Below are positions 1 through 64,000 of a stretch of 64,000 bases of DNA, piece after piece. A program made the position numbers and the translations under genes. The DNA lies in contig NZ_CP050699.1 in the NCBI RefSeq assembly GCF_005116675.2, positions 806,001 to 870,000 on the forward strand, in the 5' to 3' direction. Positions within the stretch are counted from its first letter, which is position 1. Each line of letters starts with the position of its first letter. The DNA comes from Desulfosediminicola ganghwensis. GTDB lineage: Bacteria; Desulfobacterota; Desulfobulbia; Desulfobulbales; Desulfocapsaceae. A model generated the notes under the pieces. It did not search any database and was not told where the DNA came from. It was given only the letters and a program-made list of their open reading frames with translations.

Positions 1-444
1 CTGCACTAAAAAGATACTTGATGCAAACACCTTTGTCCTAGAGCAAACTTGTAAGTATATATAAACATATACATTTTTTCTACAGCAATATAAATTTAAA
101 TTCAGAGAAAGCGAAATAGGGGACATCCATGATAGTTGTATAGTTAATATCTCGGAGTCTCGTCCCTCGCTTACCGGAGGATAATTTTTCGAATTTAACG
201 AAGATATGGGGGGAAAGGGCATTCTCGGACAGCCTCCTAGCGGAAAGCTGCCTCTTTCTGCATTTATGGACATACTACTACGCTACCCCTCTACAATCTC
301 CTGTCAGACTGCCTGACCGGCCGTAGAACGGCCCACGAAAGACATCTGAGCGTCACCTGTTGATGAGATATAAAAGATAATAATTCTGAATAATTTTGAA
401 TCGTGCTTATATTTTAAACTTTACAACTGACAAAGGAGTAAATT
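1..444. other. Non-coding left edge
   Basis: No convincing reading frame is visible. The stretch contains one copy of a short recurring motif (118-133) and a small GGCCGT/ACGGCC inverted repeat at 319-333. The last 40 bases are AT-rich and probably hold the promoter of the gene at 445, but no clear -35/-10 pair can be assigned. Confidence 0.5.
118..133 (+). repeat. Short dispersed motif, copy A
   Basis: The 16-mer AGGGGACATCCATGAT is found here, in slightly altered form at 4270-4296 (internal 6-base duplication) and again at 20149-20164. Its first bases match the GGGGACA start of the RAYT element at 20935, so it may be an isolated left end of a related element. That origin is inferred. Confidence 0.5.
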
Positions 445-723
445 ATGCAAAAAGGAGACAATGTTATCACTGACCACCCCGATAGCAGGTCAAGGGAGTT
501 TGTTCGATCTTACGGTATCGTTCACGAGATCACAAAAGTGGGTGGTGTAATCATCCAAATGGCAGATGGTTCAAGGATCAAGCGGGAGTTCAACTCAGTT
601 GCGGTATACACCCATTCGCCATCAAACTGGGATGAATTATTCAAGCAACAAAAAATCGTATTTCCCCAGCCAAAGCAGCAGATGATGACTCGCAGATCAT
701 CTCAGAATAAACGGCATATTTGA
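445..723 (+). CDS. Small hypothetical protein, 92 aa
   Basis: An AAAGGAG ribosome-binding site lies 6-7 bases before the ATG, which supports real translation. The protein is soluble, with no signal peptide or membrane segment. Residues 1-60 look like a small beta-rich domain (GDNVITDHPDS, then VHEITKVGGVIIQMADGS), reminiscent of short SH3-like or KOW-type barrels. The C-terminal 30 residues are polar and basic, ending in RRSSQNKRHI. I do not recognise the family. It stands alone, with no operon partner. Function unknown. Confidence 0.6.
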   Translation: MQKGDNVITDHPDSRSREFVRSYGIVHEITKVGGVIIQMADGSRIKREFNSVAVYTHSPSNWDELFKQQKIVFPQPKQQMMTRRSSQNKRHI

Positions 724-862
724 TAGCAGACAAAACAAACCTCTAACGATTCACACTCGTTCCAAGGTCCTTACTGATAAGTGTATTTGAAGTATTATTT
801 GTGACAATGTGAGATTGAACATATTCATTCTGCCACAGTAGAATTTGTGAAGAACTAGAAAA

Positions 863-875
863 CGTGGCCTGTCCC
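863..875 (+). repeat. Solo RAYT-type right end
   Basis: CGTGGCCTGTCCC here matches, with one change, the right end CGTGGTCTGTCCCC of the intact RAYT element (21692-21705). It is followed by GAATT, as at 4302-4312. No transposase sequence lies beside it, so it is a stand-alone end or excision scar. Confidence 0.45.
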
Positions 876-1118
876 GAATTGATTTCTACGCAACAGATCC
901 TCTCGCTCAAGCCGCTCCACAATCCTGGGCTGATGCAACTCGGCCTGCCTGGCCTGAAGCTCTGGTTCGTCCAGAAGCGCTTGAAAGGTTTTGGTGAGCC
1001 GACTGTCCCGGACCGGAATCTGAATACCAACCTCCTGAAGACTCGCCGGTATACTCTGGTCATAAAGAATCATTGGATACATCTCTTTTGAACTTGGAAT
1101 ACATAAACAGTAGATCAA
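876..1118 (-). pseudogene. Possible 3'-truncated gene fragment
   Basis: The reverse strand keeps an open frame of about 80 codons with a polar, helix-prone composition (RDSRLTKTFQALLDEPELQ, then PRIVERLEREDLL) that looks more protein-like than the overlapping frames. It runs straight into the RAYT-type end at 863-875, where the natural sequence seems to stop. There is no good ribosome-binding site at the ATG. I cannot name the family. It may be a gene cut by the mobile sequence, or a chance frame. Confidence 0.25.
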
Positions 1119-1151
1119 CCGCTTCTTTCTATAGAAGCGGTTGATCTACTG
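1108..1151 (-). terminator. 18-bp hairpin, likely terminator
   Basis: CAGTAGATCAACCGCTTC and its perfect reverse complement flank an 8-base loop. The hairpin lies 60 bases past the stop of the multiheme cytochrome gene on the minus strand. Read in that direction it is followed by a moderately U-rich tail (TTTATGTATT), so it can act as that gene's terminator. Confidence 0.6.
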
Positions 1152-1209
1152 TCATCGTTATTGTCGATTGGTACCGATCCTTTGCTCTCAGTCAGGGACC
1201 ATTCCTTTT

Positions 1210-4029
1210 CTAGTTAATCGTGAAAGACACTGCATTTGCCATGCCGTCCCAGGTGTAATCGGTTGCCGTTACCCCGGATACGGAAACGTTATAACTGCCT
1301 GTCGGAGTACCTCCTACACCTTTCTTGTTGGGAGCCTCAGTGGCCCATGACACAGAGCTGATACCATCCACATCGGTGGGGCCACTGGTCAGGGAAACGG
1401 TTACCGGCCCCACCACCGAAATATCCACCGTTGCCCCCTCTATGGGAACGCCATCGGCGTCGCTGACCGTTACATAAATCATGATCTCATCGCCCTGGAG
1501 AAAAGTCGTGGTTTCAACAAAAGTGATCTGGGTATTTTTGCCTTTGCCCGTCACCTCCAAGCGACCGATCGGTCCAAGGACAGCACTGCTGTCAAAACTC
1601 TGTCCCGGCGAAAGCGGGGCTGCACAGAGGACGTTGCTGAATTGGGACTCGCAACCCACGGTATACGAAGTGACCTTGTAACAATAGGTCTGTCCGTTGA
1701 TCAGGTTCATATCCGTGAACGTGGTCGCCTTGCCGGTATCAGCGATAAACAGCTCCTTGCCCACCTGGTCGTAATACAGATTGTACCCACTATCGGGATC
1801 ATTGGGGTCGAGTGCGGATGACCAGCCCAACTCCACCTGGTTGCTGGCCGCAACCGCCTGGACAAGCACCGGTATCGGAGCATCACAGGGCAGGGGCGGC
1901 ACACCTACGGAAGCTGCAGTCATCTGATAGGGTGCCGCGGACTTAAGATTCATATTCTGTTTCCAGAGCTGCCAAATGGTATTACCCCAACCGGCAAGGT
2001 TTGCAAACCATGGATCTATCTGCACGACATAGTCACCTGGCGGCAGGGTCAGATTGCCCGTACCGGTGATCTCGTCTCTTAAAAACTCGATATATTCACG
2101 GCTCGTCGTCTGGTAATACAGTGTAATATCCGCCTTGACCGCTCCGGTCGGCACAGCGACAGATACATCATCATAGCCGCCAGCATACTCGGCACTACTG
2201 TAATAATTCGGAGCATCCGCTCCCTGGTCCACCGGGGTCGACAACCTGGCGGCTGCCTCATGTATCCTGAACCCTTTGGGCGGGATACGATTATCTTTGT
2301 ATCTGCCCGTGGCCAGTGCAAAGTGGAAGGATTTCTCCTCCTCGGTCAAGCTCGAGGTCGGCTTCATCTCATACACCAGGCTGTCGTCGTGAATTTCCGT
2401 GGCCTCATCCAGCGGAGCAGGCCACGGCACCCCACTTTCTACCTCGGGAGCGTAAGGGTAGACAAAACCCTTGAAGGTACCGGCGACCGTATCATAGGGA
2501 TTAATCTCCTGGACCAGCCCACCGGCCTCGTCGTAGAAGCGGATGTTGAGGTACATGCGCCGGCCTTCCGGAAAACCCGAAATAAGCTTGTGGCCGGTCT
2601 GGTTTTGCACCTTGAAACTCAGAGTATTGCCGCTTATGGCCGCATCATTGATGGATGCCGCCAACTGCAGCTGCTGCAAGGCTCTGTTTGAACCATCAAT
2701 CAGGCGAACGGGGTCGATCCCCTGGCCCTGGGTGAGATCAAGGGTCAGGATATCCGCCCCCTGGTTCAGCAGGTTTTCGTTGACCGGATCATAGCACGTT
2801 ACCCCTCCATCCTGGCAGTTGGGGTCAGTGGAGGCAAGTACCGCCGTCACCCAGGCATTACCGCCAGTCAGATCGTGGATCGGCTGGCCGCTTAGAGGAT
2901 GCTCCACGCTGCCGTCCGGCCTGTTCACCGCACTTCTCTGGGAGGCAGCTTTGCCAACCCCATCGCGCATATGACAGTCTTGGCATTTGGTGATGTTGTT
3001 ATCCGGGTGGGAAGTGTCATAGTTTTCCGGGGCGTATGGACCGATGCCCGGGGCCCCACCCTGCAGTCCGTAGTCCGAGAGCATGAACTCGGAGAAGGTG
3101 CGCTCGACATGGTAGAAGGAAAAGGCGGAATCTGTCTCGGAAACCAGCGGACCACCCAGGTCGGCGATGGTATCCCCGGGCAGGACACCGCCATCCAGAT
3201 TTGCCAGTATCGGATTGGAGACGTCATGGCAGGTACTGCACATGTATTTCGATTTATGATACCTACTATACAGCATTGGATGGCGACCGTTGGCATCGGC
3301 AAATGGGGCGCGCTTCGCCCTGTTGTCACTGAGAAAATACTGCCCTGAACCATTCTCCTGCCAATTTACCGGAGGACTGTTTAGCGGGTCAAAAAACGGC
3401 AAACCGTCAGCTTGCAGGATGGTGCCGGACAAACGCCTGTCTTCCTCCAGGGTGACCTGTGCCGCAGTTTCCGAGGGAGTAGTGCTGAGATTGGTTTCAT
3501 CCCAGTAGCCGAGCCAGTCGGCATCTTCACGGGAACCATTGAAGGTATCCTCAAAAAACGGATCATACATTGAGTGGCAAACATCACAGTGAACGCCATC
3601 AAAATCGCTGCTGGCCATGGCAGAGCCGTTGGTCGGACCGGACCTGCCCCCCAGCCAGCCCTGGGGAAAATGACAGCGCAGACAGATATCCGTGGCGTTG
3701 GGCCTTTCGATTGCGAATATGGAGTCCTGAGCGCTGACGGTAAGACAGGCCCAGAATAAGAAGTCTCTTGACGCCTGGGCCATCATCGAGCCCTGCCAGT
3801 TATGCCCCGGCTCCACCGCCTGATTGAAACCGCTATGACAATTGAGGCAACGAGTCGGGGCCTCGATGTCAGTAGTATTTTCCGGCGCCGGCTGGGTTCC
3901 CGGCATTCGCACCAGAGGATCTTCTTTTACCCCGATCTCAGACGGAATCGCAGCTTGCGCCCCCAAGGCCCAAGTCAAGACAGTAAATACCATCAATACC
4001 ACAATCGACACTCTCACCACCTTTCCCAT
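1210..4029 (-). CDS. Secreted multiheme cytochrome c with FN3 and Ig-like tail, 939 aa
   Basis: An N-terminal signal peptide (about residues 1-27, ending in GAQA) sends the product out of the cytoplasm. Five CXXCH haem-binding motifs are visible in the first 360 residues: CLNCH (61-65), CLRCH, CDVCH, CSTCH and CQDCH. Then comes a large beta-rich region, a fibronectin type III-like module (about 715-805, with LGWSSALDP and YCYKVTSYTV), and a C-terminal Ig-like module (about 825-939, with GVPIEGATVDISV). The likely role is extracytoplasmic electron transfer, with the FN3/Ig part anchoring or binding a partner. That role is inferred. The gene has a strong AGGAGG-type ribosome-binding site. It stands alone, so its redox partner is unknown. 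Confidence 0.85.
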   Translation of the reverse strand: MGKVVRVSIVVLMVFTVLTWALGAQAAIPSEIGVKEDPLVRMPGTQPAPENTTDIEAPTRCLNCHSGFNQAVEPGHNWQGSMMAQASRDFLFWACLTVSAQDSIFAIERPNATDICLRCHFPQGWLGGRSGPTNGSAMASSDFDGVHCDVCHSMYDPFFEDTFNGSREDADWLGYWDETNLSTTPSETAAQVTLEEDRRLSGTILQADGLPFFDPLNSPPVNWQENGSGQYFLSDNRAKRAPFADANGRHPMLYSRYHKSKYMCSTCHDVSNPILANLDGGVLPGDTIADLGGPLVSETDSAFSFYHVERTFSEFMLSDYGLQGGAPGIGPYAPENYDTSHPDNNITKCQDCHMRDGVGKAASQRSAVNRPDGSVEHPLSGQPIHDLTGGNAWVTAVLASTDPNCQDGGVTCYDPVNENLLNQGADILTLDLTQGQGIDPVRLIDGSNRALQQLQLAASINDAAISGNTLSFKVQNQTGHKLISGFPEGRRMYLNIRFYDEAGGLVQEINPYDTVAGTFKGFVYPYAPEVESGVPWPAPLDEATEIHDDSLVYEMKPTSSLTEEEKSFHFALATGRYKDNRIPPKGFRIHEAAARLSTPVDQGADAPNYYSSAEYAGGYDDVSVAVPTGAVKADITLYYQTTSREYIEFLRDEITGTGNLTLPPGDYVVQIDPWFANLAGWGNTIWQLWKQNMNLKSAAPYQMTAASVGVPPLPCDAPIPVLVQAVAASNQVELGWSSALDPNDPDSGYNLYYDQVGKELFIADTGKATTFTDMNLINGQTYCYKVTSYTVGCESQFSNVLCAAPLSPGQSFDSSAVLGPIGRLEVTGKGKNTQITFVETTTFLQGDEIMIYVTVSDADGVPIEGATVDISVVGPVTVSLTSGPTDVDGISSVSWATEAPNKKGVGGTPTGSYNVSVSGVTATDYTWDGMANAVSFTIN

Positions 4030-4269
4030 AGCCCCTCCTCCTTATGTGGTTGATCAGACGCAGACATCAGCCAGAGCGTTCCCAGGCACACCACACGCTT
4101 GAGAAATGTCAACACCTCCCCCTCGTTGCAAAAAGCTGATGATCTGTCTACACGTTCATCCGGACAGTATGCCTTAATCCTAACACAAAATATACTCCGC
4201 ACAAAGCACGGCGTACTACGCCTTGGAAGCTGGCCGAGCGATTGGCCGCATTCCTCAAGCAGATTGCGA

Positions 4270-4296
4270 GAAATAGGGGACATCCTCATCCATGAT
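4270..4296 (+). repeat. Short dispersed motif, copy B
   Basis: GAAATAGGGGACATCC is followed by TCATCC and ATGAT. This is the same motif as 113-133, with CATCC repeated. A TGTCCCGAATT scar like the one at 870-880 follows directly at 4303-4313. The two halves of the RAYT-type end signal therefore sit side by side without a transposase between them. Confidence 0.45.
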
Positions 4297-4301
4297 AAGT
4301 A

Positions 4302-4529
4302 TTGTCCCGAATTGAATTTGAGCGCAAACTCATAAAGCTGGAAGAAGAACTGGAAAAAGAGCGCAAGAAGTTGAGAAGAGAGGCCGAACGAGAACACAAA
4401 CCGGAAAAGATCGCTGAAAAACGGCGCAAGCTTCAGAGGAAGGTCGATAAAGCCTACCGGAAATTTGACGAAAAGATGGATAAGGAAATCCGTCGCTACC
4501 AAGAAAAGAGAAGGGAAATTACCTGCTGA
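4302..4529 (+). CDS. Charged coiled-coil protein, 5'-truncated?, 75 aa
   Basis: From TTG at 4302 the frame encodes an almost wholly Glu/Lys/Arg-rich helix (LIKLEEELEKERKKLRREAE, later RRKLQRKVDKAYRKFDEKMD) with heptad-like spacing, typical of a coiled coil. An in-frame TAA at 4296 blocks an earlier start, and the first codons are the mobile-element scar TGTCCCGAATT. There is no ribosome-binding site. The best reading is the 3' part of a gene whose start was replaced by mobile sequence. The minus-strand frame over the same bases (4014-4571) is hydrophobic and Phe-rich, the usual look of an antisense shadow. Function unknown. Confidence 0.4.
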   Translation: MSRIEFERKLIKLEEELEKERKKLRREAEREHKPEKIAEKRRKLQRKVDKAYRKFDEKMDKEIRRYQEKRREITC

Positions 4530-4649
4530 AGTCGTTGTTTTCCCGTCTTCTGGCACCAGGGTCGCAGACATTGCTTCCCTGGTGCCCCCTCCTGATACAA
4601 AGGGTCAGACCATACGATATAAACGGGCAAGACCTGTCGACTATCCAGC

Positions 4650-5516
4650 TCAAGCCAATCCTCTGCTTATTTCGGCATAGCCTTTGAGGTGGGAATAATT
4701 ATCCAGGAAGATCTTGACCATCCGTGGGTCGAAATGTTGACCGCTTCCCTGTCTGATCTGGTCCAGCACCCGTTCTTCCGGCCAGGCCTTTTTGTACACC
4801 CTCGGATGAATCAGCGCATCCCACACATCGATCACCGCAAAAATCCGTGCCTCAAGGGGAATCTCGTCACCTTTCAAACCCTGCGGGTAACCGCTGCCAT
4901 CCCATTTTTCATGGTGGCAATAGGGAATGTTCAGGCTGGGAGCAAGAAAGTCAATTTCTGAGAGAATATCGTGTGCTATCTGGGGATGGGTAATCATTTC
5001 CGCCCATTCCTGCTCAGTGAGCTTGCCCGACTTGATCAGGATTTCATCGGGGATACCGATCTTGCCGATATCGTGTAAAAAGGCACCCCGCTCGATGTGC
5101 TTGAGCTCTGCATCGTGGAAATTTCCGGCAAGTTTGGCCATCTCCAGGGTCATGCTGGTTACCCGTTCGGTATGATCCTTGGCCTCCTTATGACGTAAGT
5201 CCATCACCCGCACCCAGCCGGCGATGGTCTGCTCGTAACTCTCCACCAATTTAGAGTTCAACTTGGTGATGTGGTTGATATCCCTTCGGATCAGTAAAAA
5301 CAACAGGATGCCGGTTACCGCGATGAACAGCGAGCCCTTGATCGACTGGGCGGAGGTGATGAGTTCCTTTTTAAAAAAGATGAGATCGACCACAGCGTCC
5401 GACAGGAATATCCAGAGCAAACCAATGACCAGGTATATGGCAACAATTCGGTGTTGAGGTCCCACAATCACTCCTTGGTTCCGTCTAACAAGATTAGGGC
5501 ATGGATAATCACTCAA
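4650..5516 (-). CDS. Membrane HD-GYP-type phosphodiesterase, 288 aa
   Basis: Two membrane segments occupy about residues 22-45 and 60-78. A short coiled linker leads to an HD-GYP domain (about 95-275). The metal-binding HD pair is visible in FLHDIGKIGIPDEIL and the GYP loop in HHEKWDGSGYP. HD-GYP proteins hydrolyse cyclic di-GMP to pGpG or GMP at the membrane's inner face. The sensory input is the small two-helix membrane module, since no periplasmic sensor domain is present. The gene is monocistronic. The signature motifs are intact, so it should be active. The natural start could be slightly downstream of the first ATG. Confidence 0.85.
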   Translation of the reverse strand: MSDYPCPNLVRRNQGVIVGPQHRIVAIYLVIGLLWIFLSDAVVDLIFFKKELITSAQSIKGSLFIAVTGILLFLLIRRDINHITKLNSKLVESYEQTIAGWVRVMDLRHKEAKDHTERVTSMTLEMAKLAGNFHDAELKHIERGAFLHDIGKIGIPDEILIKSGKLTEQEWAEMITHPQIAHDILSEIDFLAPSLNIPYCHHEKWDGSGYPQGLKGDEIPLEARIFAVIDVWDALIHPRVYKKAWPEERVLDQIRQGSGQHFDPRMVKIFLDNYSHLKGYAEISRGLA

Positions 5517-6088
5517 TTACAACATAATGGAGACAGCCTGAAGACGGATTCATATCCATTAAAGTATAATAAATTCCATTGGTGTTCAAATCCAGCCGGA
5601 TATTGTCTCAACAGCAGACCTCAAACCTTTCCGGGTTGGTGCGTGCCGTAACCTGGGCGGCAAAATGAAGTGGAAAAAACGCTGGGCAAAGTCTGTACCA
5701 TGCTTCTGCTTCTGGCGCCGGCGGGTGGCCTTTTCGGGGATAGTCGTAAATTGCAGTCCGGTGAAAAATGTTTAACTTCCAGCAATGGTATTTTGAGATG
5801 CACCTGCAGAGTATTCTCCATCAATAATTCAGTAACAATTGAAGCTTAATAGGAATGTATGGATATTGATTGTCGAATCCCGGCGTTTGGAGACAATACC
5901 ATGTCGCAACACAGCAACAATGGTTTGAAAGCTGCTTATTTTTCTCATCACATTGTCAGAATCATCTGGTGATATAAAGTTCGTGCAGTGCCGAATCCGC
6001 TTGCTGGCTCAATTGACAGAGTTGATATTGCCAAGAGCAGTCCAGGGTGAAATCGGATGAACGATTCAAATTCAACCAAGTGTAAACA
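5517..6088. other. Intergenic region, no gene seen
   Basis: About 570 bases between two divergent genes. No long frame with a ribosome-binding site is present. An 11-codon frame, ATG at 6057 to TGA at 6090-6092, ends by overlapping the TTG start of the histidine kinase and may act as a leader. Confidence 0.4.
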
Positions 6089-8173
6089 TTGAGTACTACA
6101 ATCACTTCTCATTCCGCTCGTGATGAATATTTCTACCTCCTGGAAAATTTGGATAAAGTAGAGAGAGCACTGCGGAAGTCCGAGGATTTTGAGGACACAA
6201 TCGGCGAAGTACTGGATACCTTACTCTCCATTTTTGAAAGTGATCGAGCCTGGCTGCTTTACCCCTGTGATCCGGCAACTCCCACCTGGAGTGTGCCGAT
6301 GGAAAGGACGCGGGAAGGCTATCCCGGAGCATTGCAGAGAGGGAAAGAGATCCCCACCCAGCCAGATGTGAGAAATGTATTCGAAGCTGCATTAAATTCT
6401 GAGGATCCGGTGTCGTATGACAGCGCGTCGAAACGCCAAGTGCCGAATTATGTGGCGAAACAGTATGATGTCAAGTCACAGATAACCACTGCCATTATCC
6501 CCAAAATTGGCAAACCCTGGCTGTTGGGAATGCATCAGTGTTCCCACGAACGGATCTGGACCCCAAAAGATAAACAGCTTTTTCAAGAGGTAGGCCGGAG
6601 GCTGGCCGATGCCTTGAATACTCTTCTTGCCCTTCGTCACTTAAAGGAGAGCGAGGAGAAATATCGGTTGCTGGTGGAAAACCAGACGGATCTCGTGGTC
6701 AAGGTTGACTTGGAGGGCAGGTTTCATTTCGTCAGCCATTCGTATTGTGAGATGTTCGGCAAGGAAGAGGGCGAGCTACTGGGGCAGCAGTTCATGCCTA
6801 TGGTGCATGAAGGCGACCGAGAGCAGACTGCGAAAGCGATGGAGGCACTTTGGGTTCCGCCCCATACAGCCTATATGGAACAACGGGCTATGACCAAGGA
6901 TGGCTGGCGGTGGCTGGCGTGGGTTGACACTGCGGTTTTGGATGAAGGTGGTGAGGTGCAGTCAATAATCGGGGTCGGCCGGGATATTACGGCCCAGAAA
7001 GAAGCCGAAGAGGAGCAAAGGAAACTGCAGGATAAGCTTTTGCAGGCTGAAAAGCTGGAATCTATCGGTCGACTGGCCGGGGGAGTCGCGCACGACTTTA
7101 ACAATATGCTAGGAGCCATTCTCGGCTATTCAGAACTGGCGCTCAGCGAGGTCAAGCCTGGTACCAAACTGCACCAACACTTGTTGCAGATTCATAAGGC
7201 GTCGGAACGTTCGATCGATTTAACACGGCAGCTGCTCGGTTTTGCCCGTAAACAGACCTTTTCTCCCAAACCGCTCAAGGTAAACGATACCATCCAGGGG
7301 GGGCTTAAGATCCTCACCCGCCTCATCGGTGAGGAGATCGAGCTGATCTGGGCACCCGGGTCCGATAATTGGCAGGTCAGGGCTGATCCGGGCCAGATCG
7401 ACCAGATTATGGCCAATCTTTTAATCAATGGCCGAGATGCAATCAACGGCATCGGCAAGATCATCATCTCCACCGAGGGCGTTGACCTGCAAAAGGGTGA
7501 TTGCCGGAACCGGCCAGCCGTCAAGCCCGGCCAATATGTCTGTATCTCCGTAAAAGATAATGGCGCCGGCATTGACGTGGAAACGTTGCCCCACGTTTTT
7601 GATCCGTTCTATACCACCAAGCCGGTGGGCGAGGGGACAGGCCTTGGGTTGGCCACGGTCTACGGGATTGTAATGCAGAATGATGGCTTTATCGAGGTGG
7701 AAAGCGAACCCGGGGCCGGCACCACCTTTCTCGTTTACCTCCCGCGATACCTGGGATGCGACTCGGCTGAGATAATGGTTCCCGAAAAGGATGAATCATA
7801 TAAGGGGCAGGAGGTGATCATGGTGGTGGAGGATGATCCGCTCATCCTTGAGTTAGCGTGCAACGTGCTTACCGGACTGGGCTATGAGTGTTTGCCGGCC
7901 AATAAGCCCTCGGAGGCCCTGTATATAGCGGAAACGCATGCCGGCCCGATTGATCTGCTGCTTACCGATGTGGTTATGCCGGAGATGAACGGCCGTGAGC
8001 TCTCCAAGCGATTTCTCTCCCTACACCCCGGCAGCAAGTGTCTGTTTATGTCCGGCTACGACTCCGATGTCGTCGCCCATCGGGGGATTCTGGACCAGGA
8101 GATCAATTTTATCCAAAAACCCTTTTCCATAAATGAATTGGCCAATAAATTGCGGGAGATCTTCTCCAAATAG
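6089..8173 (+). CDS. Hybrid sensor histidine kinase (GAF-PAS-HisKA-HATPase-REC), 694 aa
   Basis: A soluble sensor kinase. Order: GAF-like sensor (about 25-170), PAS (about 185-305, with VDLEGRFHFVSHSYCEMFG), HisKA with the phospho-accepting His in GVAHDFNNMLG (about 335), and HATPase with DNGAGID (about 490) and GTGLGLATVYGIV (about 516). A C-terminal receiver follows, with its Asp in LLLTDVVMPEMNG (about 628). There is no membrane segment, so it senses a cytoplasmic signal. The start is TTG; no ATG in frame fits better. The start overlaps the stop of a short upstream frame, which suggests translational coupling. No response regulator gene is adjacent, so phosphotransfer probably goes to the fused receiver and then to an unlinked partner. 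Confidence 0.88.
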   Translation: MSTTITSHSARDEYFYLLENLDKVERALRKSEDFEDTIGEVLDTLLSIFESDRAWLLYPCDPATPTWSVPMERTREGYPGALQRGKEIPTQPDVRNVFEAALNSEDPVSYDSASKRQVPNYVAKQYDVKSQITTAIIPKIGKPWLLGMHQCSHERIWTPKDKQLFQEVGRRLADALNTLLALRHLKESEEKYRLLVENQTDLVVKVDLEGRFHFVSHSYCEMFGKEEGELLGQQFMPMVHEGDREQTAKAMEALWVPPHTAYMEQRAMTKDGWRWLAWVDTAVLDEGGEVQSIIGVGRDITAQKEAEEEQRKLQDKLLQAEKLESIGRLAGGVAHDFNNMLGAILGYSELALSEVKPGTKLHQHLLQIHKASERSIDLTRQLLGFARKQTFSPKPLKVNDTIQGGLKILTRLIGEEIELIWAPGSDNWQVRADPGQIDQIMANLLINGRDAINGIGKIIISTEGVDLQKGDCRNRPAVKPGQYVCISVKDNGAGIDVETLPHVFDPFYTTKPVGEGTGLGLATVYGIVMQNDGFIEVESEPGAGTTFLVYLPRYLGCDSAEIMVPEKDESYKGQEVIMVVEDDPLILELACNVLTGLGYECLPANKPSEALYIAETHAGPIDLLLTDVVMPEMNGRELSKRFLSLHPGSKCLFMSGYDSDVVAHRGILDQEINFIQKPFSINELANKLREIFSK

Positions 8174-8338
8174 CCGACAATCAGGTTCCCTCTGTCAGCT
8201 TGCACTTTTGTCTCTGCTCCGATTCAGGTGGCAACTGTCCCGAGTGCCGGCTGGGATCGGAGCAAAGTGGCTTGAGCTGGGCGCCAGTTTTGTTGTCGCA
8301 GAGTCACACTGCAGGGAGCATGAAAAGCGCAACGCCGG

Positions 8339-9259
8339 TCAGGCCTTTTTTTTCAACTTCCCATGGAGGGCCTCGATGTGTTCCGGGCCGATGCCGCAGC
8401 AGCCCCCTATGATCGTCGCGCCCAACCGGCACCACTCCTCAGCGAATGCGAGATAGCCGGCCGGGTCAAGCTCCTGGCGGATCTCCAGGATAGCGGTATT
8501 TGCCTGAGCATCTTGTAGTTGCGGCGGGAAGGCGTTAGCGTAAGCGCCGATCGGCCTGGTCAGGCCGAGGCGCTGCAATTCACGGGAGGTGGCCGTAATT
8601 GCCGGGGGCATGACTTCAGGTTGGCTGCAGTTAAAGAGGATGGCCCCGGCGCCACGCTCTGCCGCTACTCGTACCGCCTCCACCACAGTCTCCCCCGAGC
8701 GCAATCGGGGCGTGGCATCTTCTGCTTGATCGCTCTCGAGAAGGGTATAGGCCGCCCAGAGTGGCCGATTATCGTGGCGAAGTACGCTGGCAACCACCTC
8801 GAACTCTGCGATTGAACTCAGGGTCTCGGCCAGCCAGAGATCGACATAGGGGCTGAGCGCCTCAACAAGCACAGCCGATAGCGATTGCGCCCGTTCCGCG
8901 ACAAAGAGGTCGGGCAGGTACGAGCCGAACAGTGGCGGCAAGGAGCCGGCCACGCGGCAGCCGAACTTGGTGGCGGCTTCAAAGGCCAGCTGTCCCGAGA
9001 GTGCGGCCAGCCTGGCGCCATCTTGGGCAAACCGTTCCTCACCGATATGGAACGGCACCACGGCGTAACTGTTGGTGGTCAGGATCTCACTACCGGCGGC
9101 GGCAAACTGCTCATGGGCTTCGCGTACCATCTCCGGTGCCTCCATCAGTGCCAGTGCCGACCATTCGGGTTGCTGAAACGGTGCGCCCATTGCCTTGAGC
9201 TGCCGGCCCATGCCGCCGTCGAGCAGGGTGATTCCAGAGGTGGAGGTGGTCTCGATCAT
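8339..9259 (-). CDS. mmuM: Homocysteine S-methyltransferase, 306 aa
   Basis: Moves a methyl group from S-methylmethionine (or SAM) to homocysteine to make methionine, in the cytoplasm. Family signatures are present: LLDGGMGRQL near the N-terminus, then the zinc-binding Cys in FNCSQPE (about 210) and the Cys pair in IIGGCCGIGPEHI (about 284-296). The length is right for the stand-alone enzyme. The product ends with a Lys-rich KLKKKA tail. It is monocistronic, with 235 non-coding bases upstream. I looked there for a SAM- or B12-type riboswitch and could not support one. It could use a different methyl donor, as family members vary. Confidence 0.85.
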   Translation of the reverse strand: MIETTSTSGITLLDGGMGRQLKAMGAPFQQPEWSALALMEAPEMVREAHEQFAAAGSEILTTNSYAVVPFHIGEERFAQDGARLAALSGQLAFEAATKFGCRVAGSLPPLFGSYLPDLFVAERAQSLSAVLVEALSPYVDLWLAETLSSIAEFEVVASVLRHDNRPLWAAYTLLESDQAEDATPRLRSGETVVEAVRVAAERGAGAILFNCSQPEVMPPAITATSRELQRLGLTRPIGAYANAFPPQLQDAQANTAILEIRQELDPAGYLAFAEEWCRLGATIIGGCCGIGPEHIEALHGKLKKKA

Positions 9260-9585
9260 GTCTGATTATCCTTGTTGGTGGGAGAAGGGGCGTCGCCCAT
9301 GTAGGCACTCCCATTGTGTTAAAGCGTCCCATCGCCTCCAGGGCGATTTTGATGCCTGCGGTTTCTACCTGGTTACCTCACTTGACTGTTGCCCCGGAGG
9401 GTGCCTGGCTTACAATATTATCACACATTGTTCTCTGTCGAGGACAGTTGAAATTCTTCCCTGATGAGTGAACCAAATCCCCCCAGAGGTGTCTAATGAA
9501 ACGAAAAATTGTGTTGCTGGCAACAGCGAAACAAGAAGAGTTACCCGACGTTCAATATATTGGTTACAAAGTCGTCCATCACATG

Positions 9586-10001
9586 GGGGCGGTTCCGCTC
9601 AAGCGTTATTCAGCAGGATACGTATCTTCTCCCTTGTCAGCGTTATATCGAGATGAATCCAGTCCGTGCCGGAATGGTGAAACATCCTGGGGACTACAGG
9701 TGGTCGAGCTATAGGGTTAACGGGCAAGGTGATCCGTCGAAACTGCTCACGCAGCATCCGATCTATAATGACCTTGAGCTAAATTTTAAAGAACGTCTAT
9801 CGGCGTACAGAGAACTGTTCAGGCATGAGTTGGAGCCCGGTGAGATCGATAAAATTCGGAAAGCGACCAACGGGAATTTTGTTTCAGGCACAAGCCGTTT
9901 TCAGGAGGAAGTGGGAGCCATACTTGATCGTCGGGTTACTCCCGGGCGAGCCGGCCGGCCGAGAAAAAGAATGTGAAGAAACAGGAAACGTGGTCTGCCC
10001 C
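9586..10001 (+). pseudogene. RAYT transposase remnant, C-terminal half (copy 2)
   Basis: From GGCGGTTCCGCTCAAGCG on, the sequence is nearly identical to codons 100-229 of the intact transposase at 20991-21680, including MNPVRAGMVKHPGDYRWSSY and the GRPRKRM end. The right end CGTGGTCTGCCCC (9989-10001) is also kept. The first 100 codons, which hold the catalytic HUH motif, are gone. About 90 bases of unrelated sequence beginning with an ATG at 9496 are joined on. The copy cannot be active. The high identity points to a recent truncation. Confidence 0.85.
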
Positions 10002-10049
10002 GTGTCCCGCGAATTGTTTCCTATCATCCAATGTATTTTCTGCAGCATG

Positions 10050-10084
10050 AACCGAAGGCCCTCTCAGAAAGAAGGCCTTCGGTT
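10050..10084 (+). terminator. Hairpin between RAYT remnant and hcp
   Basis: AACCGAAGGCC and GGCCTTCGGTT form a perfect 11-bp stem with a 13-base loop. In the plus direction it is followed by AAGATGTTTTT. It lies 45 bases past the hcp stop on the other strand, so it may also end hcp transcripts, though no U-run is present that way. Confidence 0.55.
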
Positions 10085-10128
10085 AAGATGTTTTTACTGC
10101 AAATAAACGTGATAGAAATGAACCCGCA

Positions 10129-11808
10129 TTAATTACCTGCCATCATGGCTGCAACATCCTCACGGGGGGTCGTTATAGCTTTGAGGTCAAATTTTTCAAT
10201 CAGAACTTTAGCAATGCCTGGAGACAAGAAGCCAGGCAGTGTTGGACCAACTCGAATCCCTTTTACTCCTAATGACAGCAGTGCCAGTAGCACCAGAACC
10301 GCTTTTTGTTCATACCAGGCGATATCAAAAGATAGAGGTAGGTCATTAATGTCATCGAGTTCAAATGCTTTTTGCAGTTCCATGGCAATGACAGCGAGAG
10401 AGTAGGAGTCGTTGCATTGACCAGCATCGAGAACCCTCGGGATGTCTCCTATATCTCCCAAATCCAGTTTATTGTATTTGAATTTGGCACAACCTGCGGT
10501 CAAAATGACTGTATCTGCCGGTAAAGCCTTGGCCACATCAGTATAATAGCTGCGACTTTTATGACGACCATCACATCCTCCCATGACGATAAAGCGTTTT
10601 ATTGCACGGGATTTTACCGCTTCAATCACTTTATCTGCCAGGGCAAGTACTTGACTGTGAGCAAATCCTCCGGTTATCTGGCCTGTTTCAGTTTCCTTTG
10701 GCGGAGGGCATGCTTTTGCCATTTCAATAATGGCTGAGAAATCTTTCTGGCCTCCCTCTGGCCGATCTGGAATATGGGAAACTCCCTCATAACCGACAGC
10801 CCCGGTGGTAAACATCTTGTCTTTGTAATCTACCCCCTTGGGTGGTACCAGGCAGTTTGAGGTGAATAAAGTGGGACCATTAAAGTTGGCAATATCTTCT
10901 TTCTGCAGCCACCAGGCATTGCCGTAATTACCATGCAGATGCGGGTATTTCTTTAACTTCGGATAATAGTTGGCAGGCAGCATCTCACTATGGGTATAGA
11001 TATCGACCCCCTGTTCTTGCGTCTGTTCCAGCAACTCCTCTAAATCCACCAAATCGTGTCCAGTGACCAGAATTCCCGGGTTACTGCCGACCCCAATATT
11101 AACTTGAGTTATTTCAGGGGCCCCGTAAGCTTGTGTATTCGCCTCATCGAGTAAGGCCATTGTCTTCACACCGACTTGGCCAGTTTTTACAACAAGATCA
11201 AACAAATCCTCCTGTGACATGTTTTTGTCCACTAATGCGGCAAGAGCCTCCATAAGGAATTCAAAGATTTCTCTACATGACTTGTTAATTTGGTAAGCAT
11301 GCTCTGCATAGGCAGACATCCCTTTCAATCCGTATAAGATTGTTGCCTTCAGAGAACGCTCATCCTCATTCTCAATCTCCAGCCAGCCACCGGTCCCACT
11401 TTCTGCTTTGGATGTAATTTCGTTCTCATCGGCGGGAACCCAAGTGGCACATTCCGGTACGGGCTTGGCAAAATCCTGACCATGTTTCTGGCTGAATGCC
11501 TTGAGGTAGGAAGCTTTCAGCTCTTCTCTGATTTTGAGACTTTCTTTTATGGAACGTATGAAGAAATCACGGTCAAAATTGGCGTTGGTAATTGTTGCAA
11601 AAAGACCCTTGTCGATAAAAAAACCTGCTTTTTCGTTGTATATATCAAACTCTTTTGCCTTGTGTCCCCAGAACGAAATCCCTTTCAAGCACCAGATGAA
11701 TAGATCCTGCAGGTTGGCGACTTCTGCTGTTTTCCCACACATCCCCTGCTTCGCCGAGCATCCAACATTCTTCATTGTCTCTTGGCATTGGTGACAAAAC
11801 ATGGCCAT
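10129..11808 (-). CDS. hcp: Hybrid-cluster protein / hydroxylamine reductase, 559 aa
   Basis: Hcp carries an Fe-S cluster and an Fe-S-O hybrid cluster. It reduces hydroxylamine in vitro and is linked to nitric oxide and nitrosative stress in anaerobes. The N-terminal Cys set is C5-x2-C8-x8-C17-x6-C24 in MFCHQCQ and [11 protein letters not shown]. Hybrid-cluster ligand regions are recognisable: [27 protein letters not shown] and [15 protein letters not shown]. Length is normal. The ribosome-binding site AGGGGGATGG is good. The gene is alone; no hcr reductase follows. A TTGGCCAA palindrome at about 11931-11938 lies in the upstream region, but I cannot assign a regulator to it. Confidence 0.93.
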
Positions 11809-11984
11809 AATCCATCCCCCTGTTATAGTTGTTGATTGGCGTAGGTCTATTAATCGTTCCCAGATCAGTTAAAATACAGACAAAACCCCGAATAAGTTCT
11901 AACGAGTTATCCTGAAAGAATAGCACTTTTGGCCAATATATTTCAAATTTCAAGCGGCTGTTAAAGGGTATCTAATCTTTACAG

Positions 11985-12262
11985 GTTACCATTCAGCAGG
12001 ATACGTACCTTCTCACTTGTCAGCGCCATATCGAGATGAATCCAGTCGGTGCCGGAATGGTGAAACATCCTGGGGAGTGCAGGTGGTCGAGCTATAGGGT
12101 TAATGGGCAAGGTGATCCGTCATAACTGCTCACACAGCATCCGAACCATAATGACCTGGGCCAAAAGTCCAAAGAACGTTTATCGGCGTACAGAGAACTG
12201 TTCAAGCATGAGATGGAGCTTGGTGAGATCTATAAAATACGGAAAGCGACCAACTGCAATTG
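11985..12262 (+). pseudogene. RAYT transposase remnant, internal piece (copy 3)
   Basis: About 275 bases align with codons 105-195 of the intact transposase (ATTCAGCAGGATACGT through ATACGGAAAGCGACCAAC). They carry many substitutions, including a CGA-to-TAA-type stop in GATCCGTCATAACTG. Both ends of the element are missing. This is the oldest-looking of three copies in the window. It lies on the other side of hcp from copy 2, so hcp is bracketed by remnants. Confidence 0.8.
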
Positions 12263-12632
12263 TGACATAAACCAGGGTGAAACCTTCTCGAGGTGTAGCA
12301 AAACAGCCAACACAGATGCTCCATTATCACCTCTTTCCAAATATAGGTATTCATTACTACGGGGCAAAATTTGCACGACCGGACCAGCGCCCATTACGCA
12401 CTTTCAAAGTTCTGCGGACTAAAGACAGACTGTTACAACCATGTCACCAATAGTTTGCTTCTGTTCAGCTATATTGGCGCTAGTGTCTGCCAGGATAAAA
12501 ACGGCGTATACCAGCGCAGCCCTAAACTGTAATTTCCTACAAGTCAGGACAGTAACCGATATAAGATATTTGGTTATTTGCCGGTATAGGTGTGCTTACA
12601 TGAAGCGTAAAACAATATCGGTATGGCCAACA
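12263..12632. other. Intergenic region, nothing recognised
   Basis: About 370 bases with only short, unsupported frames. No repeat, hairpin with a U-run, or RNA gene was recognised. Confidence 0.4.
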
Positions 12633-13610
12633 TCATGGCACGTCCAAAGAGCCCTTTAGGGAAGCATTATTTACATATTTATCGAGTAGCACCTGATTGC
12701 GTATATTAGCTTTCCGCTCCAGATCTCTTACGATCCCAATATACTTTTCCGCAACCGGTGACAGTGCCCGGTCCCGAAGGTACATAAATCCATATTCTGT
12801 TACCAGCCACGGTGCCAGATACGGCAATACAGAGAGTTGACCGTTTTCGAGTTCACTTTCGATCTGCAACGGTACTGCCACCCCGAATGCATCGCTTTCA
12901 AGCACAATCTGCTTGGCACTGGAGAAATTTTCCACTTCCAGTGACGGAAGCACATAATCCTGATTCTCAACCTGGTACAGTTTGCCGGGCATAAGAGAAG
13001 CAATTTGCTTCGGTACTTTCGTAAACACGAGCGGATAAGGCGTAAAATCTGCCCCGATCAAATCCTCTTTTTTCAGTAATGGGTGATTTGAACGACAGAA
13101 GAACACCCCCTGATGTTTTCCCAGGGATTGAACTTCCAGGTATTCATTCTCTTTTGCTCTGCTTATTTCTGTAAGCCCGAGATCAATACCCTTCGTCAGA
13201 ATCAACCTTTCAATCTCAATATAGTCATGAACCAGGGCTTTACCTTTCAGCTCCGGGTACTCAGATATCAGTATACCTAAAGCCTGATATGCAGAAATTT
13301 GTGAAAAATAGCACCCCAATGCCACCGTCAGCGCCCCGGTGCCAAGTCCTTTGATGAGCTGAATTTCCCGCTCAAGCTCTGAAAGTTCTATGGAAATGCT
13401 ATTTATATATTTTTTCAAAACCTCACCATAAACAGTTATCGAGACCCCGCTTGGATGCCTGTGGAAAAGCTGCACTCCAAGAGAATGTTCCAGGTTGGCA
13501 ATGCTTCTGGAAAATGCCGGCCTAGATATGTTTTGAGTCAGGGCGGCCTTCCTGAAAGAACCATGCTCAATAAGGGCGTTTGCGTGAATAAGTTGATGAA
13601 TTTTTATCAT
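12633..13610 (-). CDS. LysR-family transcriptional regulator, 325 aa
   Basis: An N-terminal winged helix-turn-helix spans about residues 1-60 (HGSFRKAALTQNISRPAFSR, then LEHSLGVQLFHR). A LysR substrate-binding domain follows (about 90-300). Start chosen at the ATG giving MIKIHQLIHANAL, because LysR proteins begin a few residues before the first helix. The longer frame to 13709 adds 33 unlikely residues. It binds DNA and responds to a small molecule through the C-terminal domain. LysR regulators often control a divergent neighbour, but here about 1 kb of non-coding DNA separates it from the next gene. The target is unknown. Confidence 0.88.
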   Translation of the reverse strand: MIKIHQLIHANALIEHGSFRKAALTQNISRPAFSRSIANLEHSLGVQLFHRHPSGVSITVYGEVLKKYINSISIELSELEREIQLIKGLGTGALTVALGCYFSQISAYQALGILISEYPELKGKALVHDYIEIERLILTKGIDLGLTEISRAKENEYLEVQSLGKHQGVFFCRSNHPLLKKEDLIGADFTPYPLVFTKVPKQIASLMPGKLYQVENQDYVLPSLEVENFSSAKQIVLESDAFGVAVPLQIESELENGQLSVLPYLAPWLVTEYGFMYLRDRALSPVAEKYIGIVRDLERKANIRNQVLLDKYVNNASLKGSLDVP

Positions 13611-14618
13611 GGATTGCCTGCGGGAAATAATAAGCAGATTCACATCGGGCGGAGAAACACAAGGGTGCAACGAATATACACCTGTTGCTCTCGTTTCGTT
13701 GACCTTCACTTATCTGAAATGTATCGGAATATGAAATTACATGATGCTGCTGGGAGCTAATCCAAACGGTCTGACCTATTTTATAGGTCAGATTTCTAAT
13801 ATATTAATCGCACTTATATTATTAAATCTCTCTGCATGTTAGGTGCGGCGAATATCTACTATGATCACGGGAAATACGCAACGAATAAATTTAAATATTT
13901 TCCACTACAAAACAGATAATTAGCGGCCTCACCTTTCGCTTTCTGAGGCTTACTTTTTAGTAAAGAAATTAATAGTCATTTACTTTACCGGAAAGACTTC
14001 AGGCAAAATACACACAGATGTGATCACTGTCGCTGCAGTTCATTCATTTCCAAGAGTCAGCCCTTGATCAACAACGGTGAATCAAAATAGAATGGGTATG
14101 CTCTAACCAGCCATTACAGGCGTAGATGATAGACAAATAATCGGAGCAACCCGGTGCAAAAAAGGTTCACGACGTATTCAATCATTGCACTTGATTTTCA
14201 TTCCTTGGCAAATTAATTACATACCACACCGCAGGATATCTAACAGATAACATTAGAACTTCTGTCAAAAAGATACGTATTGCCCTATTTAATCATTTGG
14301 CGACACAGATCGTTTTCATCAGTTTTGTGCACGTGCCTTAGGTGAAACGAGGTCGATGGGTATAGATGAGAAAGATATCATCACAGCCCTATCACGCTAT
14401 CAGACGCTGTAAAAATAGCTTACCCCGCTAAAATCCCATGGTCATTAATAAGTCAGCAAGCGCTCTGCAAACGTTTGCATACGAACGAATTCGTCCTTTA
14501 CAGAATACGGAGTCCAAGCCCCTCGGATTACAATTCATCGTTATCAGTACCATTACTTTTTTATACTTGAATACGACATGCTCATTCATCCTCCAACCCT
14601 TTTTCTGATGATCCGATT
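13611..14618. other. 1-kb intergenic region with palindromes
   Basis: A long non-coding gap between the divergent LysR gene and the signalling block. It is AT-rich, with no supported gene. Two palindromes stand close together: TGCAAACGTTTGCA (14466-14479) and ACGAATTCGT (14485-14494). It may hold the promoter region of the PHP-led operon. Confidence 0.5.
14466..14494. promoter_or_regulatory. Tandem palindromes, LacI/PurR-like operator
   Basis: TGCAAACGTTTGCA is a perfect 14-bp palindrome closely resembling LacI/GalR-family operators such as the PurR box (GCAAACGTTTGC core). A second palindrome ACGAATTCGT follows 5 bases later. The pair lies 125 bases before the PHP gene. No LacI-family gene is in the window, so the regulator is unknown. 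Confidence 0.4.
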
Positions 14619-15257
14619 ATGACAGCAAACAAGGACAACCACTGCTTCTCAATTGATATGCATGTCCACACCTCACGCTATTCAGAGTGTGCCGAGTCAC
14701 TTGACCCTCGTCAGATTGACAGCTATGCGATGAGAGCCGGTCTCCACGCTGTGGTCATCACCGAACACAACACCATGTGGGGAAATAATGAAATCAAGGA
14801 ACTCCAAGCGCAGATGAGTTCGATTCTTCTCTTTAACGGTATTGAAGTTACCACGAATGGTGGGCACCATCTAGTGATCCTGGGGGTGGATGAAAACACC
14901 CCTTTACCAAAGGGTATAAGCTGCAGTGATGCCATCTCCACGGCCCATGAGCAGGGTGGGGTTGCCATACTTGCGCATCCCTACCGAAATGGCCTGCCCC
15001 CGCTGCATACCATTGAGATGGTTGATGCCGTAGAGATTGCCTCTACTTCGCTATCAAGAAAAGAGACCGACCTCTCTTGTCACCTGGCGCAGTTTCTGGG
15101 CAAACAAGCAATCGGATGCAGTGATGCCCATGCCCTGACCAGAATTGGCTGGTCCTATACCCAGTTCCCCTGTTCCCCACGCGACACCAGCCACCTGTGC
15201 CAGATGATCAGACAAGGTTTAGGCAATCCGGTGATGCCGAAGCGATGTTTCAACTGA
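14619..15257 (+). CDS. PHP-domain metal-dependent phosphoesterase, 212 aa
   Basis: The PHP fold binds two or three metals and hydrolyses phosphate esters. Metal ligands appear in order: DMHVHTSRYSE (about 13-23), TEHNTMWG (about 48), EVTTNGGHHLVILG (about 76), LAHPYRNG (about 117) and the late GCSDAHAL (about 168). Length is typical of stand-alone PHP proteins. It leads a same-strand block of signalling genes and ends 9 bases before the ATPase gene. A link to that pathway is inferred from position only. There is no good ribosome-binding site before the ATG. Confidence 0.8.
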   Translation: MTANKDNHCFSIDMHVHTSRYSECAESLDPRQIDSYAMRAGLHAVVITEHNTMWGNNEIKELQAQMSSILLFNGIEVTTNGGHHLVILGVDENTPLPKGISCSDAISTAHEQGGVAILAHPYRNGLPPLHTIEMVDAVEIASTSLSRKETDLSCHLAQFLGKQAIGCSDAHALTRIGWSYTQFPCSPRDTSHLCQMIRQGLGNPVMPKRCFN

Positions 15258-15266
15258 GGTTCCCAT

Positions 15267-15785
15267 ATGTTTCAGGATAACCTGACCAGAGACGCCATAA
15301 CGCGACAACTCCATCCAGTCATTTCAACTTTTGAAGAAGAGGTGATCCCGCAACAGGTCAAACTGCTGCCCAATAATCGGTACACCACTGATTACGCCTG
15401 GATGTATTCTTTTGAAAAAAAACTTAAATACCGGATTCAGAGGTTACTCGGACGAAAGTTAGTACCCAGGCGGGAAAGAATTCTCTTCGGACCTGGGGGA
15501 GTTGTCTCTGAGGCGATATCGAACGCTTTCGTCCACGGTCATCAAAAAGACCGATACATGCCAATCCGGGTATGGGCCACAGTGTCAAAGAAAGGTTTGG
15601 GCTTCTCTATCGTGGACATGGGAAGCGGCTTTGACATTGCGGAAGTTCAGCAGACGTACAGCAATGGCCGGCAGTTCTTTAACATTGCCGGCAATGGTTT
15701 TTCTCTGTTTCACCAATCCAGCGATTTTACCGCCTGCTACCAAATGTACGGTAAGGAACTCTGCATTATTTACCCGCTTAGGTAA
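15267..15785 (+). CDS. RsbW-like ATP-binding protein (HATPase_c), 172 aa
   Basis: A single Bergerat-fold ATPase of the anti-sigma/serine kinase type. The N-box is EAISNAFVHGH (about 87-97), the G1 box DMGSGFD (about 118), and the later Gly-rich loop AGNGFSLFHQ (about 142). There is no His phosphorylation domain, so it is not a classic sensor kinase. Such proteins usually bind and inhibit a sigma factor or act through an anti-sigma antagonist. No antagonist or sigma factor is adjacent. It may instead work with the receiver-kinase encoded 58 bases downstream. The role is inferred. Confidence 0.72.
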   Translation: MFQDNLTRDAITRQLHPVISTFEEEVIPQQVKLLPNNRYTTDYAWMYSFEKKLKYRIQRLLGRKLVPRRERILFGPGGVVSEAISNAFVHGHQKDRYMPIRVWATVSKKGLGFSIVDMGSGFDIAEVQQTYSNGRQFFNIAGNGFSLFHQSSDFTACYQMYGKELCIIYPLR

Positions 15786-15843
15786 AGCAGGTTCCCCCCA
15801 CTCCGGGTCGGATTACAATAACTCTTCCTGCGTGAGATAAGCC

Positions 15844-17319
15844 ATGGGCAAGAAAAAGGAAATTTTCATCATTAGTAGCGACCCCAAGATAACAGTGCTC
15901 CTGGAAAACTATCTTGTCCAGGAGGGCCATCAGGTCCGTAATGCGCAGGACGCCTTTGCGGCGCTCGGCCTGTTGAAGGATTACCAGCCGCAAATTATCT
16001 ATATTGACCAAACAATTCCCGAATTAGGCGGTGAGAGGCTGGCGCTGATGATACGGGAAATCCCGCGGTTAAAGTCATGCTATATCGTCATTCTGTCAGT
16101 TCCATCTGCTGAAAAGAGGCTGAACCTGGAAGCCATTGGTGCCGATTGCGCTATTGTCAAAGGACCATTCAGCGCTATGTCAGAAGACATTGCTAAAACC
16201 CTGTGCGAGGCGGAATCCCCCACTTCCACCGTCCCTACCCTCGAGGGATATGGTGGTTTGGACCCAACACAGATCACCCAAGAATTGTTGAGTCAGAACA
16301 AGCACCTTGAATCCCTTCTTGAGTGCATATCAGAAGGTATAATTGAGATTGAACGAGGACGTATTCTTTATGCGAATAAATCGGCCATAGCGTTCCTGCG
16401 CACCACAAGAGAATCCCTGGTAGGCTCATCTATCGATGAACTTCCGGATACTCAAGCGCGCGATATTCTCAACCCCCCTAAAGTATCATGCGCCCAATCA
16501 GGGCGCGAGAAAGCAAACAGTTTCATCGCCAATATCTTCGATAAGCAGCTCCTGGTGAACGGGCTCGATCTTTTCTCAGAGAAAAGAATAGTTTTACTCA
16601 CCGACATTACAGAAAGAAAGCGGATGGAGGCCATTGTCGAGGCAACAAACCTCACCCAAAACCTGGGGTATATCTTCTCCGGGATCAGGCATGAAATCGG
16701 TAATCCGGTGAACTCAATTAAAATGGCCCTCACCGTTTTGCAAAAAAATCTCGCCATCTATGATCGGCACAAGACTGCTGAATTCATCAATCGTTCCCTT
16801 GAGGAGGTTACCCGGCTCGAATACCTGCTTCGGGCTTTGAAGAACTACAGTCTTTTTGAAAAACCGGTGATCCAGCAAACCTCAATTGAACAGTTTTTCC
16901 GGAGCATTCTCCCTCTGGTTAAAGAAGACCTGGAAAATAAAGGTATCAGGGTCTGGACCGATATACAGAAAGACGACCTGACAGCCATGACCGACAGCCG
17001 TGCCCTTCACCACGTTCTTTTAAATCTCATAACCAACGCTGCCGATGCAGTCACAGGCAAAGAGGCACCTTACATAACTCTCTCGGCTAAAGAGAAATCG
17101 GGCAAAATTGTTATCAAGGTTGATGACAACGGTTGCGGCATTGCCAAAGAGGATTTCGCCAATATTTTTACTCCGTTTTTCACCTCCAAACCGCAGGGAA
17201 CAGGTCTTGGCCTGGCCATTGTCGAGAAGATGCTGAAGAGCATGAAGGGGCAGATAGAGATCGATTCAATTCGCGATTTCGGCACCACCGTTACCGTAAC
17301 CTTACCCGAGGGAACCTGA
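15844..17319 (+). CDS. Receiver-PAS-histidine kinase, 491 aa
   Basis: A cytoplasmic kinase that starts with a receiver domain (about 5-120; IIYIDQTIPELGG holds the probable phospho-Asp). A PAS-like sensor follows (about 155-265). The HisKA box is RHEIGNPVNSIK (His about 282). The HATPase domain has DDNGCGI (about 427) and GTGLGLAIV (about 452). The receiver first and kinase last layout suggests it sits in the middle of a relay. Its stop overlaps the start of the sigma-54 regulator by one base (TGATG), so the two are translationally coupled and surely cognate. Confidence 0.9.
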   Translation: MGKKKEIFIISSDPKITVLLENYLVQEGHQVRNAQDAFAALGLLKDYQPQIIYIDQTIPELGGERLALMIREIPRLKSCYIVILSVPSAEKRLNLEAIGADCAIVKGPFSAMSEDIAKTLCEAESPTSTVPTLEGYGGLDPTQITQELLSQNKHLESLLECISEGIIEIERGRILYANKSAIAFLRTTRESLVGSSIDELPDTQARDILNPPKVSCAQSGREKANSFIANIFDKQLLVNGLDLFSEKRIVLLTDITERKRMEAIVEATNLTQNLGYIFSGIRHEIGNPVNSIKMALTVLQKNLAIYDRHKTAEFINRSLEEVTRLEYLLRALKNYSLFEKPVIQQTSIEQFFRSILPLVKEDLENKGIRVWTDIQKDDLTAMTDSRALHHVLLNLITNAADAVTGKEAPYITLSAKEKSGKIVIKVDDNGCGIAKEDFANIFTPFFTSKPQGTGLGLAIVEKMLKSMKGQIEIDSIRDFGTTVTVTLPEGT

Positions 17320-18677
17320 TGGGTGCTTTTAAAAAAAAATCGTTACTTATCATTGATGACAACCAGCTCTTCGTTGATAGTCTCAAGCAATATCTCGCCA
17401 GCGGCAATTACGAAATTTTCACAGCCCACGGCGTAAAAGATGGTGAACGAATCTGTCTCAGCAGGAAAGTCGATGTCGTGTTGCTGGACCAGAAACTGCC
17501 AGATGGAAACGGTAGTGATCTTTGCAGAACACTTTTAAGTAAAAACGATTGTATAAAAATCATTTTTATCACCGCCTTTCCTAATCTTGATGGTGCCGTA
17601 AACGCCTTGCGAAATGGTGCTTGTGATTATCTCACCAAGCCCATGGAACTTGATGAAGTGGTTTCGAGCATTAACAGGGCCTTCAGATCCCTTGAATTGG
17701 AGACGGTCGGGCAGATCCAGAACGACAAGGAGAACCTTGATAGTGAGAACGAACTCATAGGGGAAGACAGCAGCTTAAGTGAAATTCGTTACATCATCCA
17801 ACTCGCAGCACTCAATAAAGTGCCGGTATTGATCAGCGGAGAAACAGGAACAGGCAAAGGCATCGTTGCCAGAGCCATCCATTACAGCAAAAAAAACAGA
17901 AAAAGCAGCTTTGTAGGGGTCAACTGCGCCGCTTTGCCGGAAAACCTGATAGAAGCCGAGTTGTTCGGCTATGAAAAAGGCGCTTTTACCAGTGCAGAAT
18001 CCGCCAAAAAAGGTGTTTTCGAACTTGCCGACGGCGGTACCCTTTTCCTTGATGAAATTGGCGAACTGCCATTGCACTTGCAGTCTAAAATGCTGGGGGT
18101 GCTGGATGATCACAGAGTCAAAAGGCTGGGCGGGGAATTATCCAAGACTGTCTCAGTGCAAGTAATCGCCGCCACCAACAGAAATCTGGAAGAAGCTGCC
18201 CGGCAGAACAGTTTCAGGCAGGATCTTTATTATCGCCTTTCCGTTCTCCCTATCCATATGCCCCCACTGCGAAAAAGAAGAGATGATATTGAAGCGCTCT
18301 GTCATCATTTCATTAAACATTCTGCCGTCAATCCAAATGTAACTCTGGGTGAGAACGAGATAGAGCAACTCAAGGGCTACCCATGGCCAGGCAACATAAG
18401 GGAGTTAAAAAATGTAATAGAACGCGCTTTGATTTTTCAAAGAGCCGGTCAAATCTTTCCATCTGAGCTACTCAGCAATCACGTTCGCAACCTTCCATCA
18501 GAAGAACCGGCCAAGTTCCCCCTCGTCACTTTGGAGGAAATGGAAAAAGAGCATATCACAAGTTCGTTGATGACACTGGATCATAATCACACCCAAACTG
18601 CAAAAGCTCTGGGCATCTCTCGCTCTACCCTCCTGAGAAAAATGAAAAAATATAACATAGAGTTTGCTGCATCATAA
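17319..18677 (+). CDS. Sigma-54-dependent response regulator, 452 aa
   Basis: An NtrC-type regulator: receiver (about 6-125, VVLLDQKLPDGNG), AAA+ sigma-54 activation domain (about 146-385) and a Fis-type helix-turn-helix at the end (TAKALGISRSTLLRKMKKY). Walker A is GETGTGKG (about 174) and Walker B is GGTLFLDEIGEL. The sigma-54-contacting loop reads GAFTSA rather than GAFTGA. Start set at the ATG overlapping the kinase stop; the longer frame from 17133 lies inside the kinase gene. It should activate sigma-54 promoters on phosphorylation by the upstream kinase. Targets are not evident here. Confidence 0.92.
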   Translation: MGAFKKKSLLIIDDNQLFVDSLKQYLASGNYEIFTAHGVKDGERICLSRKVDVVLLDQKLPDGNGSDLCRTLLSKNDCIKIIFITAFPNLDGAVNALRNGACDYLTKPMELDEVVSSINRAFRSLELETVGQIQNDKENLDSENELIGEDSSLSEIRYIIQLAALNKVPVLISGETGTGKGIVARAIHYSKKNRKSSFVGVNCAALPENLIEAELFGYEKGAFTSAESAKKGVFELADGGTLFLDEIGELPLHLQSKMLGVLDDHRVKRLGGELSKTVSVQVIAATNRNLEEAARQNSFRQDLYYRLSVLPIHMPPLRKRRDDIEALCHHFIKHSAVNPNVTLGENEIEQLKGYPWPGNIRELKNVIERALIFQRAGQIFPSELLSNHVRNLPSEEPAKFPLVTLEEMEKEHITSSLMTLDHNHTQTAKALGISRSTLLRKMKKYNIEFAAS

Positions 18678-18870
18678 TGAGACACTGCCCCAAAACAGGT
18701 CACTCTATTTGCTACACCTGTCCGCGCCCCTGCCACCCAGGGCATTATATCCACCTGTAGTTCTGCCCTTATAGCTATTGCGAGTTGTCTGGAACAGTTT
18801 ATGCATAATGATTCCAGCAACATGCAACTTATTTTCATCCAGATTAATCCATTTTTCTCTTTTTGCGGCT

Positions 18871-20067
18871 ATGGGCTCTACAAAAACCATTTTGATTGTT
18901 GATGATGAAGCAAGACTGCTTGAGTCGGTACATGCAGGGCTGAAAGAACATGAAGATCGCCTTGAAGTCATTACCGCGCAAAACGGCAGAGAGGCGGTCG
19001 AGATCCTGAAATCAATCCAGGTTCACCTCGTTGTAACCGACATTAAAATGCCCGAGCTGGATGGTTTTGAACTTTTAGCCCATATTTCAGGCAAATACCC
19101 CAGTATCCCCGTAATAGTGATGACTGCTTTCAACACTCCGGAAATTGAGCAAAAACTTCTGGAATCAAGCAGACTGAAGCTCCTCGAAAAACCTCTTGAT
19201 ATTGATGAGCTTGCCAATTCCATCTTCGAAGGACTCAAACAGTCAAAAGAGGAAGGAGCGCTTACCGGCATATCATTACCGAGTTTCCTCCAGCTCATTG
19301 AAACAGAAAAAAAGACCTGCATCATCGAAGTCACTTCAAATGGTACGAGTGGATATATCTATTTCAACCAGGGTGTACTTTTCTCCGCAGTTTACAACGA
19401 ACTGAAAGGAGACGAGGCGATATATGCGATGCTCCTGTTTGATGAGGTTGAAATCCGGATAAAGAGAAACGTGAAACGGAAATTCAAAAAAACTGTTGAA
19501 GGTCCGTTGATGGCTTTTTTAATGGAAGGACTACGGAGAAAGGATGAGGCTTCAGGCGACTATGAAAAAAGCGACTCTCCCCCGGTAGCCGGTTTTAGCG
19601 ACAACGAAGAGGATCGACTGGAAAATACACCGACATCAATAAATGTTACACTAACCAAAGAAGGAGACAACCAAATGACTGATATTAAAAACGCCTTGTC
19701 AAGACTTGCAGATGTTGAAGGCTTCATGGCCGTGGGAATCTTTACCCCTAATGGCGAAATGGCTGCCGAGTTAAACAACTCAGGACTGAAAATAGCTGAA
19801 CTTGGCTCCATGGCCAATGACGTACTGCTGAAGGCGCAGAAATCAACGGAGATGATGGGAGTAGGCCGTGGCCAGCTTGTTCATATCAACGCCCCGAAAG
19901 CCCAGATTTTGGCGAGATGTTACAACGAGAACACAGACTTCAGTATGACCGAAGCAGGTAAAGCTCATCTGCATTTGGTCCTGGTGCTGTCTGAAAGCGG
20001 CAACCTGGCTATGGCCAAAATGAAGCTGGAGTCCGTCATTCACGAATGCGCGGAATCTTTGCGTTAA
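18871..20067 (+). CDS. Receiver-DUF4388-roadblock protein, 398 aa
   Basis: Start chosen at the ATG giving MGSTKTILIVDDEARL, just before the receiver (about 4-120; LVVTDIKMPELDG has the phospho-Asp). Residues about 130-235 look like a DUF4388/PATAN module (GISLPSFLQLIETEKKTC, then GYIYFNQGVLFSA), common in delta-proteobacterial signalling and gliding regulators. A low-complexity acidic linker leads to a roadblock/LC7-type domain (about 270-398, LSRLADVEGFMAVGIFTP). Roadblock domains usually control small GTPases. None is encoded nearby. It closes the signalling block and is followed by a strong terminator. Confidence 0.82.
   Translation: MGSTKTILIVDDEARLLESVHAGLKEHEDRLEVITAQNGREAVEILKSIQVHLVVTDIKMPELDGFELLAHISGKYPSIPVIVMTAFNTPEIEQKLLESSRLKLLEKPLDIDELANSIFEGLKQSKEEGALTGISLPSFLQLIETEKKTCIIEVTSNGTSGYIYFNQGVLFSAVYNELKGDEAIYAMLLFDEVEIRIKRNVKRKFKKTVEGPLMAFLMEGLRRKDEASGDYEKSDSPPVAGFSDNEEDRLENTPTSINVTLTKEGDNQMTDIKNALSRLADVEGFMAVGIFTPNGEMAAELNNSGLKIAELGSMANDVLLKAQKSTEMMGVGRGQLVHINAPKAQILARCYNENTDFSMTEAGKAHLHLVLVLSESGNLAMAKMKLESVIHECAESLR
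19675..20067 (+). CDS. Possible internal start: free roadblock domain, 130 aa
   Basis: Inside the previous gene, in the same frame, an AAGAAGGAGACAACCAA sequence stands before ATG at 19675. It forms a near-ideal ribosome-binding site 8-9 bases upstream. The protein from there (MTDIKNALSRLADVEGF) is exactly a complete roadblock/LC7 domain. Either two ancestral genes were fused by loss of a stop, or both the full and the short protein are made. Confidence 0.45.
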   Translation: MTDIKNALSRLADVEGFMAVGIFTPNGEMAAELNNSGLKIAELGSMANDVLLKAQKSTEMMGVGRGQLVHINAPKAQILARCYNENTDFSMTEAGKAHLHLVLVLSESGNLAMAKMKLESVIHECAESLR

Positions 20068-20092
20068 TACCGGCAAGAAGTGACTGCTTCAA

Positions 20093-20126
20093 GGGGCTGC
20101 CTCCAAATCGGGGGCGGCCCTTTTTG
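20093..20126 (+). terminator. Rho-independent terminator
   Basis: A GC-rich stem pairs GGGGCTGCC with GGGCGGCCC and is followed by TTTTTGGTTT. It stands 25 bases past the stop of the receiver-DUF4388-roadblock gene and ends the signalling block. Confidence 0.8.
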
Positions 20127-20148
20127 GTTTAGGCTGTGAAGAGTAAAC

Positions 20149-20164
20149 AGGGGACATCCATGAT
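20149..20164 (+). repeat. Short dispersed motif, copy C
   Basis: Perfect copy of AGGGGACATCCATGAT, as at 118-133. It lies 770 bases before the left end of the intact RAYT element (20935). Confidence 0.5.
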
Positions 20165-20268
20165 TGTTTAAAAGGATAATTCCTTTACCAGGTATATAGT
20201 TTCATCATCTTCATGCAACATGATTATAGTTTTTTGCAATCAAAGATGACATGAGTGGATGAGATTAT

Positions 20269-20871
20269 ATGCAACCCCTTATTATTATTCTCGCACTACA
20301 ATGGGCCATGCTTCTTTGCATGGTGCAGCCTGTCCTCGCGGCACAAAAGAGTTCTCTACCCAGTGACACAGAAATGGTTCTATTCGACTTTGAAAATCCG
20401 GTTGACCTGCAGGATTGGCTGGTGGTGAATGATGGCGTGATGGGCGGATTATCGCGGGGGGAAATTATCAGAACCGACTCGGGCACCGCAGTGTTCCAGG
20501 GAATCCTCTCGCTCGAGAACAACGGTGGGTTCTCCTCGACCCGCACGCTGCATCTTCCCTACAGACTGGATGGCTTCGACGGCATCGTCCTGCGTGTCCG
20601 GGGCGACGGCAACACCTATCAGTTTAGGCTGCGGCTCGACGGCAGTTTCGACGGCGTCGCCTATCGCTACAAGTTCCAGACTGAAGCCGACAAGTGGACG
20701 ACGGTCGAGGTTCCTTTCAGCGAGTGTGTTCCTGTCTTCCGAGGACGCAAGCTGAGCGGCGTGGACCCGGTCTCACCAGAGAAGATCCAGCAGATCGGCT
20801 TTCTCATTTCTGAAAAACAGGTTGGACCATTCAGGCTCGAGGTTGACCTGATCAGCGCCTATCGGCGCTGA
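20269..20871 (+). CDS. Secreted CIA30-family protein, 200 aa
   Basis: A signal peptide occupies residues 1-25 (LALQWAMLLCMVQPVLAA). The rest is a galactose-binding-like beta sandwich of the CIA30 family (complex I intermediate-associated protein 30), recognisable from LFDFENPVDLQDWLVVNDGVMGG, GGFSSTRT and VLRVRGDGNTYQFRLR. In bacteria the family has no settled function; members are thought to bind ligands or carbohydrates. Here it is exported. No ribosome-binding site is obvious. It stands alone between a terminator and the RAYT element. Confidence 0.82.
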   Translation: MQPLIIILALQWAMLLCMVQPVLAAQKSSLPSDTEMVLFDFENPVDLQDWLVVNDGVMGGLSRGEIIRTDSGTAVFQGILSLENNGGFSSTRTLHLPYRLDGFDGIVLRVRGDGNTYQFRLRLDGSFDGVAYRYKFQTEADKWTTVEVPFSECVPVFRGRKLSGVDPVSPEKIQQIGFLISEKQVGPFRLEVDLISAYRR

Positions 20872-20934
20872 TCACCACATCGGCCCGCCTCCATCTGCGT
20901 TTCTCTTTAAATTGGGATATAAATTGGTTAAATT

Positions 20935-21705
20935 GGGGACAGACCACGATATTGGTTGTGACTTTCCTATTAAATATGTTTAGATAGCCTATGCCTAGAC
21001 GACCACGAATTATACTCCCTGACGTCCCTTTACACATCATCCAGCGTGGCAATAATCGTCAAGCCTGCTTTTTTGCTGATGAAGACTATTGTTTTTATCT
21101 CGATTGGTTACAGGAATATTCTCGTAAATCAGGCTGTGCCATACACGCTTATGTTTTGATGACGAATCATGTTCACCTTCTGCTGACACCAAAGCGAAAA
21201 GAGAGTGCGGGTAATCTCATGAAGCTGCTTGGTCAGCGTTACGTGCAGTACATCAATCGTACCTATAAACGTAGTGGAACGCTCTGGGAAGGGCGGTTCC
21301 GCTCAAGCGTTATTCAGCAGGATACGTATCTTCTCACTTGTCAGCGTTATATCGAGATGAACCCAGTCCGTGCCGGAATGGTAAAATATCCTGGGGACTA
21401 CAGGTGGTCGAGCTATGGAGTTAACGGGCAAGGTGACCCGTCGAAACTGCTCACACAGCATCCGATCTATAATGACCTGGGACATAATCTTAAAGAACGT
21501 CTATCGGCGTACAGAGAACTGTTCAGGCATGAGTTGGAGCCCGGTGAGATCGATAGAATACGGAAAGCGACTAACGGGAATTTTGTTTTGGGCACAAGCC
21601 GTTTTCAGGAGGAAGTGGGAACCATACTTGATCGTCGGGTTGCTCCCGGGAAAGCCGGCCGGCCGAGAAAAAGAATGTGAACAATTAAAAACGTGGTCTG
21701 TCCCC
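20935..21705 (+). mobile_element. Intact REP-associated (RAYT) element
   Basis: A 771-bp unit bounded by perfect 14-bp inverted ends: GGGGACAGACCACG (20935-20948) and CGTGGTCTGTCCCC (21692-21705). It carries one transposase gene. Remnants of the same element lie at 9586-10001 and 11985-12262, and isolated end-like motifs at 863, 27319 and 38011. Confidence 0.85.
20991..21680 (+). CDS. RAYT-type Y1/HUH transposase, 229 aa
   Basis: Single-strand transposase of the IS200/IS605-like superfamily. The HUH metal motif is in LMTNHVHLLLTPK (about 57-69). The catalytic Tyr is probably in LLGQRYVQYINRTYKRSG (about 78-95), before GTLWEGRFRSS and YRWSSY. The N-terminus PRRPRIILPDVPLHIIQRGN is typical of REP-associated transposases. 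The frame is complete. It ends in a basic GRPRKRM tail just before the right end of the element. As the only full copy here it could be the source of the decayed ones. Confidence 0.93.
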   Translation: MPRRPRIILPDVPLHIIQRGNNRQACFFADEDYCFYLDWLQEYSRKSGCAIHAYVLMTNHVHLLLTPKRKESAGNLMKLLGQRYVQYINRTYKRSGTLWEGRFRSSVIQQDTYLLTCQRYIEMNPVRAGMVKYPGDYRWSSYGVNGQGDPSKLLTQHPIYNDLGHNLKERLSAYRELFRHELEPGEIDRIRKATNGNFVLGTSRFQEEVGTILDRRVAPGKAGRPRKRM

Positions 21706-21766
21706 TATTCAGGTTCAACAGCGCAATCGCTGTATCTAATCTAAGAATAATCTAAAAACATTGTTA

Positions 21767-21825
21767 AACAGTTCAGATCTGTTACAGGTCTACATTGCTG
21801 GGCTCCTGGTTTGATCTGAACTGTT
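21767..21825. repeat. 13-bp inverted repeat
   Basis: AACAGTTCAGATC (21767-21779) and GATCTGAACTGTT (21813-21825) are perfect reverse complements, 33 bases apart. It lies between the RAYT element and the end of the following minus-strand gene. It could be a terminator for that gene without a U-run, or an operator. Confidence 0.5.
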
Positions 21826-21832
21826 CCTGTCT

Positions 21833-22141
21833 TTAATGCTCAGTTTTTGAGCGTGTCCCCTGATACTTCTTATATAAGTCATGCAGACGACTCCTCACAT
21901 CGCGCAAGGTTTTGGAATAATCATTCGAAACCCAACGCGGCTCGCTAATCGAATAGATATCTTTTGCCATCTCATCAAGGGAAAATTCAATGGCTCTGCA
22001 CCACTCTCCGGTGCAGACGTTGTCTATCTCGCGGGATTGTTCAAAATCCTTTTCGAGCTCATCAAGGCAGTCTGAGAGATTTTTCATATAATCACGGTGA
22101 ACCATCATGAATGACTCTACCATCTCTTTTTGTTTTTTCAT
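21833..22141 (-). CDS. Small helical hypothetical protein, 102 aa
   Basis: Start placed at the ATG giving MKKQKEMVESFMM, because GGAGGTGATTGAG precedes it directly. The longer frame to 22225 lacks such a site. The protein is soluble, acidic and predicted to be almost all alpha-helix (DYMKNLSDCLDELEKDFEQS; SKTLRDVRSRLHDLYKKY), with Cys in NVCTGEWC. I do not recognise a family; the look is that of a small adaptor or phasin-like helical bundle. It is monocistronic. Confidence 0.65.
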   Translation of the reverse strand: MKKQKEMVESFMMVHRDYMKNLSDCLDELEKDFEQSREIDNVCTGEWCRAIEFSLDEMAKDIYSISEPRWVSNDYSKTLRDVRSRLHDLYKKYQGTRSKTEH

Positions 22142-22415
22142 CTCAATCACCTCCACTTTATTGCCAAATTTCCTATGCGGAATAGCTGTACCACTCCCTG
22201 CAGCCATCAAGCCTTTCGGGCTCAAAGGCTCAAATAAATGTTAATCACTCATAGGGACCGGGCTAGTCTTTCTGCACTGCTTGTACATGTGGAGGTTTGG
22301 TCCTGATCTTTAAATTATCGCCTCGAGAACTCAAGCTAGACAAGCTAATTCCTGATGCTTATTTGCTGTTGGCTGATGGATGTCCCGAAAATGGTGCTCC
22401 CAAGCTCTGGTGCGC

Positions 22416-22694
22416 TCAGGTTCTACGCCGCTTTCGCATTTGATAATTAGAAAGGTCCTTTTCGTTGGCTATACACGGTCCTGTTATTTTGAGTATCTGG
22501 CCGTTTCTTTTGGTGAAATAGCGCTTCTCTTCACAACCGTTTACCTTTTCGCCATCTGCAGTATCCAGGGTAAATACCTTACGGGCCGCAACAACAGTAT
22601 TGCTTTTGTCGGTTGCTATCTCCTGGCTGACAACCACCACCCGTTCAGCACCGTCGGGCTGATTGACTATGAAATATCCAATGACTTGTCTCAT
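22416..22694 (-). CDS. Small hypothetical protein, 92 aa
   Basis: A GAGG site precedes the ATG by about 10 bases. The protein starts MRQVIGYFIVNQPDGAERVV and has a compact mixed alpha/beta look with charged residues, and a basic end (QMRKRRRT). The pattern YFIVNQPDG-AERVVVVSQEI suggests a small beta-rich domain. No family was recognised and no signal peptide or membrane segment is present. The frame could be spurious, but its composition and ribosome-binding site favour a gene. Confidence 0.5.
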   Translation of the reverse strand: MRQVIGYFIVNQPDGAERVVVVSQEIATDKSNTVVAARKVFTLDTADGEKVNGCEEKRYFTKRNGQILKITGPCIANEKDLSNYQMRKRRRT

Positions 22695-23343
22695 GTTGTT
22701 GAAACCTCAATCTCTAATGTATAGATATGATTATGGACAGAAAAAGGAGGAAGGATCTCAGGCAAACCCCTCCTCCAGGAAGAACATGAGGTTGATATGG
22801 CGTATCACTCTGAGGTTCTTCAGGCTCGGGACCAGCGGCGACTGCTTATGTCAATCAATTAGGCGTCAGCACCCTGGTCAGGCTTATTGCGGAATGAACA
22901 GCGAACACGACAAGTGGTATTACAATTTGCACGGTAACTGGTAGTAGCCAAAAACTGACAATAAATGGGCTTATCTCTGACATCTGTCTCCTCCTCTTGT
23001 ATGAATTCACTCAAGCCAATTGGCGTTGAGGTGTAAGCGTTTACATCGAGTTTGACCGCAGTCCAGGGAACCGACTCTATATTTTGGGCAGATGGATCTC
23101 TGCCAAACAGCCCTGATGCATTCCTGACAAAATCGTTAGATTGGTTAATTTTATGAAATGTATCTAAATAACTGTCTATGTGTTATTTGTGGTATGTGTA
23201 ATATATACTGCAAAATATTTGGCACTGGTCCGTTAGGTAGGACAAAAAAATGCCGGTGCGAAAAAAAGGCTCAAGAAACTGGTTATGCAATAGTTTCATT
23301 TTTTGTTTTGTACCAAATGTTCAATTTTGCATAGAGGGAAGCG
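22695..23343. other. Intergenic region, no gene seen
   Basis: About 650 bases. Short frames on the plus strand (for example 22663-22944) lack a ribosome-binding site and protein-like composition. The last 150 bases are AT-rich and probably include the promoter of the FIST genes. Confidence 0.4.
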
Positions 23344-24141
23344 ATGTTCAAAGCCATTACCGCACACAGCATCAAAAGCAATGGGCCCGAAATTGTTGAC
23401 GATCTGGTCAGGGACTCAAATGAAAAGCTGGGAGTGTACAGACCGTCTGCCGGAGTGCTCTATGCCTCGGCACCCCATGATACGGAAGCACTCAAAGGTA
23501 TTCTTACAGGCCTAACGGAGGCTTTCCCTGGAATGGAAATTGTTGGGGGAACCGTCGTGGGCGGATTTACGGATGACAGTGGCTTTACCCAGGAGGGCTA
23601 TTGGCTGTGTCTAATGGTAAGCGACTCGGTAACCTTGACTGCAGGCTGTCTGCCAAACATCTCATCCGTAATTCAGTCAAACGACTTTACCGAAGCCTTT
23701 CGCGCCAGTCTTGCAAAGGATCCTGGCTACCAAGATGCTCAAGCCTGTCTTTTTTTTTCGCCATACAATCACTTTGATGGGGAGAAATTCATTGATCACG
23801 TCCAGGAAGTGCTGCCGGAGAATTGCCTGGTCTTCGGCGGCATGGCCGCCGACTACTGGGACGAGCAGAACCTTGCCAACTTCTCAAAAATCACCCCGCC
23901 CGCAGAGAAATCGCTACTCTTTTTTGCCAAAGATGGCGTCATCCATCTTGAGGATGATACCGTCGTGTACCTCCTGTTCCAGGGAGAGATCGAAGTACAG
24001 TCCGGTGTCTCCTATGGTTGGTCAGATGTAGGTATGCTCTTCCCGGCCTGCGGTAACGAGTTTACCCTCACGGAAATTGACGGCAAAAATCCGCACACCT
24101 TTCTCCAAGAGTTTCAGCACCCCCTCGTTTTGGAGGAATAA
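23344..24141 (+). CDS. FIST sensor protein, N-terminal part, 265 aa
   Basis: FIST domains are sensory modules, often binding small ligands such as amino acids, in signalling proteins. This reading frame carries a whole FIST_N domain (about 1-205, including GMEIVGGTVVGGFTDDSGF and CLVFGGMAADYW). It also has the first strands of FIST_C (YGWSDVGMLFPA, then NEFTLTEIDGKNPHTFLQEF). It then stops at TAA 24139-24141 in the middle of FIST_C. The next gene continues in the same frame six bases later with the rest of FIST_C. A purine-rich site precedes the ATG (GAGGGAAGCG). Confidence 0.8.
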   Translation: MFKAITAHSIKSNGPEIVDDLVRDSNEKLGVYRPSAGVLYASAPHDTEALKGILTGLTEAFPGMEIVGGTVVGGFTDDSGFTQEGYWLCLMVSDSVTLTAGCLPNISSVIQSNDFTEAFRASLAKDPGYQDAQACLFFSPYNHFDGEKFIDHVQEVLPENCLVFGGMAADYWDEQNLANFSKITPPAEKSLLFFAKDGVIHLEDDTVVYLLFQGEIEVQSGVSYGWSDVGMLFPACGNEFTLTEIDGKNPHTFLQEFQHPLVLEE

Positions 24142-24147
24142 TCCCAC

Positions 24148-24879
24148 ATGGAATATTCATTGTGGATTCATGCCCCGGGAGAAGACCCGCATATTCGAGA
24201 CATATTCTTTGATAAGGCCACTGGCAACTACTACACGAGAGGTGCCTGCCTCCCGCCGCGATTCCATATCAGCTTCTCTTATCCCGACAAATCAAAAGTA
24301 TTACGAGAATACACAAATACCCTGGGTCGTCTTGCCGATGAGTATGAGCTGGTCATTGGCACCGTTTGCGCTACCCATCTTGCGGTCTTGGAGCAGGATA
24401 TACGCCGGGAGTATGCGGAAATGACGAAGGCCTTTCAGCGAACCCCTCTGATTTGCAGCTATGCTTTCGGCGAGTATGGACCTTCGTTTACCAGCCCAAA
24501 AAGTAAGCTGCACAGCTTCTCGGGCGTTGTGTTCTGCCTAAAGGAAAAGGGCAGGGTCGATAACGGAGGAGGGGGAGCCAGGCATGGGTTTCTTGATGAA
24601 ATCGTCAGGAGCCAGCGTGAAGAGATCAATTCGCTGCAGAAGCAGCTGCAATTTTTTGAAGGCAGCAAAAATATCAAGATGCAAAAATTGACTGAAGTTT
24701 GTCTCGGGGTACTGCTGTGCCGCTCCCGTAAATCACTGTCCGGCATGGCGGAACAAATAAGTGATTCCTTAAGAACATACTATAAGAAAAGAGGGCTAAA
24801 ACCGCCGTACCCAATAAGCAGGAATAGACTGATCGAGCATCTTGGGAAGTTAAAAGAGCGTGCACAAAAACTGCTTTGA
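24148..24879 (+). CDS. FIST sensor protein, C-terminal part, 243 aa
   Basis: Residues 1-130 are the remainder of the FIST_C domain, including ATHLAVLEQDIRREY and the hallmark SYAFGEYGPSF followed by HSFSGVVF. Residues 150-243 form a helical extension with a coiled coil (IVRSQREEINSLQKQLQFF) and a basic end. That extension could pass the signal on. The frame is the same as the upstream gene, separated only by TAA-TCC-CAC. The sequence GGAGGAATAATCCCAC just before ATG 24148 offers re-initiation, so two polypeptides could form a split FIST protein. Otherwise it is half of a broken gene. Confidence 0.75.
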   Translation: MEYSLWIHAPGEDPHIRDIFFDKATGNYYTRGACLPPRFHISFSYPDKSKVLREYTNTLGRLADEYELVIGTVCATHLAVLEQDIRREYAEMTKAFQRTPLICSYAFGEYGPSFTSPKSKLHSFSGVVFCLKEKGRVDNGGGGARHGFLDEIVRSQREEINSLQKQLQFFEGSKNIKMQKLTEVCLGVLLCRSRKSLSGMAEQISDSLRTYYKKRGLKPPYPISRNRLIEHLGKLKERAQKLL

Positions 24880-25154
24880 AAGAACCTCAATGGGAACATC
24901 TTGTTAGAGGCAAGGCGTGTTGATGAGGGTTCCCCGGGGAGCTGATTCGTACCTTTAGCTGTGCCGTCATATTTGACTATGAACGCATCCAACCCTGAGA
25001 ACGTGCTGGATATGCAGCTTCGCAACAAGGAAGGGTCACCTATTGACAAGGGGCTTTTTACTGGGTGACCCCGTCCAATTGATTTCAGGCCGGTCCGCAT
25101 TGCTACACTATTTAAGGGATAAATTAATTGACACGAAGGCCCATTTCATATTTA

Positions 25155-25176
25155 TTAGAACGAACGTTCGTTTTAA
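25155..25176. promoter_or_regulatory. TetR operator, copy 1
   Basis: The arms TTAGAACGAA and TTCGTTTTAA flank a central CG (one mismatch between arms). It lies 16 bases before the tetR-like ATG, overlapping the likely promoter and ribosome-binding region. The same palindrome occurs at 25789, which strongly marks it as the regulator's binding site. Confidence 0.8.
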
Positions 25177-25192
25177 AGGAGAGGGAGCAGCT

Positions 25193-25768
25193 ATGTCAGG
25201 CAAAACACAGGAGCGGCGGGGATTGATACTGTCAACCGCTTTGAGGCTATTTTTTGAGCGGGGATATTTCAATACTTCCGTTCATGATATCCAAAAAGAG
25301 GCCGGAGTCAGTATCGGTTCTATCTACCATCATTTTGGAAATAAAGAGTCAATCGCCAAAGAGTTGTTTCAGGAAATTGAAACAAGCATGACGAGGGTTC
25401 TTACTGAGATTATGGAGATTCATGAAACCGCTCACGACCGTTGCAGGAGTGTGGTGCAGTATCTCTTTGACGAGACAGAAACGAACAGGGCTGAAATGCA
25501 TTACATGTTGTACGCAAAACACCAGGAGTTTATGCCTGGGGAAAAACCAGTCTGTTCGTCCCGTCCCTTTACCCTGATGAAACAGATGGTGATTGAAGGA
25601 ATTGACGCGGGACATATCAGACCGGTCGACCCGAACGTGGCTGCAGTGACCCTTTTTGGTGGGGCCATTCGTCTGATCTTCTTGCGTTTGGATGGTGTCC
25701 TCGAAAGACCGCTTCCCGACTATCTGGAAGAATGTTGGGAGTGTGCCTGGAGGGGTGTGGCAAAGTAG
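25193..25768 (+). CDS. TetR-family repressor, 191 aa
   Basis: The N-terminal helix-turn-helix (about 8-55) reads LSTALRLFFERGYFNTSVHD, then AGVSIGSIYHHFGNKESIAKELF, the classic TetR signature. The C-terminal helices form the ligand pocket. Start set at the ATG following AAAGGAGAGGGAGC; the longer frame from 25043 runs across the operator. It most likely represses itself and the downstream operon through the two palindromes at 25155 and 25789. The inducer is unknown. Confidence 0.9.
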   Translation: MSGKTQERRGLILSTALRLFFERGYFNTSVHDIQKEAGVSIGSIYHHFGNKESIAKELFQEIETSMTRVLTEIMEIHETAHDRCRSVVQYLFDETETNRAEMHYMLYAKHQEFMPGEKPVCSSRPFTLMKQMVIEGIDAGHIRPVDPNVAAVTLFGGAIRLIFLRLDGVLERPLPDYLEECWECAWRGVAK

Positions 25769-25788
25769 CAATTTTTTTTTCATAAGTA

Positions 25789-25810
25789 TTAGAACGAACA
25801 TTCGTTCTAA
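25789..25810. promoter_or_regulatory. TetR operator, copy 2
   Basis: Perfect arms TTAGAACGAA and TTCGTTCTAA flank a central CA. It overlaps the start of the ribosome-binding site (AAAGGAG) of the DsrE-like gene. The match to copy 1 shows that the regulator gene and the operon are co-controlled. Confidence 0.8.
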
Positions 25811-25821
25811 AGGAGCTGGCA

Positions 25822-26325
25822 ATGAAATGTATTAGAGCTTTCAACGTATTTATAGCATCTTGCGTGTTGATGTTTTTAGTGAACGGAGTTGCGGTGGCAG
25901 GTGACGTGAACGATCAGGATGCCTTGAGCGGCCTGACGGAAACTAAAACTCTCTTTGATATCAATGTCAGCGAAGCTTCCAAGCTCGCCTTATACCTTGA
26001 TGTCATCAATATGACCTACGATGATCTGCTCAGGCAGGGCAGGACCGCTGATTTTGTTATAGCATTTCGGGGGGCCTCTGTCCGTTTGGTTACCACTGAA
26101 AACTGGTCGTTTTCGGATCAGGATCAGGAACTGTTGAAAAAATCGGCTCAGCTCCTGGCTGAATTGCAAAAGAGGGGAGTGAAGATTGAAGCGTGTGCCA
26201 TCGCTATCAACCTGTTCAAGGTTGAAGCGGATACTCTGCTGGATGGGGTAAAGGTTGTAGGGAACACGTTCGTTTCCCTGACCGGTTACCAGAATAAAGG
26301 TTATGCGCTGGTACCGATTCAGTGA
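25822..26325 (+). CDS. Secreted DsrE-family-like protein, 167 aa
   Basis: A signal peptide covers residues 1-27 (FIASCVLMFLVNGVAVAG). The mature part resembles the DsrE/DsrF fold: KLALYLDVINMTYDDLLRQG, DFVIAFRGASVRLV, and a Cys in GVKIEACAIAINLF at the place where DsrE-like sulfur carriers have their reactive Cys. A role in handling sulfur species or thiols in the periplasm is inferred; the cognate partner is not known. First gene of the TetR-controlled operon, followed 11 bases later by the lipoprotein gene. Confidence 0.75.
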   Translation: MKCIRAFNVFIASCVLMFLVNGVAVAGDVNDQDALSGLTETKTLFDINVSEASKLALYLDVINMTYDDLLRQGRTADFVIAFRGASVRLVTTENWSFSDQDQELLKKSAQLLAELQKRGVKIEACAIAINLFKVEADTLLDGVKVVGNTFVSLTGYQNKGYALVPIQ

Positions 26326-26336
26326 GGGAATGACTT

Positions 26337-26816
26337 ATGAAATATTACGGTATATTCAACGGAACCAGCAGCAGGAATAGAGTGTTGGTCGTATGGTTGC
26401 TACTGATCGTCCTGCTTGTCTCCGGTTGCTCAATGCATGCCGCAGGGGGTGATACTCTTGTGCTTCAGCAGGGTGATGATACCTTCCTTGACCAGAAGCA
26501 TGGCTTGGAGTGGCGTCTGGAGCGGTCCGGCTACTTCAAAACAGCAGAGGATGTGGAGCATTATCTGCAAGGCTTAAACAAGGAGGAGGGCGAGCAGTGG
26601 CGCCTGCCGACAAAACAAGAGCTGTTTGATCTGTTCTCCAGCTTCGATTTGAAGTTAAACGGAGAAGTCAAAATACAGCTTGAGGGAAGATACTGGCTGC
26701 AAGATGATGGCAAAGATTATGTGGGATCCTGGCAAATCGGCGACCAGTGCGGCCCTTCACGCAGTTTTTATCGAGAGAAATCCGGCTATGTCCGGGCCGT
26801 TCGAAACATGCAGTAA
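26337..26816 (+). CDS. Lipoprotein with Lcl/DUF1566-like domain, 159 aa
   Basis: A lipobox (LLVSGCSMH) after a hydrophobic stretch marks a membrane-anchored lipoprotein with lipidated Cys at about 31. The rest fits the Lcl C-terminal/DUF1566 pattern: DQKHGLEWRLE, EQWRLPTKQELFDLF, then RYWLQDDG and SGYVRAVRN. The domain is found in surface and adhesion-type proteins; no enzyme activity is known. Co-transcribed with the DsrE-like gene under the TetR operator. Confidence 0.78.
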   Translation: MKYYGIFNGTSSRNRVLVVWLLLIVLLVSGCSMHAAGGDTLVLQQGDDTFLDQKHGLEWRLERSGYFKTAEDVEHYLQGLNKEEGEQWRLPTKQELFDLFSSFDLKLNGEVKIQLEGRYWLQDDGKDYVGSWQIGDQCGPSRSFYREKSGYVRAVRNMQ

Positions 26817-26829
26817 TAATTCTCAGATA

Positions 26830-26978
26830 CCAGGAGCCTGTCGGACTATGGCGGTTTTCACTCAAATCGAGGCATCGAAGGAAAATAAGCGGAGCCATGA
26901 GGTTGATATTGCGAGCAGTGTTTTTTCCGTCGATAACGATGAGTTGGTTGAAAAGGGTTTAGTCTGACAGGCTCCTGG
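26830..26978. mobile_element. MITE-like element, copy 1
   Basis: A 149-bp unit with 18-bp terminal inverted repeats starting CCAGGAGCCTGTCGGACT, with one mismatch. The inside is non-coding apart from short frames. A second copy at 32023-32196 shares the ends and two internal blocks (ACTCAAATCGAGGCATCGAA and TCGATAACGATGAGTTGG). No transposase is linked in the window. Confidence 0.75.
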
Positions 26979-27097
26979 CAGTCATTTGAGTCGGTTCAGT
27001 GAGTAATGGAAGAGAAACATATACCTCTTTAAAGAAAATCCGGATGCGGCAAAACGTATGTTGCCACTCAAGAACTGACAAGGGAATTACCGTACAG

Positions 27098-27136
27098 AAA
27101 GCCGCAATCCCAATCAGTTCTGGGTCGCGGCTTTTT
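27098..27136 (+). terminator. Rho-independent terminator
   Basis: AAGCCGC-AAT-CCCA and TGGG-TC-GCGGCTT form a stem with an 8-base loop, followed by TTTTT. It is 280 bases past the lipoprotein gene, after the MITE copy, and probably ends the TetR-controlled operon. Confidence 0.65.
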
Positions 27137-27318
27137 GTGGTTCAAAATATGTGGTTGTAGCTGAGCTAGCCTACCTATAGGTCAAAGCTGACGTCTTCGC
27201 TCCTATAGAAGCGAGTCGTTGATTGCCTCGCAGCAGCTTAAAATTTCAATCCGCTCACATTTGTTTGCTAGAGTTCTGTTGAGGATGGCAGTTTTTTGTT
27301 TGTGTCAGGTTGGAAAAC

Positions 27319-27330
27319 GTGGTCTGGCAG
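27319..27330 (+). repeat. Solo RAYT-type end, degenerate
   Basis: AAAACGTGGTCTGGCAGGAATT resembles the RAYT right-end consensus (AAACGTGGTCTGTCCC then GAATT) but the CCC part is lost. It is isolated from any transposase sequence. Confidence 0.3.
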
Positions 27331-27390
27331 GAATTTACTATCACAAACTCCCTGATTCCTCTTTGCTGAAAAGGCTAAAAAAAGAGTATT

Positions 27391-30300
27391 TCAAAACTTT
27401 TTAGTTCCCAGATACGCTTCAATATCAACTTCATCAATCTGTTCCGGGTCCAAAAATGTTCGTGCATATGTGAGGTAGATGCCGCTTTCAAGAAATAGCC
27501 TGAACAAGTTGCCATCCAGATGGTTGTTTTTCGCCATTGTGGTCATGATTTCTATCGCCTCTCTCAGGGATTTTGCTTTTTTATAGGGACGATCGGAGGC
27601 GGTTAAAGCCTCGAAGACATCTGCTATGGCAACGATTCTACCAGGGATTGAGATCTGGTCTGCACTGAGTTTGCGGGGGTAGCCGGTGCCATTGAGGGTC
27701 TCGTGGTGCGTTCCGGCATATTCCGGGATTCTTGTCATATTTTCGGGGAAGGGAAGGGTCTCAAGCATGTTGATGGTGGTGATGATATGTTCGTTGATCT
27801 TATACCGGTCTTCTGCGGTGAGGGTACCTTTTGAGACGCAGAGGTTGTAAATTTCGCCGAGATTATACAGATGCTTGAGCGGTTGCATGGCAAAATCCGA
27901 TGATGAGCCGCCTATTCCTTTTTGCTTAGGATGCTCGACAATATGCTCAGGCCGGTCGGCCAGAAGAGGTTCCTCGCATGGCAGTGTTGGCTCCTTGGTT
28001 GGGAAACGGTCAAGTTCGAGCCGACCAAGGCCGAGCCGGTCGCTGAAATGCCGTACCCAGGTCTGTTTGGCAATTTGATGGACCCTTTCAACCTTTTCCT
28101 GAGCCATGAACTCTCCGCCAAGGTTGCACTCGGCTATAAAGCGAAAATCGTTTTTAAGTTCTTGCTGCCTTGCGGCGAGCTTTTCTCGAAGTGCTGCTTC
28201 GTCAATGTCTTCTCCTTGTGCCAACTCCCTCCAATACCCGATTTCGGCATCCCGCAGAAGGACCTCAAAGCGCATTCGAACTTCATGGATTCGGTTATAA
28301 ATAGATTCCAGCTTAGTGGCTTTGTCGACAATGTGTTCAGGAGTGATGACTTTGCCGCAGTCGTGTAGCCAGGCTGCGGTCCGGAACTCTCGCCACTCGT
28401 CGTCTGTTTCCAGGGAAAATCCGGCAAAGCCCCCTGTTGTTGACTCACTGGCTGCTTTTGCCAGCATGAGAGACAGTTCCGGCACACGGGCACAGTGTCC
28501 GCCGGTATAGGGTGATTTCTGATCGATGGCGACAGCGATCAGCCTGATGAAGGAATCCATAAGTTCCCGCAGCGATACTTCATAAGCCTGTATGGCGGAG
28601 GCCATGGTGACCATGGAGCGCGACAACCCACGAATCTCTTTAATATTGCTTTCCACCATGGCCACTTCCATGTAGCGGCGCTGTTTTACCTTGTCACTCT
28701 CAACTACCAGGGCATTTATCGGCCGTACGATGATGGTGGAACAGTACCAGACTAAGGGGGTCAACAGCAGGAGCAGAATCAGGGTCATAATGAGTGAAAA
28801 CCGGATCTTCTCCAGATACGGTGCCATGGCTTTCTGTACCGGTACCAGCAATCCCAGAAACTCACTTGATCCGTAGACCGATTCGATCTGTGCAACGTAA
28901 CAAAAATATTCATGGCCCTTGATTTCGATAACCCGCAGTCCCCCTGCAGTCCCAAACTCTGAGGCGAGTTCGAGCAGCACAGGATGTGGTACGGTCTTGC
29001 GGACCTCATCCTTTTCATCCTGGTCCTTGCCGGTTCCGAACCATTTAGCATCCAGCTTTTCGAGATCGCTGTTGGCCAGTGAAGCCATGGCCTTTTCAAG
29101 AATCCCCGCCAGAAGTTCTTTCTCGGGTCGAACAAGAAAATGGAGTCCCTGCCCGGCAGATTCTCCGAGAGCTTCGAGTTCTTCGGGGCGACCTCCTATT
29201 TCCAGGTTTTTCAGGAAATAGGAATTGGCCAGGTATCGAACCACCGGTTCGCTGTCCAGGGTTGCATAGGCCTCTTTCGAGGAGACTGCCCGCATGGCCT
29301 CAATACTGTTTGCAACATGGAGACGCTTCACCTCCGGATGATTTTCTGCCAGATAGGTGTCAGTGGCCCACCCTTTGGGAATGGCGACGGTTTTGCCGGC
29401 CAGCTCTGCCAGGGAAGAGGGAATCGGGGTATCTTTCCTTACCACAAAGGCCTGGGGCATGGGCATGTATTGGCTGGTGAATACACCCATCTTTTCACGT
29501 TCTGGATTTTTTAACAGGGAGTGCAGAAGGTCGAGCTTACCATCCTTAAACAGGGCGACCAGTTCTTCCCAGGAATAGCCGTTCACATATTCGACCCGGA
29601 AACCGGCTTTGTCGGCCAGCAGGTTCAGCAAATCGACGGAGTAGCCCTTGGGCTTGCCGCTGAGGGCAAAGTCAAAGGGGGGCCAGTTCATCTCGTTGGA
29701 AGCTTTTATTACAGGATACGAAGAGAGAAACGCCTGCTCTTCGTCATCGAGGGCAATGGGAGACCAGTGGACGCTTTTGGCACGATCTGTCGAGTATGAT
29801 GTCTGGGCGATAATCTCCCCATGTTTGTCAAACATGAAGGCCTGGCTGTCAGGTAGCAGTTGCTGCTTCTGAAGAAAGTCGGACAGGCCTGCGAGGGAAA
29901 TATCCACAGCGGCGACCCGCTGACCTCCGTCAATGCTGGTTGCATAGGTGAGCCCTGGAGATTTGAGGCTTGAGAAGAGATAGGGCGCTGTCTTGATAAT
30001 GCCAGGCGTTGCGAGGGCATCTTTAAACCATGGTCGTACCCTGGGATCATAATCGGTGTTTTCAGTTTTCTCGAAGCGGACTGAAAATGCTGAATCAAGA
30101 TAGACCGTTGTTTTTTTACGAACTCCATTAACTGACGAGAACCTGAGAGCAAGCCATCTGTCGTGCTGGGCGGCGCCGAACACACCCCGGACATTGTCGC
30201 TGCTCTCAAGGTTGATAATCTCGAATAATTCCCCGGTATCGTATCCTATATACACCGCATAGATACTCGGTGCGTTTTCCATTGCGCCGGCAAAAAGCTT

Positions 30301-30585
30301 GATTGCACGGAGCTCCTGTTCCGGCCCGGGAAAATTCTCGAGCTCGTAAAAATGACTGAGGACTCCAACCAGATTGACACTTTGGCTGTCGAGGGCTTTT
30401 ACCCTTTCGTTAATCATCTCGGCCAAGATGTGAAAGGATGACTCAGCAGCTGTCTGGGCGAGGTCTTTACTGAAATAGTGCTGTAACCCAAGAGTCAGCC
30501 CCGCTATCAGGCATGACATAAAGAGGAAGACACCAAACACGGTGGTACGGATGGATAGGGTTTTCCGAACTTTATGCTCAGCCAT
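27391..30585 (-). CDS. Receptor-type HD-GYP protein with Cache and SBP domains, 1064 aa
   Basis: A membrane receptor for cyclic di-GMP turnover. After a membrane segment (about 14-34) comes a Cache-type sensor (about 40-285; YDPRVRPWFKDAL is typical). A periplasmic SBP_bac_3-like domain follows (about 290-525; KPKGYSVDLLNLLADKAGF, DLLHSLLKNPERE and TVAIPKGWATDTYL). A second membrane segment (about 608-633) leads to a HAMP linker and an HD-GYP domain (about 690-1060) with AAWLHDCGKVITPEHI and HHETLNGTGYPRKL. Between the HD and GYP motifs lies an unusual roughly 150-residue insertion. Two ligand-binding modules suggest it senses an amino acid or similar solute. Monocistronic. Confidence 0.88.
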   Translation of the reverse strand: MAEHKVRKTLSIRTTVFGVFLFMSCLIAGLTLGLQHYFSKDLAQTAAESSFHILAEMINERVKALDSQSVNLVGVLSHFYELENFPGPEQELRAIKLFAGAMENAPSIYAVYIGYDTGELFEIINLESSDNVRGVFGAAQHDRWLALRFSSVNGVRKKTTVYLDSAFSVRFEKTENTDYDPRVRPWFKDALATPGIIKTAPYLFSSLKSPGLTYATSIDGGQRVAAVDISLAGLSDFLQKQQLLPDSQAFMFDKHGEIIAQTSYSTDRAKSVHWSPIALDDEEQAFLSSYPVIKASNEMNWPPFDFALSGKPKGYSVDLLNLLADKAGFRVEYVNGYSWEELVALFKDGKLDLLHSLLKNPEREKMGVFTSQYMPMPQAFVVRKDTPIPSSLAELAGKTVAIPKGWATDTYLAENHPEVKRLHVANSIEAMRAVSSKEAYATLDSEPVVRYLANSYFLKNLEIGGRPEELEALGESAGQGLHFLVRPEKELLAGILEKAMASLANSDLEKLDAKWFGTGKDQDEKDEVRKTVPHPVLLELASEFGTAGGLRVIEIKGHEYFCYVAQIESVYGSSEFLGLLVPVQKAMAPYLEKIRFSLIMTLILLLLLTPLVWYCSTIIVRPINALVVESDKVKQRRYMEVAMVESNIKEIRGLSRSMVTMASAIQAYEVSLRELMDSFIRLIAVAIDQKSPYTGGHCARVPELSLMLAKAASESTTGGFAGFSLETDDEWREFRTAAWLHDCGKVITPEHIVDKATKLESIYNRIHEVRMRFEVLLRDAEIGYWRELAQGEDIDEAALREKLAARQQELKNDFRFIAECNLGGEFMAQEKVERVHQIAKQTWVRHFSDRLGLGRLELDRFPTKEPTLPCEEPLLADRPEHIVEHPKQKGIGGSSSDFAMQPLKHLYNLGEIYNLCVSKGTLTAEDRYKINEHIITTINMLETLPFPENMTRIPEYAGTHHETLNGTGYPRKLSADQISIPGRIVAIADVFEALTASDRPYKKAKSLREAIEIMTTMAKNNHLDGNLFRLFLESGIYLTYARTFLDPEQIDEVDIEAYLGTKKF

Positions 30586-31145
30586 ATGGTCACAATTTCA
30601 GCTTGCTGAAGCAGCTCTCTCTGCTTCGGGCCTGTTTCGGCTCAGTCAACCTGAGTCCCGTGAAGTAGAAGATGACAACCGGAATGAGAGACGTGTTTGA
30701 GAATATCCTTCGTCTTCATACATATTATCATTTGTAGGATATAAATCGCACCCAATCAAAGAATTAATGATTGGGGAGGGTCTTTCATTCGAGGTACTTA
30801 ATGCCAGGAGCGAAGGAAATATCCGGGCTGTGAAGTGTGTTGAAATTGAGGGGGAAAGTATGTGGTCAGTGAATCCTGGGGTGATCTTTGCTGCATGCTC
30901 AAAGTGTTTGCACACGGCAAAAATTACAAAACCCGTTTGATATCTTTTTATTAACTATTGAAGAATTTATTCAAAAGGTAATTCCGCCTTTTCTGCAGTT
31001 GAACTCTTGAATAAGTGAGTGGTGCTTGAGAGGTGGAGGATCATATTGTACATTGGGAGCAACCTCTGGTGCACTGAAAACATTGTCATTCAAGACCTGA
31101 TCTTACCTTTCACTTTATACTTCTCATTCCACAGAAGAAGAATCG
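30586..31145. other. Intergenic region between divergent genes
   Basis: About 560 bases, AT-rich, holding the promoters of the HD-GYP gene and the metallo-beta-lactamase-fold gene. A minus-strand frame at 30646-30915 lacks a ribosome-binding site and looks like chance (Ser- and Pro-rich). Confidence 0.4.
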
Positions 31146-31973
31146 ATGCTCTTTGCAAAACAACACACTTTCGGCCCCATAAAAGGTTTTGAAGTGGGCA
31201 TTGCCCCGGCGGGAAAGTTGATAAAGTCCGTATATGTTTATCAAATTGACTCATTCCTCATTGATACCGGTCCCCATCATCTGCGAAAGAAAATCGGATT
31301 GATGATTAACAGCAGTGCTGTCGCCTCCATCCTGTTGACCCATCACCACGAGGATCACAGCGGCAACGCCGCCTTCCTGAAAAGCCGGACCGGGGCTCCT
31401 GTCTACCTGCACCCGTACGGGGCGGCAAAGGTGTTGAAGGGCTTCAATATTCTGCCGTACCAGCATATCCTTTTTGGCAAGGCTCAGCGCTTTCAGGCAG
31501 AGTTTTGCCCGGAGGTCGTAGAAGGTGAAAAAATAACCCTTAAAGCACTGCACACACCGGGTCATAGTAAGGATCATACTGTTTTTCATGTGGAAGAGGA
31601 GGGATGGCTCTTTTCTGGCGATCTCTTTGTCGGTGAAAAAATCCAGTTTTTCAGGGTTGATGAAAAAATTGACCAGCAGATTGCATCGTTACGAAAAATA
31701 GCAGACCTGGATTTCGACACACTCTTTTGTGGCCATCGCCCGAAAATGAAAAACGGCCCTAAGCTCATAAGGCGAAAAATCGATTATCTCGAAAGCTTTC
31801 AGGAGCAAGTCACTGGATTCTATCAAAAGGGGCTTGAAGAAAAAGAGATTATACAGCAGCTACGCGATAAAAATGATCTGCCGGTCAGGCTTTTCACTAT
31901 GGGCAATGCCAGTTTCGGGCATATGGTCAGGTCATCTCTGAATACAATACCTGACTACCGGCAGACTCGCTAA
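31146..31973 (+). CDS. Metallo-beta-lactamase-fold hydrolase, 275 aa
   Basis: The metal-binding motif is THHHEDHSGN (about 62-71), followed by HTPGHSKDHT (about 138) with a His ligand, the bridging Asp in FSGDLFVGE (about 159), and the final His in FCGHRPKMK. This is the glyoxalase II-like branch that hydrolyses thioesters or other esters. The C-terminal 60 residues are helical (QEQVTGFYQKGLEEKEIIQQL), typical of a DUF-type extension. Substrate unknown. Cytoplasmic, monocistronic. No ideal ribosome-binding site is seen (AGAAGAATCG). Confidence 0.85.
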   Translation: MLFAKQHTFGPIKGFEVGIAPAGKLIKSVYVYQIDSFLIDTGPHHLRKKIGLMINSSAVASILLTHHHEDHSGNAAFLKSRTGAPVYLHPYGAAKVLKGFNILPYQHILFGKAQRFQAEFCPEVVEGEKITLKALHTPGHSKDHTVFHVEEEGWLFSGDLFVGEKIQFFRVDEKIDQQIASLRKIADLDFDTLFCGHRPKMKNGPKLIRRKIDYLESFQEQVTGFYQKGLEEKEIIQQLRDKNDLPVRLFTMGNASFGHMVRSSLNTIPDYRQTR

Positions 31974-32022
31974 CCCCTCCACGATCCGGCGCTGCCACGC
32001 TGGTTATCATAGTTTTGCTGAG

Positions 32023-32196
32023 CCAGGAGACTGTCGGACTATTGCGATTTTCACTCAAATCGAGGCATCGAAAGAAAATTAAGCGGAGCCATATAGATAA
32101 TATCGAAGTCTCACTTCGTTCGCTTATCTGCGAGCATTAATTTTTTTTCGATAACGATGAGTTGGCTAAAAAGGGCTTAGTCCGACAGACTCCTGG
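32023..32196. mobile_element. MITE-like element, copy 2
   Basis: 174 bp with ends CCAGGAGACTGTCGGACT and its near-perfect complement. It matches copy 1 (26830-26978), with an extra segment of about 25 bases in the middle (TCGAAGTCTCACTTCGTTCG). It lies 230 bases before the selenocysteine peptide gene, so its border could influence that gene's promoter. Confidence 0.75.
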
Positions 32197-32429
32197 AGCT
32201 ACACCTGGAACGCTACCTCAGCGATTACGGCTGTCTTGCGGTTTATGTGTCTGCTATTCAGGGAAAATTCCTCTTGTTTACAATGTGAATCAAAAATTGA
32301 TATTGGCTGTAGCAGAGCTGTTGCAGTGCACACGTTTGACAGGCCAGTGTTTCTTCTGCTATCGGTATGTTATTAGGTGGCGCATTCTTGGGGGAGAAAC
32401 CTCACCACGGGTAAACGAAGGAGCGAACC

Positions 32430-32759
32430 ATGAAAAAGGACTTGAAAAAGTTGCTAGCAGGTCTTGGGGTGGCGGGTCTGATCGGCGCAGGCGGGGTAAC
32501 CCTGCCGGGACATGTTGCCGGCAGTGGTTGAGGCGGTTCCAGCGGCACAGGTGGTGCCGATGCAGAAAAGCCTGCAGGGACCAGTGGCTGAAGCGGTCAG
32601 ACTGAAGGCGCCGTGAGCGCTGAAGAAAAGACCGAAGAAACGGTTGAAGAGGGTAAGCAGGCAGCAGAAGACATGGAGAAAGAGGGTGAGGAAAAAGTAG
32701 AAGAGGGTAGTGAAGAGGTTCTGCCCAAGAAAACCGGATCGAGTGGTTGAAGCGGCTGA
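32430..32759 (+). CDS. Selenocysteine peptide precursor with three in-frame TGA codons, 109 aa
   Basis: A GAAGGAG site precedes ATG 32430. Reading TGA as selenocysteine (U), the frame runs MKKDLKKLLAGLGVAGLIG, a Gly-rich hydrophobic leader, then GSGUGGSSGTGG (U34), GTSGUSGQTEG (U54), an acidic Glu/Lys-rich middle (about 65-102), and GSSGUSG (U107). It stops at a fourth TGA (32757). Every U lies in an S-G-U-G/S context. Each is followed by a hairpin in the right place for a bacterial SECIS. This pattern matches what I know as selenobiotic-type precursor peptides, modified by a neighbouring radical SAM enzyme. That enzyme follows 142 bases downstream. The leader probably recruits it. The biological role of the product is unknown. 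Confidence 0.85.
32543..32559 (+). promoter_or_regulatory. SECIS-like hairpin after first TGA
   Basis: CGGCAC-AGGTG-GTGCCG: a 6-bp stem with a GGU-containing loop. The loop begins 17 bases past TGA 32529-32531. This matches the spacing of bacterial SECIS elements, which bind SelB and lie inside the coding region just after the UGA. Confidence 0.55.
32607..32621 (+). promoter_or_regulatory. SECIS-like hairpin after second TGA
   Basis: GGCGC-CGTGA-GCGCT forms a 5-bp stem (one G-U pair). Its loop begins 20 bases past TGA 32589-32591. It is weaker than the other two, and its loop lacks the GGU pattern. Confidence 0.4.
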
Positions 32760-32784
32760 TACAACGTACGGTCGTACGGTTATC
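32758..32784 (+). promoter_or_regulatory. SECIS-like hairpin after third TGA
   Basis: The outer stem GATA/TATC and inner stem CGTAC/GTACG enclose a GGTC loop at 32770-32773. GGUC is the apical loop known from the E. coli fdhF SECIS. The loop starts 19 bases past TGA 32748-32750. The best of the three candidates. Confidence 0.6.
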
Positions 32785-32804
32785 GTAAGGGATTGTATAC
32801 GGGG

Positions 32805-32845
32805 AATGCCGATATTTCAGAGAGTGGTATCGGCATTTCTCTTTG
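32805..32845 (+). terminator. Terminator or attenuator between peptide and maturase
   Basis: AATGCCGATA and TATCGGCATT form a 10-bp stem with a 13-base loop, followed by TCTCTTTG. Its place between the precursor and the radical SAM gene would let more peptide than enzyme be made, as is common in RiPP operons. Confidence 0.6.
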
Positions 32846-32901
32846 TCATCTGAGACGTCATTATAAAAGCCTGAATTCAATGTGAAGGACCTCCGGAAAC
32901 T

Positions 32902-34470
32902 GTGAAAACCAACATTGCCGAGCTACCCGTAACAGCGTCGTACCTTCCAAAGGTATTTGCCCGGACGGGAAATTATGACAGGGTTGAGTCCCTGCTTAAG
33001 GCGATCAGGGATATCGAACAGGCTGAGCATATCACCCTGCATCCGTTCATCTTTGATCTGGCCAGGTTGGAGTGGACACTGCACAAGGTGGACCGCGAGC
33101 ATAACCCTGGTCCGGAACACCAGCATTGCCCTGAAGTGAATCCGACCCTTGAAATCTTGTCCTCAGCCTGGAGTGGGTTGCCTGAAATGCTTGCTGGCAA
33201 TCGAACTTCTGTTCAGCCTGGTGAGGGGTATGTTGCAGTGTGCAAACCCTATGGTAAGCAAAGGGCTTCTGCCCTGAAGATAACGGGTCACGATCTGCTG
33301 GCAATCAAGCTTGTTGCTGAAGACCTCGACAAAAGAGCCGTTGCTCAAGAGGGTGGCACATCGATTGCCGTGGTTGAGAGCTTTCTGGCAGAGGCTCGGG
33401 ATAAGGGCTTGATTCATCTGCCGCGGCCTCTGATTAAAAGGGATGGGGAGATCTTTAAGGCTGAGGATGAGGCTCAATCACAAAACGGGCTATACGCTGA
33501 AATATTTACCCTGCAATGGCATGTAACGCAAAAATGCGATTTAAGCTGCCGCCACTGTTATGATCGTAGCGGCAGGGATGAGATGACCATTGGGCAGGCA
33601 GAGAGCGTCCTGGAGCAATTTGAATCGTTTTGTGAGCACAAGAGGGTGGCCGGTCAGATAAGCTTCAGCGGCGGTAACCCGCTGCTCTATTCTCATTTCG
33701 ATCATGTGTATCAAAAAGCGGCTGAAATGGGTTTTATGATAGCAATCCTTGGAAACCCTTCCCCACGCGAGCAGCTCGAAAAGTTGGTGGCGATAAAGCG
33801 GCCGGAATTTATCCAGGTGAGTCTCGAAGGGCTTAAAGAGCATAACGATTACATCAGGGGCAAAGGCCATTTCGAGAAAACGATAGATTTTCTGACCATG
33901 CTTCGTGAGGTCGGCGTGTATTCAATGGTGATGCTGACCCTGACCAGACACAATTTGAAAGAGGTGCTGCCGTTGGCAGAACTTCTTCGAGATAAGACCA
34001 ATCTCTTCAACTTTAACCGTCTCTCCCCTGTGGGGGAGGGGGCGGCACTGGAGACTGTGCCCACCCATGATTACCGCGATTTCCTTGAGGAGTATATGCG
34101 TGCCGCCGGCGAAAACCCGATTATGGGCTTGAAAGATAACCTGTTCAACATCATCCGGGACGAAGACGATCTCGCCCTCACAGGTGGCTGCACAGGTTTT
34201 GGCTGCGGTGCCGCCTTCAATTTCGTCTCCCTGCTACCTGACGGTGAGGTACACGCCTGCAGGAAATTCCCGTCCCTTATCGGCAATATCCATGATTCAA
34301 GCCTTGAAGAAATCTATCATTCAGAGATGGCCGGGAAGTATCGCAATGGCTCATCCGGTTGTAACGGTTGCAGAGTCAGGAGATTTTGCGGAGGCTGTCT
34401 GGCGGTGGTTCAGGGAAGCGGGGGAGATCCCTTCATCGACATAGATCCCTATTGTTTTATCTCTGCCTGA
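32902..34470 (+). CDS. Radical SAM/SPASM peptide maturase, 522 aa
   Basis: The radical SAM cluster motif C212-x3-C216-x2-C219 is in QKCDLSCRHCYDRSG. A SAM-binding Gly-rich strand follows (ISFSGGNPLLY). The C-terminal SPASM region (about 450-515) supplies further Fe-S Cys: HACRKFPS, then GCNGCRVRRFCGGC and PYCF. The 200-residue N-terminal part is helical and probably binds the leader peptide. It starts with GTG at 32902 with a weak site (GAAGGA). The best-known function of such proteins is modifying a small peptide made next door; here that is the selenocysteine peptide. The modification itself (for example linking Sec to a neighbouring carbon) cannot be read from sequence. Confidence 0.88.
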   Translation: MKTNIAELPVTASYLPKVFARTGNYDRVESLLKAIRDIEQAEHITLHPFIFDLARLEWTLHKVDREHNPGPEHQHCPEVNPTLEILSSAWSGLPEMLAGNRTSVQPGEGYVAVCKPYGKQRASALKITGHDLLAIKLVAEDLDKRAVAQEGGTSIAVVESFLAEARDKGLIHLPRPLIKRDGEIFKAEDEAQSQNGLYAEIFTLQWHVTQKCDLSCRHCYDRSGRDEMTIGQAESVLEQFESFCEHKRVAGQISFSGGNPLLYSHFDHVYQKAAEMGFMIAILGNPSPREQLEKLVAIKRPEFIQVSLEGLKEHNDYIRGKGHFEKTIDFLTMLREVGVYSMVMLTLTRHNLKEVLPLAELLRDKTNLFNFNRLSPVGEGAALETVPTHDYRDFLEEYMRAAGENPIMGLKDNLFNIIRDEDDLALTGGCTGFGCGAAFNFVSLLPDGEVHACRKFPSLIGNIHDSSLEEIYHSEMAGKYRNGSSGCNGCRVRRFCGGCLAVVQGSGGDPFIDIDPYCFISA

Positions 34471-34578
34471 AAAGGACTTTCAAGGCCAGGTGTGAAACGT
34501 CGAGTCAGAAAGAGGCCCTGGTTTTGCTCCAGCAAGGTTTTCAGGTGCGCCGATTCTTCCTCTACTCTTGATAACATT

Positions 34579-35262
34579 TTAATCTATCAAGCTATAGACA
34601 TCATTGGTCAGTACCTCATAGGCACTCAAGCATCTCATCGGTACATCCCCCCGTATACCCTTCATCACATGGTATAATGGCTGGGAGGAAATGACAGTTA
34701 AAGGGGTGAGAGTAAGATCAGACAACATGGTGAGCATAGCCAAGCCCACCCCGAAAAGGACCGCGCTCATGGGTTCAGGGAGCTCGCGGGTTTCAACAGA
34801 GTAGACTCTTATGTTGACATCTGTTGGTGGTTGAGAGTCTGAAATCTGAACACGGAGAACATCATTCCATTCAGTGCCATTATATTCTGGTTGAATCACG
34901 TAATTAGATATTGAGGCACCGTTAACTGAAGGCCCCAGCGGACTAATCTCTGCTACAAAACCTCGATCAGCAGATGACGGCCCTAAAGTGTAACCAGCCC
35001 AGTCTCCTGGCTGCAAGGTTACGTTGAAATCTGTTACAACTGGTAAGCTGGAAACATCATAAACTCTTATGTTCACGTCTGTTGGTGCAATTTGTTTGCT
35101 TATCTCGACGTGAGGGTGCTGGACTTTAATGAAGTGACCAGACGGTGAACGTGCGTCATGACACACTTTTGTTACCGAACAGTATATGTCAAATACAACA
35201 GAATTGACAATGTTTGGCCTTAACAGGCTGTTAGTATTTGGAATGTTTGGCGAAGAGAACAC
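34579..35262 (-). CDS. Hypothetical beta-rich protein with degenerate PEP-CTERM-like segment, 227 aa
   Basis: The motif PTDVNIRVY occurs twice (about residues 60 and 147), in a beta-rich context (GDWAGYTLGPSSADRGFVAE). Then comes LPEPMSAVLFGVGLAMLTML (about 158-177), which looks like a PEP-CTERM sorting signal: Pro-Glu-Pro plus a hydrophobic stretch. The expected Arg cluster is missing and 50 unrelated residues follow. No signal peptide is seen at the apparent start. This suggests a decayed exported protein or a wrong 5' end. No exosortase is in the window. Function unknown. Confidence 0.5.
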   Translation of the reverse strand: MFSSPNIPNTNSLLRPNIVNSVVFDIYCSVTKVCHDARSPSGHFIKVQHPHVEISKQIAPTDVNIRVYDVSSLPVVTDFNVTLQPGDWAGYTLGPSSADRGFVAEISPLGPSVNGASISNYVIQPEYNGTEWNDVLRVQISDSQPPTDVNIRVYSVETRELPEPMSAVLFGVGLAMLTMLSDLTLTPLTVISSQPLYHVMKGIRGDVPMRCLSAYEVLTNDVYSLID

Positions 35263-35294
35263 TGTACGAAGGTTTCTCTCTAATCCCCTATTTC

Positions 35295-35888
35295 TCAGTC
35301 GATTTTTATTGTTCCGACAACTTCAAATTCAGCTGGAGCAGGTAATTTCCGACGGACTATGATGATCTCCCCGGAAGCTGGGTAAACTCCTGTGAGTGCC
35401 GTGATGTTGACTTGATGAGTGACGAGCACAGTGACCCCTTGCAAATCCTGATTGCCCAGCCATTGTTTCAGCTGCGCCGTCTGCGCGTACCCTTTTTGAT
35501 ATTCACGGAAAAAGGAATTAATAGCGGGGAGTTCTACAACCTTTCCAAGTTCAAGCAACCTGGCTGTTTCCATGCACCTGCACCACTGGCTCGAAAACAC
35601 ACTGGCCTGCGAAATACCGTTTTGATGGAATTGTTCAGAGATTCTTTTCGCCTGTCTCCGTCCTTCGTCAGAAAGGTTGCGCTGGGTTTGACATTCACCA
35701 AGAGCAAATTCAGGGGGATCTCCCGTGCCTGGTGCAATGGCATGCCGTATAAAGGCAAAATGGTCGGGCTGCTTCAAGCTGTTCCACAACTGTCGAGTGG
35801 CCTCAGACGAAAGGCAAACCTCGGGCAATAAAATTGCCAGGATCAATAGGCAGAATGAGACTGCTCCCCTTGTTTTCTTGTTTCTCAT
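35295..35888 (-). CDS. Secreted histidine phosphatase, 197 aa
   Basis: A signal peptide (about 1-27, LLILAILLPEVCLSS) leads to a phosphoglycerate mutase-like (histidine phosphatase) domain. The nucleophile His is in FAFIRHAIAPG (about 48). The later Arg and His appear in SSQWCRCMETARLL and VLVTHQVNITALTG. The family removes phosphate from small molecules or proteins. Here the enzyme is exported. It ends 30 bases before the hypothetical gene at 35262 and probably shares its transcript. Confidence 0.85.
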   Translation of the reverse strand: MRNKKTRGAVSFCLLILAILLPEVCLSSEATRQLWNSLKQPDHFAFIRHAIAPGTGDPPEFALGECQTQRNLSDEGRRQAKRISEQFHQNGISQASVFSSQWCRCMETARLLELGKVVELPAINSFFREYQKGYAQTAQLKQWLGNQDLQGVTVLVTHQVNITALTGVYPASGEIIIVRRKLPAPAEFEVVGTIKID

Positions 35889-36321
35889 GGTACTGTACCT
35901 CCTCTGCTTCCTCTGGCTTTCCCCTCGGTGTGAATTGATCCCGGGAGTTCAATGGAGTCGGCAACTCCAGAACACGAACTTCAGCAGGTCCTGGTCAGGC
36001 ACATCAACTCAGGGCGCTTGCTATATATTATGCCACACAAATCTTTCTTCAAGGCAAGGTCGGACATCGCTTTTAAAAACAGGTTTTACTGGCTCATCAG
36101 TATGAGTTGTTCGCCAAGTCAGTGGCGGTGGCTGCTCCTCCCACATATTGAAAAATGTGGGGCTACAGCTCTCACATTTCAATTTGAGACATTGCTTACG
36201 AATCGTTATAATTGTTAGGCAACCTTTTGCGGTTGCCACTGTCCCCAAGCATGATCTGCTGACAGCTGTTGGGGCAGATTTATAAGGTTCCACAACTCTT
36301 CCACATTATCAGGGGAAAACA
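35889..36321. other. Intergenic region between divergent genes
   Basis: About 430 bases between the phosphatase and the acyl-CoA dehydrogenase gene. Short frames here have no ribosome-binding sites. An inverted repeat around CCACATATTGAAAAATGTGG (36137-36156) may be regulatory. Confidence 0.4.
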
Positions 36322-37659
36322 ATGCTCAATTTCCACCTCACATCGGAACAACTTTCTCTCCAGAAAAAAGCACAGGAGTTTGCTCTAAAAGAAGTATTGC
36401 CAGTGGCATGGTATTACGACAAAAAGGACGAAACTCCTTTGCCCGTCATCAGGAAGGCATTTGAAGAAGGTTTTGCAGGTGCCGATATTCCAAAGGAGTA
36501 TGGTGGTAAAGGATTGAGCCTGATTGATTCAGCCATTATCACTGAGGAAATCGCTGCCGCCTGTCCGGGGTTGGCAACATCGATATTCGATTCATCGCTG
36601 GGAATGGAGCCTCTGCTCCTGTCAAACAATGAGAAGGCAAAAAGGAAATATCTCCCCAAAATAGCCTGCGACTTCAAACTTGCGGCCTTCGCAACGTCCG
36701 AGCCCACCATGGGGTCTGATGTTGCGGGGATAAGCTGCCAGGCACGGCAGGATGGTAATGACTTTATCCTTAACGGGACGAAATACTGGATAACCAATGG
36801 TGGAATTGCAGATTACATCTCTGTTTTTGCCACCGTAGACTCGAAAACGCGTCACAAGGGAATCTGCGCCTTCTTTGTAGAAACTTTATGGGAAGGGGTA
36901 ACGCGGGGAAGGCCTATTCCCAAGATGGGTCAACGTTGTTCAAATACGGTTGGTGTTCATTTTGAAAATGTCAGGGTCCCTGCCGAAAACGTTATCGCCC
37001 TGCCGGGAGAGGGATTTGTACTGGCTATGAAGACCTTTGCCAGGACCCGGCCAATTATCGGTTCCTTCGGGGTGGGTGCTGCCAGGGCGGCACTGGAGTA
37101 TTCTCTCGATTATGTGAAAAAACGCCATGCTTTCGGCATGCCCATTGCCAACTTCCAGGCGATTCAGTTCAAACTCTCAGAGATGTTTCAGAAAGTCGAG
37201 ACCTCAAGGCTTCTCACCTGGAAGGCGGCCTGGGAATCAGATCAGGGGCTGGATGGCACTGTAAGCGCTTCGACAAGTAAGCTCTATGCCTCTGAAACAG
37301 CCCTGGAGGTTGTTAATGAAGCCCTGCAGATTTTCGCAGGCTATGGATATACTGAGATGTTCCCTATTGAGAAGTTGCTGCGGGACGTCAGGTTGTTGCG
37401 GATATACGAGGGGACCAGCGAGATACAGAGAATGATTCTGGCCGATTATCTCATGAAGAAATATGAATCGAGGCAGCCCCGCCTCGAGGATCTAGCTCTT
37501 CACAGAGATCATGATCCTCTCGATCCTGACTCTGCTGTTCACAGTAAAGGGGTCTGGCGATGCAGGATTTGCGGTTACGTACATTATAATGACTCAGCCC
37601 CTGAAAAGTGCCCCTACTGCTTTTTTCCTGAAAAGGCTTTCAAGGAAATCACTACCTGA
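36322..37659 (+). CDS. Acyl-CoA dehydrogenase fused to a rubredoxin-like tail, 445 aa
   Basis: A flavoprotein that oxidises acyl-CoA to enoyl-CoA. The three usual parts are present: N-terminal helices, the beta domain (EPTMGSDVAGI, then TKYWITNGG), and C-terminal helices with YEGTSEIQRM, where the catalytic base Glu lies. Uncommonly, residues 409-445 form a rubredoxin/zinc-ribbon-like module: WRCRICGYVHY and PEKCPYC (two CxxC pairs). Such a domain could hold iron and pass electrons directly from the flavin, as in rubrerythrins, bypassing an electron-transfer flavoprotein. That is inference. No etf genes are adjacent. Confidence 0.88.
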   Translation: MLNFHLTSEQLSLQKKAQEFALKEVLPVAWYYDKKDETPLPVIRKAFEEGFAGADIPKEYGGKGLSLIDSAIITEEIAAACPGLATSIFDSSLGMEPLLLSNNEKAKRKYLPKIACDFKLAAFATSEPTMGSDVAGISCQARQDGNDFILNGTKYWITNGGIADYISVFATVDSKTRHKGICAFFVETLWEGVTRGRPIPKMGQRCSNTVGVHFENVRVPAENVIALPGEGFVLAMKTFARTRPIIGSFGVGAARAALEYSLDYVKKRHAFGMPIANFQAIQFKLSEMFQKVETSRLLTWKAAWESDQGLDGTVSASTSKLYASETALEVVNEALQIFAGYGYTEMFPIEKLLRDVRLLRIYEGTSEIQRMILADYLMKKYESRQPRLEDLALHRDHDPLDPDSAVHSKGVWRCRICGYVHYNDSAPEKCPYCFFPEKAFKEITT

Positions 37660-37817
37660 CAGGAAAGGTGCGATCCTACGTACCGCATTGATAAAAGATC
37701 AGGGAAATTATTGAAGTCAGTATGTTCGACCACAGGGGTTGGGAAACACTTGAAGCATGCTTGTAAGCTAAATCGTGGTCCATTCATTTGAGTGCTGAGA
37801 CTCTTCCCAGGTTCCCC

Positions 37818-37938
37818 CAGGCAATAGCTCTTTCCTCTAGAAGGTTCTCCAGCCAGTCCGGATCCATTTCAGGTACCGATGCGGGCAGAAGCTGGGGCAA
37901 CCGTAGTAGGATTGATAGTAGTTCGACTCTGATATCTA
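37818..37938 (-). pseudogene. 3'-end remnant of ABC ATPase gene (copy 1)
   Basis: About 120 bases match the last 35-40 codons of the intact ATPase gene at 44867. On the minus strand they encode PASVPEMDPDWLENLLEERA and then IA, but the stop codon is lost (TGA to TGG) and a one-base deletion breaks the HDYTR part. The bases beyond (TTGATAGTAGTTCGACTCTGAT) are shared with the second remnant at 43637 and not with the intact gene. Confidence 0.8.
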
Positions 37939-38010
37939 CCATGAATTTTAAAAACCTCATTCAGGATGTGCTGAGGATACCGCTTTCTTTGTTTTTGCCA
38001 GGTCAGAAAT

Positions 38011-38024
38011 CGTGGTCTGTTCCG
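38011..38024 (+). repeat. Solo RAYT-type end
   Basis: CGTGGTCTGTTCCG matches the RAYT right end except for one inserted or changed base. It lies 75 bases past the first ABC remnant, in a gene-free stretch from 37660 to 38556. The rest of that stretch (38025-38556) shows no supported gene. Confidence 0.4.
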
Positions 38025-38556
38025 GGATTCCATGTCACAAGTTGTGAATAAACTGAAAGTTGCCTTTTAAGTACTGTGCGGCAGCATTCTCCGGAGGGAA
38101 ATAGCGGGCCAGTGATGGCTTTATTACACTCAGGCAATTCAACTTTCTGGAGTTATTACGAGTATTATCATTACCACCCTGCTTTTTCTTTCCCTCTCTT
38201 CAACGGGCCCCGATTGCAAAGAGCCTGATCGCTTGGATGAAAATACGGCGGTCAGTTTCTCTTTTCCTCAGCCTTTCGAAGGGTGAGGAGGGTGGCGAAG
38301 AGTTTAAGGGGCTTGAGCTGTTAGATGATAACTGTTTGTGGTAATATGAATTTTTCGTCGTTGAATGAACGCTCAGGATAGTGCTGGTGGCGCTTCAAAG
38401 CGTACTCCTCTCTCTTCATCCAGCAGAGTTTCAGGCGGATTGAGATGAATTATGGAAGTGGTGCGGTGCAGCCTGACCCACCTTGTCCGCGTTCCTGTTA
38501 CAGGACATGCTTTTATCAAACGAACCAACTACAACTTCATTGAGGATCATGCCAAT

Positions 38557-39609
38557 ATGTTCCGTTCCTGTATCATTCTTATAGTTTTCATGCTGTTCAC
38601 CGATATATACCCATTGCCGTCCGTCCATGCCGATGAACAGCAACCGCACGCAGTGGTTTTTATGTATCACCGTTTTGGCGAAGCACAATACCCAAGCACC
38701 AATGTCACCATTGAACAGTTTGAGCAGCAGCTCAATTATCTGAAGGAAAACAATTTTACCGTACTGCCACTGGAAGAGATTGTTGAGGCGATTCAGCAGC
38801 GGCAGCCACTGCCGGAGAACAGTGTCGCTATCACCATTGATGATGCGTATCGCTCCGTTTATGAAGTTGCCTATCCCCGTCTTCAGGCGATGAACTTTCC
38901 ATTCACCGTTTTTGTAGCAACCGGCAGTGTCGACGAAAAAAATCCGGCCATCATGAGCTGGCAGCAAATTCGCGAAATGCATAACAATGGGGTAACTTTC
39001 GCCAATCATACGGAAAAACATGAATATCTTGTCCGGAGACAGCAGGATGAGTCGGTAATGGAATGGACCCAACGAATTACCGCAAGCATAGAGACGGCTC
39101 AGCGTCGCCTCCAGGAGGAGCTCGGCCACGCACCTATGCTCTTTGCATACCCGTATGGTGAGTATTCTCATGAAGTAATGGATATAGTGGAAAAGCTCGG
39201 TTACACAGCCTTTGGTCAGCATTCCGGAGGAATGGGTATATTCAGTAACCAGTTGGCTCTCCCGCGTTTTCCCATAGCAGAGGCTTTTGCAGATCTTGGC
39301 TCATTTCGAACAAAAGCCAGATCACTTCCCCTTCCTGTCATTCAGCAGGAGCCTGTGAACCCATTGACCAGTGAAAGCAGGCCCGAACTCACCATAACTC
39401 TCACCCCTGCGGATGCGAACCTTGAGCAGCTTGCCTGTTATTTCGGTGCAGACCGGATGCAAATAGAGTGGCTCATACCGAACGAGAAATTCAGCATCCA
39501 GGCAACAAAAGACCTGCCCTCCGGTCGGTCACGGTATAATTGTACCGCACCGAATATGGCCGGTAATCGATATTATTGGTTGAGCCACCAATGGATTTCA
39601 ATTCATTAA
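38557..39609 (+). CDS. Secreted polysaccharide deacetylase, 350 aa
   Basis: Start chosen at ATG 38557, which gives a clean signal peptide (MFRSCIILIVFMLFTDIYPL) and has GAGGATC just upstream. The earlier ATG at 38452 adds 35 odd residues. The NodB homology domain (about 30-230) shows the metal and base motifs AITIDDAYRSVYE and ANHTEKHEYL, then FAYPYGEYSHEV. It removes acetyl groups from N-acetylated sugars in an exported polysaccharide or peptidoglycan. A separate C-terminal region (about 260-350) is a small beta domain. The antisense frame 38431-39222 is a shadow. Confidence 0.88.
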   Translation: MFRSCIILIVFMLFTDIYPLPSVHADEQQPHAVVFMYHRFGEAQYPSTNVTIEQFEQQLNYLKENNFTVLPLEEIVEAIQQRQPLPENSVAITIDDAYRSVYEVAYPRLQAMNFPFTVFVATGSVDEKNPAIMSWQQIREMHNNGVTFANHTEKHEYLVRRQQDESVMEWTQRITASIETAQRRLQEELGHAPMLFAYPYGEYSHEVMDIVEKLGYTAFGQHSGGMGIFSNQLALPRFPIAEAFADLGSFRTKARSLPLPVIQQEPVNPLTSESRPELTITLTPADANLEQLACYFGADRMQIEWLIPNEKFSIQATKDLPSGRSRYNCTAPNMAGNRYYWLSHQWISIH

Positions 39610-39717
39610 CCAGCGGCCTTTGTCAGTTGGAGGCTTTAGGGATTTTCGACAACATTTTACCCTGGCGCATCGCTTGATTCACAACCCTGGTACTTGTCGG
39701 CAGTTCACTGCTCATGG

Positions 39718-41259
39718 CTAAAACAGATAATGAATACCGAGGTGGAGATAATCACGATCATCACCGCCAGCATCCACTATCATATCACCAGCAAAGAATC
39801 GGGCGATGTAACCGGTCAGCAGGAGGTTGGGATTAATAAGGTAACGGGCGGACAACTGCACCTGATGGCCGAGCCAGGAGGATTCACTTGAGCCTGCCGA
39901 GGCTGTGATGCCGTTTGGTTTGGAGTAAAATGCATCGCTTGTGTCAGCTCGCCACTGGAATCCACATCCAAGAGTGATAATCGCCCCATCCCCGAAATTA
40001 TAGCCAATATTAGGTTGTACATAGATCAAGTTGAATGGTTGAATATCACGGGCGTAGCCAAAGAAGGGTGTTGCAAAAACATGATTGTAGAAGGTGTTCA
40101 ATTCGCTGTCATCCGGGTCATCATCTCCTGAAAAATACGCAGTCTTCAGACCGATGATCGGCGTGTCAGGCTGTGGGTAGAGACCATATCGAATTTCGCC
40201 AAACCCAGCGAAGGAGTGTATGGAGCTGCCACCAGGGCGATCCTCATATTCGCCAAACTGATACGCCAGATAATAGTCTAGGCCTAGTTGGTCTGTGGTC
40301 GATAATGGACGTTGAAGCTGTCGCTCAAGATTGATAGGCTGATTGAGCCTCAACAACAGGGTATGGCGTTGCTCGTCGTGTCGACCCGCTCCACCCTGCT
40401 GAAACTGCCTGTCCTTCAGGTCCCAGCCAAAGTAGGAACAATTCAGGCTGAGCAGGGATTTTGCAAAGCGGAACCCACCCGTTGCTCCCCAGAAATACTC
40501 ACCGGTACCTGACATAGAGAAACTCTCGTCAGAAAAGTCTACATATTCGGCTACAAATAGATCGAGTTTGACGAATTCCTTATCTATCCAGCCGACTCGC
40601 AGCCCATCGTAATGCTGTCGTATATTGTTACCCTCTCCAACATTGATAAAGAGATTTGCAGCTTCAATAAGCTGTCGCCCTAATCTGACAACGACTCGTT
40701 CCTTTTCATCGATAAGAAAACGTCGGCCTATGAAGAGTTCCCACGCATTGATATCTGCTTCATCAGCCGTTTTTTCCCCTCCTTCCCGGTTATCAACTAC
40801 TCCGTATCCAAACTGGCCAAACAGACGCCACTTCCTGGTGAGGTGCAAATCTCCGTGGATGGCTGCCCGGAGTTGTAGAGCGTCCTGGTAGCCAATGTCG
40901 GAAAGGCTCATATCCTTTTCGTCGTAGATTTCGTAGGCTAAACGCAGTTCCCCGCCAAGGTTGAGATAACTCTCATTGTTGTGGCCAATCGGGATGTTTT
41001 TGAGCGGGCTCCAGAAATAACTGGTTGGTGAGATCTCCGGGTAGGTGAGTGGAGTTGAATTTCCAAATGTAGACCAATCCTCACTCCACCTGGCGCGTGG
41101 GATTGGTGGTGGTATAGCTTGTTGCCGATTGTGGTAGCTTTCCGTTTGTATATCAGGAGCTTCTTCGGCTTGGGACGGAACAGCAATAACAATGTGTGAA
41201 CTACAACCAAGGACCAGAATCAGGACGAGTTTTCGAACACTGGTGCCAGCGTAGTGCAT
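39718..41259 (-). CDS. Outer-membrane porin, alginate-export-like, 513 aa
   Basis: A signal peptide (about 1-31) and a long run of alternating strands (LRLAYEIYDEKDMS, RLGRQLIEAANLF, YYLAYQFGEYED) ending in HLGIHYLF mark a beta-barrel. A C-terminal Phe is the standard signal for outer-membrane assembly. The GRQ-type strands resemble the alginate-export (AlgE) porin family. It is the last gene of an operon, separated from the tetraheme cytochrome gene by one base. It may admit the substrate of the upstream reductase, an inference from position. Confidence 0.82.
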   Translation of the reverse strand: MHYAGTSVRKLVLILVLGCSSHIVIAVPSQAEEAPDIQTESYHNRQQAIPPPIPRARWSEDWSTFGNSTPLTYPEISPTSYFWSPLKNIPIGHNNESYLNLGGELRLAYEIYDEKDMSLSDIGYQDALQLRAAIHGDLHLTRKWRLFGQFGYGVVDNREGGEKTADEADINAWELFIGRRFLIDEKERVVVRLGRQLIEAANLFINVGEGNNIRQHYDGLRVGWIDKEFVKLDLFVAEYVDFSDESFSMSGTGEYFWGATGGFRFAKSLLSLNCSYFGWDLKDRQFQQGGAGRHDEQRHTLLLRLNQPINLERQLQRPLSTTDQLGLDYYLAYQFGEYEDRPGGSSIHSFAGFGEIRYGLYPQPDTPIIGLKTAYFSGDDDPDDSELNTFYNHVFATPFFGYARDIQPFNLIYVQPNIGYNFGDGAIITLGCGFQWRADTSDAFYSKPNGITASAGSSESSWLGHQVQLSARYLINPNLLLTGYIARFFAGDMIVDAGGDDRDYLHLGIHYLF

Positions 41260-41260
41260 A

Positions 41261-41749
41261 TTATTCTACAACCCACTCTTGAGCCTGTTTCGCATGACAG
41301 ATGCGGCAGGCTTCAGGAGCTGTCACCACGTGCTGTTCGGCATTGTATTTTTTATGACAACCAATGCATCTCGTGTGGAGCACATTTGCGCGGTGTTCAA
41401 GTAAGTCATCAGCGGTAGAACTATTCATGGCGATTGTGCCACGAATCAATCCCTCACCATCGTGGCAATCAGCGCAGCTATATGATTCATCCGGATCATA
41501 GTTGTCAACAGGTTCGTGGTCGCTGTCATGGTGACAATCGCCACAGCCATCTGCATACTCTTCGATGTGCTTGGCGTGTTGAAACGATACGGACCCGGTG
41601 TAGGTTGAGGGGTGGATATCGTCTGTTCTGCCACCATCAACGGAGCCGTCGAATTCAATGGCCTCCGGGTAATCATCCTGGGCGATTACTGCCCCACACA
41701 GTGTAAAGAAGATAAGAGAAAAGCATATCAATATGGCCTGGGCACGCAT
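41261..41749 (-). CDS. Periplasmic tetraheme cytochrome c (class III-like), 162 aa
   Basis: A signal peptide covers about residues 1-23. Four CXXCH motifs follow: CGDCH, CADCH, CIGCH and CRICH, each with extra His residues (FQHAKH, LEHRANVLH, AEQHVV) able to give bis-His haem ligation, as in cytochrome c3/c7 types. It should carry electrons in the periplasm. It lies between the reductive-dehalogenase-like gene and the porin gene, with 12 and 1 bases between them, so it is the likely electron donor to that reductase. Confidence 0.9.
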   Translation of the reverse strand: MRAQAILICFSLIFFTLCGAVIAQDDYPEAIEFDGSVDGGRTDDIHPSTYTGSVSFQHAKHIEEYADGCGDCHHDSDHEPVDNYDPDESYSCADCHDGEGLIRGTIAMNSSTADDLLEHRANVLHTRCIGCHKKYNAEQHVVTAPEACRICHAKQAQEWVVE

Positions 41750-41761
41750 CCTTTTCCCCTC

Positions 41762-43138
41762 CTAATAGTCTATATGGCGTCTGCCATAGGCGTGTGTTTT
41801 CAGGTTCCAGAATGTCACCGGGTCCGGCTTTTTCCCTTCGAAACCATCTCCTAATGTGGCGAGGGTGTATGGGCAAACATTCATGCAGTTTGAACAGGGA
41901 GCACCCGACTCGGACCACCAGCGAGAGCACTTTTTGCCATCAGCATACCATTTGAGAGCTCCGGGATTGCCACAGGGCATTGCAGCTTGCGGTGGTTTGA
42001 AGGAGCGCTTTTTATCAGGGCAGATTGCACCTGAGGGACATTCGACCGCACAAATACCACAATCTTCACAATATTCTGTGACCCCAAAGCTTATAGGTTT
42101 ATCAGGCTGAAGTGGCAGGTTGGTCAGAACTTTATCAATCCGAACATGGGGTCCCCACTCCGGGGTGATCAGATAGCCCAGGCGACCCAATTCGCCCAAA
42201 CCTGCATCAATGGCGAGCGGGACGCTCATTGCAGTGCTGTTCATGCAGGGAATAGCGACGTAGCCGAGAGAGCGAATTGCCTGGGCGAGAGCCACTGCTG
42301 TCAAACCTCCCTGAGCATATCCCTGGTTAGTACTTGCAACGGATGGAATGGAGGAGGGGGCCAACTGGGTTAGTGCCCGGGGTTGGACGTTAATGATGAC
42401 GATCGCATATTGAACGCTCTCCGGTAGTATAAATTCACTCTTCGTCTCGCTCGGCTGTGGAGTATCTTTGAATACGATATGTTTAATTTCTGGTGGGCCT
42501 GGATCAAGCCCGTTCAGACAGACAGTATCAAATACCCAGCGACGGTCGATTTTGGTTATGCCAACCTTGTCTGCGCCGGCATAGGAAGCGATGATTTTAA
42601 TCTTCTTGGTGAGGTCGTCAATCTCGCTGACCGGCAATGGGGTTGTGGTCAGCTTTTCAGGTAATTTTTTCGGTAGCCATCCTAAATACCCCTTGTTTTC
42701 ACGATTTTCCCCGTATGGGCCGATAATCTCGTTCCAGGTTGTCATGGCGACATTCAGGGCATAGTACATTCGTGCTTCGTGCGGGTTTTGGACCGGCCAA
42801 CCATGACCAACTGTTCCCTCTTTGATATTGCCGATCATATTGGCAGCCATAGCCCAGGCGGAGGAGCCTTTCAGCTCCTCTGAAACAATTTTAAAGGCCA
42901 TGTTTTCACTGCCATATCGTTTCAGGTCAGCTGTGCACTGGTATATTTCGGCGGCTGTTTGATCCCGCTGCTTTACCGTAAATTGTGGAAAGGGAACATT
43001 CCGCTGTGAGATAGAGGCAGCCTGCGCATGGTTCACCTTCCACATTTCTCCAAGAGAGGCTGCAGCAGAGACTGTGGCTATGAATTGGAGAAATCGTCGC
43101 CTTGATAAGTTTCTAATGCTACTTTGGAAAATGCTCAT
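41762..43138 (-). CDS. Tat-exported reductive-dehalogenase-like Fe-S protein, 458 aa
   Basis: A twin-arginine signal is in NLSRRRFLQFIA. The C-terminal part has the two ferredoxin-type motifs of RdhA proteins: CEDCGICAVECP (C-x2-C-x2-C-x3-CP), then an isolated Cys (KKCSRWW) with PCSNCMNVCPY. The central region (GGLTAVALAQAIRSLGY and AIDAGLGELGRLGYLITPEWG) matches the corrinoid-binding core shared by reductive dehalogenases and epoxyqueuosine reductases. Start at the ATG after GGGAGACTGCC. The usual membrane anchor gene rdhB is absent; a tetraheme cytochrome and a porin are encoded instead. Substrate cannot be told; halogenated or other organic acceptors are possible. Confidence 0.82.
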   Translation of the reverse strand: MSIFQSSIRNLSRRRFLQFIATVSAAASLGEMWKVNHAQAASISQRNVPFPQFTVKQRDQTAAEIYQCTADLKRYGSENMAFKIVSEELKGSSAWAMAANMIGNIKEGTVGHGWPVQNPHEARMYYALNVAMTTWNEIIGPYGENRENKGYLGWLPKKLPEKLTTTPLPVSEIDDLTKKIKIIASYAGADKVGITKIDRRWVFDTVCLNGLDPGPPEIKHIVFKDTPQPSETKSEFILPESVQYAIVIINVQPRALTQLAPSSIPSVASTNQGYAQGGLTAVALAQAIRSLGYVAIPCMNSTAMSVPLAIDAGLGELGRLGYLITPEWGPHVRIDKVLTNLPLQPDKPISFGVTEYCEDCGICAVECPSGAICPDKKRSFKPPQAAMPCGNPGALKWYADGKKCSRWWSESGAPCSNCMNVCPYTLATLGDGFEGKKPDPVTFWNLKTHAYGRRHIDY

Positions 43139-43636
43139 GGCAGTCTCCCTGTTGAACATGTTTGGAAGCGGAATCGTTATCTGAGATGGTAGGGACTACA
43201 GTACAAGTTTATCCTAAAAAAAATTCTATTACAGGCATTCCTGGATAAACAGGATAGTCGTGTTACGCGGCAGGGTATTGGTGTTGCCTAACAGGCGTCA
43301 GGTAGCAATCAAATTTTTACGACCTGACTTGACGTCAGACTTTTTTTATATCTGCCACCACAGATAAGACGATCAGTTACTGAAGCTTGTTTGTTATGTG
43401 TATCTGCTTCAGATCGCCTTTTGCTGCTTTTTCTTCCTATCAAATTGAAGTGGTAAGCCGGTGCTCGTGAGAGTCAGGTAAAAATCCGAATCCCTTTGGT
43501 ACGAGGTAAGTGCAAGATTAGCGCCGTTATGACAGCAGTGCTGTGTGGTTGAGTGAGTAAGAAGTCAGCAGAATAGTACAATAATCCCTGTGCGGCATTT
43601 GGATCACTAAGTGACTTTAAATCGCGGGCAAGCCCC
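43139..43636. other. Intergenic region upstream of the reductase operon
   Basis: About 500 bases without a supported gene. It probably holds the promoter of the reductase operon. A near-palindromic CTGACTTGACGTCAG sits at about 43324-43338, without an assigned regulator. Confidence 0.4.
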
Positions 43637-43763
43637 CCTCCTCAGGCAATAGCTCTTTTCTCAAGGAGGTTGTCCAGCCAATCCGGGTCAATTACAGGTG
43701 CCGATGGGAGCAGGCGTCGGGTGTAATCGTGGTGAGATTGATGGGAGTTCGACTCTGATCTGC
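43637..43763 (-). pseudogene. 3'-end remnant of ABC ATPase gene (copy 2)
   Basis: On the minus strand it encodes SHHDYTRRLLPSAPVIDPDW then LDNLLEKRAIA and a true stop at 43642. It is close to the end of the intact ATPase (44867). Upstream of HHDYTR the sequence leaves the gene and matches remnant 1 instead (TTGATGGGAGTTCGACTCTGAT). It is better preserved than copy 1. Confidence 0.85.
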
Positions 43764-43800
43764 TCCCTGGTACTTAGTTGCCGCTCTCCAAATACGGCCA

Positions 43801-44241
43801 TTAATAACTTAGTACCCTGACATCATCAGCAAAGAGCGCAGGCCAGGTAACGTCTGAGCCTCCCACCACCACACCGTCGAGAATATCCTCCGGGGTCAGA
43901 CGACCGACATTTTTCATACACATCGGGCAGATTATGACCTTGCCTCCAGCATCGATAAATGCCTGAAGCATTTCCTGCGTGGATTGACCATTGATGTGCT
44001 TATGGTGGGGAAGGTTTTTGTCGGCAATTCGAACTCCTTCCACGTTGAGAAAAATTGTGACCGGAATCTTTTTCTGTTTCAGTACCCTGGTGCTGAAGGT
44101 TATTGCCATGGCGGCCCTGTTAATTTCATCGCTGCTCAGGTTCACAAAAAGTTTCTTTTCAGACTCCGCTGCAAATGCTCCCTGGGATAAACAGCTGAGA
44201 AGAACTGAGACAATAATCACAAGCCCTGTAAATTTTTTCAT
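43801..44241 (-). CDS. Secreted DsrE-family protein, 146 aa
   Basis: Start set at the ATG giving MKKFTGLVIIVSVLLSCLSQ, with GGAGGGTTTG just before it; the frame to 44475 is an extension into non-coding sequence. After the signal peptide (about 1-25) comes a DsrE-like fold: LFVNLSSDEINRAAMAITFS, IPVTIFLNVEGV, and the CxxC in KVIICPMCMKNVG, which may be a redox or sulfur-carrying site. It lies between an IS110 remnant and an ABC gene remnant, so it may have arrived with rearranged DNA. Similar in fold to the protein at 25822. Confidence 0.82.
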   Translation of the reverse strand: MKKFTGLVIIVSVLLSCLSQGAFAAESEKKLFVNLSSDEINRAAMAITFSTRVLKQKKIPVTIFLNVEGVRIADKNLPHHKHINGQSTQEMLQAFIDAGGKVIICPMCMKNVGRLTPEDILDGVVVGGSDVTWPALFADDVRVLSY

Positions 44242-44458
44242 CAAACCCTCCACTTGACCATGTTTATATGAGTTTCGTTCCATCTGATCAGGAACCCCGA
44301 GCACAGATTTTCGATATAAAGCGAGGCAATTTGACCGCTCATCATGACTAGAGATAATGGCTGTATGTTGAAAACAAGAGGCCCGTCTCCTTGCCGACGG
44401 GGGTTCTGTTGAGATTTCAGGAAATCGCGACAGAGAGCCATAACCAAGAGGAGAGGTC

Positions 44459-44757
44459 ATGAAATAGGATAGCATATCTGTCGGTCTGGATGTGCATAAA
44501 GAGTCAATCGATATCGCGTCAGCTGATGGTGGTCGTACTGGTGAAGTTCGACCTTATGGTGTATTGGTGGCGACCTTGAATCGCTCCACAAGGTAATCGG
44601 TGAGCTGCAGAGCAAAGCTGTGATGCTTCATTGAGCTTATGAAGCAGGTCCTTGCGGGGACGAAATCTGCCGTTTTTTGAAAAAGAAAGGACGTGATTGA
44701 TCGTGGTCGCTCCTTCAATGAGACCCTGTGAAAACGGTGAACGAATCAAGAAACAAA
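44459..44757 (+). pseudogene. IS110-family transposase remnant
   Basis: The first 100 codons of an IS110-type transposase are readable with frame changes: SVGLDVHKESIDIASADGG, GEVRPYG, then (after shifts) YEAGPCGDEICRFLKKKG and VVAPSMRPCENGERIKK. An early TAG replaces codon 3. The catalytic C-terminal region is missing. The copy is dead and its ends cannot be placed. Confidence 0.8.
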
Positions 44758-44866
44758 TACGGGTCAGGTTGAACCACCCTCATTTTACCGCACACTTTTA
44801 TTTAGCATCAATTAGTTACTCGGGCGTGTGCCTGTGACCAGCAGGAGAAAGCCCTGCCACGCCTCC

Positions 44867-46504
44867 TCAGGCAATAGCTCTTTCCTCAAGGAGGTTGTCC
44901 AGCCAATCCGGGTCCATCTCCGGTACCGATGAGAGCAGGAGCCGGGTGTAATCGTGGTGAGGAGGCTTAAGTATGTCGCTCTTTATGCCCTGTTCGACGA
45001 TTCGTCCCCGGTACATGACTATGATTTCATCGGCAATTGCCTTGACCGTGGCCAGATCATGGGTGATAAAAAGATACGACATGCCAAGTTCGTTTTGCAA
45101 TCGTCTGAGAAGGTTAAGAATTCCCTCTGCAACCAATTGATCCAGTGCTGAGGTAACCTCGTCGCAGATAATAAGATCGGGATTGGCGGCAAGTGCTCTC
45201 GCGATACAGACCCGCTGTTTCTCTCCACCTGAAAGCTCAGCAGGATAACGGTTCATATACTTTTCAGGAAGCTCTACCATGCTGAGCAATTCCTTGATCC
45301 TCGCCGTGGCTTCTTTACCTTTCATGCCAAAATAAAAAGACAAGGGGCGGCCGATGATTCTTTGTATTTTCTGGCGGGGATTAAGTGCAACATCCGGCAT
45401 CTGGTAGATCATCTGGAGACGCCTGAGGCAGTCCCGGTCCCGTGAAGCAAGGTCCGGTGACAGGGTGTCACCACTAAATGTGATACGACCGCTGTTTGCC
45501 GGGAGCAGGCCGGTGATAATTCTCGCCACGGTGGTTTTTCCGCTACCAGATTCTCCAACCACAGCCACGGTTTTCCGTCGTCTTACCTTCAGGTTAATGT
45601 CTTCTACGATGTTGTTGTTTTTCTGATATCCGGCAGAGACATTGCTGATTTTGAGAACGACATCGGGATCGTTTTGGTTCCTGATTTTTTCTTCACCCGA
45701 AGATCGTACTGCCAGAAGTTGCCTGGTATATTCCTTTTCCGGATGTTCGAGCATCCGGCGGGCCGGACCCTCCTCAACAAGGTTGCCATGCCGCAGAACC
45801 ATTATGCGATCGGCAAGCTGGGCAACTACCGCCAGATCATGGGTGATATATATGGCTCCGGTGTTCATTTCGCTGATAACATCTTTGATTGCAACCAGCA
45901 CCTCAATCTGGGTGGTGACGTCGAGAGCCGTGGTGGGTTCATCAAAAATGATAATATCCGGATCTGTGGCCATTGCCATTGCCACCATTGCCCGCTGTAA
46001 CTGCCCGCCTGAGACCTGGTGTGGATAACGAAAGCCAATATTTTCAGGATCAGGAAGATCCAGCCGTTTATAAAGATCTATGGCTTTTTCCACCGCATCT
46101 TTATAGGACATGATTCCGTGTTGAACAGGGCCTTCAGCAAATTGATCAATGAGCTTGTGAGCGGGGTTAAAAGAGGCGGCAGCACTTTGAGCCACGTATG
46201 AGATCCGTGAGCCACGAAGGTTGATTTTTTCTTTGTCAGAAAGAGAGAGCAGGTTTTGGCCGTCAAAATTGATAGTACCCGAAGCTAAACGACAGCCGGT
46301 CTGGGCATATCCCATGCATGACAGCCCCAGGGTGGATTTGCCGGCACCAGACTCACCGATAAGACCCAGAACCTCACCCCGCATCAGTTTCAGGTCCATG
46401 TTATGAACAATAGGTTTCCAGTGTTCCCCGTCATATCCCTCTATATTCAGTTGCTTAATACTTAAAAGTGGTTGGTGTTGTTTTAGATCAAGCAAATGTG
46501 CCAT
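44867..46504 (-). CDS. Dipeptide/oligopeptide ABC importer, fused double ATPase, 545 aa
   Basis: Two ABC domains in one chain, equal to DppD plus DppF. The first has Walker A GESGAGKST (about 44) and the signature VSGGQLQRAMVA; the second has GESGSGKTT (about 315) and LSGGEKQRVCIA. Each has a Walker B (IIIFDEPTTALDV, LIICDEVTSALDQ). It powers uptake of peptides or similar solutes, such as nickel chelates, with the permeases and binding protein encoded upstream. It is the last gene of a four-gene operon. Its last 40 codons recur as remnants at 43637 and 37818. Confidence 0.93.
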   Translation of the reverse strand: MAHLLDLKQHQPLLSIKQLNIEGYDGEHWKPIVHNMDLKLMRGEVLGLIGESGAGKSTLGLSCMGYAQTGCRLASGTINFDGQNLLSLSDKEKINLRGSRISYVAQSAAASFNPAHKLIDQFAEGPVQHGIMSYKDAVEKAIDLYKRLDLPDPENIGFRYPHQVSGGQLQRAMVAMAMATDPDIIIFDEPTTALDVTTQIEVLVAIKDVISEMNTGAIYITHDLAVVAQLADRIMVLRHGNLVEEGPARRMLEHPEKEYTRQLLAVRSSGEEKIRNQNDPDVVLKISNVSAGYQKNNNIVEDINLKVRRRKTVAVVGESGSGKTTVARIITGLLPANSGRITFSGDTLSPDLASRDRDCLRRLQMIYQMPDVALNPRQKIQRIIGRPLSFYFGMKGKEATARIKELLSMVELPEKYMNRYPAELSGGEKQRVCIARALAANPDLIICDEVTSALDQLVAEGILNLLRRLQNELGMSYLFITHDLATVKAIADEIIVMYRGRIVEQGIKSDILKPPHHDYTRLLLSSVPEMDPDWLDNLLEERAIA

Positions 46505-46586
46505 GGACTATCCTTTGTATGTTGTGGTTCCGGTTGCTTCTCAGCTTGCGGTTGCTTTAAAAAGTCATTCCCGCCTGAACGTGAAA

Positions 46587-47408
46587 TCATTGCGTTCGGA
46601 GTAAACTGCTTCTGTTGAGCATCCAATCCACGACTAAATTGACACCAATGGTGAGAAGAGCGATGGCTGCTGCGGGGTACATCGGCGAATAGATACCAAA
46701 AGAGATTGCTCCTGCGTTTTCACGAACCATTGATCCCCAGTCGGCTGTTGGTGGCTGGATACCGAGTCCCAGAAAGCTCAGGGAGCTGATAAACAGGAAA
46801 ACAAAACAAAATCGAAGACCGAATTCAGCGATCAGCGGTGGCATGGCATTCGGCAGAATCTCATAGCGTATCACCCACCACAATCCTTCTCCGCGTAGCC
46901 TTGCCACTTCAACAAAGTCCATCACCTCAATATCCATGGCCACGGCTCTTGAAACCCGGAAGACTCTGGTGGAATCGAGTATGGCTATGACTGCAATCAG
47001 CGTGGGAATCGAGGTTCCCATGACAGATAGCACCATGAGGGCGAAAATCAGTGTGGGGAAGGCCATGATAACGTCGACCAGACGGCCGAGCATCTGATCA
47101 ACCCAGCCACCGAGCGTGGCAGCCACAAAACCCAGGGTGCAGCCAACTGTGAAGGAGAGCATAACGATGGCAAGGGCAATGGAAATGGTATTTCTGGCAC
47201 CGTAGAGCACCCGGGTAAACATATCGCGTCCGAGCTGATCTGTTCCCAGGAGATGTTCCTGGCCCATGGATTCCCACACGTCGCCTGCAAACTCTGTTTC
47301 TCCGTATGGGGCGATGTAAGGTGCCAATAGAATTGCGCTCAAATTGATCGCAATAATCAACAGGCCGATCCGGGCGCTTAAGGGTGATTGTTTTAATAAC
47401 GTTAACAT
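46587..47408 (-). CDS. Dpp/Opp-type ABC permease (DppC-like), 273 aa
   Basis: Six membrane segments with the family motif EAA-type loop (EVARLRGEGLWWVIRYEILPNAMPPL shows the ATPase-contact region). It forms the channel together with the second permease. The N-terminal segment LIIAINLSAILLAPYIAPYG and LLGTDQLGRDMFTRVLYG are typical of DppC. It is encoded between the DppB-like gene and the ATPase gene on the same strand, with gaps of 16 and 82 bases. Confidence 0.9.
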   Translation of the reverse strand: MLTLLKQSPLSARIGLLIIAINLSAILLAPYIAPYGETEFAGDVWESMGQEHLLGTDQLGRDMFTRVLYGARNTISIALAIVMLSFTVGCTLGFVAATLGGWVDQMLGRLVDVIMAFPTLIFALMVLSVMGTSIPTLIAVIAILDSTRVFRVSRAVAMDIEVMDFVEVARLRGEGLWWVIRYEILPNAMPPLIAEFGLRFCFVFLFISSLSFLGLGIQPPTADWGSMVRENAGAISFGIYSPMYPAAAIALLTIGVNLVVDWMLNRSSLLRTQ

Positions 47409-47424
47409 ATTAGGGCGTAACTCC

Positions 47425-48414
47425 TCACCTTGGGTTCCTCAGTTTGGGGTTGCTGAGCATCGACAAGACGTCGGCGGTAAGATTCAAACAGACATAGGTA
47501 CCGGCAAATATCAGCCCGCTGGCCTGCACCACCGGCAGGTCTCTTTTGGCGACTGCATCCACCAGCAATTGACCAAGGCCGGGATAAACAAAGACAACCT
47601 CCACCACTACTACCCCCACCACCAGATAGGCGAGATTGAGTACAACAACGTTGATAATTGGGGACAGGGCATTGGGTAAGGCGTGTTTTAAAATAATCCG
47701 CCCCCGGTTTATGCCTTTCAATTTTGCCATCTCAATAAACGGGCTCGAAAGAACGTTGATGATGGCCGCCCTGGTCATACGCATCATGTGGCCTATAACC
47801 ACCAGACTGAGGGTCAGGCAGGGGAGGAAGATTGCATGAAGTTTCTGGAAGAGCGACATATCTTCATTGATGGCGCTGATGCTGGGAAAGAGAAATATCT
47901 GCACAGACAGCAGGGCGATCAGGATGTAGGCCACGAAAAACTCAGGCAGTGAAATGGCACTCAGGGTGGTGATTGAGATAAACCTGTCAAACCAGGAGTC
48001 GCGATAAATTGCGGCAAGCAGGCCGAGAATAATTGCCACAGGAATGGCGAATAGGGCCGTTACTCCGGCCAGAAACAGGCTATTGCCGAATCGCCAGCCG
48101 ATTACCTCTGCAATGGGGCGTCCATTGGCCAGCGAAGTTCCAAGATCACCCTGGAGGAAGGAGCCGATCCAGCTGAAGTAGCGAACATGGGGCGGCAGAT
48201 CCAGTTTCAGGTCTGTGCGGAAGGCCTGTATGGTCTCCGGGGTGGCATTCTGGCCGAGTATGGCTTCGGCCAGGTCGCCGGGCAAAGCTTCTACCCCAAC
48301 GAATATCAGCAGGGAAATCACCAATAAGGTAAAGACACCGAAGATCAAACGCTTGGTGATCATTGATGTGAGTTTATTCATAAATACGGATACTCTATTG
48401 TCTTTCAGGGGCAT
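47425..48414 (-). CDS. Dpp/Opp-type ABC permease (DppB-like), 329 aa
   Basis: Six predicted membrane segments. The N-terminus (LIFGVFTLLVISLLIFVGVE) is typical, as are the loop TPETIQAFRTDLKLDLPPHV and the ATPase-facing region FIEMAKLKGINRGRIILKHA. It pairs with the DppC-like subunit to make the pore. The final ATG chosen gives a slightly long start; an internal Met at about 12 (MNKLTSM) may be the true one. Confidence 0.9.
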   Translation of the reverse strand: MPLKDNRVSVFMNKLTSMITKRLIFGVFTLLVISLLIFVGVEALPGDLAEAILGQNATPETIQAFRTDLKLDLPPHVRYFSWIGSFLQGDLGTSLANGRPIAEVIGWRFGNSLFLAGVTALFAIPVAIILGLLAAIYRDSWFDRFISITTLSAISLPEFFVAYILIALLSVQIFLFPSISAINEDMSLFQKLHAIFLPCLTLSLVVIGHMMRMTRAAIINVLSSPFIEMAKLKGINRGRIILKHALPNALSPIINVVVLNLAYLVVGVVVVEVVFVYPGLGQLLVDAVAKRDLPVVQASGLIFAGTYVCLNLTADVLSMLSNPKLRNPR

Positions 48415-48483
48415 GAAGTTGCAGGGGAATGACGTACCGCCGATTCCCCTGCAATGTTCATATGAGACTGTGGTTGGGGCGGG

Positions 48484-50076
48484 TTAGGACTTGAACCACC
48501 AGCGCTCCGGTGCCCGGAGGCCGTCAAGCTCCCAGTTCGCAGCCAGAGGCCCGTGTGCAACCTTGTCCGATGTCGCTGCGAGGTCTGCTGCAAACATGGG
48601 CACGACCACACCACCTTCGTCCCTGACAATGCTTTGCATCTCAACATACATTGCCCGGCGTTTGGTCTGGTCGAGTTCTGCCCTGGCGCCAATCAACAGT
48701 TCGTTAAAGCGGTCATGCTTCCAGGAGGTGTCATTCCAGGCTGCATCTGCGGCGTATGCCGTGCTGAACATCATGTCCTCAGTTGGTCTTCCGCCCCAGA
48801 ACACAGCACACCAGGGCTTTTTCATCCAGACATTGGACCAATACCCGTCATTGGGCTCGCGGACGACATCAATGTTCAGACCTATGCGGCCGGCGGATTC
48901 TTTGTACATGACAGCGGCATCGATTGCGCCGGAGAAGGCTGCTTCAGAGGTGTGGAATTTGAACATTTCACCCTCCAAGCCAGCTTTTTTGAGGTGGAAT
49001 TTGGCTTTATCCGGATCAAACTGACGTTGAGGGAGTTCTGATGCATGGTACCGGTTGGCGGAGCTGATTGGATGATCATTACCCACAGAGCCATACCCAC
49101 GCAGGACGGTTTTCAGCATCTGCTCACGGTCAACGCCATATTTCAGGGCCAGGCGTACATCATTGTTGCTGTATGGTGCCTGGTTGCACTGCATGGCAAA
49201 GGTGTAATGTTTAAATCCATTCTGTCTGAGCACCTGAATGCCCTTGGTTCTCTTCAGCAGATGCACGGTTTTGAGTTCACACCGGTTCATCATGTCGATC
49301 TGGCCGGTTTTCAGGGCATTGGTCCTGGCATTTACATCGTTGATTCCAAGTGTTTCAACTTCATCGAAAAATGCCCGGTCGCTTTTGAAATAGTTCGGAT
49401 TCCGGACCGTTAAGCAGCGGACGCCCGGCTCATATTTTTTGAGGATATAGCCGCCGCTGAAGACGCCGTCGGTAAAGTCGCTGGTTTTAGGAGATATGAT
49501 CAGGTGGTAATCACTCAGCAAATATGGAAAATCGGCGTTGGCGCTTTTTAAGATAAAGGAGATGCTGTACTTGTCTTCTTTTATAATTTCTGCGATGGAG
49601 TCGACAATTACCTTGGCTGCAGATTTTGTGTCTTCACCTCTATGGTGGTTGAGGGAGTAGATGACATCGTCGGCGTCCATGGTTTTGCCATTGTGAAACT
49701 CGACTCCTTTGCGCAGTTTGAAATTCCATGTTTTGGCATCGGGGGAACTGTCCCAGCTCTCGGCCAGTTCCGGCACGGTATTGTTTTCATGGTCCACCTC
49801 AACGAGACAGTTGCCGAGCTGACCATTGATGATAATCTGGTTCATCATGTCAGTGCTGGCAGCAGGATCGATTGTATCGGTGGTGGAGCCGCCGGATATA
49901 CCAATTCTCAGACGACCGCCGCGCTGGGGTTGTGAGCTTGCTGCAAAAACGTGGCTTGCAAGAAACGATTGAGAAAGAGCAGCTGTTGCGCCAAGTGCCG
50001 CAGCCTGAGAGATAAATTCTCTTCGTGATACTTTTCCTTCGGAAAACAGTTTTTGTAATAGCTCCAGCCCGATCAT
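48484..50076 (-). CDS. Family 5 solute-binding protein, Tat-exported, 530 aa
   Basis: A periplasmic binding protein of the peptide/nickel class (SBP_bac_5). The twin-arginine motif VSRREFISQAAALGATAAL (about 16-34) shows export by Tat, which is unusual for this class. The binding fold includes RRGGRLRIGISGG-like sequence, then VPELAESWDSSPDAKTWNF and LRKGVEFHNGKTMDADDVIYS, the family signature. A GGAG site precedes the ATG. It heads the four-gene importer operon. The ligand cannot be deduced. Confidence 0.9.
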   Translation of the reverse strand: MIGLELLQKLFSEGKVSRREFISQAAALGATAALSQSFLASHVFAASSQPQRGGRLRIGISGGSTTDTIDPAASTDMMNQIIINGQLGNCLVEVDHENNTVPELAESWDSSPDAKTWNFKLRKGVEFHNGKTMDADDVIYSLNHHRGEDTKSAAKVIVDSIAEIIKEDKYSISFILKSANADFPYLLSDYHLIISPKTSDFTDGVFSGGYILKKYEPGVRCLTVRNPNYFKSDRAFFDEVETLGINDVNARTNALKTGQIDMMNRCELKTVHLLKRTKGIQVLRQNGFKHYTFAMQCNQAPYSNNDVRLALKYGVDREQMLKTVLRGYGSVGNDHPISSANRYHASELPQRQFDPDKAKFHLKKAGLEGEMFKFHTSEAAFSGAIDAAVMYKESAGRIGLNIDVVREPNDGYWSNVWMKKPWCAVFWGGRPTEDMMFSTAYAADAAWNDTSWKHDRFNELLIGARAELDQTKRRAMYVEMQSIVRDEGGVVVPMFAADLAATSDKVAHGPLAANWELDGLRAPERWWFKS

Positions 50077-50765
50077 AGAATTTCTCCAATTTGAATTAAT
50101 AGATTTTCATTCTTGCGTGTAATTCTTCCAACCGTGGAACAGGACCCCGAGAAGTATGTATTCCTGGATGCCAGGCCATCTTTAGTCTTAAGTCTTCACT
50201 GCTCGGTAAAGACGTTTCCCTGCACCTCAGCTATTTGTCTGGCAGGCGCAGGGTTCGCCGCCAATTTTCGCTACTTTCAGATTTTAAAGGAATGTGGCGT
50301 GCAGGGTGGATTGAGCAGTGTTCTGAATCATTGTCGATCGTTTAGCCAGGACACTTTGAGAGCAGTTGTAAAAAAAAATATTGTGGCCGTTAAATGTGAG
50401 CCTTGTATTATTTATGCAAAATCGGATATATGAAAATTCAGAACTCCACAATCAGTGCTTAAACTACATTGGACACGATGTAATGTCAAATGTGTTTGCA
50501 AAATAGGATGTGTACATTTTTCTGGTAAATTCCGTTGGTGTTTTATGAATGAATCATATTCATCAGTGGCGGTACTCATCCGGGGCAAGGGGAAAACTGC
50601 ACCTTAGCCCATTTGCAATTACAGTAATTGCATGTTGTAGTAACCGGTTATAACTCGTTGGGCATGTTGGCTCACCGTACAACGCCTACAGGCCTGCCCC
50701 TTTGCGCTTAAATTCAGACCGGTTCTGTTTGAGCGTGAGGGAGAATCAGAAAAAAGAGGGAAGTC
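50077..50765. other. Intergenic region between divergent genes
   Basis: About 690 bases with no supported gene. It contains the promoters of the importer operon (minus strand) and of the dehydrogenase gene (plus strand). No clear operator was found. Confidence 0.4.
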
Positions 50766-51938
50766 ATGGGCAATAAGCAAGAAGAATATTCACCAAAGGA
50801 TCGCTTTGATCTCAAAGATTGTAAGGGCAGCATGAAGGCCGTGGTCACAACTGGTAATGGCGGATACGAGGTACTCGAGTACCGGGATGTGCCAATTCCG
50901 ACCCTTGCTTCGGGAGAAGTGTTGTTACAGGTCCTCGCAGCCGGCGTAAACAACACCGAAATCAATACCCGGCTGGGTTGGTATTCCAGTAAGGTTACCG
51001 CAAGTACAGAAGGTCTCACAGATACGGAGAGAGAAAAGGCGAAAGAACAGGCGGATGGTGGCTGGAACGAAGCTACGCCATTTCCGTTTATACAGGGAAC
51101 CGATTGTTGCGGGCGTATTGTCGCCGTTGCTCCTGACGGTGACAAAAGCACTGTTGGGTTACGTGTTCTGGTGCGGTCTTGCATGCGTGCGTTCGGGTGG
51201 GAGTCTCTTGAAAATATCTGGATGGCCTCAGACTTCGATGGGGCGTTCGCGCAATTTGTGAAAGTGCCGGCCGGGGAGGTTTTCCCTGTGAATTGCGATT
51301 GGAGCGATGGGCAACTGGGGACGATCCCGTGTGCGTACGGCACGGCAGAAAACATGCTTCACAGGGCGAAGGTCTCGAGTGGGGAACATGTCCTGGTCGC
51401 CGGAGCGTCCGGTGGTGTCGGCTCGGCTGCGGTGCAGTTGGCAAAGCGTCGTGGCGCCGTGGTAACGGCAATCGCCGGGAAGGCTAAAATTGAGCAGGTA
51501 CAATCAATAGGGGCCGATCATGTCATTGAACGCGGTGTTGATATCGTTGCCGCTCTCGGTGCAAAGACGGTGGATGTTGTGGTAGACAATGTGGGTGGCG
51601 CCTCCTTTGGAGAAATGCTGGAGGTGTTGGTGAGAGGAGGGCGGTATGTTTCCTCCGGTGCCATTGGCGGGCCGATCGTAGCGCTCGATATGCGGACCTT
51701 TTATCTGAAAGACCTGACCATGATAGGTTGTACAGCATGGGATGAACCCGTATTTCCAAATCTTATTTCATATATAGAAGGTGGAGAGATACAACCGCTC
51801 CTGGCGAAAGAGTTTCCTCTCGAACGTATTGTGGACGCGCAACGTGAGTTCACCGAAAAGAAGCATGTGGGTAAATTCGTCTTGATCCCACCGCCCTTAA
51901 GTGATGCACAGATGAAACTATTTGCATCCGGGTTGTAA
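50766..51938 (+). CDS. MDR-family NADPH:quinone-oxidoreductase-like dehydrogenase, 390 aa
   Basis: Medium-chain dehydrogenase/reductase. The N-terminal GroES-like part (about 20-190) holds VLAAGVNNTEINTRLGWY and FIQGTDCCGRIVAV. The Rossmann part has HVLVAGASGGVGSAAVQLAK (about 205-224), the NAD(P)-binding site. It lacks the catalytic zinc-ligand Cys and His set of true alcohol dehydrogenases, so the quinone reductase type is likelier. The N-terminal 20 residues are an extra charged stretch. A GAGGGAAG ribosome-binding site precedes the ATG. The substrate is unknown. Confidence 0.85.
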   Translation: MGNKQEEYSPKDRFDLKDCKGSMKAVVTTGNGGYEVLEYRDVPIPTLASGEVLLQVLAAGVNNTEINTRLGWYSSKVTASTEGLTDTEREKAKEQADGGWNEATPFPFIQGTDCCGRIVAVAPDGDKSTVGLRVLVRSCMRAFGWESLENIWMASDFDGAFAQFVKVPAGEVFPVNCDWSDGQLGTIPCAYGTAENMLHRAKVSSGEHVLVAGASGGVGSAAVQLAKRRGAVVTAIAGKAKIEQVQSIGADHVIERGVDIVAALGAKTVDVVVDNVGGASFGEMLEVLVRGGRYVSSGAIGGPIVALDMRTFYLKDLTMIGCTAWDEPVFPNLISYIEGGEIQPLLAKEFPLERIVDAQREFTEKKHVGKFVLIPPPLSDAQMKLFASGL

Positions 51939-52012
51939 GGCTCTGTATGATTGAAGTATAGTCAGTCTTGTTGTTTTACCCTTAGCCCGAGAAAAAGAGA
52001 CTGCTCCACGCC

Positions 52013-52873
52013 ATGGGCCTGAAAAAATCATTGATCTCCTGTTTCAGTCGCCTGGAATCGATCCGGCACAGCGACCCAGAGCTGACTCCAGAGAACTGGT
52101 GCAGGCAACAACCATGTATCAAGGTTACAATTGCATCACGTGAAATCCTTCTGAGCCAGCCTGCCTCAACCTTGTACGTCTACCTGCTGGCTGTGGTGTG
52201 CATTGGGGTAGCCATCTACTTCTGGTGGTTTCGGGGCAATGAATTGTCTCGTTTATGGTGGGGTATATCGCTCTCGGCCTGGGGGATTGGTGCGTTTCTC
52301 GCCGGTACCAGCTACCAGGCATTTGGTTACGAGATAAAGTGCGCAGGGCGCGAGTCGTGTATATGGACCAGCTGGTGGGAACTGGTCTATCTCATGTTTC
52401 AGCAGATAAGTATGAGCGCGATGCTGGTTGCAGTGGCCTATTGCTGCACCGCAGGAACTATGCGGACGCTTCTGTCATGTTATGCAATGGCAAGCTCATT
52501 ACTCTACGTTATTGTGGTCTTTATCGGAGGATTCGTGCCTGTAAAACCACTGATAACTTTCGGTTTCATGGTCCGTTTTTCGCTGCCGGCCTTTGTGCTC
52601 ATGTTGATTGTAAGTGGCTGGAGGTACTGCATGCTGGGAAATTCTGCGGATCTGGTGTTGGTCGGTGCCTGGTTGCTGCTGCTTTTCATCAGTGCTGCCT
52701 ACTATCTCTATGATGAACTGGAGATCACAGAGAAGCTGTGGGAGCAAGGCGCAGGCATCTGGTTTTCACAAAATGACCTGTTGCACATCGGCCTGATTCT
52801 CTGGATGCTCTATATCGCTCTGTTTGTGGCCGATCGGGTCAAAGACACCACCGTTTCAATTATCCCTGGTTAA
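52013..52873 (+). CDS. Multispanning membrane protein of unknown family, 286 aa
   Basis: About seven hydrophobic segments, beginning at about residue 50 (LYVYLLAVVCIGVAIYFWW) and ending near 270 (LLHIGLILWMLYIALF). The first 45 residues are polar. Cys in CAGRESC and aromatic residues in the loops stand out, and a conserved-looking QNDLLHIGLI occurs before the last helix. No transporter or enzyme motif was recognised. No good ribosome-binding site is seen, so the start may differ. It lies 74 bases after the dehydrogenase gene and may share its transcript. Confidence 0.65.
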   Translation: MGLKKSLISCFSRLESIRHSDPELTPENWCRQQPCIKVTIASREILLSQPASTLYVYLLAVVCIGVAIYFWWFRGNELSRLWWGISLSAWGIGAFLAGTSYQAFGYEIKCAGRESCIWTSWWELVYLMFQQISMSAMLVAVAYCCTAGTMRTLLSCYAMASSLLYVIVVFIGGFVPVKPLITFGFMVRFSLPAFVLMLIVSGWRYCMLGNSADLVLVGAWLLLLFISAAYYLYDELEITEKLWEQGAGIWFSQNDLLHIGLILWMLYIALFVADRVKDTTVSIIPG

Positions 52874-53348
52874 CTCAGAATTTTTCTTCTGGAACTATGT
52901 CGGCGTCCCGGTTCCTTTCCCCCTCAAAATTGCAAAATTGCTGTTTCTCTGCCAATACTGGCATGAGCTGAAGCCATCGGTAGATGAAAACGTAACATCT
53001 GCCTGACGAGTGAGTGGTGTATGTCTGTGGGGTTGCGGCCGGAATATGGCAGCCGACATGAATGAGGTGTATTCACCGGGTGTTGACGAACAATGTGAAA
53101 CAGCCGGTGAATACTGTAAGTAAGCTGCTTGTATCTGGTTATTCAACAGATATTTGTAAGATAGGGATGCGTATTATGACGCGATAATGTTGAATGTTCA
53201 AAGAGCATCAAGGGTTGCAGTCCCGTCTCTGTGAAAAAAAAACTCTTACCAGGCCGTGCAGGCACACCCCGTGTAGCGAGAGAGTGGTGCTGTGGTCTCT
53301 GTATTGGAAGAAAGACGACATTGATAATTCAAGATAAGGAGCGATACG
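52874..53348. other. Intergenic region, no gene seen
   Basis: About 475 bases. Frames on the minus strand here overlap the next gene and look like chance. A GTATTCACCGG and CCGGTGAATAC pair (53069-53079 and 53104-53114) forms a perfect inverted repeat, perhaps a terminator or operator. Confidence 0.45.
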
Positions 53349-54083
53349 ATGTTTAAAAAGTTGTTTGCCCGGATAGGGGTTGGCAGTGCCAGTGTGGATG
53401 CCGTGTTGACCACAGAACATTTTGAGCCAGGCGGTCTTGTGGAAGGACGTGTTGAAATTAAGGCTGGAGAGGTTGAGCAGGAGGTTGCTGCGATAACTAT
53501 TAAGCTGATGACAATTGCGGAAAGAGAGAGCGATGACGAAAGCGAGGAGTTGAATCATACCATCGCAAGCCACAAAGTGGCCGATGCTCTTTTGCTGAAG
53601 CCCGGTGAAAATCGCGAAGTACCTTTTTCGTTTCCCCTGCATATGGAAACGCCAGTCACAGTGCTGGATGTGGGAAAAAATCACTGTAAAGTTTGGCTGG
53701 AAACAGCGTTGGACATAGAATTGGCCCTGGACCCCACGGATAGGGATTATCTCAACGTCCACCCAACGCCTGTCATGCAGCATCTCATTACAGCAATGAT
53801 CGATAAAGGTTTTAAGATGGTCAAAGCTGATGTGGAGGAGGGTTTCCTCAATGGCGGCAGCTATACATCAGAATCAGGCTGCTACCAGGAGATTGAGTTC
53901 AAACCGAAGGCATTTTTCTCAGGTGTTCGGGAGGTGGAAATTTCTTTTGTTCCCCAGGCTGATTGCACCCATGTGCTTATTGAGCTTGATCGCACCTTTG
54001 CAGGGGATGGATACCGTAGCCTGACCCTGGCCAATTCAGCAGATCTGGCAGAGGTGAAAGAGAGTCTGGCCAGTTTGATGTAG
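53349..54083 (+). CDS. Spo0M-like (SpoOM family) protein, 244 aa
   Basis: An arrestin-like protein of the sporulation control family Spo0M. The N-terminal MFKKLFARIGVGSASVDAVL and GGLVEGRVEIKAGEVEQEV are hallmark stretches. Next come LLLKPGENREVPFSFPLHMETP and LDIELALDPTDRDYLNVHPT. In Bacillus the homologue affects sporulation and morphology; in non-sporing Gram-negatives the role is unclear. It is cytoplasmic, with no signal peptide. AAGGAG precedes the ATG. It is followed by a clear terminator, so it is transcribed alone. Confidence 0.9.
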   Translation: MFKKLFARIGVGSASVDAVLTTEHFEPGGLVEGRVEIKAGEVEQEVAAITIKLMTIAERESDDESEELNHTIASHKVADALLLKPGENREVPFSFPLHMETPVTVLDVGKNHCKVWLETALDIELALDPTDRDYLNVHPTPVMQHLITAMIDKGFKMVKADVEEGFLNGGSYTSESGCYQEIEFKPKAFFSGVREVEISFVPQADCTHVLIELDRTFAGDGYRSLTLANSADLAEVKESLASLM

Positions 54084-54112
54084 GCCAGCTTCCCACCTTG
54101 AAAAATTACAGA

Positions 54113-54142
54113 GGCAGGGCGGTTTCGCCCTGTCTTTCTTCC
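54113..54142 (+). terminator. Rho-independent terminator
   Basis: CAGGGCG-GTTT-CGCCCTG hairpin followed by TCTTTCTTCCT, 30 bases past the Spo0M-like stop. Confidence 0.8.
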
Positions 54143-54251
54143 TCGTCTCCCAAATTGAGCTATGAACTCGATGAATTGAGTCATTGTCAGGAAGACTCAA
54201 GAGTTATCGGCCACAACCTGTCGTCGACCAGTTGCCGCTACTGGAAGATTT

Positions 54252-54923
54252 TCACAGACCTTCGTATTTATACCCCACTCCATAGACTGACCTGATAATT
54301 TCCAGTCCGGGTGCGGCGATGGCAATTTTCTTCCGTAGCTTTTTAATGTGACTGTCAATGGTTCTGTCACAGACTATGCGCCTGTCGGTATAGAGTTTAT
54401 CCATAAGCTGGTCACGGGTAAAGATTCTGCCTGATTGTTCGAAAAGTATTCGAAGTAGCTGAAATTCTACAGCTGTCAGATCCAGCTTCTCACCGTGGAA
54501 TTTTGCGATATATTTCTTATTATCCAGGGTGAGACTCCGTCCGCTATGAACTGCACCTCTACTTCGCCTGAGGACAGCCTTGACTCTGGCTACCACTTCC
54601 CGTGGGCTGAAAGGTTTACAGATATAATCGTCTGCTCCGAGCTCCAGCCCGAGCAGCCTGTCTATTTCTTCAACTCTGGCGGTCATCATAACGATAGGCA
54701 CTTCGGAGAAGCTCCGTATTTCTTTACAGATATCGAGCCCGTCTTTCCCAGGAAGCATCAGGTCCAGCAAAATCAGCGCCGGCTGGTTTGCCCTGACCCT
54801 GGCCACAGCTTCCTGTCCTTCATAGAGACAGTCTGTTGTATAACCAGCCTGGCAGAGATAGTCGCAGAGCAGGTCGCTTAACCGTTTTTCGTCTTCGATG
54901 ATCAATATAGTTTTGTTTTTCAT
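54252..54923 (-). CDS. OmpR-family response regulator (BaeR-like), 223 aa
   Basis: A receiver domain (about 5-118) with the phospho-Asp in LILLDLMLPGKDG and the ADDYICKPFSPREV signature, then a winged-helix DNA-binding domain (about 130-223) with SLTLDNKKYIAKFHGEKLDL, RDQLMDKLY and CDRTIDSHIKKLRKKI. It is the cognate partner of the sensor kinase that precedes it in the same operon, 17 bases away. It may regulate envelope or metal-stress genes like BaeR, and the neighbouring redox genes are candidate targets. That is inference. Confidence 0.9.
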   Translation of the reverse strand: MKNKTILIIEDEKRLSDLLCDYLCQAGYTTDCLYEGQEAVARVRANQPALILLDLMLPGKDGLDICKEIRSFSEVPIVMMTARVEEIDRLLGLELGADDYICKPFSPREVVARVKAVLRRSRGAVHSGRSLTLDNKKYIAKFHGEKLDLTAVEFQLLRILFEQSGRIFTRDQLMDKLYTDRRIVCDRTIDSHIKKLRKKIAIAAPGLEIIRSVYGVGYKYEGL

Positions 54924-54940
54924 GTTTTTCTGTCTGCTGT

Positions 54941-56362
54941 TCAGCTGGTAATGGGTAACTCGACCCTGATCCCCAGGCCGCCATATGGTGAAGCATAGGA
55001 AGAGATCTTTCCCTGGTGAGCCTCAACTATGTTGGTGCAGATGGCAAGACCTAACCCAGCGCCATTATCTGCACGGTGTCGCGACAGGTCGGTTCGGTAG
55101 AGTCTGTCAAAGAGCAGGGGAAGCTGGTCGGCAGCTACTCCGGGCTCAGTATCTTGAAATAATAGAACAATACGTTCTTCAGAGCGTTCTGTCAGTATCT
55201 CAAGCATACCGGGAGAATCTGTATATCTCAGGCTGTTTTCCAGAAGGTTGGTGAAGAGTTGCTGCAGTCGGTCGGGATCTCCGAGCAAAGGCGGTGACAT
55301 CCCCGCCGGCACCTGAAGATGAAGCTCCATACCTTTATCCGCATATCGTTTTTCCAGAAGTTCAATGGTTCCATCAAGAATTCCCACAGGATCAACCAGT
55401 ACCTTTTTATATGTCAGGGCACCGATATCGGACATGGAAAGCTCATAAAGATCATTCACCAGCCGTTGCATATGCAGAACCTCGCCAAGCAGTGGTGTCA
55501 ATGTCTGGATACCGGTTTTGCGAACTCCGTCCAGAAGTGCCTCCAGCTCTCCCCGCAGGATGGAAATTGGCGTGCGCAACTCATGGGAGATATCAGCAAT
55601 CCAGCGCTGTCGAGCCTTTTCATTTTTTTCCAGAGTCATTGCAAGCATATTGAAGTGTTCGCTCAACCGCCCGAGTTCGTCTCCGCTGGTAATTGGAATT
55701 CTGGTTACAAATTTGCCACCTATGAGCTTTCTTGTTCCTTCTGTCAGGTGGTTGACAGGTCGTAGCAGGTGAATGGTTATTGGGAACGTCAGGATAATTG
55801 AAACCCCCAGCATCATCAACGCAATGAGCGCAAACGATTGTTTTTGCTGTTTTACAAAGAGCAGGTCGCCGGAATCTGAAATTTCGGAGATTGGAAAGAG
55901 CCCAAGAAATCCGATTGTGCTACCGGCCGAGGTAATCGGTATCGTGGTTATGTGCGTCAACTGCTCGGGGGGGCCGCCAATAACCCGATTTTTTTCCAGG
56001 TCCAGGAGCACGATACGCTTGCCGAGCCGAATTGGGTCCATCGGTGGATGGGGTGGTTGCTGAGGGCGATCGGCAAATAATTTCTTGTCGACAGACTCGC
56101 GCATTACATCAAAGAAGATATTCCTTTGAATCCGGGTCCAGAGCCGGTGATTGCCCTGCAACCCTTCCCAGCCTGCTTCCTTGCTGTAATAACTCGGAAG
56201 TTTTTCAGCCATGGTGTTGAGGTGCTTGAATTCCTGGCTGTTCACATAGCCGAGAAAGTCACGGTCAAAACTCCACTGCAGAAAGAGAAAAATACCTCCG
56301 GCCATGATCGAGCTGGTGAGGAGGGTGGAAAGGAAAAGCTTGTGGCGGATTCTAAGTTTCAA
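54941..56362 (-). CDS. Membrane sensor histidine kinase (BaeS-like), 473 aa
   Basis: I place the start at TTG (56360-56362), giving (M)KLRIRHKLFLSTLLTSS, which matches how BaeS-type kinases begin; the longer ATG at 56488 adds 42 odd residues. Membrane segments at about 8-28 and 185-207 enclose a periplasmic sensor. It has a Pro-rich run (PQQPPHPPMDP). Then come HAMP (EGTRKLIGGKFVTRIPI), HisKA with DISHELRTPISIL (about 258), and HATPase with ENSLRYTD and GAGLGLAIC. An ATPase box reads QDTEPGV instead of DNGPG, a weak G1 box. It should phosphorylate the regulator encoded next. Confidence 0.87.
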   Translation of the reverse strand: MKLRIRHKLFLSTLLTSSIMAGGIFLFLQWSFDRDFLGYVNSQEFKHLNTMAEKLPSYYSKEAGWEGLQGNHRLWTRIQRNIFFDVMRESVDKKLFADRPQQPPHPPMDPIRLGKRIVLLDLEKNRVIGGPPEQLTHITTIPITSAGSTIGFLGLFPISEISDSGDLLFVKQQKQSFALIALMMLGVSIILTFPITIHLLRPVNHLTEGTRKLIGGKFVTRIPITSGDELGRLSEHFNMLAMTLEKNEKARQRWIADISHELRTPISILRGELEALLDGVRKTGIQTLTPLLGEVLHMQRLVNDLYELSMSDIGALTYKKVLVDPVGILDGTIELLEKRYADKGMELHLQVPAGMSPPLLGDPDRLQQLFTNLLENSLRYTDSPGMLEILTERSEERIVLLFQDTEPGVAADQLPLLFDRLYRTDLSRHRADNGAGLGLAICTNIVEAHQGKISSYASPYGGLGIRVELPITS

Positions 56363-56788
56363 GGTCTTACCTGTAAATGCATGATTATCACGAAGAGTTG
56401 TATCAATGTATAGTTCGAAATTAAGGAAGAAATATGAACAAACATGGAAAAAACATTTTTTTCCAAAATAACTACCTGATTCGGGCATTTTGCAGCTTTG
56501 GGTGAGGTGGATGCTGGAGTCAGATCCTGGGGCGGGTATTGAACAACGCGGGAGTTTAAGGGTGGGGTCCTTCGAAGACCGTTCATTGATACGATTTGTC
56601 AGAACATACGTTTAATTCACATTTCTTCCATTTTTCTTCCTTTATTGCTCTGTACGTTGCATGGAGCATCTTACCCGGATGTGATCGGAAGCCTTTGGGC
56701 TTTTGGCAGCAAGACTCCGAATGGTCGGAAGTACGCTGTTCGGGGGCGGCAACAAAGACATAATGCTCGCAGTTCCAGGAGGATTCAG

Positions 56789-57145
56789 ATGGATGGAAGT
56801 AGTTTGTTTTTAATGATTTGCTCAATTTCTGTATTGGCCCTGTGGCTTGTCTTATCTGGTTGTGCAGTGGACCAGTCCTCTCAAAGAGGCGAAAGGCAGC
56901 AGGTGCGTGCAATGGGTAAACAGGAGATGGGACGGGGCCGCAGGGGAGAACCTCCCGGAATAAACAATACGACCACCACAGCAAATATGACCCTGCCTGC
57001 CGAGGCGTTCACCGCATGTAAGGGAAAGCGGTCTGGAGACGAGGTGAGTTTTTCCCCTGAGAATGGGAAGCTGGTGGTTGCAACCTGCCAGGTGATTGAT
57101 GACCATCTGGTGGCAGTACCAGAACGCAGGCGGACAAAATCATAA
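56789..57145 (+). CDS. Small lipoprotein with one C-x-GK-x2-GD module, 118 aa
   Basis: Start at the ATG after GGAGGATTCAG. A lipobox (LVLSGCAV, Cys at about 25) marks a lipoprotein. The end holds a short module, ACKGKRSGDEVSF then GKLVVATCQVIDDHLVAVPE. The same module occurs twice in the secreted protein at 58216. The two Cys may form a disulfide or bind a metal. The linker is Asn/Thr-rich (NNTTTTANM). It is divergent from the BaeSR-like operon and may be a member of its regulon. Function unknown. Confidence 0.7.
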   Translation: MDGSSLFLMICSISVLALWLVLSGCAVDQSSQRGERQQVRAMGKQEMGRGRRGEPPGINNTTTTANMTLPAEAFTACKGKRSGDEVSFSPENGKLVVATCQVIDDHLVAVPERRRTKS

Positions 57146-57303
57146 ATGAATAGTGCAGCTTGAACGGTGTCTTGAAGGGTATCTTTTCCCTGCCTGAGCC
57201 GGAGATAAAATAGACTCTTATACATTTTCCTTGTTTCTTACATATTTCATGCAAAATCGGCCAGTAAATTGAGGTAATTATTTCACAGGAAGTAAACGGA
57301 TAA

Positions 57304-57364
57304 CAGGTCCCCGGCACATCTCCTTCTCTCCCCTTTATCTCTCGCAAAAGTGCCGGGGAACCTG
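57304..57364. terminator. Long inverted repeat, possible terminator
   Basis: CAGGTCCCCGGCAC (57304-57317) and GTGCCGGGGAACCTG (57350-57364) pair over 14-15 bases with one bulge and a 32-base loop. It lies 160 bases after the lipoprotein gene. There is no U-run, so termination is uncertain; an operator or stable RNA hairpin is possible. Confidence 0.45.
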
Positions 57365-57414
57365 CTGTCTCAGAGGATTATACAACTCTCCGTATCCCCC
57401 AAAAGAAGCAAACT

Positions 57415-58002
57415 ATGATGTTCAGGCTTTATAGAGCAAGGCGTTGCCCTTTACGTACACTAACGATGGTCACACTGGTACTGGCATTATCTTCATCGGC
57501 ATCGGTGGCATCGCCAGCAAATTTTTTTCCCGGTAACCCTATGCCTCCCTGATTTGCTGTCGTCCATTATTACTGCCTGGACGGACTGTTTTACCGGCAT
57601 GACCCCAAAGGATTTATTGTTGCTCCGGCACCCATAGGTGCGGTGGTCAGAACCCTTCCTCCGGCAACAATACTGGTACATATCAGTGGGATTCAGTATT
57701 ACGCCTGTTCTGGGATTTACTACAGGAAGGTTGATGCTGGCTCTGTGGTGGTGGCGTAACCTGTCAGACACATGAGGTCTACTTTCGATATCGGTGAACG
57801 ACTCAAGGTCAGGGTTGACCTTCTCAACGTTCGTTCAGGTCCGGGCCTGAACCATGACGTTGTACAGCAACTCACCCAAGGTACTGGTGTCCAGGTTGAA
57901 GGGGGGAGTTCGGCCTTGTGCCTGGTTCGTCTGCCAGATAAGTCAACAGGCTGGATTAAGAGCAACTACACAACCAAATTCCAGGATGGCTTTGAAGGTT
58001 GA
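57415..58002 (+). pseudogene. DUF6515/SH3-domain periplasmic protein with two stops
   Basis: One frame from ATG 57415 to TGA 58002 encodes a signal peptide (TLTMVTLVLALSSSASVASP), a DUF6515-like module (YYCLDGLFYRHDPKGFIVAP, GAVVRTLPPAT, GIQYYACSGIYYR), and a bacterial SH3 domain (LLNVRSGPGLNHDVVQQL, then GWIKSNYTTKF). A TGA at 57550-57552 interrupts it after NPMPP, and a TAA at 57757-57759 separates the two domains. Because TAA cannot be read through as selenocysteine, this is best seen as a broken gene. The SH3 part alone (57772-58002) remains open and lacks a signal peptide. Confidence 0.75.
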
Positions 58003-58077
58003 GGGAAAAAGGCAGGGTTTTCCAACTTTCACATTTCCTCCACATTGGCTGCATATTCACACGTTACTTTCATGAAT

Positions 58078-58118
58078 AACAGTCTTCGCCATGGAGAACG
58101 AAGATGGCGAAGACTGTT
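58078..58118 (+). terminator. 15-bp hairpin, terminator-like
   Basis: AACAGTCTTCGCCAT and its perfect complement flank an 11-base loop. It lies 75 bases past the SH3 part of the broken gene. The following sequence (CAATAACG) has no U-run. Confidence 0.55.
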
Positions 58119-58215
58119 CAATAACGCTCAATGTCCGACATGTATTCAAGAACATGAAACGAACCCCCATGAAAAGAATTGAGCAATTTTCTTTTAACCC
58201 AGAAGGAGCAGTGTA

Positions 58216-58617
58216 ATGAAACAACACAAGGTGATCAAGGGGCTTACCGCCCTGATGATGGTTGCAACATTTTCCGCACTACCTGTTTATGCAAAAGGCA
58301 GCAAAATGGGTGGTGGCCCAGGCAATAACATGCAGGGGCCACCGCCGGAAGCCTACGAGGCGTGCGTCGGCAAGGAAGCAGGTGACATGGTCAGTCTGAA
58401 GGGGCGGAGAGGCAAGTCGATGGAGGGAGTATGCGCGAGTATCGAGTCTCAGCTTGTGGCTGTACCCAAGGAGCATCTCGAGGCCTGTGCAGGAAAGCAG
58501 GCAGGTGACAGCGTCAGTCTGGATGGACCCAGAGGTGAGTCGATAAAAGCAACATGTGAAATCGCGGGTGATCTTGTTCTGGCAATGCCAGGGAGATCAG
58601 GCGCCAGAGGGAACTAA
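58216..58617 (+). CDS. Secreted protein with two C-x-GK-x2-GD modules, 133 aa
   Basis: A signal peptide ends at about residue 26 (FSALPVYAKG), followed by a Gly/Pro/Met-rich stretch (GSKMGGGPGNNMQGPPPE). Then two copies of a module of about 40 residues: ACVGKEAGDMVSLKG with VCASIESQLVAVP, and ACAGKQAGDSVSLDG with TCEIAGDLVLAMP. Each has paired Cys. AGAAGGAGCAGTGTA precedes the ATG. It sits 91 bases before the ferredoxin gene, probably in the same transcript, and may be a periplasmic partner of that redox system. Not a named family to my knowledge. Confidence 0.75.
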   Translation: MKQHKVIKGLTALMMVATFSALPVYAKGSKMGGGPGNNMQGPPPEAYEACVGKEAGDMVSLKGRRGKSMEGVCASIESQLVAVPKEHLEACAGKQAGDSVSLDGPRGESIKATCEIAGDLVLAMPGRSGARGN

Positions 58618-58708
58618 TCGAGATGGTCTGGGGGGAGAAAGTGAATGCCTTCTCCCGACGGATCTGTACGAAAAGCATTTATGACTGGAATATGTTGATG
58701 GTGAATAT

Positions 58709-58924
58709 ATGGCCATTTCCGTAATCAAGGGGTGTATCGGCTGCGGTACCTGCGTGCTGACATGCCCTACTGATGTAATCCGTTTGGACCAGCGCTCAGG
58801 CAAAGCGACTATTCAGTATCCGGCAGATTGTCAGATATGCCATCTTTGCCGAATGTACTGTCCGGTGGATGCAATCACGATAACACCAGAGAAGTCTATA
58901 CCGGTGGTTGTGTCATGGGGCTGA
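58709..58924 (+). CDS. 2x[4Fe-4S] ferredoxin, 71 aa
   Basis: Two cluster motifs: CIGCGTCVLTCP (about 9-20) and CQICHLCRMYCP (about 41-52), both C-x2-C-x2-C-x3-CP. This is a small bacterial-type ferredoxin that passes electrons in the cytoplasm. Its end overlaps the start of the membrane-protein gene by 10 bases, so the two are translationally coupled. It should feed the b-type membrane subunit and the flavoprotein encoded next. Confidence 0.9.
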   Translation: MAISVIKGCIGCGTCVLTCPTDVIRLDQRSGKATIQYPADCQICHLCRMYCPVDAITITPEKSIPVVVSWG

Positions 58925-59559
58925 AGATGGAAAAGCATACAACCCGACCCGCACTACAATGGTGCACGCTCTTTATCGGCATACCTCTCCTGTTCTATCT
59001 CACAGGAGATTTTCCCCGCCGATCAATTCTCAAGGAAACGATATCTCTCCTGACCCTGATGGCATTTTTCCAGCTATTGGGGCAGTTGTATACCACGCGA
59101 TGTAATACACGCCTTGTGCGCGATGCAGGAGCACCAAAGCTTGTAAGAGTCCATAAAATTGCTGGCTACATCGGTATTGCGCTGATCCTTGTACATCCTT
59201 TGCTGATCGTGGTACCGCGATATTTCGAAGCGGGAATAGGCCCTGGAGAGGCGTTTTTAACCATGGTCACCACGACTACTCCGGGAGTATTGACCGGGCT
59301 TGCAAGCTGGGGGCTGATGCTTGCGCTGGCGGTAACGTCGCTCTTTCAAAAGAGGATACCCCTGACGTACCTTTCGTGGCGAAGGCTGCATGCAAGCCTG
59401 TCGATAGCTTTTATCCCGGCTGCCTCCTGGCACGTCGCGAATCTGGGCAGGCATGCAAGCCCGGCCATGACCATAATGATAGTGCTGATGGCGGCAGGTG
59501 GGATGCTGCTCACGATAAAAGCAACCGTGGCCAGAAGACTATTGAGAGTAAAGGGCTGA
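58915..59559 (+). CDS. Ferric-reductase-like b-type membrane protein, 214 aa
   Basis: Start at ATG 58915 (MGLKMEKH), inside the end of the ferredoxin gene; 58927 is an alternative. There are six or so membrane segments, with His at positions suited to haem b ligation: LVRVHKIAGYIGIALILVHP and SWRRLHASLSIAFIPAASWH. This is the arrangement of ferric reductase-like transmembrane (FRD) proteins. It should move electrons across the membrane from ferredoxin to the Tat-exported flavoprotein encoded 2 bases downstream. Confidence 0.82.
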   Translation: MGLKMEKHTTRPALQWCTLFIGIPLLFYLTGDFPRRSILKETISLLTLMAFFQLLGQLYTTRCNTRLVRDAGAPKLVRVHKIAGYIGIALILVHPLLIVVPRYFEAGIGPGEAFLTMVTTTTPGVLTGLASWGLMLALAVTSLFQKRIPLTYLSWRRLHASLSIAFIPAASWHVANLGRHASPAMTIMIVLMAAGGMLLTIKATVARRLLRVKG

Positions 59560-59561
59560 AA

Positions 59562-61307
59562 ATGAACAGTACGAATGAAATGAGCGGCCTTACCCGTAGA
59601 ACTTTTATGACACTTGCCGGGGGGGCCGCTGGTGTTGCAGCGCTCTCCTCGTTTGGTATTCCTACAGGTTGGGCAGCCAACAAACCAAAAGTTGCACCAG
59701 CTGATGTTTCTCTGGCACTAGACACTACAGACGTACTTGTCATCGGTGGCGGTATGGCAGGTCTGTTTGCTGCAGTGAAGGCCCACGATGCAGGTGCCGA
59801 CGTTATGATCCTGTCCAAAGGCAGACTTGGTTCATCAGGTCAGACGCCGTTTGCCAAGGGCATATTTGTCTATGACCCCGGCGTCGCTGGAATGACCCTC
59901 GACGAATTTGTTGACAGTGTCTCCCGCTCGGCACTGGGCAGCAATAACCCTTTATATACCAGGCAAATGGCGGGAAACTCCCTCGCCAGGGTAAAGGAAC
60001 TGCGGGAGTGGGGATTTTTTGAATCCCCACTTTATAATAACTGTTTTAAACGGCCAATCGCTGAGCGAAGCATACCCCTTCTGGAGCGTGTCATGGTGAC
60101 CCATTTACTCAAAGAAAATGGCATGATAGCAGGGGCCGCAGGGTTTAGTGCAGATGACGGAAAAGTGCACCTAGTTGCAGCAAAAAGCGTTATTCTCTGT
60201 ACAGGTGCTGGAGGTTTCAAGCCGAACGGCTTCCCCATTTGCGACCTCACGCACGACGGGACTGTCATGGCCTACAATATCGGGGCTAAAGTCACGGGCA
60301 AGGAATGGAACGACGGGCATCCAGCTTCTGCAGAAAATCCGGCAGCGTGTTTCGATGGCTGGGGAAACATGTTTGAACAAAAGCCGACCACAACCGGGGT
60401 CGACATACGACATGACCTTGGGGTCGACATGAACTACAGGGCGTATGTCGCAGGTGGCCCGGTACGCATGGGACCCCCGCACCAGCAAGAGACAGGCCAA
60501 GTCGCAGGCGGCCCGTATATGCCGTTGGAATTTATGCGAAACGCTCCTCCGGGCGGCGCCGGAGGGCGCCATGATGATACGCCGCAGAGACAAGGCAAAG
60601 GTGGCCCCCCTCCAGGAATGAGAGGGCCGCGCGTTGGCGGTTCATCATCTGGCATGGCGATCCATAAGTCTGAAGGCCTGGTACCGATTAATGACAGGTG
60701 CGAGTCGACTATCCCGGGACTTTACGCCGCCGGAGATGCCCTTGGTTCATATATGGCGGGTGCTATTTACACTCAGATCGGTTCCTCCCTGGCCGGTTCA
60801 GCTGTTCAGGGAGCTGTTGCCGGCGAGGCAGCGGCGGCCTTTTGTTCCAGTACGGTGGCCCCTGTCATCGGGAAAGAGACGATTGCCAGGGTGCAGGAGG
60901 AAATGTTGGCACCGTTGGGAAAAGAAGCCGGTTACAGCCCGGCCTGGGTGACCCAGACCTTGCAGGGGATCATGATTCCGAACTTTGTTCTCTACATCAA
61001 GAAAGAAAAGCTGCTGCAGGCAGCCCTGGCGTACGTCGAGGAACTCAGGGACCATCATGTGGGGATGCTGCGTGCTGCTGACTTCCATGAACTTCGTCTG
61101 GCCCATGAGACCGCAAACATGATAATCAGCGCAGAGATGAAGCTCAGGGCCTCGATCATGCGAACAGAGAGCCGATGCAGTCACTTTCGACTCGATTATC
61201 CTGAGGTGGATGAGAAGAACTGGCGAGCCTGGATAAACATTTACAGGGGGGAAGACGGGTCTATGAAGTTGGAAAAGCAGCCCTTTGACAGTTGGCCTGT
61301 AGCATAA
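59562..61307 (+). CDS. Tat-exported fumarate-reductase-like flavoprotein, 581 aa
   Basis: Start at the ATG 2 bases after the membrane gene's stop. The Tat motif TRRTFMTLAGGAAGV (about 11-25) shows export. The FAD-binding loop is VLVIGGGMAGLFAAVKAHDAG (about 57-77), with GSSGQTPFAKG and, near the C-terminus of the flavin domain, LYAAGDALGSYMAGAIYTQ. This is the succinate dehydrogenase/fumarate reductase flavoprotein fold. An unusual Gly/Pro-rich insertion lies at about 328-365 (PPGGAGGRHDD, KGGPPPGMRGPR). Periplasmic reductases of this type act on fumarate, urocanate or other unsaturated acids. The acceptor here is unknown. Confidence 0.88.
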   Translation: MNSTNEMSGLTRRTFMTLAGGAAGVAALSSFGIPTGWAANKPKVAPADVSLALDTTDVLVIGGGMAGLFAAVKAHDAGADVMILSKGRLGSSGQTPFAKGIFVYDPGVAGMTLDEFVDSVSRSALGSNNPLYTRQMAGNSLARVKELREWGFFESPLYNNCFKRPIAERSIPLLERVMVTHLLKENGMIAGAAGFSADDGKVHLVAAKSVILCTGAGGFKPNGFPICDLTHDGTVMAYNIGAKVTGKEWNDGHPASAENPAACFDGWGNMFEQKPTTTGVDIRHDLGVDMNYRAYVAGGPVRMGPPHQQETGQVAGGPYMPLEFMRNAPPGGAGGRHDDTPQRQGKGGPPPGMRGPRVGGSSSGMAIHKSEGLVPINDRCESTIPGLYAAGDALGSYMAGAIYTQIGSSLAGSAVQGAVAGEAAAAFCSSTVAPVIGKETIARVQEEMLAPLGKEAGYSPAWVTQTLQGIMIPNFVLYIKKEKLLQAALAYVEELRDHHVGMLRAADFHELRLAHETANMIISAEMKLRASIMRTESRCSHFRLDYPEVDEKNWRAWINIYRGEDGSMKLEKQPFDSWPVA

Positions 61308-61357
61308 AAGCAAAAAGTTTACATATTAAGTATATCGCTTCCTTCGCGCCAGACACC

Positions 61358-61396
61358 AATAACCGCAATCTAAAATTTCCCGGGATTGCGGCTATT
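61358..61396. terminator. Bidirectional terminator between convergent genes
   Basis: AATAACCGCAATC and GATTGCGGCTATT form a 13-bp stem (one mismatch) with a 13-base loop, followed by GTATTTC. It lies between the convergent flavoprotein and PA14 genes. Confidence 0.6.
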
Positions 61397-61433
61397 GTAT
61401 TTCTGGCCAGGAGTGGTCTGGACGGAATGCGTA

Positions 61434-62066
61434 CTATTGAGTTGCCGGCAGGTGAGCATACGCCTCGGCAGGCACAATGACTTTCTCATCACTTCCCGGT
61501 GTCTTCCAGTACAATTTCAATGCTGCTGTGCCTTTTCTCTGGAAGTAGTCTATTCGTATGGGATACCAGCCTGCGATGGTTACATTCAGCTCGGATTCGA
61601 TTGATAACTGGTCCGAATGTTGGGTAGGATCGGAGAGAACAAGTTTGTCGCTCAGGTAAATTATAACACCGTCATTGGAGAGGGTCTGTAGAATGTATTT
61701 GCCTGTTGTCGGGAAATGCAGGGCCCCGTTCATGCGAATACCGATACCGCGATTGGTCCCACTGTCGAATACCTTACCCCTTCCGAACTGGTTATTGAGC
61801 TCGAATATTGGCTTGCCCTCTTTCCCGCCTCTTTTAGGTAGCATCCGCACGTTGCGTGCAAAAAAATTATGGAAATAGACAGTGAGCAGTCCCGGCTGCA
61901 ATCTCGCTGCTTCTTCAGCCGAAAGTGGTGTGCCCTGCATGTCGTAGTGCACAGGTGGTTGCGGTGATTCTGATTCGCCGGCCATGCTTATCGGGAGATG
62001 CGTGGTGAGGAAAAGAATCGTACACAGTGCGATAATCTTTACAGTGTGGTTTCGGTTGATGAGCAT
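61434..62066 (-). CDS. Secreted PA14-domain protein, 210 aa
   Basis: Start at the second ATG (MLINRNHTVKIIAL), which has AAGGAGATACC directly upstream. A signal peptide covers about 1-30. Residues about 60-200 match the PA14 beta-barrel: GLLTVYFHNFFARNVR, GIGIRMNGALHFPTTGKYIL, SNDGVIIYLSDKLV and WYPIRIDYFQRKGTAALKLYW. PA14 domains usually bind sugars or ligands at the cell surface. No catalytic domain is attached. Monocistronic. Confidence 0.85.
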   Translation of the reverse strand: MLINRNHTVKIIALCTILFLTTHLPISMAGESESPQPPVHYDMQGTPLSAEEAARLQPGLLTVYFHNFFARNVRMLPKRGGKEGKPIFELNNQFGRGKVFDSGTNRGIGIRMNGALHFPTTGKYILQTLSNDGVIIYLSDKLVLSDPTQHSDQLSIESELNVTIAGWYPIRIDYFQRKGTAALKLYWKTPGSDEKVIVPAEAYAHLPATQ

Positions 62067-62650
62067 GGTATCTCCTTGCAATTGAGAAAAGGATACTTCG
62101 TATCATAGTGTATGGCTGACACGGCTAGTAACACCATGCGAATTAATGGGATAAATGGCAAGAGCATGCGTATAACCAGCTTGAGGTAGAGCTTGGAACA
62201 CGTTGGGATCAGGTCAGAATTTTGGTTTTGGCTATGTCGCAGGCCCGACCTGTATCTATACGGCTGAAACAGCAACATCCAGTTCAAATATCTCCAGTTG
62301 AAACATCGAGAGAGGAGGTGAGTGGCTTTGGACACAGAACAGTGCCCAGGGAACATTTACCGGAAACAGGGCATCGTTGATGGAGCCTTCTCTCGCAGCG
62401 CTTTTCAGGAAGAAAACCATGTACTTGGTTGCAATGGAAGGAGGTGATGGCAAAGCGCAGGTAGTAATTCAATCCCCGACCCAACAGCCATGTTAGGTGA
62501 TGTGGTCCAACTATCCGAATCGCATCTGAAAAAGCACGCATTAACGACGCACTTAGCAAATTAACATGTTGACAAAAGGACTCACGTAAAAGTATCTTTC
62601 CCGACTTTACAAGAAGCACTTGTTTTGTTTTTTCAAGGAGAAAGTTATTA
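62067..62650. other. Intergenic region between divergent genes
   Basis: About 580 bases. Several short frames lack ribosome-binding sites and protein-like composition. CAAGGAGAAAG just before 62651 is the ribosome-binding site of the next gene. Confidence 0.4.
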
Positions 62651-63577
62651 ATGAGACTGTCAATAATCGCTCGATTGGCAATCACTGTCATGATGATAGT
62701 GGCCATATCACTTCAATCTGCCAGGTTACAAGCCAGTGTGGCAGAAGAACTGCCAAGCAGCCTAACTAAATACATACCCCAAAAGCCAGATCACACCCTG
62801 ACAGGTTCGGAGTTTGTAGCTCTGACCTCTAAAATGAGCGAGCAGCAGCGTGAGAAGGTAATTGGCGAACAAGTGCTCAGCGGTAACATCCCGGATTTTT
62901 TGAGAGAACTTAAACCTGTCAAACTCCAGACAAGAGATACCAACGGACGCCTGATATCTGCGACAATATTTGTTACTCCGGACTACCTTGCCATTGGCTC
63001 TGAGAATGACTTTATCCGCACCCCGATGGATTTTCATACGGCAAGCCTGGTGGCCAGCCGGTTGGGCTTTATTTTACCGACGCGCAAGATGGTGGATGCC
63101 ATTTACAATCAGTCTGAAAATCACTTTACTCCTCAACCCATGCAGCCTGGCGCCCAGATGCGATCAACTGACTATTATCAGAGGCACAATCAGAAGATCG
63201 ACCAGCAACAGGAGTCGCTTGGCATTACTTCGGGGGAGCTTGTCTCAGGTCATAAAAAGGATGTTGTTATCACCAATAAGCTAATGAATAAGCCTGGAAG
63301 AATAGCTATTTATGGATGGCACCAGCCCAATGGTAAACCGATCCAGCCACTCAGTACTGTGCATGGCGCCGGATATGCAGATTACAGCCATGGTGTTCGC
63401 CTGGTGAGTGAGACAGTTATTGTCGATGGTGAGTTATGTTCAGTGTACGACATCTTAAAAGATCCGGACCTGGCGCCATTGTTGAGTGATGAAGGTCCGA
63501 TCGTTGCCGGTTACAGCCCTGATAAAGTTGCGCTGCCGGCGGGTAAAAAGAAGAGCTCTGCGACCGTTATCCACTAG
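62651..63577 (+). CDS. Secreted protein of unknown family, 308 aa
   Basis: A strong site (CAAGGAGAAAG) precedes the ATG. A signal peptide covers about 1-30 (IARLAITVMMIVAISLQSAR). The mature protein is mixed alpha/beta. Features that look conserved: DYLAIGSENDFIRTPMDFHTA (about 116), ASRLGFILPTRKMVDAIY (about 136), and HGAGYADYSHGVRLVSETVIVDG (about 238), which may be an active-site loop with Tyr, Ser and His. It resembles proteins of unknown function seen in several phyla. I cannot name the activity. It ends 30 bases before the convergent partial gene. Confidence 0.75.
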   Translation: MRLSIIARLAITVMMIVAISLQSARLQASVAEELPSSLTKYIPQKPDHTLTGSEFVALTSKMSEQQREKVIGEQVLSGNIPDFLRELKPVKLQTRDTNGRLISATIFVTPDYLAIGSENDFIRTPMDFHTASLVASRLGFILPTRKMVDAIYNQSENHFTPQPMQPGAQMRSTDYYQRHNQKIDQQQESLGITSGELVSGHKKDVVITNKLMNKPGRIAIYGWHQPNGKPIQPLSTVHGAGYADYSHGVRLVSETVIVDGELCSVYDILKDPDLAPLLSDEGPIVAGYSPDKVALPAGKKKSSATVIH

Positions 63578-63608
63578 CCCTCTTCGATAAAACTGAGGTC
63601 GTATACTG

Positions 63609-64000
63609 TCACTCTGCGTCTTTCTCGCCTGTAAGCCCTTTGCAGCAACGGAACCCAAGATGGTAATTATGGTGGCTGTGTTCTGACATAACCCTGCTGC
63701 CATGCCAGTATGGTGCCCGCCATCGGCACCAATCTTCATGTGCCCTGTATGTATCAAAGATAAACCAGCTGCCTTTCATCTCGGTATAACCCAGGGTGGA
63801 ACTCCCTTTGCTGGCCATCTGTTCCTCTGCCAACGGCAGGTTCATATGCTCAGCCGCGTTTCCGTTAAGGTCGTAGACATCCAATGAACTTCGACATTCG
63901 GGAAAGAAACCGACAGGATAGGTGTTTGACCCGCACTGCTTCCAGCCTCCACCATTACAGCCGGAAGATTTCGAACTATTTGCCGCGCAGATGCCTTTTT
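63609..64000 (-). CDS. Partial formylglycine-generating-enzyme-like protein (3' end only)
   Basis: The frame continues past the window's right edge; only the last 130 or so codons are present, read leftwards. Visible family features: GNAAEHMNLP (usual GNVWEW site), LGYTEMKGSWFIFD (usual RGGSW), and HHNYHLGFRCCKG (usual GFR end). Cys-rich sequence upstream reads GICAANSSKSSGCNGGGW. This is the C-type lectin-like SUMF1/FGE-sulfatase fold, but the changed motifs suggest a non-enzymatic or lectin-like member. The start and the signal peptide are outside the window. Confidence 0.75.
   Translation of the reverse strand, partial: KGICAANSSKSSGCNGGGWKQCGSNTYPVGFFPECRSSLDVYDLNGNAAEHMNLPLAEEQMASKGSSTLGYTEMKGSWFIFDTYRAHEDWCRWRAPYWHGSRVMSEHSHHNYHLGFRCCKGLTGEKDAE

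What the first reader, a model, noticed from the sequence alone, without database searches (positions are those of the whole stretch)
32430..34470. Selenocysteine-rich peptide with three in-frame TGA codons beside a radical SAM/SPASM maturase
Seen: one frame with a good ribosome-binding site holds TGA at codons 34, 54 and 107, always as S-G-TGA-(G/S), and ends at codon 110. A standard gene caller misses it because it is cut into short pieces. The next gene is a radical SAM protein with a SPASM Cys set and a GTG start. Known: radical SAM/SPASM proteins commonly modify small peptides encoded beside them, and a selenobiotic-type peptide/maturase pair has been predicted by genome comparison (from memory, not checked). 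Inferred: the selenocysteines are the modification sites and the leader is removed later. The product and its role are not described as far as I know.
Basis: partly seen in the sequence, partly recalled or inferred. Interest (0 to 1): 0.95.

Follow-up and report, generated by a model that had tools for sequence, protein, structure and literature searches.

The report
Multi-selenocysteine peptide with radical-SAM maturase
This is a real gene pair of a known family (SbtA/SbtM): a small, probably exported peptide carrying three selenocysteines, each inserted by its own RNA hairpin, next to the iron-sulfur enzyme expected to turn them into selenium heterocycles; comparison of about 70 relatives suggests it may be an oxygen-independent, selenium counterpart of copper-binding thiooxazole peptides.

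Summary
In detail: 32430-32759 is one frame with in-frame TGA at codons 34, 54 and 107 (S-G-U-G/S) and a TGA stop at codon 110, followed by a radical SAM/SPASM gene at 32902-34470. It is not new as a kind. The precursor passes NCBIfam TIGR04081 (SbtA; called 'selenobacteriocin' in a 2026 review) and the enzyme passes TIGR04082 (SbtM), whose in vitro product, a thio(seleno)oxazole, was reported in 2021. The genome has SelB, tRNA-Sec and two Sec-containing SelD genes; SelA falls in a masked stretch and could not be tested. New here: 70 relatives carry 0-6 Sec each; 95% of 151 internal UGAs are followed by a perfect 5-bp stem at a fixed distance (13.5% in codon shuffles) with compensatory changes; the last SECIS lies beyond the stop codon. 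The leader looks like a signal peptide, with lipoboxes in 13 relatives. SbtM's N-terminal domain has RRE topology and its best fold match is TglHI, a complex of an MNIO enzyme and its RRE partner. Most likely reading: an exported Sec-to-selenooxazole peptide, perhaps a soft-metal ligand like captophorins. The chemistry is inferred from a homologue; the function is a hypothesis.

The parts
32418..32423 (+). ribosome-binding site AAGGAG of sbtA
   Evidence: sequence
32430..32759 (+). sbtA: selenopeptide precursor, 109 residues, Sec at 34, 54 and 107; TGA stop at codon 110
   Evidence: TIGR04081 39 bits; 70 homologues
32430..32519 (+). leader, residues 1-30: signal-peptide-like (KK n-region, hydrophobic core, end at HVA|GSGU); lipobox at the same place in 13 relatives
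   Evidence: TIGR04081 matches residues 1-26
32529..32531 (+). TGA codon 34 read as Sec
32544..32558 (+). bacterial SECIS 1: GGCAC-AGGTG-GTGCC, stem starts at +13 (not the MFE fold of its flank, which pairs otherwise)
32589..32591 (+). TGA codon 54 read as Sec
32607..32621 (+). bacterial SECIS 2: GGCGC-CGTGA-GCGCT, stem starts at +16
32748..32750 (+). TGA codon 107 read as Sec
32757..32759 (+). TGA codon 110, stop (too close to the hairpin to be served by it)
   Evidence: TAA/TAG at this place in relatives; spacing
32765..32778 (+). bacterial SECIS 3: CGTAC-GGTC-GTACG, beyond the stop codon, in the 3' untranslated part
   Evidence: all 30 terminal modules have such a stem
32801..32841 (+). intergenic hairpin between sbtA and sbtM (-22.8 kcal/mol, z -4.4), possible attenuator or processing site
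   Evidence: 47 of 63 relatives have a structured intergenic stretch
32902..34470 (+). sbtM: radical SAM/SPASM maturase, GTG start, 522 aa
   Evidence: TIGR04082 639 bits; PF04055 and PF13186
33151..33402 (+). SbtM residues 84-167: RRE-like domain, three strands then three helices
   Evidence: AlphaFold models; Foldseek top hit TglHI
33535..33558 (+). radical SAM motif C212-x3-C216-x2-C219
   Evidence: invariant in 62 SbtM sequences
34189..34455 (+). SPASM region with invariant C430, C435, C453, C487, C490, C496, C499, C518

Best explanation
It is an SbtA/SbtM pair. The ribosome reads codons 34, 54 and 107 of sbtA as selenocysteine, each directed by its own SECIS hairpin starting 13-16 nt downstream; the last hairpin lies past the stop. 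SbtM binds the leader through an N-terminal RRE-like domain and, by radical SAM chemistry, oxidises each S-G-Sec-(G/S) site by four hydrogens to a selenooxazole. The modified peptide is then exported by the general Sec pathway, the leader being removed by signal peptidase I (or II in lineages with a lipobox), and in the envelope its exposed selenols bind soft metal ions, as captophorins (bufferins, oxazolin) do with thiols. Shown here by sequence: gene pair, UGA conservation, SECIS covariation, most Sec machinery, RRE topology in a model. Inferred from a homologue in vitro: the heterocycle. Inferred from leader anatomy: export. Hypothesis: metal binding.
For: Family scores over curated cut-offs. 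SelB 385 bits, tRNA-Sec with anticodon TCA, two SelD genes that each carry an in-frame TGA. In 70 SbtA homologues, 151 internal UGAs: 95.4% have a perfect 5-bp stem at the expected distance against 13.5% in codon shuffles; 30 of 30 terminal UGAs against 25%. Modules picked by loop letters alone have 98.9% paired cells against 15-50% when the partner is slid, with A-U/G-C and C-G/U-A exchanges. Thio(seleno)oxazole made by a homologous SbtM, with the same ~305 nm absorbance as captophorin 5-thiooxazoles. Leader: 38 relatives match an AxA-type site and 13 a lipobox just before the first Sec. No protease, transporter or immunity gene is conserved nearby. SbtM residues 66-180 fold as an RRE whose best PDB match is TglHI; weak HvfC/NGO1945_C profile hits in a few homologues.
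Against: No experiment on this genome. SelA could not be seen because its expected place is masked. In this window the -3 residue of the cleavage site is His, not Ala, and no signal-peptide predictor was available. The Foldseek match has E = 0.005 and the profile hits are weak; sigma-70 region 4 scores about as well. No metal gene is conserved beside the pair. In 29 of 99 SbtM loci no SbtA was found in the stretch held, some of which are short.
Confidence: 0.65

Rival explanations
1. Selenobacteriocin: the modified peptide is cut into a small secreted antimicrobial or signal.
For: The family is so named in a 2026 review, and many radical SAM/SPASM RiPPs are antimicrobial (established knowledge).
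Against: No conserved immunity, exporter or peptidase gene; about half of the genomes of the class carry SbtM (128 of 258 over cut-off), more like a housekeeping trait; lipobox leaders would anchor the product.
Confidence: 0.2
2. Redox or selenium-storage peptide: the Sec residues serve as an exported selenol/selenium pool and the heterocycle is protective.
For: Up to six Sec per peptide and acidic, repetitive spacers; Sec/Cys exchange in relatives.
Against: A dedicated radical SAM maturase that consumes the selenol as a heterocycle argues for a specific ligand or function; no redox partner gene conserved.
Confidence: 0.14
3. The TGAs are sequencing or frame artefacts in a pseudogene and the radical SAM gene has another substrate.
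For: A standard caller would split the frame.
Against: UGA, flanking residues and hairpins conserved in about 70 relatives in many genera.
Confidence: 0.01

Closest known systems
SbtA/SbtM thio(seleno)oxazole RiPP system (TIGR04081/TIGR04082; Lewis et al. 2021)
   Same: Precursor leader, SGU(G/S) sites, adjacent radical SAM/SPASM maturase over the curated cut-offs.
   Different: Three Sec here (the review lists two for its example; 0-6 in relatives); the last SECIS lies past a UGA stop three codons after the Sec UGA. Not known whether these were noted before.
Captophorins: bufferins, oxazolin, fontiphorin (MNIO plus DUF2063/RRE partner; PMC12452194, PMC13097082)
   Same: Multi-site oxidation of G-flanked Cys/Sec to 5-thio(seleno)oxazole; signal-peptide or lipoprotein leader; RRE of possibly related type; no dedicated protease or exporter.
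   Different: Catalyst is a radical SAM/SPASM enzyme, not an O2-dependent MNIO; Sec instead of Cys; RRE fused to the catalyst; metal binding untested.
CteB, SuiB, SkfB (radical SAM/SPASM RiPP maturases with solved structures)
   Same: Overall fold: N-terminal RRE-type domain, radical SAM barrel, SPASM (Foldseek E 1e-13 to 1e-15).
   Different: They form thioether or C-C links; the substrate is not a selenopeptide; about 16% identity.

Membership tests
SbtA (TIGR04081) | leader profile over curated cut-off 30.5 bits | tested here: met
   39 bits, residues 1-26
SbtA (TIGR04081) | in-frame UGA in SGU(G/S) context | tested here: met
   codons 34, 54, 107; SGUG/SGUS commonest in relatives
SbtM (TIGR04082) | profile over curated cut-off 350 bits | tested here: met
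   639 bits, residues 9-519
SbtM (TIGR04082) | CxxxCxxC and SPASM cysteines | tested here: met
   C212, C216, C219 and eight further Cys invariant in 62 sequences
SbtA/SbtM system | product is a thio(seleno)oxazole | not testable with these tools
   known for a homologue only
bacterial selenoprotein gene | SECIS hairpin directly downstream of the UGA | tested here: met
   three hairpins; family-wide covariation
bacterial selenoprotein gene | SelB, tRNA-Sec, SelD in the genome | tested here: met
bacterial selenoprotein gene | SelA in the genome | tested here: inconclusive
   no match, but its syntenic place is a masked 7.5-kb block
captophorin | MNIO (DUF692) enzyme with DUF2063-type partner in the cluster | tested here: not met
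   the maturase is radical SAM/SPASM; no MNIO among the ten window proteins scanned
captophorin | Sec-dependent or lipoprotein signal peptide on the precursor | tested here: inconclusive
   anatomy fits, 13 relatives with lipobox; no predictor or experiment
captophorin | copper binding by 5-thiooxazoles | not testable with these tools
   needs the modified peptide

The most novel reading that the evidence does not exclude
SbtA/SbtM is the anaerobic, selenium branch of the captophorins: an O2-independent radical SAM route to exported, sometimes lipid-anchored, multi-selenooxazole metal-binding peptides, recognised through an RRE related to that of MNIO partner proteins.
Probability: 0.35. Interest if true: 0.75.

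Novelty: new member of a known kind. Interest (0 to 1): 0.5.

Why it matters
The pair itself extends a known but little-studied family. The comparison gives three testable points: a family of selenopeptides with up to six Sec per chain in which each UGA carries its own SECIS; a natural UGA-Sec/UGA-stop pair nine bases apart that tests how SECIS distance sets the reading; and a route by which anaerobes could make the heterocycle that aerobes make with O2-dependent MNIO enzymes, pointing to metal protection instead of antibiosis as the function.

Tried and rejected
Apparent lack of SelA in this genome and two relatives, and the idea of a replacement enzyme beside the second SelD or a SepSecS route: rejected when the syntenic place of SelA proved to be masked with N. 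Codon 110 as a fourth Sec: rejected (TAA/TAG in relatives, hairpin too close). Lipobox regex hits in L025 and L028: these Cys are the Cys form of the modification motif, not counted. Rfam search of the locus gave nothing. Sequence profile of the N-terminal domain against the PDB gave nothing useful. Genome-contig scan found two relatives only, an Acidobacteria MAG and a Thermodesulfobacteriota MAG. The paper by Lewis et al. is not held; it was read through reviews. The first genome search used a wrong family by mistake.

Full report
What is there. One frame at 32430-32759 starts with ATG behind AAGGAG and carries TGA at codons 34, 54, 107 and 110. Read with TGA as Sec it scores 39 bits against NCBIfam TIGR04081, SbtA (cut-off 30.5); the next gene, 32902-34470 with a GTG start, scores 639 bits against TIGR04082, SbtM (cut-off 350), with Pfam radical SAM and SPASM domains.

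Is UGA read as Sec? The genome (one contig, 5.65 Mb) has SelB, tRNA-Sec with anticodon TCA and two SelD genes that themselves hold an in-frame TGA. SelA gave no match. In relatives SelA lies directly upstream of a conserved TPR gene; in this genome and in the two relatives that also seemed to lack SelA, that gene runs into a masked block of 5-7.5 kb. So SelA is untested, not absent.

Relatives. SbtM passes the cut-off in 128 of 258 genomes of the class. In 99 SbtM loci (own window, whole-genome loci and two contigs) a leader profile found 70 SbtA genes. They hold 0 to 6 Sec each (2 with none, 4 with one, 30 with two, 23 with three, 8 with four, 2 with five, 1 with six; the count stops at the first unusual context, so it is a lower bound). 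SGUG and SGUS are the commonest contexts. Cys stands in place of Sec in several (e.g. L037, L045, L161), and in one group of genera the last module is replaced by a C-terminal EGC. In 29 loci no SbtA was found in the stretch held, some of them short.

SECIS. Of 151 internal UGAs, 95.4% are followed by a perfect 5-bp stem with a 3-6 nt loop starting at +10 to +20, against 13.5% when codons are shuffled; most start at +13 or +16 with loops AGGUA, AGGUG, CGUGA or CGGGA. For 30 terminal UGAs it is 30 of 30 against 25%. By minimum free energy, a GU-containing loop hairpin at the right place occurs in 74% against 5%. Picking modules by loop letters alone, without regard to pairing, 98.9% of stem cells pair at offset +16 (76 modules) and 97.5% at +13 (32 modules), against 14-50% when the partner is slid by one or two; pairs exchange A-U with G-C and C-G with U-A. 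The sequences are related, so the counts are not independent events, but the slid controls keep that relatedness. The residues after each Sec (SAGST, GAVSA) are the coding imprint of the hairpin. In the window the hairpins are GGCAC-AGGTG-GTGCC, GGCGC-CGTGA-GCGCT and CGTAC-GGTC-GTACG. The first is not the MFE fold of its flank. The third lies beyond codon 110. Relatives have TAA, TAG or TGA at that place and no conserved protein beyond; codon 110 is the stop, and the hairpin is too close to serve it.

Leader and export. The leader has a lysine-rich start, a hydrophobic core and, in 38 relatives, an AxA-type match shortly before the first Sec; 13 relatives have a lipobox there (VTGC, LPGC, ISAC and others). 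In the window it ends ...LPGHVA-GSGU, a weaker site. No peptidase, transporter or immunity family is conserved beside the pair; the commonest true neighbour, an ABC ATPase, is in 12 of about 60 loci. Removal by the general signal peptidases would explain this. It is an inference.

Maturase. 62 SbtM proteins share C212, C216, C219 and eight further cysteines. An AlphaFold model (pLDDT 91.8) matches CteB, SuiB and SkfB best. Residues 84-167 show three strands then three helices, the RRE topology as described for TglI in PMC9016710. Folded alone, residues 66-180 match TglHI chain A first (E 0.005, probability 1.00, TM 0.56); its length of 268 fits TglI, whose RRE is given as residues 171-269. A few homologues hit NGO1945_C (best E 0.0005) and HvfC (0.0006) weakly, as they do sigma-70 region 4. 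An RRE is likely; its kinship to MNIO partners is suggestive only.

What is known. Lewis et al. 2021 showed that an SbtM turns Cys or Sec in a substrate peptide into a product four hydrogens lighter, assigned as thiooxazole for Cys (through PMC11002830). A 2026 review lists TIGR04081 as 'selenobacteriocin' with motif SGUG and two Sec, and says few selenoprotein families have 2-3 Sec (PMC13188914). Captophorins are 5-thiooxazole peptides made by MNIO enzymes, with signal peptides (some lipoprotein-type), and they bind copper (PMC12452194, PMC13097082, PMC12636315). One of these papers notes that modified SbtM substrate shares their ~305 nm absorbance. I found no paper that joins the two systems; the held library is incomplete.

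Verdict. Known family, new member, with an unusually clear case for UGA decoding and a testable new idea on function: an O2-independent selenium counterpart of captophorins. Sec insertion is close to certain; the heterocycle is likely by homology; export is probable; metal binding is a hypothesis.

Noticed in passing
32023-32196: Element with 19-nt inverted arms (32023-32041 / 32178-32196, 95% complementary) upstream of sbtA; ORF translations near 26750-26960 resemble its inside, which suggests a dispersed repeat.
   Followed up: partly
32801-32841: Strong hairpin between sbtA and sbtM (-22.8 kcal/mol, z -4.4) without a clear T-run; most relatives also have a structured intergenic stretch. Possibly sets the precursor to enzyme ratio.
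   Followed up: partly
41762-43159 (-) and 41261-41749 (-): Protein with a twin-arginine-like start and ferredoxin-type cysteines, resembling a reductive dehalogenase by eye, beside a class III cytochrome c gene; Pfam gives only weak Fer4 hits.
   Followed up: no
G000:C1:3466679-3467602 and 4914234-4915163 (L092, L098): Two selD genes, both with an in-frame TGA, while a relative in the same genus (G129) has one.
   Followed up: partly
L113 4502-12001 (within G000:C1:3918000-3933000): Masked block next to the TPR gene where selA is expected; makes selA look absent in searches of this genome and of G128 and G119.
   Followed up: yes
L136, L137, L139, L141, L142, L147, L149-L151, L153: Relatives whose SbtA ends in EGC instead of a terminal SGUSG module: terminal Sec site lost or replaced by Cys.
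   Followed up: no
L033, L035, L038, L039, L050, L116: In one family sbtA lies about 2.5 kb downstream of the sbtM start instead of upstream.
   Followed up: no

What the first reader, a model, noticed from the sequence alone, without database searches (positions are those of the whole stretch)
32529..32784. Each TGA of the peptide gene is followed by a SECIS-like hairpin, one with a GGUC loop
Seen: CGGCAC/GTGCCG with an AGGTG loop after TGA 1; GGCGC/GCGCT after TGA 2; CGTAC/GTACG with a GGTC loop after TGA 3. Loop distances from the TGA are about 17, 20 and 19 bases. Known: bacterial SECIS elements sit within about 40 bases after the UGA, and the fdhF loop contains GGUC. Three in a 330-base gene would mean three SelB decoding events.
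Basis: partly seen in the sequence, partly recalled or inferred. Interest (0 to 1): 0.7.

Follow-up and report, generated by a model that had tools for sequence, protein, structure and literature searches.

The report
Three SECIS hairpins in a selenopeptide gene

Summary
The gene is an SbtA precursor (NCBIfam TIGR04081, formerly 'selenobacteriocin'), upstream of its radical-SAM maturase SbtM (TIGR04082).

I collected 105 SbtA genes with 259 predicted Sec-UGA codons. At 176 internal sites, 76% have a rule-conforming SECIS hairpin of -7.5 kcal/mol or better, against 16% after synonymous-codon permutation. Five of six stem pairs show compensatory change (88 double-changed cells against 25.5 in shuffles). 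Cys-coded copies of the motif lack the hairpin-encoding sequence (0/24, against 154/180 at UGA sites). A model without window sequence ranks sites 2 and 1 as the only hits in the whole genome at E <= 1.

Site 3 is weaker alone, but matches a second covarying class lying beyond the stop codon. The fourth TGA (32757) is the stop: most homologues have TAA or TAG after their last Sec. selB, tRNA-Sec and selD are present; selA's expected place is a 7.5-kb run of N.

Verdict: interpretation supported; a new three-Sec member of a known family.

The parts
32430..32759 (+). sbtA: precursor peptide, 109 codons plus TGA stop, MKKDLKKLLAGLGVAGLIGAGGVTLPGHVAGSGUGG...TSGUSG...SSGUSG
   Evidence: TIGR04081 38.3 bits against cut-off 30.5; only match in the genome; AAGGAG at 32418-32423 upstream of ATG
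32529..32531 (+). TGA 1, codon 34, read as Sec
   Evidence: SGU motif shared with homologues; SECIS model match 26.2 bits starting at this TGA
32543..32559 (+). SECIS hairpin 1: 6 bp CGGCAC/GTGCCG, loop AGGTG at 32549-32553, spacing 17
   Evidence: -10.0 kcal/mol with two outer pairs; model R1, which holds no window sequence, 26.2 bits
32589..32591 (+). TGA 2, codon 54, read as Sec
32607..32621 (+). SECIS hairpin 2: 5 bp GGCGC/GCGCT, loop CGTGA at 32612-32616, spacing 20
   Evidence: -6.1 kcal/mol alone; model R1 32.8 bits, best match in the genome
32748..32750 (+). TGA 3, codon 107, read as Sec
   Evidence: SGUSG C-terminus shared with homologues
32757..32759 (+). TGA 4: the stop codon, 9 nt after TGA 3
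   Evidence: homologues ending SGUSG have TAA or TAG here; the hairpin is only 10 nt away, below the 16-nt minimum of the bSECIS model
32765..32778 (+). SECIS hairpin 3: 5 bp CGTAC/GTACG, loop GGTC at 32770-32773, spacing 19 from TGA 3; wholly 3' of the stop codon
   Evidence: -4.0 kcal/mol; model R2 of terminal sites, without window sequence, 15.3 bits (E 0.14 in 64 kb, 4e-4 in 201 bases)
32902..34470 (+). sbtM: radical SAM/SPASM thio(seleno)oxazole maturase
   Evidence: TIGR04082 639 bits against cut-off 350

Best explanation
The gene encodes an SbtA-family RiPP precursor with three selenocysteines. Each of UGA 1-3 is decoded by SelB carrying Sec-tRNA-Sec, recruited by its own mini-SECIS hairpin 17-20 nt downstream (5-6 bp, 4-5 nt loop with a G in its first two positions). 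The first two hairpins lie inside the coding sequence and dictate part of the peptide (GTGGA after the first Sec, GAVSA after the second). The third lies past the stop codon. The fourth UGA, too close to that hairpin, terminates. SbtM next door then converts the S-G-Sec sites into thio(seleno)oxazoles. Shown here by sequence and comparison: family membership, hairpins, spacing, covariation, Cys/Sec exchange, presence of selB, selC and selD. Inferred: actual Sec insertion, SelB binding, the modification in this organism, termination at UGA 4, and presence of selA.
For: Family hits for both genes over curated cut-offs. Sec machinery: selB 384.7 bits, tRNA-Sec 75.4 bits, two selD each with one inner TGA. 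Homologues carry 1-6 in-frame TGAs at S-G/S-S-U motifs, some replaced by Cys codons. 176 internal Sec sites: 75.6% with a bSECIS-rule hairpin of -7.5 or better, against 15.9% (highest 22.7%) under synonymous-codon permutation; loops at 17 or 20/21. All 5 inner pairs form in 99% of 78 non-redundant register-20 sites, against 18.6% (highest 30.8%) in the null; any slid register gives 0. Covariation in coding sites and in terminal sites past the stop, where most of the sequence is non-coding (101 double-changed cells against 31.9). 0 of 24 Cys-coded sites carry the hairpin-encoding motif, against 154 of 180 UGA sites. Models without window sequence find sites 2 and 1 as the only genome hits at E <= 1 and site 3 at 15.3 bits.
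Against: No experiment. selA was not found by two models; its syntenic place is a 7,500-base run of N, so this is probably an assembly gap or a masked stretch, but presence of selA is inferred. Hairpins 2 and 3 alone miss the -7.5 kcal/mol threshold (-6.1, -4.0), although E. coli fdhF scores only -4.2 in the same calculation. Site 3 has a more stable competing fold in isolation, and an unrelated place in the window scores slightly higher with the terminal-site model (16.8 against 15.3 bits).
Confidence: 0.93

Rival explanations
1. The hairpins are a by-product of a GC-rich, Gly/Ser/Ala-rich repetitive peptide; UGA 1 is a real stop or the gene is decayed.
For: The peptide is compositionally biased, and synonymous permutation still gives 16-19% good hairpins. 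Site 3 alone is no better than its shuffles.
Against: The synonymous null is exceeded several-fold. Base pairing is kept through double changes, also in terminal hairpins beyond the stop codon. The reading frame and the SGU motifs continue across all TGAs in about 100 homologues.
Confidence: 0.02
2. Only UGA 1 and 2 are Sec; UGA 3 is the stop and hairpin 3 is chance or a transcription feature.
For: Site 3 has a competing fold and modest model scores (15.3 bits, E 0.14 in 64 kb). A few relatives lack a terminal Sec.
Against: Homologues with the same C-terminus (SGUSG or SGUGGxK) have TAA/TAG stops after it and a covarying hairpin of the same loop type at the same distance. The window hairpin has the GGUC loop common in that class.
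Confidence: 0.08
3. UGA 4 is also Sec and the peptide runs on to a stop further downstream.
For: The frame stays open under TGA=U, and the bases before UGA 4 encode SG.
Against: The continuation (YNVRSYGYRKGL...) has no counterpart in homologues, which stop at this point with TAA/TAG. No hairpin lies at an allowed distance: the loop is 10 nt away, where the model needs 16-37.
Confidence: 0.02

Closest known systems
SbtA family (NCBIfam TIGR04081, 'selenobacteriocin', thio(seleno)oxazole RiPP precursor; Lewis et al. 2021, doi 10.1021/acs.biochem.1c00469, cited in PMC13188914)
   Same: Leader, SGU motifs, UGA-encoded Sec followed by SECIS-like elements, neighbouring SbtM. The 2026 review lists the family with motif SGUG and 2 Sec; a 2024 review says the Sec insertion element lies immediately downstream of the TGA.
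   Different: Three Sec here, with the stop itself a UGA 9 nt after the last Sec and the last SECIS past it. The original 2021 paper was not available in the library.
E. coli fdhF SECIS
   Same: Small hairpin with a GGU-containing loop 17-18 nt after the UGA. Window loop 1 (A-GGU-G at 17) matches fdhF's position (A-GGUC-U) and loop 3 is GGUC.
   Different: fdhF has one Sec and, from general knowledge, a longer lower stem; here three separate mini-hairpins of 5-6 bp stand in one short gene.
KCU-star family selenoprotein (NF033934), listed in PMC13188914
   Same: By its name, Sec at or near the C-terminus, so that the SECIS would have to reach past the stop codon (inference, not checked).
   Different: Unrelated protein with a single Sec, not a RiPP precursor.

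Membership tests
SbtA (TIGR04081) precursor | Profile match over the curated cut-off | tested here: met
   38.3 bits against 30.5; genome search 41.6 bits
SbtA (TIGR04081) precursor | Encoded next to SbtM (TIGR04082) | tested here: met
   SbtM starts 142 bases downstream, 639 bits against 350
SbtA (TIGR04081) precursor | S-G-U/C modification motifs | tested here: met
   SGUGG, SGUSG, SGUSG; same motifs in homologues, U or C
SbtA (TIGR04081) precursor | Thio(seleno)oxazole installed on the peptide | not testable with these tools
   needs biochemistry
Bacterial SECIS (bSECIS model as given in PMC13188914) | Spacing 16-37 nt from UGA to apical loop | tested here: met
   17, 20 and 19 nt
Bacterial SECIS (bSECIS model as given in PMC13188914) | Loop of 3-9 nt, stem of 4-16 bp, G in the first two loop positions | tested here: met
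   AGGTG/6 bp, CGTGA/5 bp, GGTC/5 bp
Bacterial SECIS (bSECIS model as given in PMC13188914) | MFE of -7.5 kcal/mol or lower | tested here: inconclusive
   Hairpin alone -10.0, -6.1, -4.0; 45-nt folds -18.7, -12.4, -8.7, the last with another fold; fdhF hairpin alone -4.2. The stretch to which the threshold applies is not stated.
Bacterial SECIS (bSECIS model as given in PMC13188914) | Structure conserved by compensatory change in homologues | tested here: met
Bacterial SECIS (bSECIS model as given in PMC13188914) | Bound by SelB, directs Sec insertion | not testable with these tools
   needs a reporter or binding assay
Sec-decoding organism | selB, selC (tRNA-Sec) and selD present | tested here: met
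Sec-decoding organism | selA present | tested here: inconclusive
   No match, but a homologue of the gene that follows selA in a same-genus genome borders a 7,500-base run of N

The most novel reading that the evidence does not exclude
In this family one mRNA tells Sec-UGA from stop-UGA by distance to the hairpin alone: in the window two in-frame UGAs 9 nt apart sit before one SECIS located beyond the stop codon, and the first is Sec while the second terminates. In some relatives one hairpin serves two UGA codons 4-5 codons apart, the farther one with no hairpin of its own (L010, L017, L030, L068, L105), which departs from the rule of one SECIS per UGA in bacteria.
Probability: 0.4. Interest if true: 0.7.

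Novelty: new member of a known kind. Interest (0 to 1): 0.45.

Why it matters
It turns a visual impression into a quantified case: a bacterial peptide family in which every Sec codon carries its own covarying SECIS, so that part of the peptide sequence (the repeated [AT][VG][SGTA] motif some 6-9 residues after each U) is there because it encodes RNA structure. With three Sec in 109 codons and a UGA stop 9 nt after the last one, the gene is a compact natural test of how SelB spacing rules separate Sec from stop. Standard gene callers end such genes at the first UGA.

Tried and rejected
(1) selA absence as a real oddity: two models found none and one same-genus genome also lacks a match. I followed synteny from a same-genus selA to its downstream gene in this genome; the adjoining stretch is 7,500 N, so the absence is not evidence. 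(2) Rfam has no match in the window; its gathering-threshold search does not catch these hairpins. (3) UGA 4 as Sec: rejected, see rivals. (4) The -7.5 kcal/mol rule on the isolated hairpin as a hard filter: dropped as a pass/fail test, since fdhF itself scores -4.2 in the same calculation. (5) A first null for terminal sites left the untranslated part unchanged and so gave no contrast; redone with shuffled UTR. (6) A minus-strand match of the terminal-site model at 7151-7194 (16.8 bits) lies antisense to a long ORF of sensor-kinase type (6089-8173; by appearance, not searched): treated as chance. (7) Neighbouring genes (MBL hydrolase, HD-domain protein, acyl-CoA dehydrogenase) are not conserved next to SbtM in 80 loci, apart from one acyl-CoA dehydrogenase hit. 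(8) The original SbtM paper and Haft and Tolstoy 2025 are not held.

Full report
What is there. The gene at 32430-32759 begins with ATG behind AAGGAG and encodes a leader peptide plus a Gly/Ser-rich and then acidic tail. Read with TGA as U it is MKKDLKKLLAGLGVAGLIGAGGVTLPGHVAGSGUGGSSGTGGADAEKPAGTSGUSGQTEGAVSAEE...KKTGSSGUSG. NCBIfam TIGR04081 (SbtA, thio(seleno)oxazole RiPP precursor) matches at 38.3 bits against a cut-off of 30.5, and the next gene, 32902-34470, is SbtM (TIGR04082) at 639 bits against 350. It is the only SbtA in the genome.

The hairpins. They are at the stated places with loops 17, 20 and 19 nt after TGAs 32529, 32589 and 32748. Against dinucleotide shuffles of 45 nt, sites 1 and 2 fold better than most (5/200 and 9/200 shuffles as good) and site 3 does not (97/200). 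One sequence alone would therefore leave the case open, and site 3 doubtful.

Comparative set. TIGR04081 was found in 39 of 395 genomes of the phylum. A scan with an SbtM alignment gave 80 further loci, nearly all named Desulfobacterota/deltaproteobacterial records with a few labelled Nitrospirae/Nitrospirota. After removing duplicates I had 105 SbtA genes with 259 predicted Sec codons; most genes have 2 or 3, up to 6. Cys codons replace Sec at the same motif in several genes, for example the third site of L019 and nearly all sites of L026, L060 and L131.

Test against chance. For each gene I permuted synonymous codons, which keeps the peptide and the gene's codon usage, and looked for hairpins under the published bSECIS rules. 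Of 176 internal sites 75.6% had one of -7.5 kcal/mol or better, against 15.9% in the null (highest of 100 permutations 22.7%). At -4 kcal/mol the figures are 97.7% against 47.1%. Loops start at 17 or at 20/21 nt, as in the window. Choosing the register by the peptide motif rather than by pairing, all five inner pairs form in 99% of 78 non-redundant sites (register 20) and 100% of 37 (register 17), against null means of 18.6% and 16.3% and 0% in every slid register. Pairing stops sharply after six pairs.

Covariation. A MAFFT alignment of 67 internal sites without the window brought both registers into line by itself. Five of six pairs have changes on both sides; 88 cells have double changes against 25.5 in shuffles; the covariation score is 0.57 against 0.26, and 0.16 or less when slid. 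RNAalifold independently returns the same six pairs. In 48 disjoint sister pairs of sites, double changes that keep the pair occur 8 times in register and never in six slid controls, which answers the objection that relatedness alone could give the score.

Cys-coded control. The hairpin is encoded by a peptide motif [AT][VG][SGTA] at residues +6 to +9 after U. It follows 154 of 180 testable U sites and none of 24 Cys-coded sites. The motif is thus tied to UGA decoding, not to the S-G-C/U modification site.

The C-terminal Sec. In 77 Sec sites close to the C-terminus, which include the last site of most genes, the hairpin lies at or past the stop codon. 77.9% pass -7.5 kcal/mol against 7.7% with shuffled UTR. 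An alignment of 64 such sites without the window gives 101 double-changed cells against 31.9, with up to four Watson-Crick pair types at one position. The window's CGTAC-GGTC-GTACG is of this class (15.3 bits). It remains the weakest of the three: its isolated lowest-energy fold is different. That rival stem uses bases 4-10 after the UGA, which a ribosome with UGA in its A site should cover; this argument is inference.

UGA 4. Genes whose last Sec is less than ten codons from the end stop with TAA 31, TAG 28 and TGA 16 times, while SbtM genes in related loci stop with TGA in 35 of 80. TGA stops near a SECIS thus look avoided but tolerated. In the window the hairpin loop is 10 nt from UGA 4, below the 16-nt minimum of the model.

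Leave-out scoring. Model R1, which contains no window sequence, gives 32.8 bits for site 2 and 26.2 for site 1, the two best in 64 kb, with the next at 10.3, and the only two matches at E <= 1 in the 5.65-Mb genome.

Machinery. selB, tRNA-Sec and two selD genes with an inner TGA are present, and the TGAs at the active-site-like position of both selD genes are followed by stable hairpins too. selA is not found, but its expected place is a 7,500-base N run.

Mechanism, with steps marked. Shown by comparison: Sec codons, hairpins, spacing, co-evolution, neighbouring maturase. Inferred from knowledge of the pathway: SelB binds each hairpin and delivers Sec-tRNA-Sec; SbtM installs thio(seleno)oxazoles, as reported in vitro for a family member with Cys and Sec substrates (PMC11002830); termination at UGA 4.

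Novelty. The family, its Sec content and the presence of a downstream SECIS are published. I did not find in the open library the per-site covariation, the SECIS-encoded peptide motif, the SECIS past the stop codon, or UGA doublets that share a hairpin; the key 2021 paper was not readable, so I claim no priority for these.

Noticed in passing
L010, L017, L030, L068, L105 (SbtA genes): Two Sec-UGAs 4-5 codons apart are followed by one hairpin at 17-20 nt from the second; the first has no rule-conforming hairpin of its own at 16-26 nt.
   Followed up: partly
L011, L020 (SbtA genes ending GSUEGxGSU): The hairpin after the first UGA (GGCAGC..GCTGCC) carries the second UGA and the stop codon in its loop, and the second UGA has its own hairpin past the stop.
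   Followed up: partly
L153:10502-18001 (G000:C1, about 3922501-3930000): A 7,500-base run of N in the own genome at the place where selA is expected; it explains the failed selA searches.
   Followed up: yes
window 32805-32837: AATGCCGATA ...
   Followed up: no
window 26830-26978 and 32023-32196: Two copies of a 150-175 bp element with ends CCAGGAG.CTGTC / GACAG.CTCCTGG (inverted), 86-93% alike over their outer parts: a small mobile-element-like repeat, one copy just upstream of sbtA.
   Followed up: partly
window 9587-9886, 11970-12269, 21291-21590: Three copies of a 300-nt direct repeat, 82-94% identical to the first.
   Followed up: no
L008, L022 (SbtA-type leaders): A second gene with a full SbtA leader but no Sec-UGA and no SGC motif stands next to a Sec-containing sbtA.
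   Followed up: no
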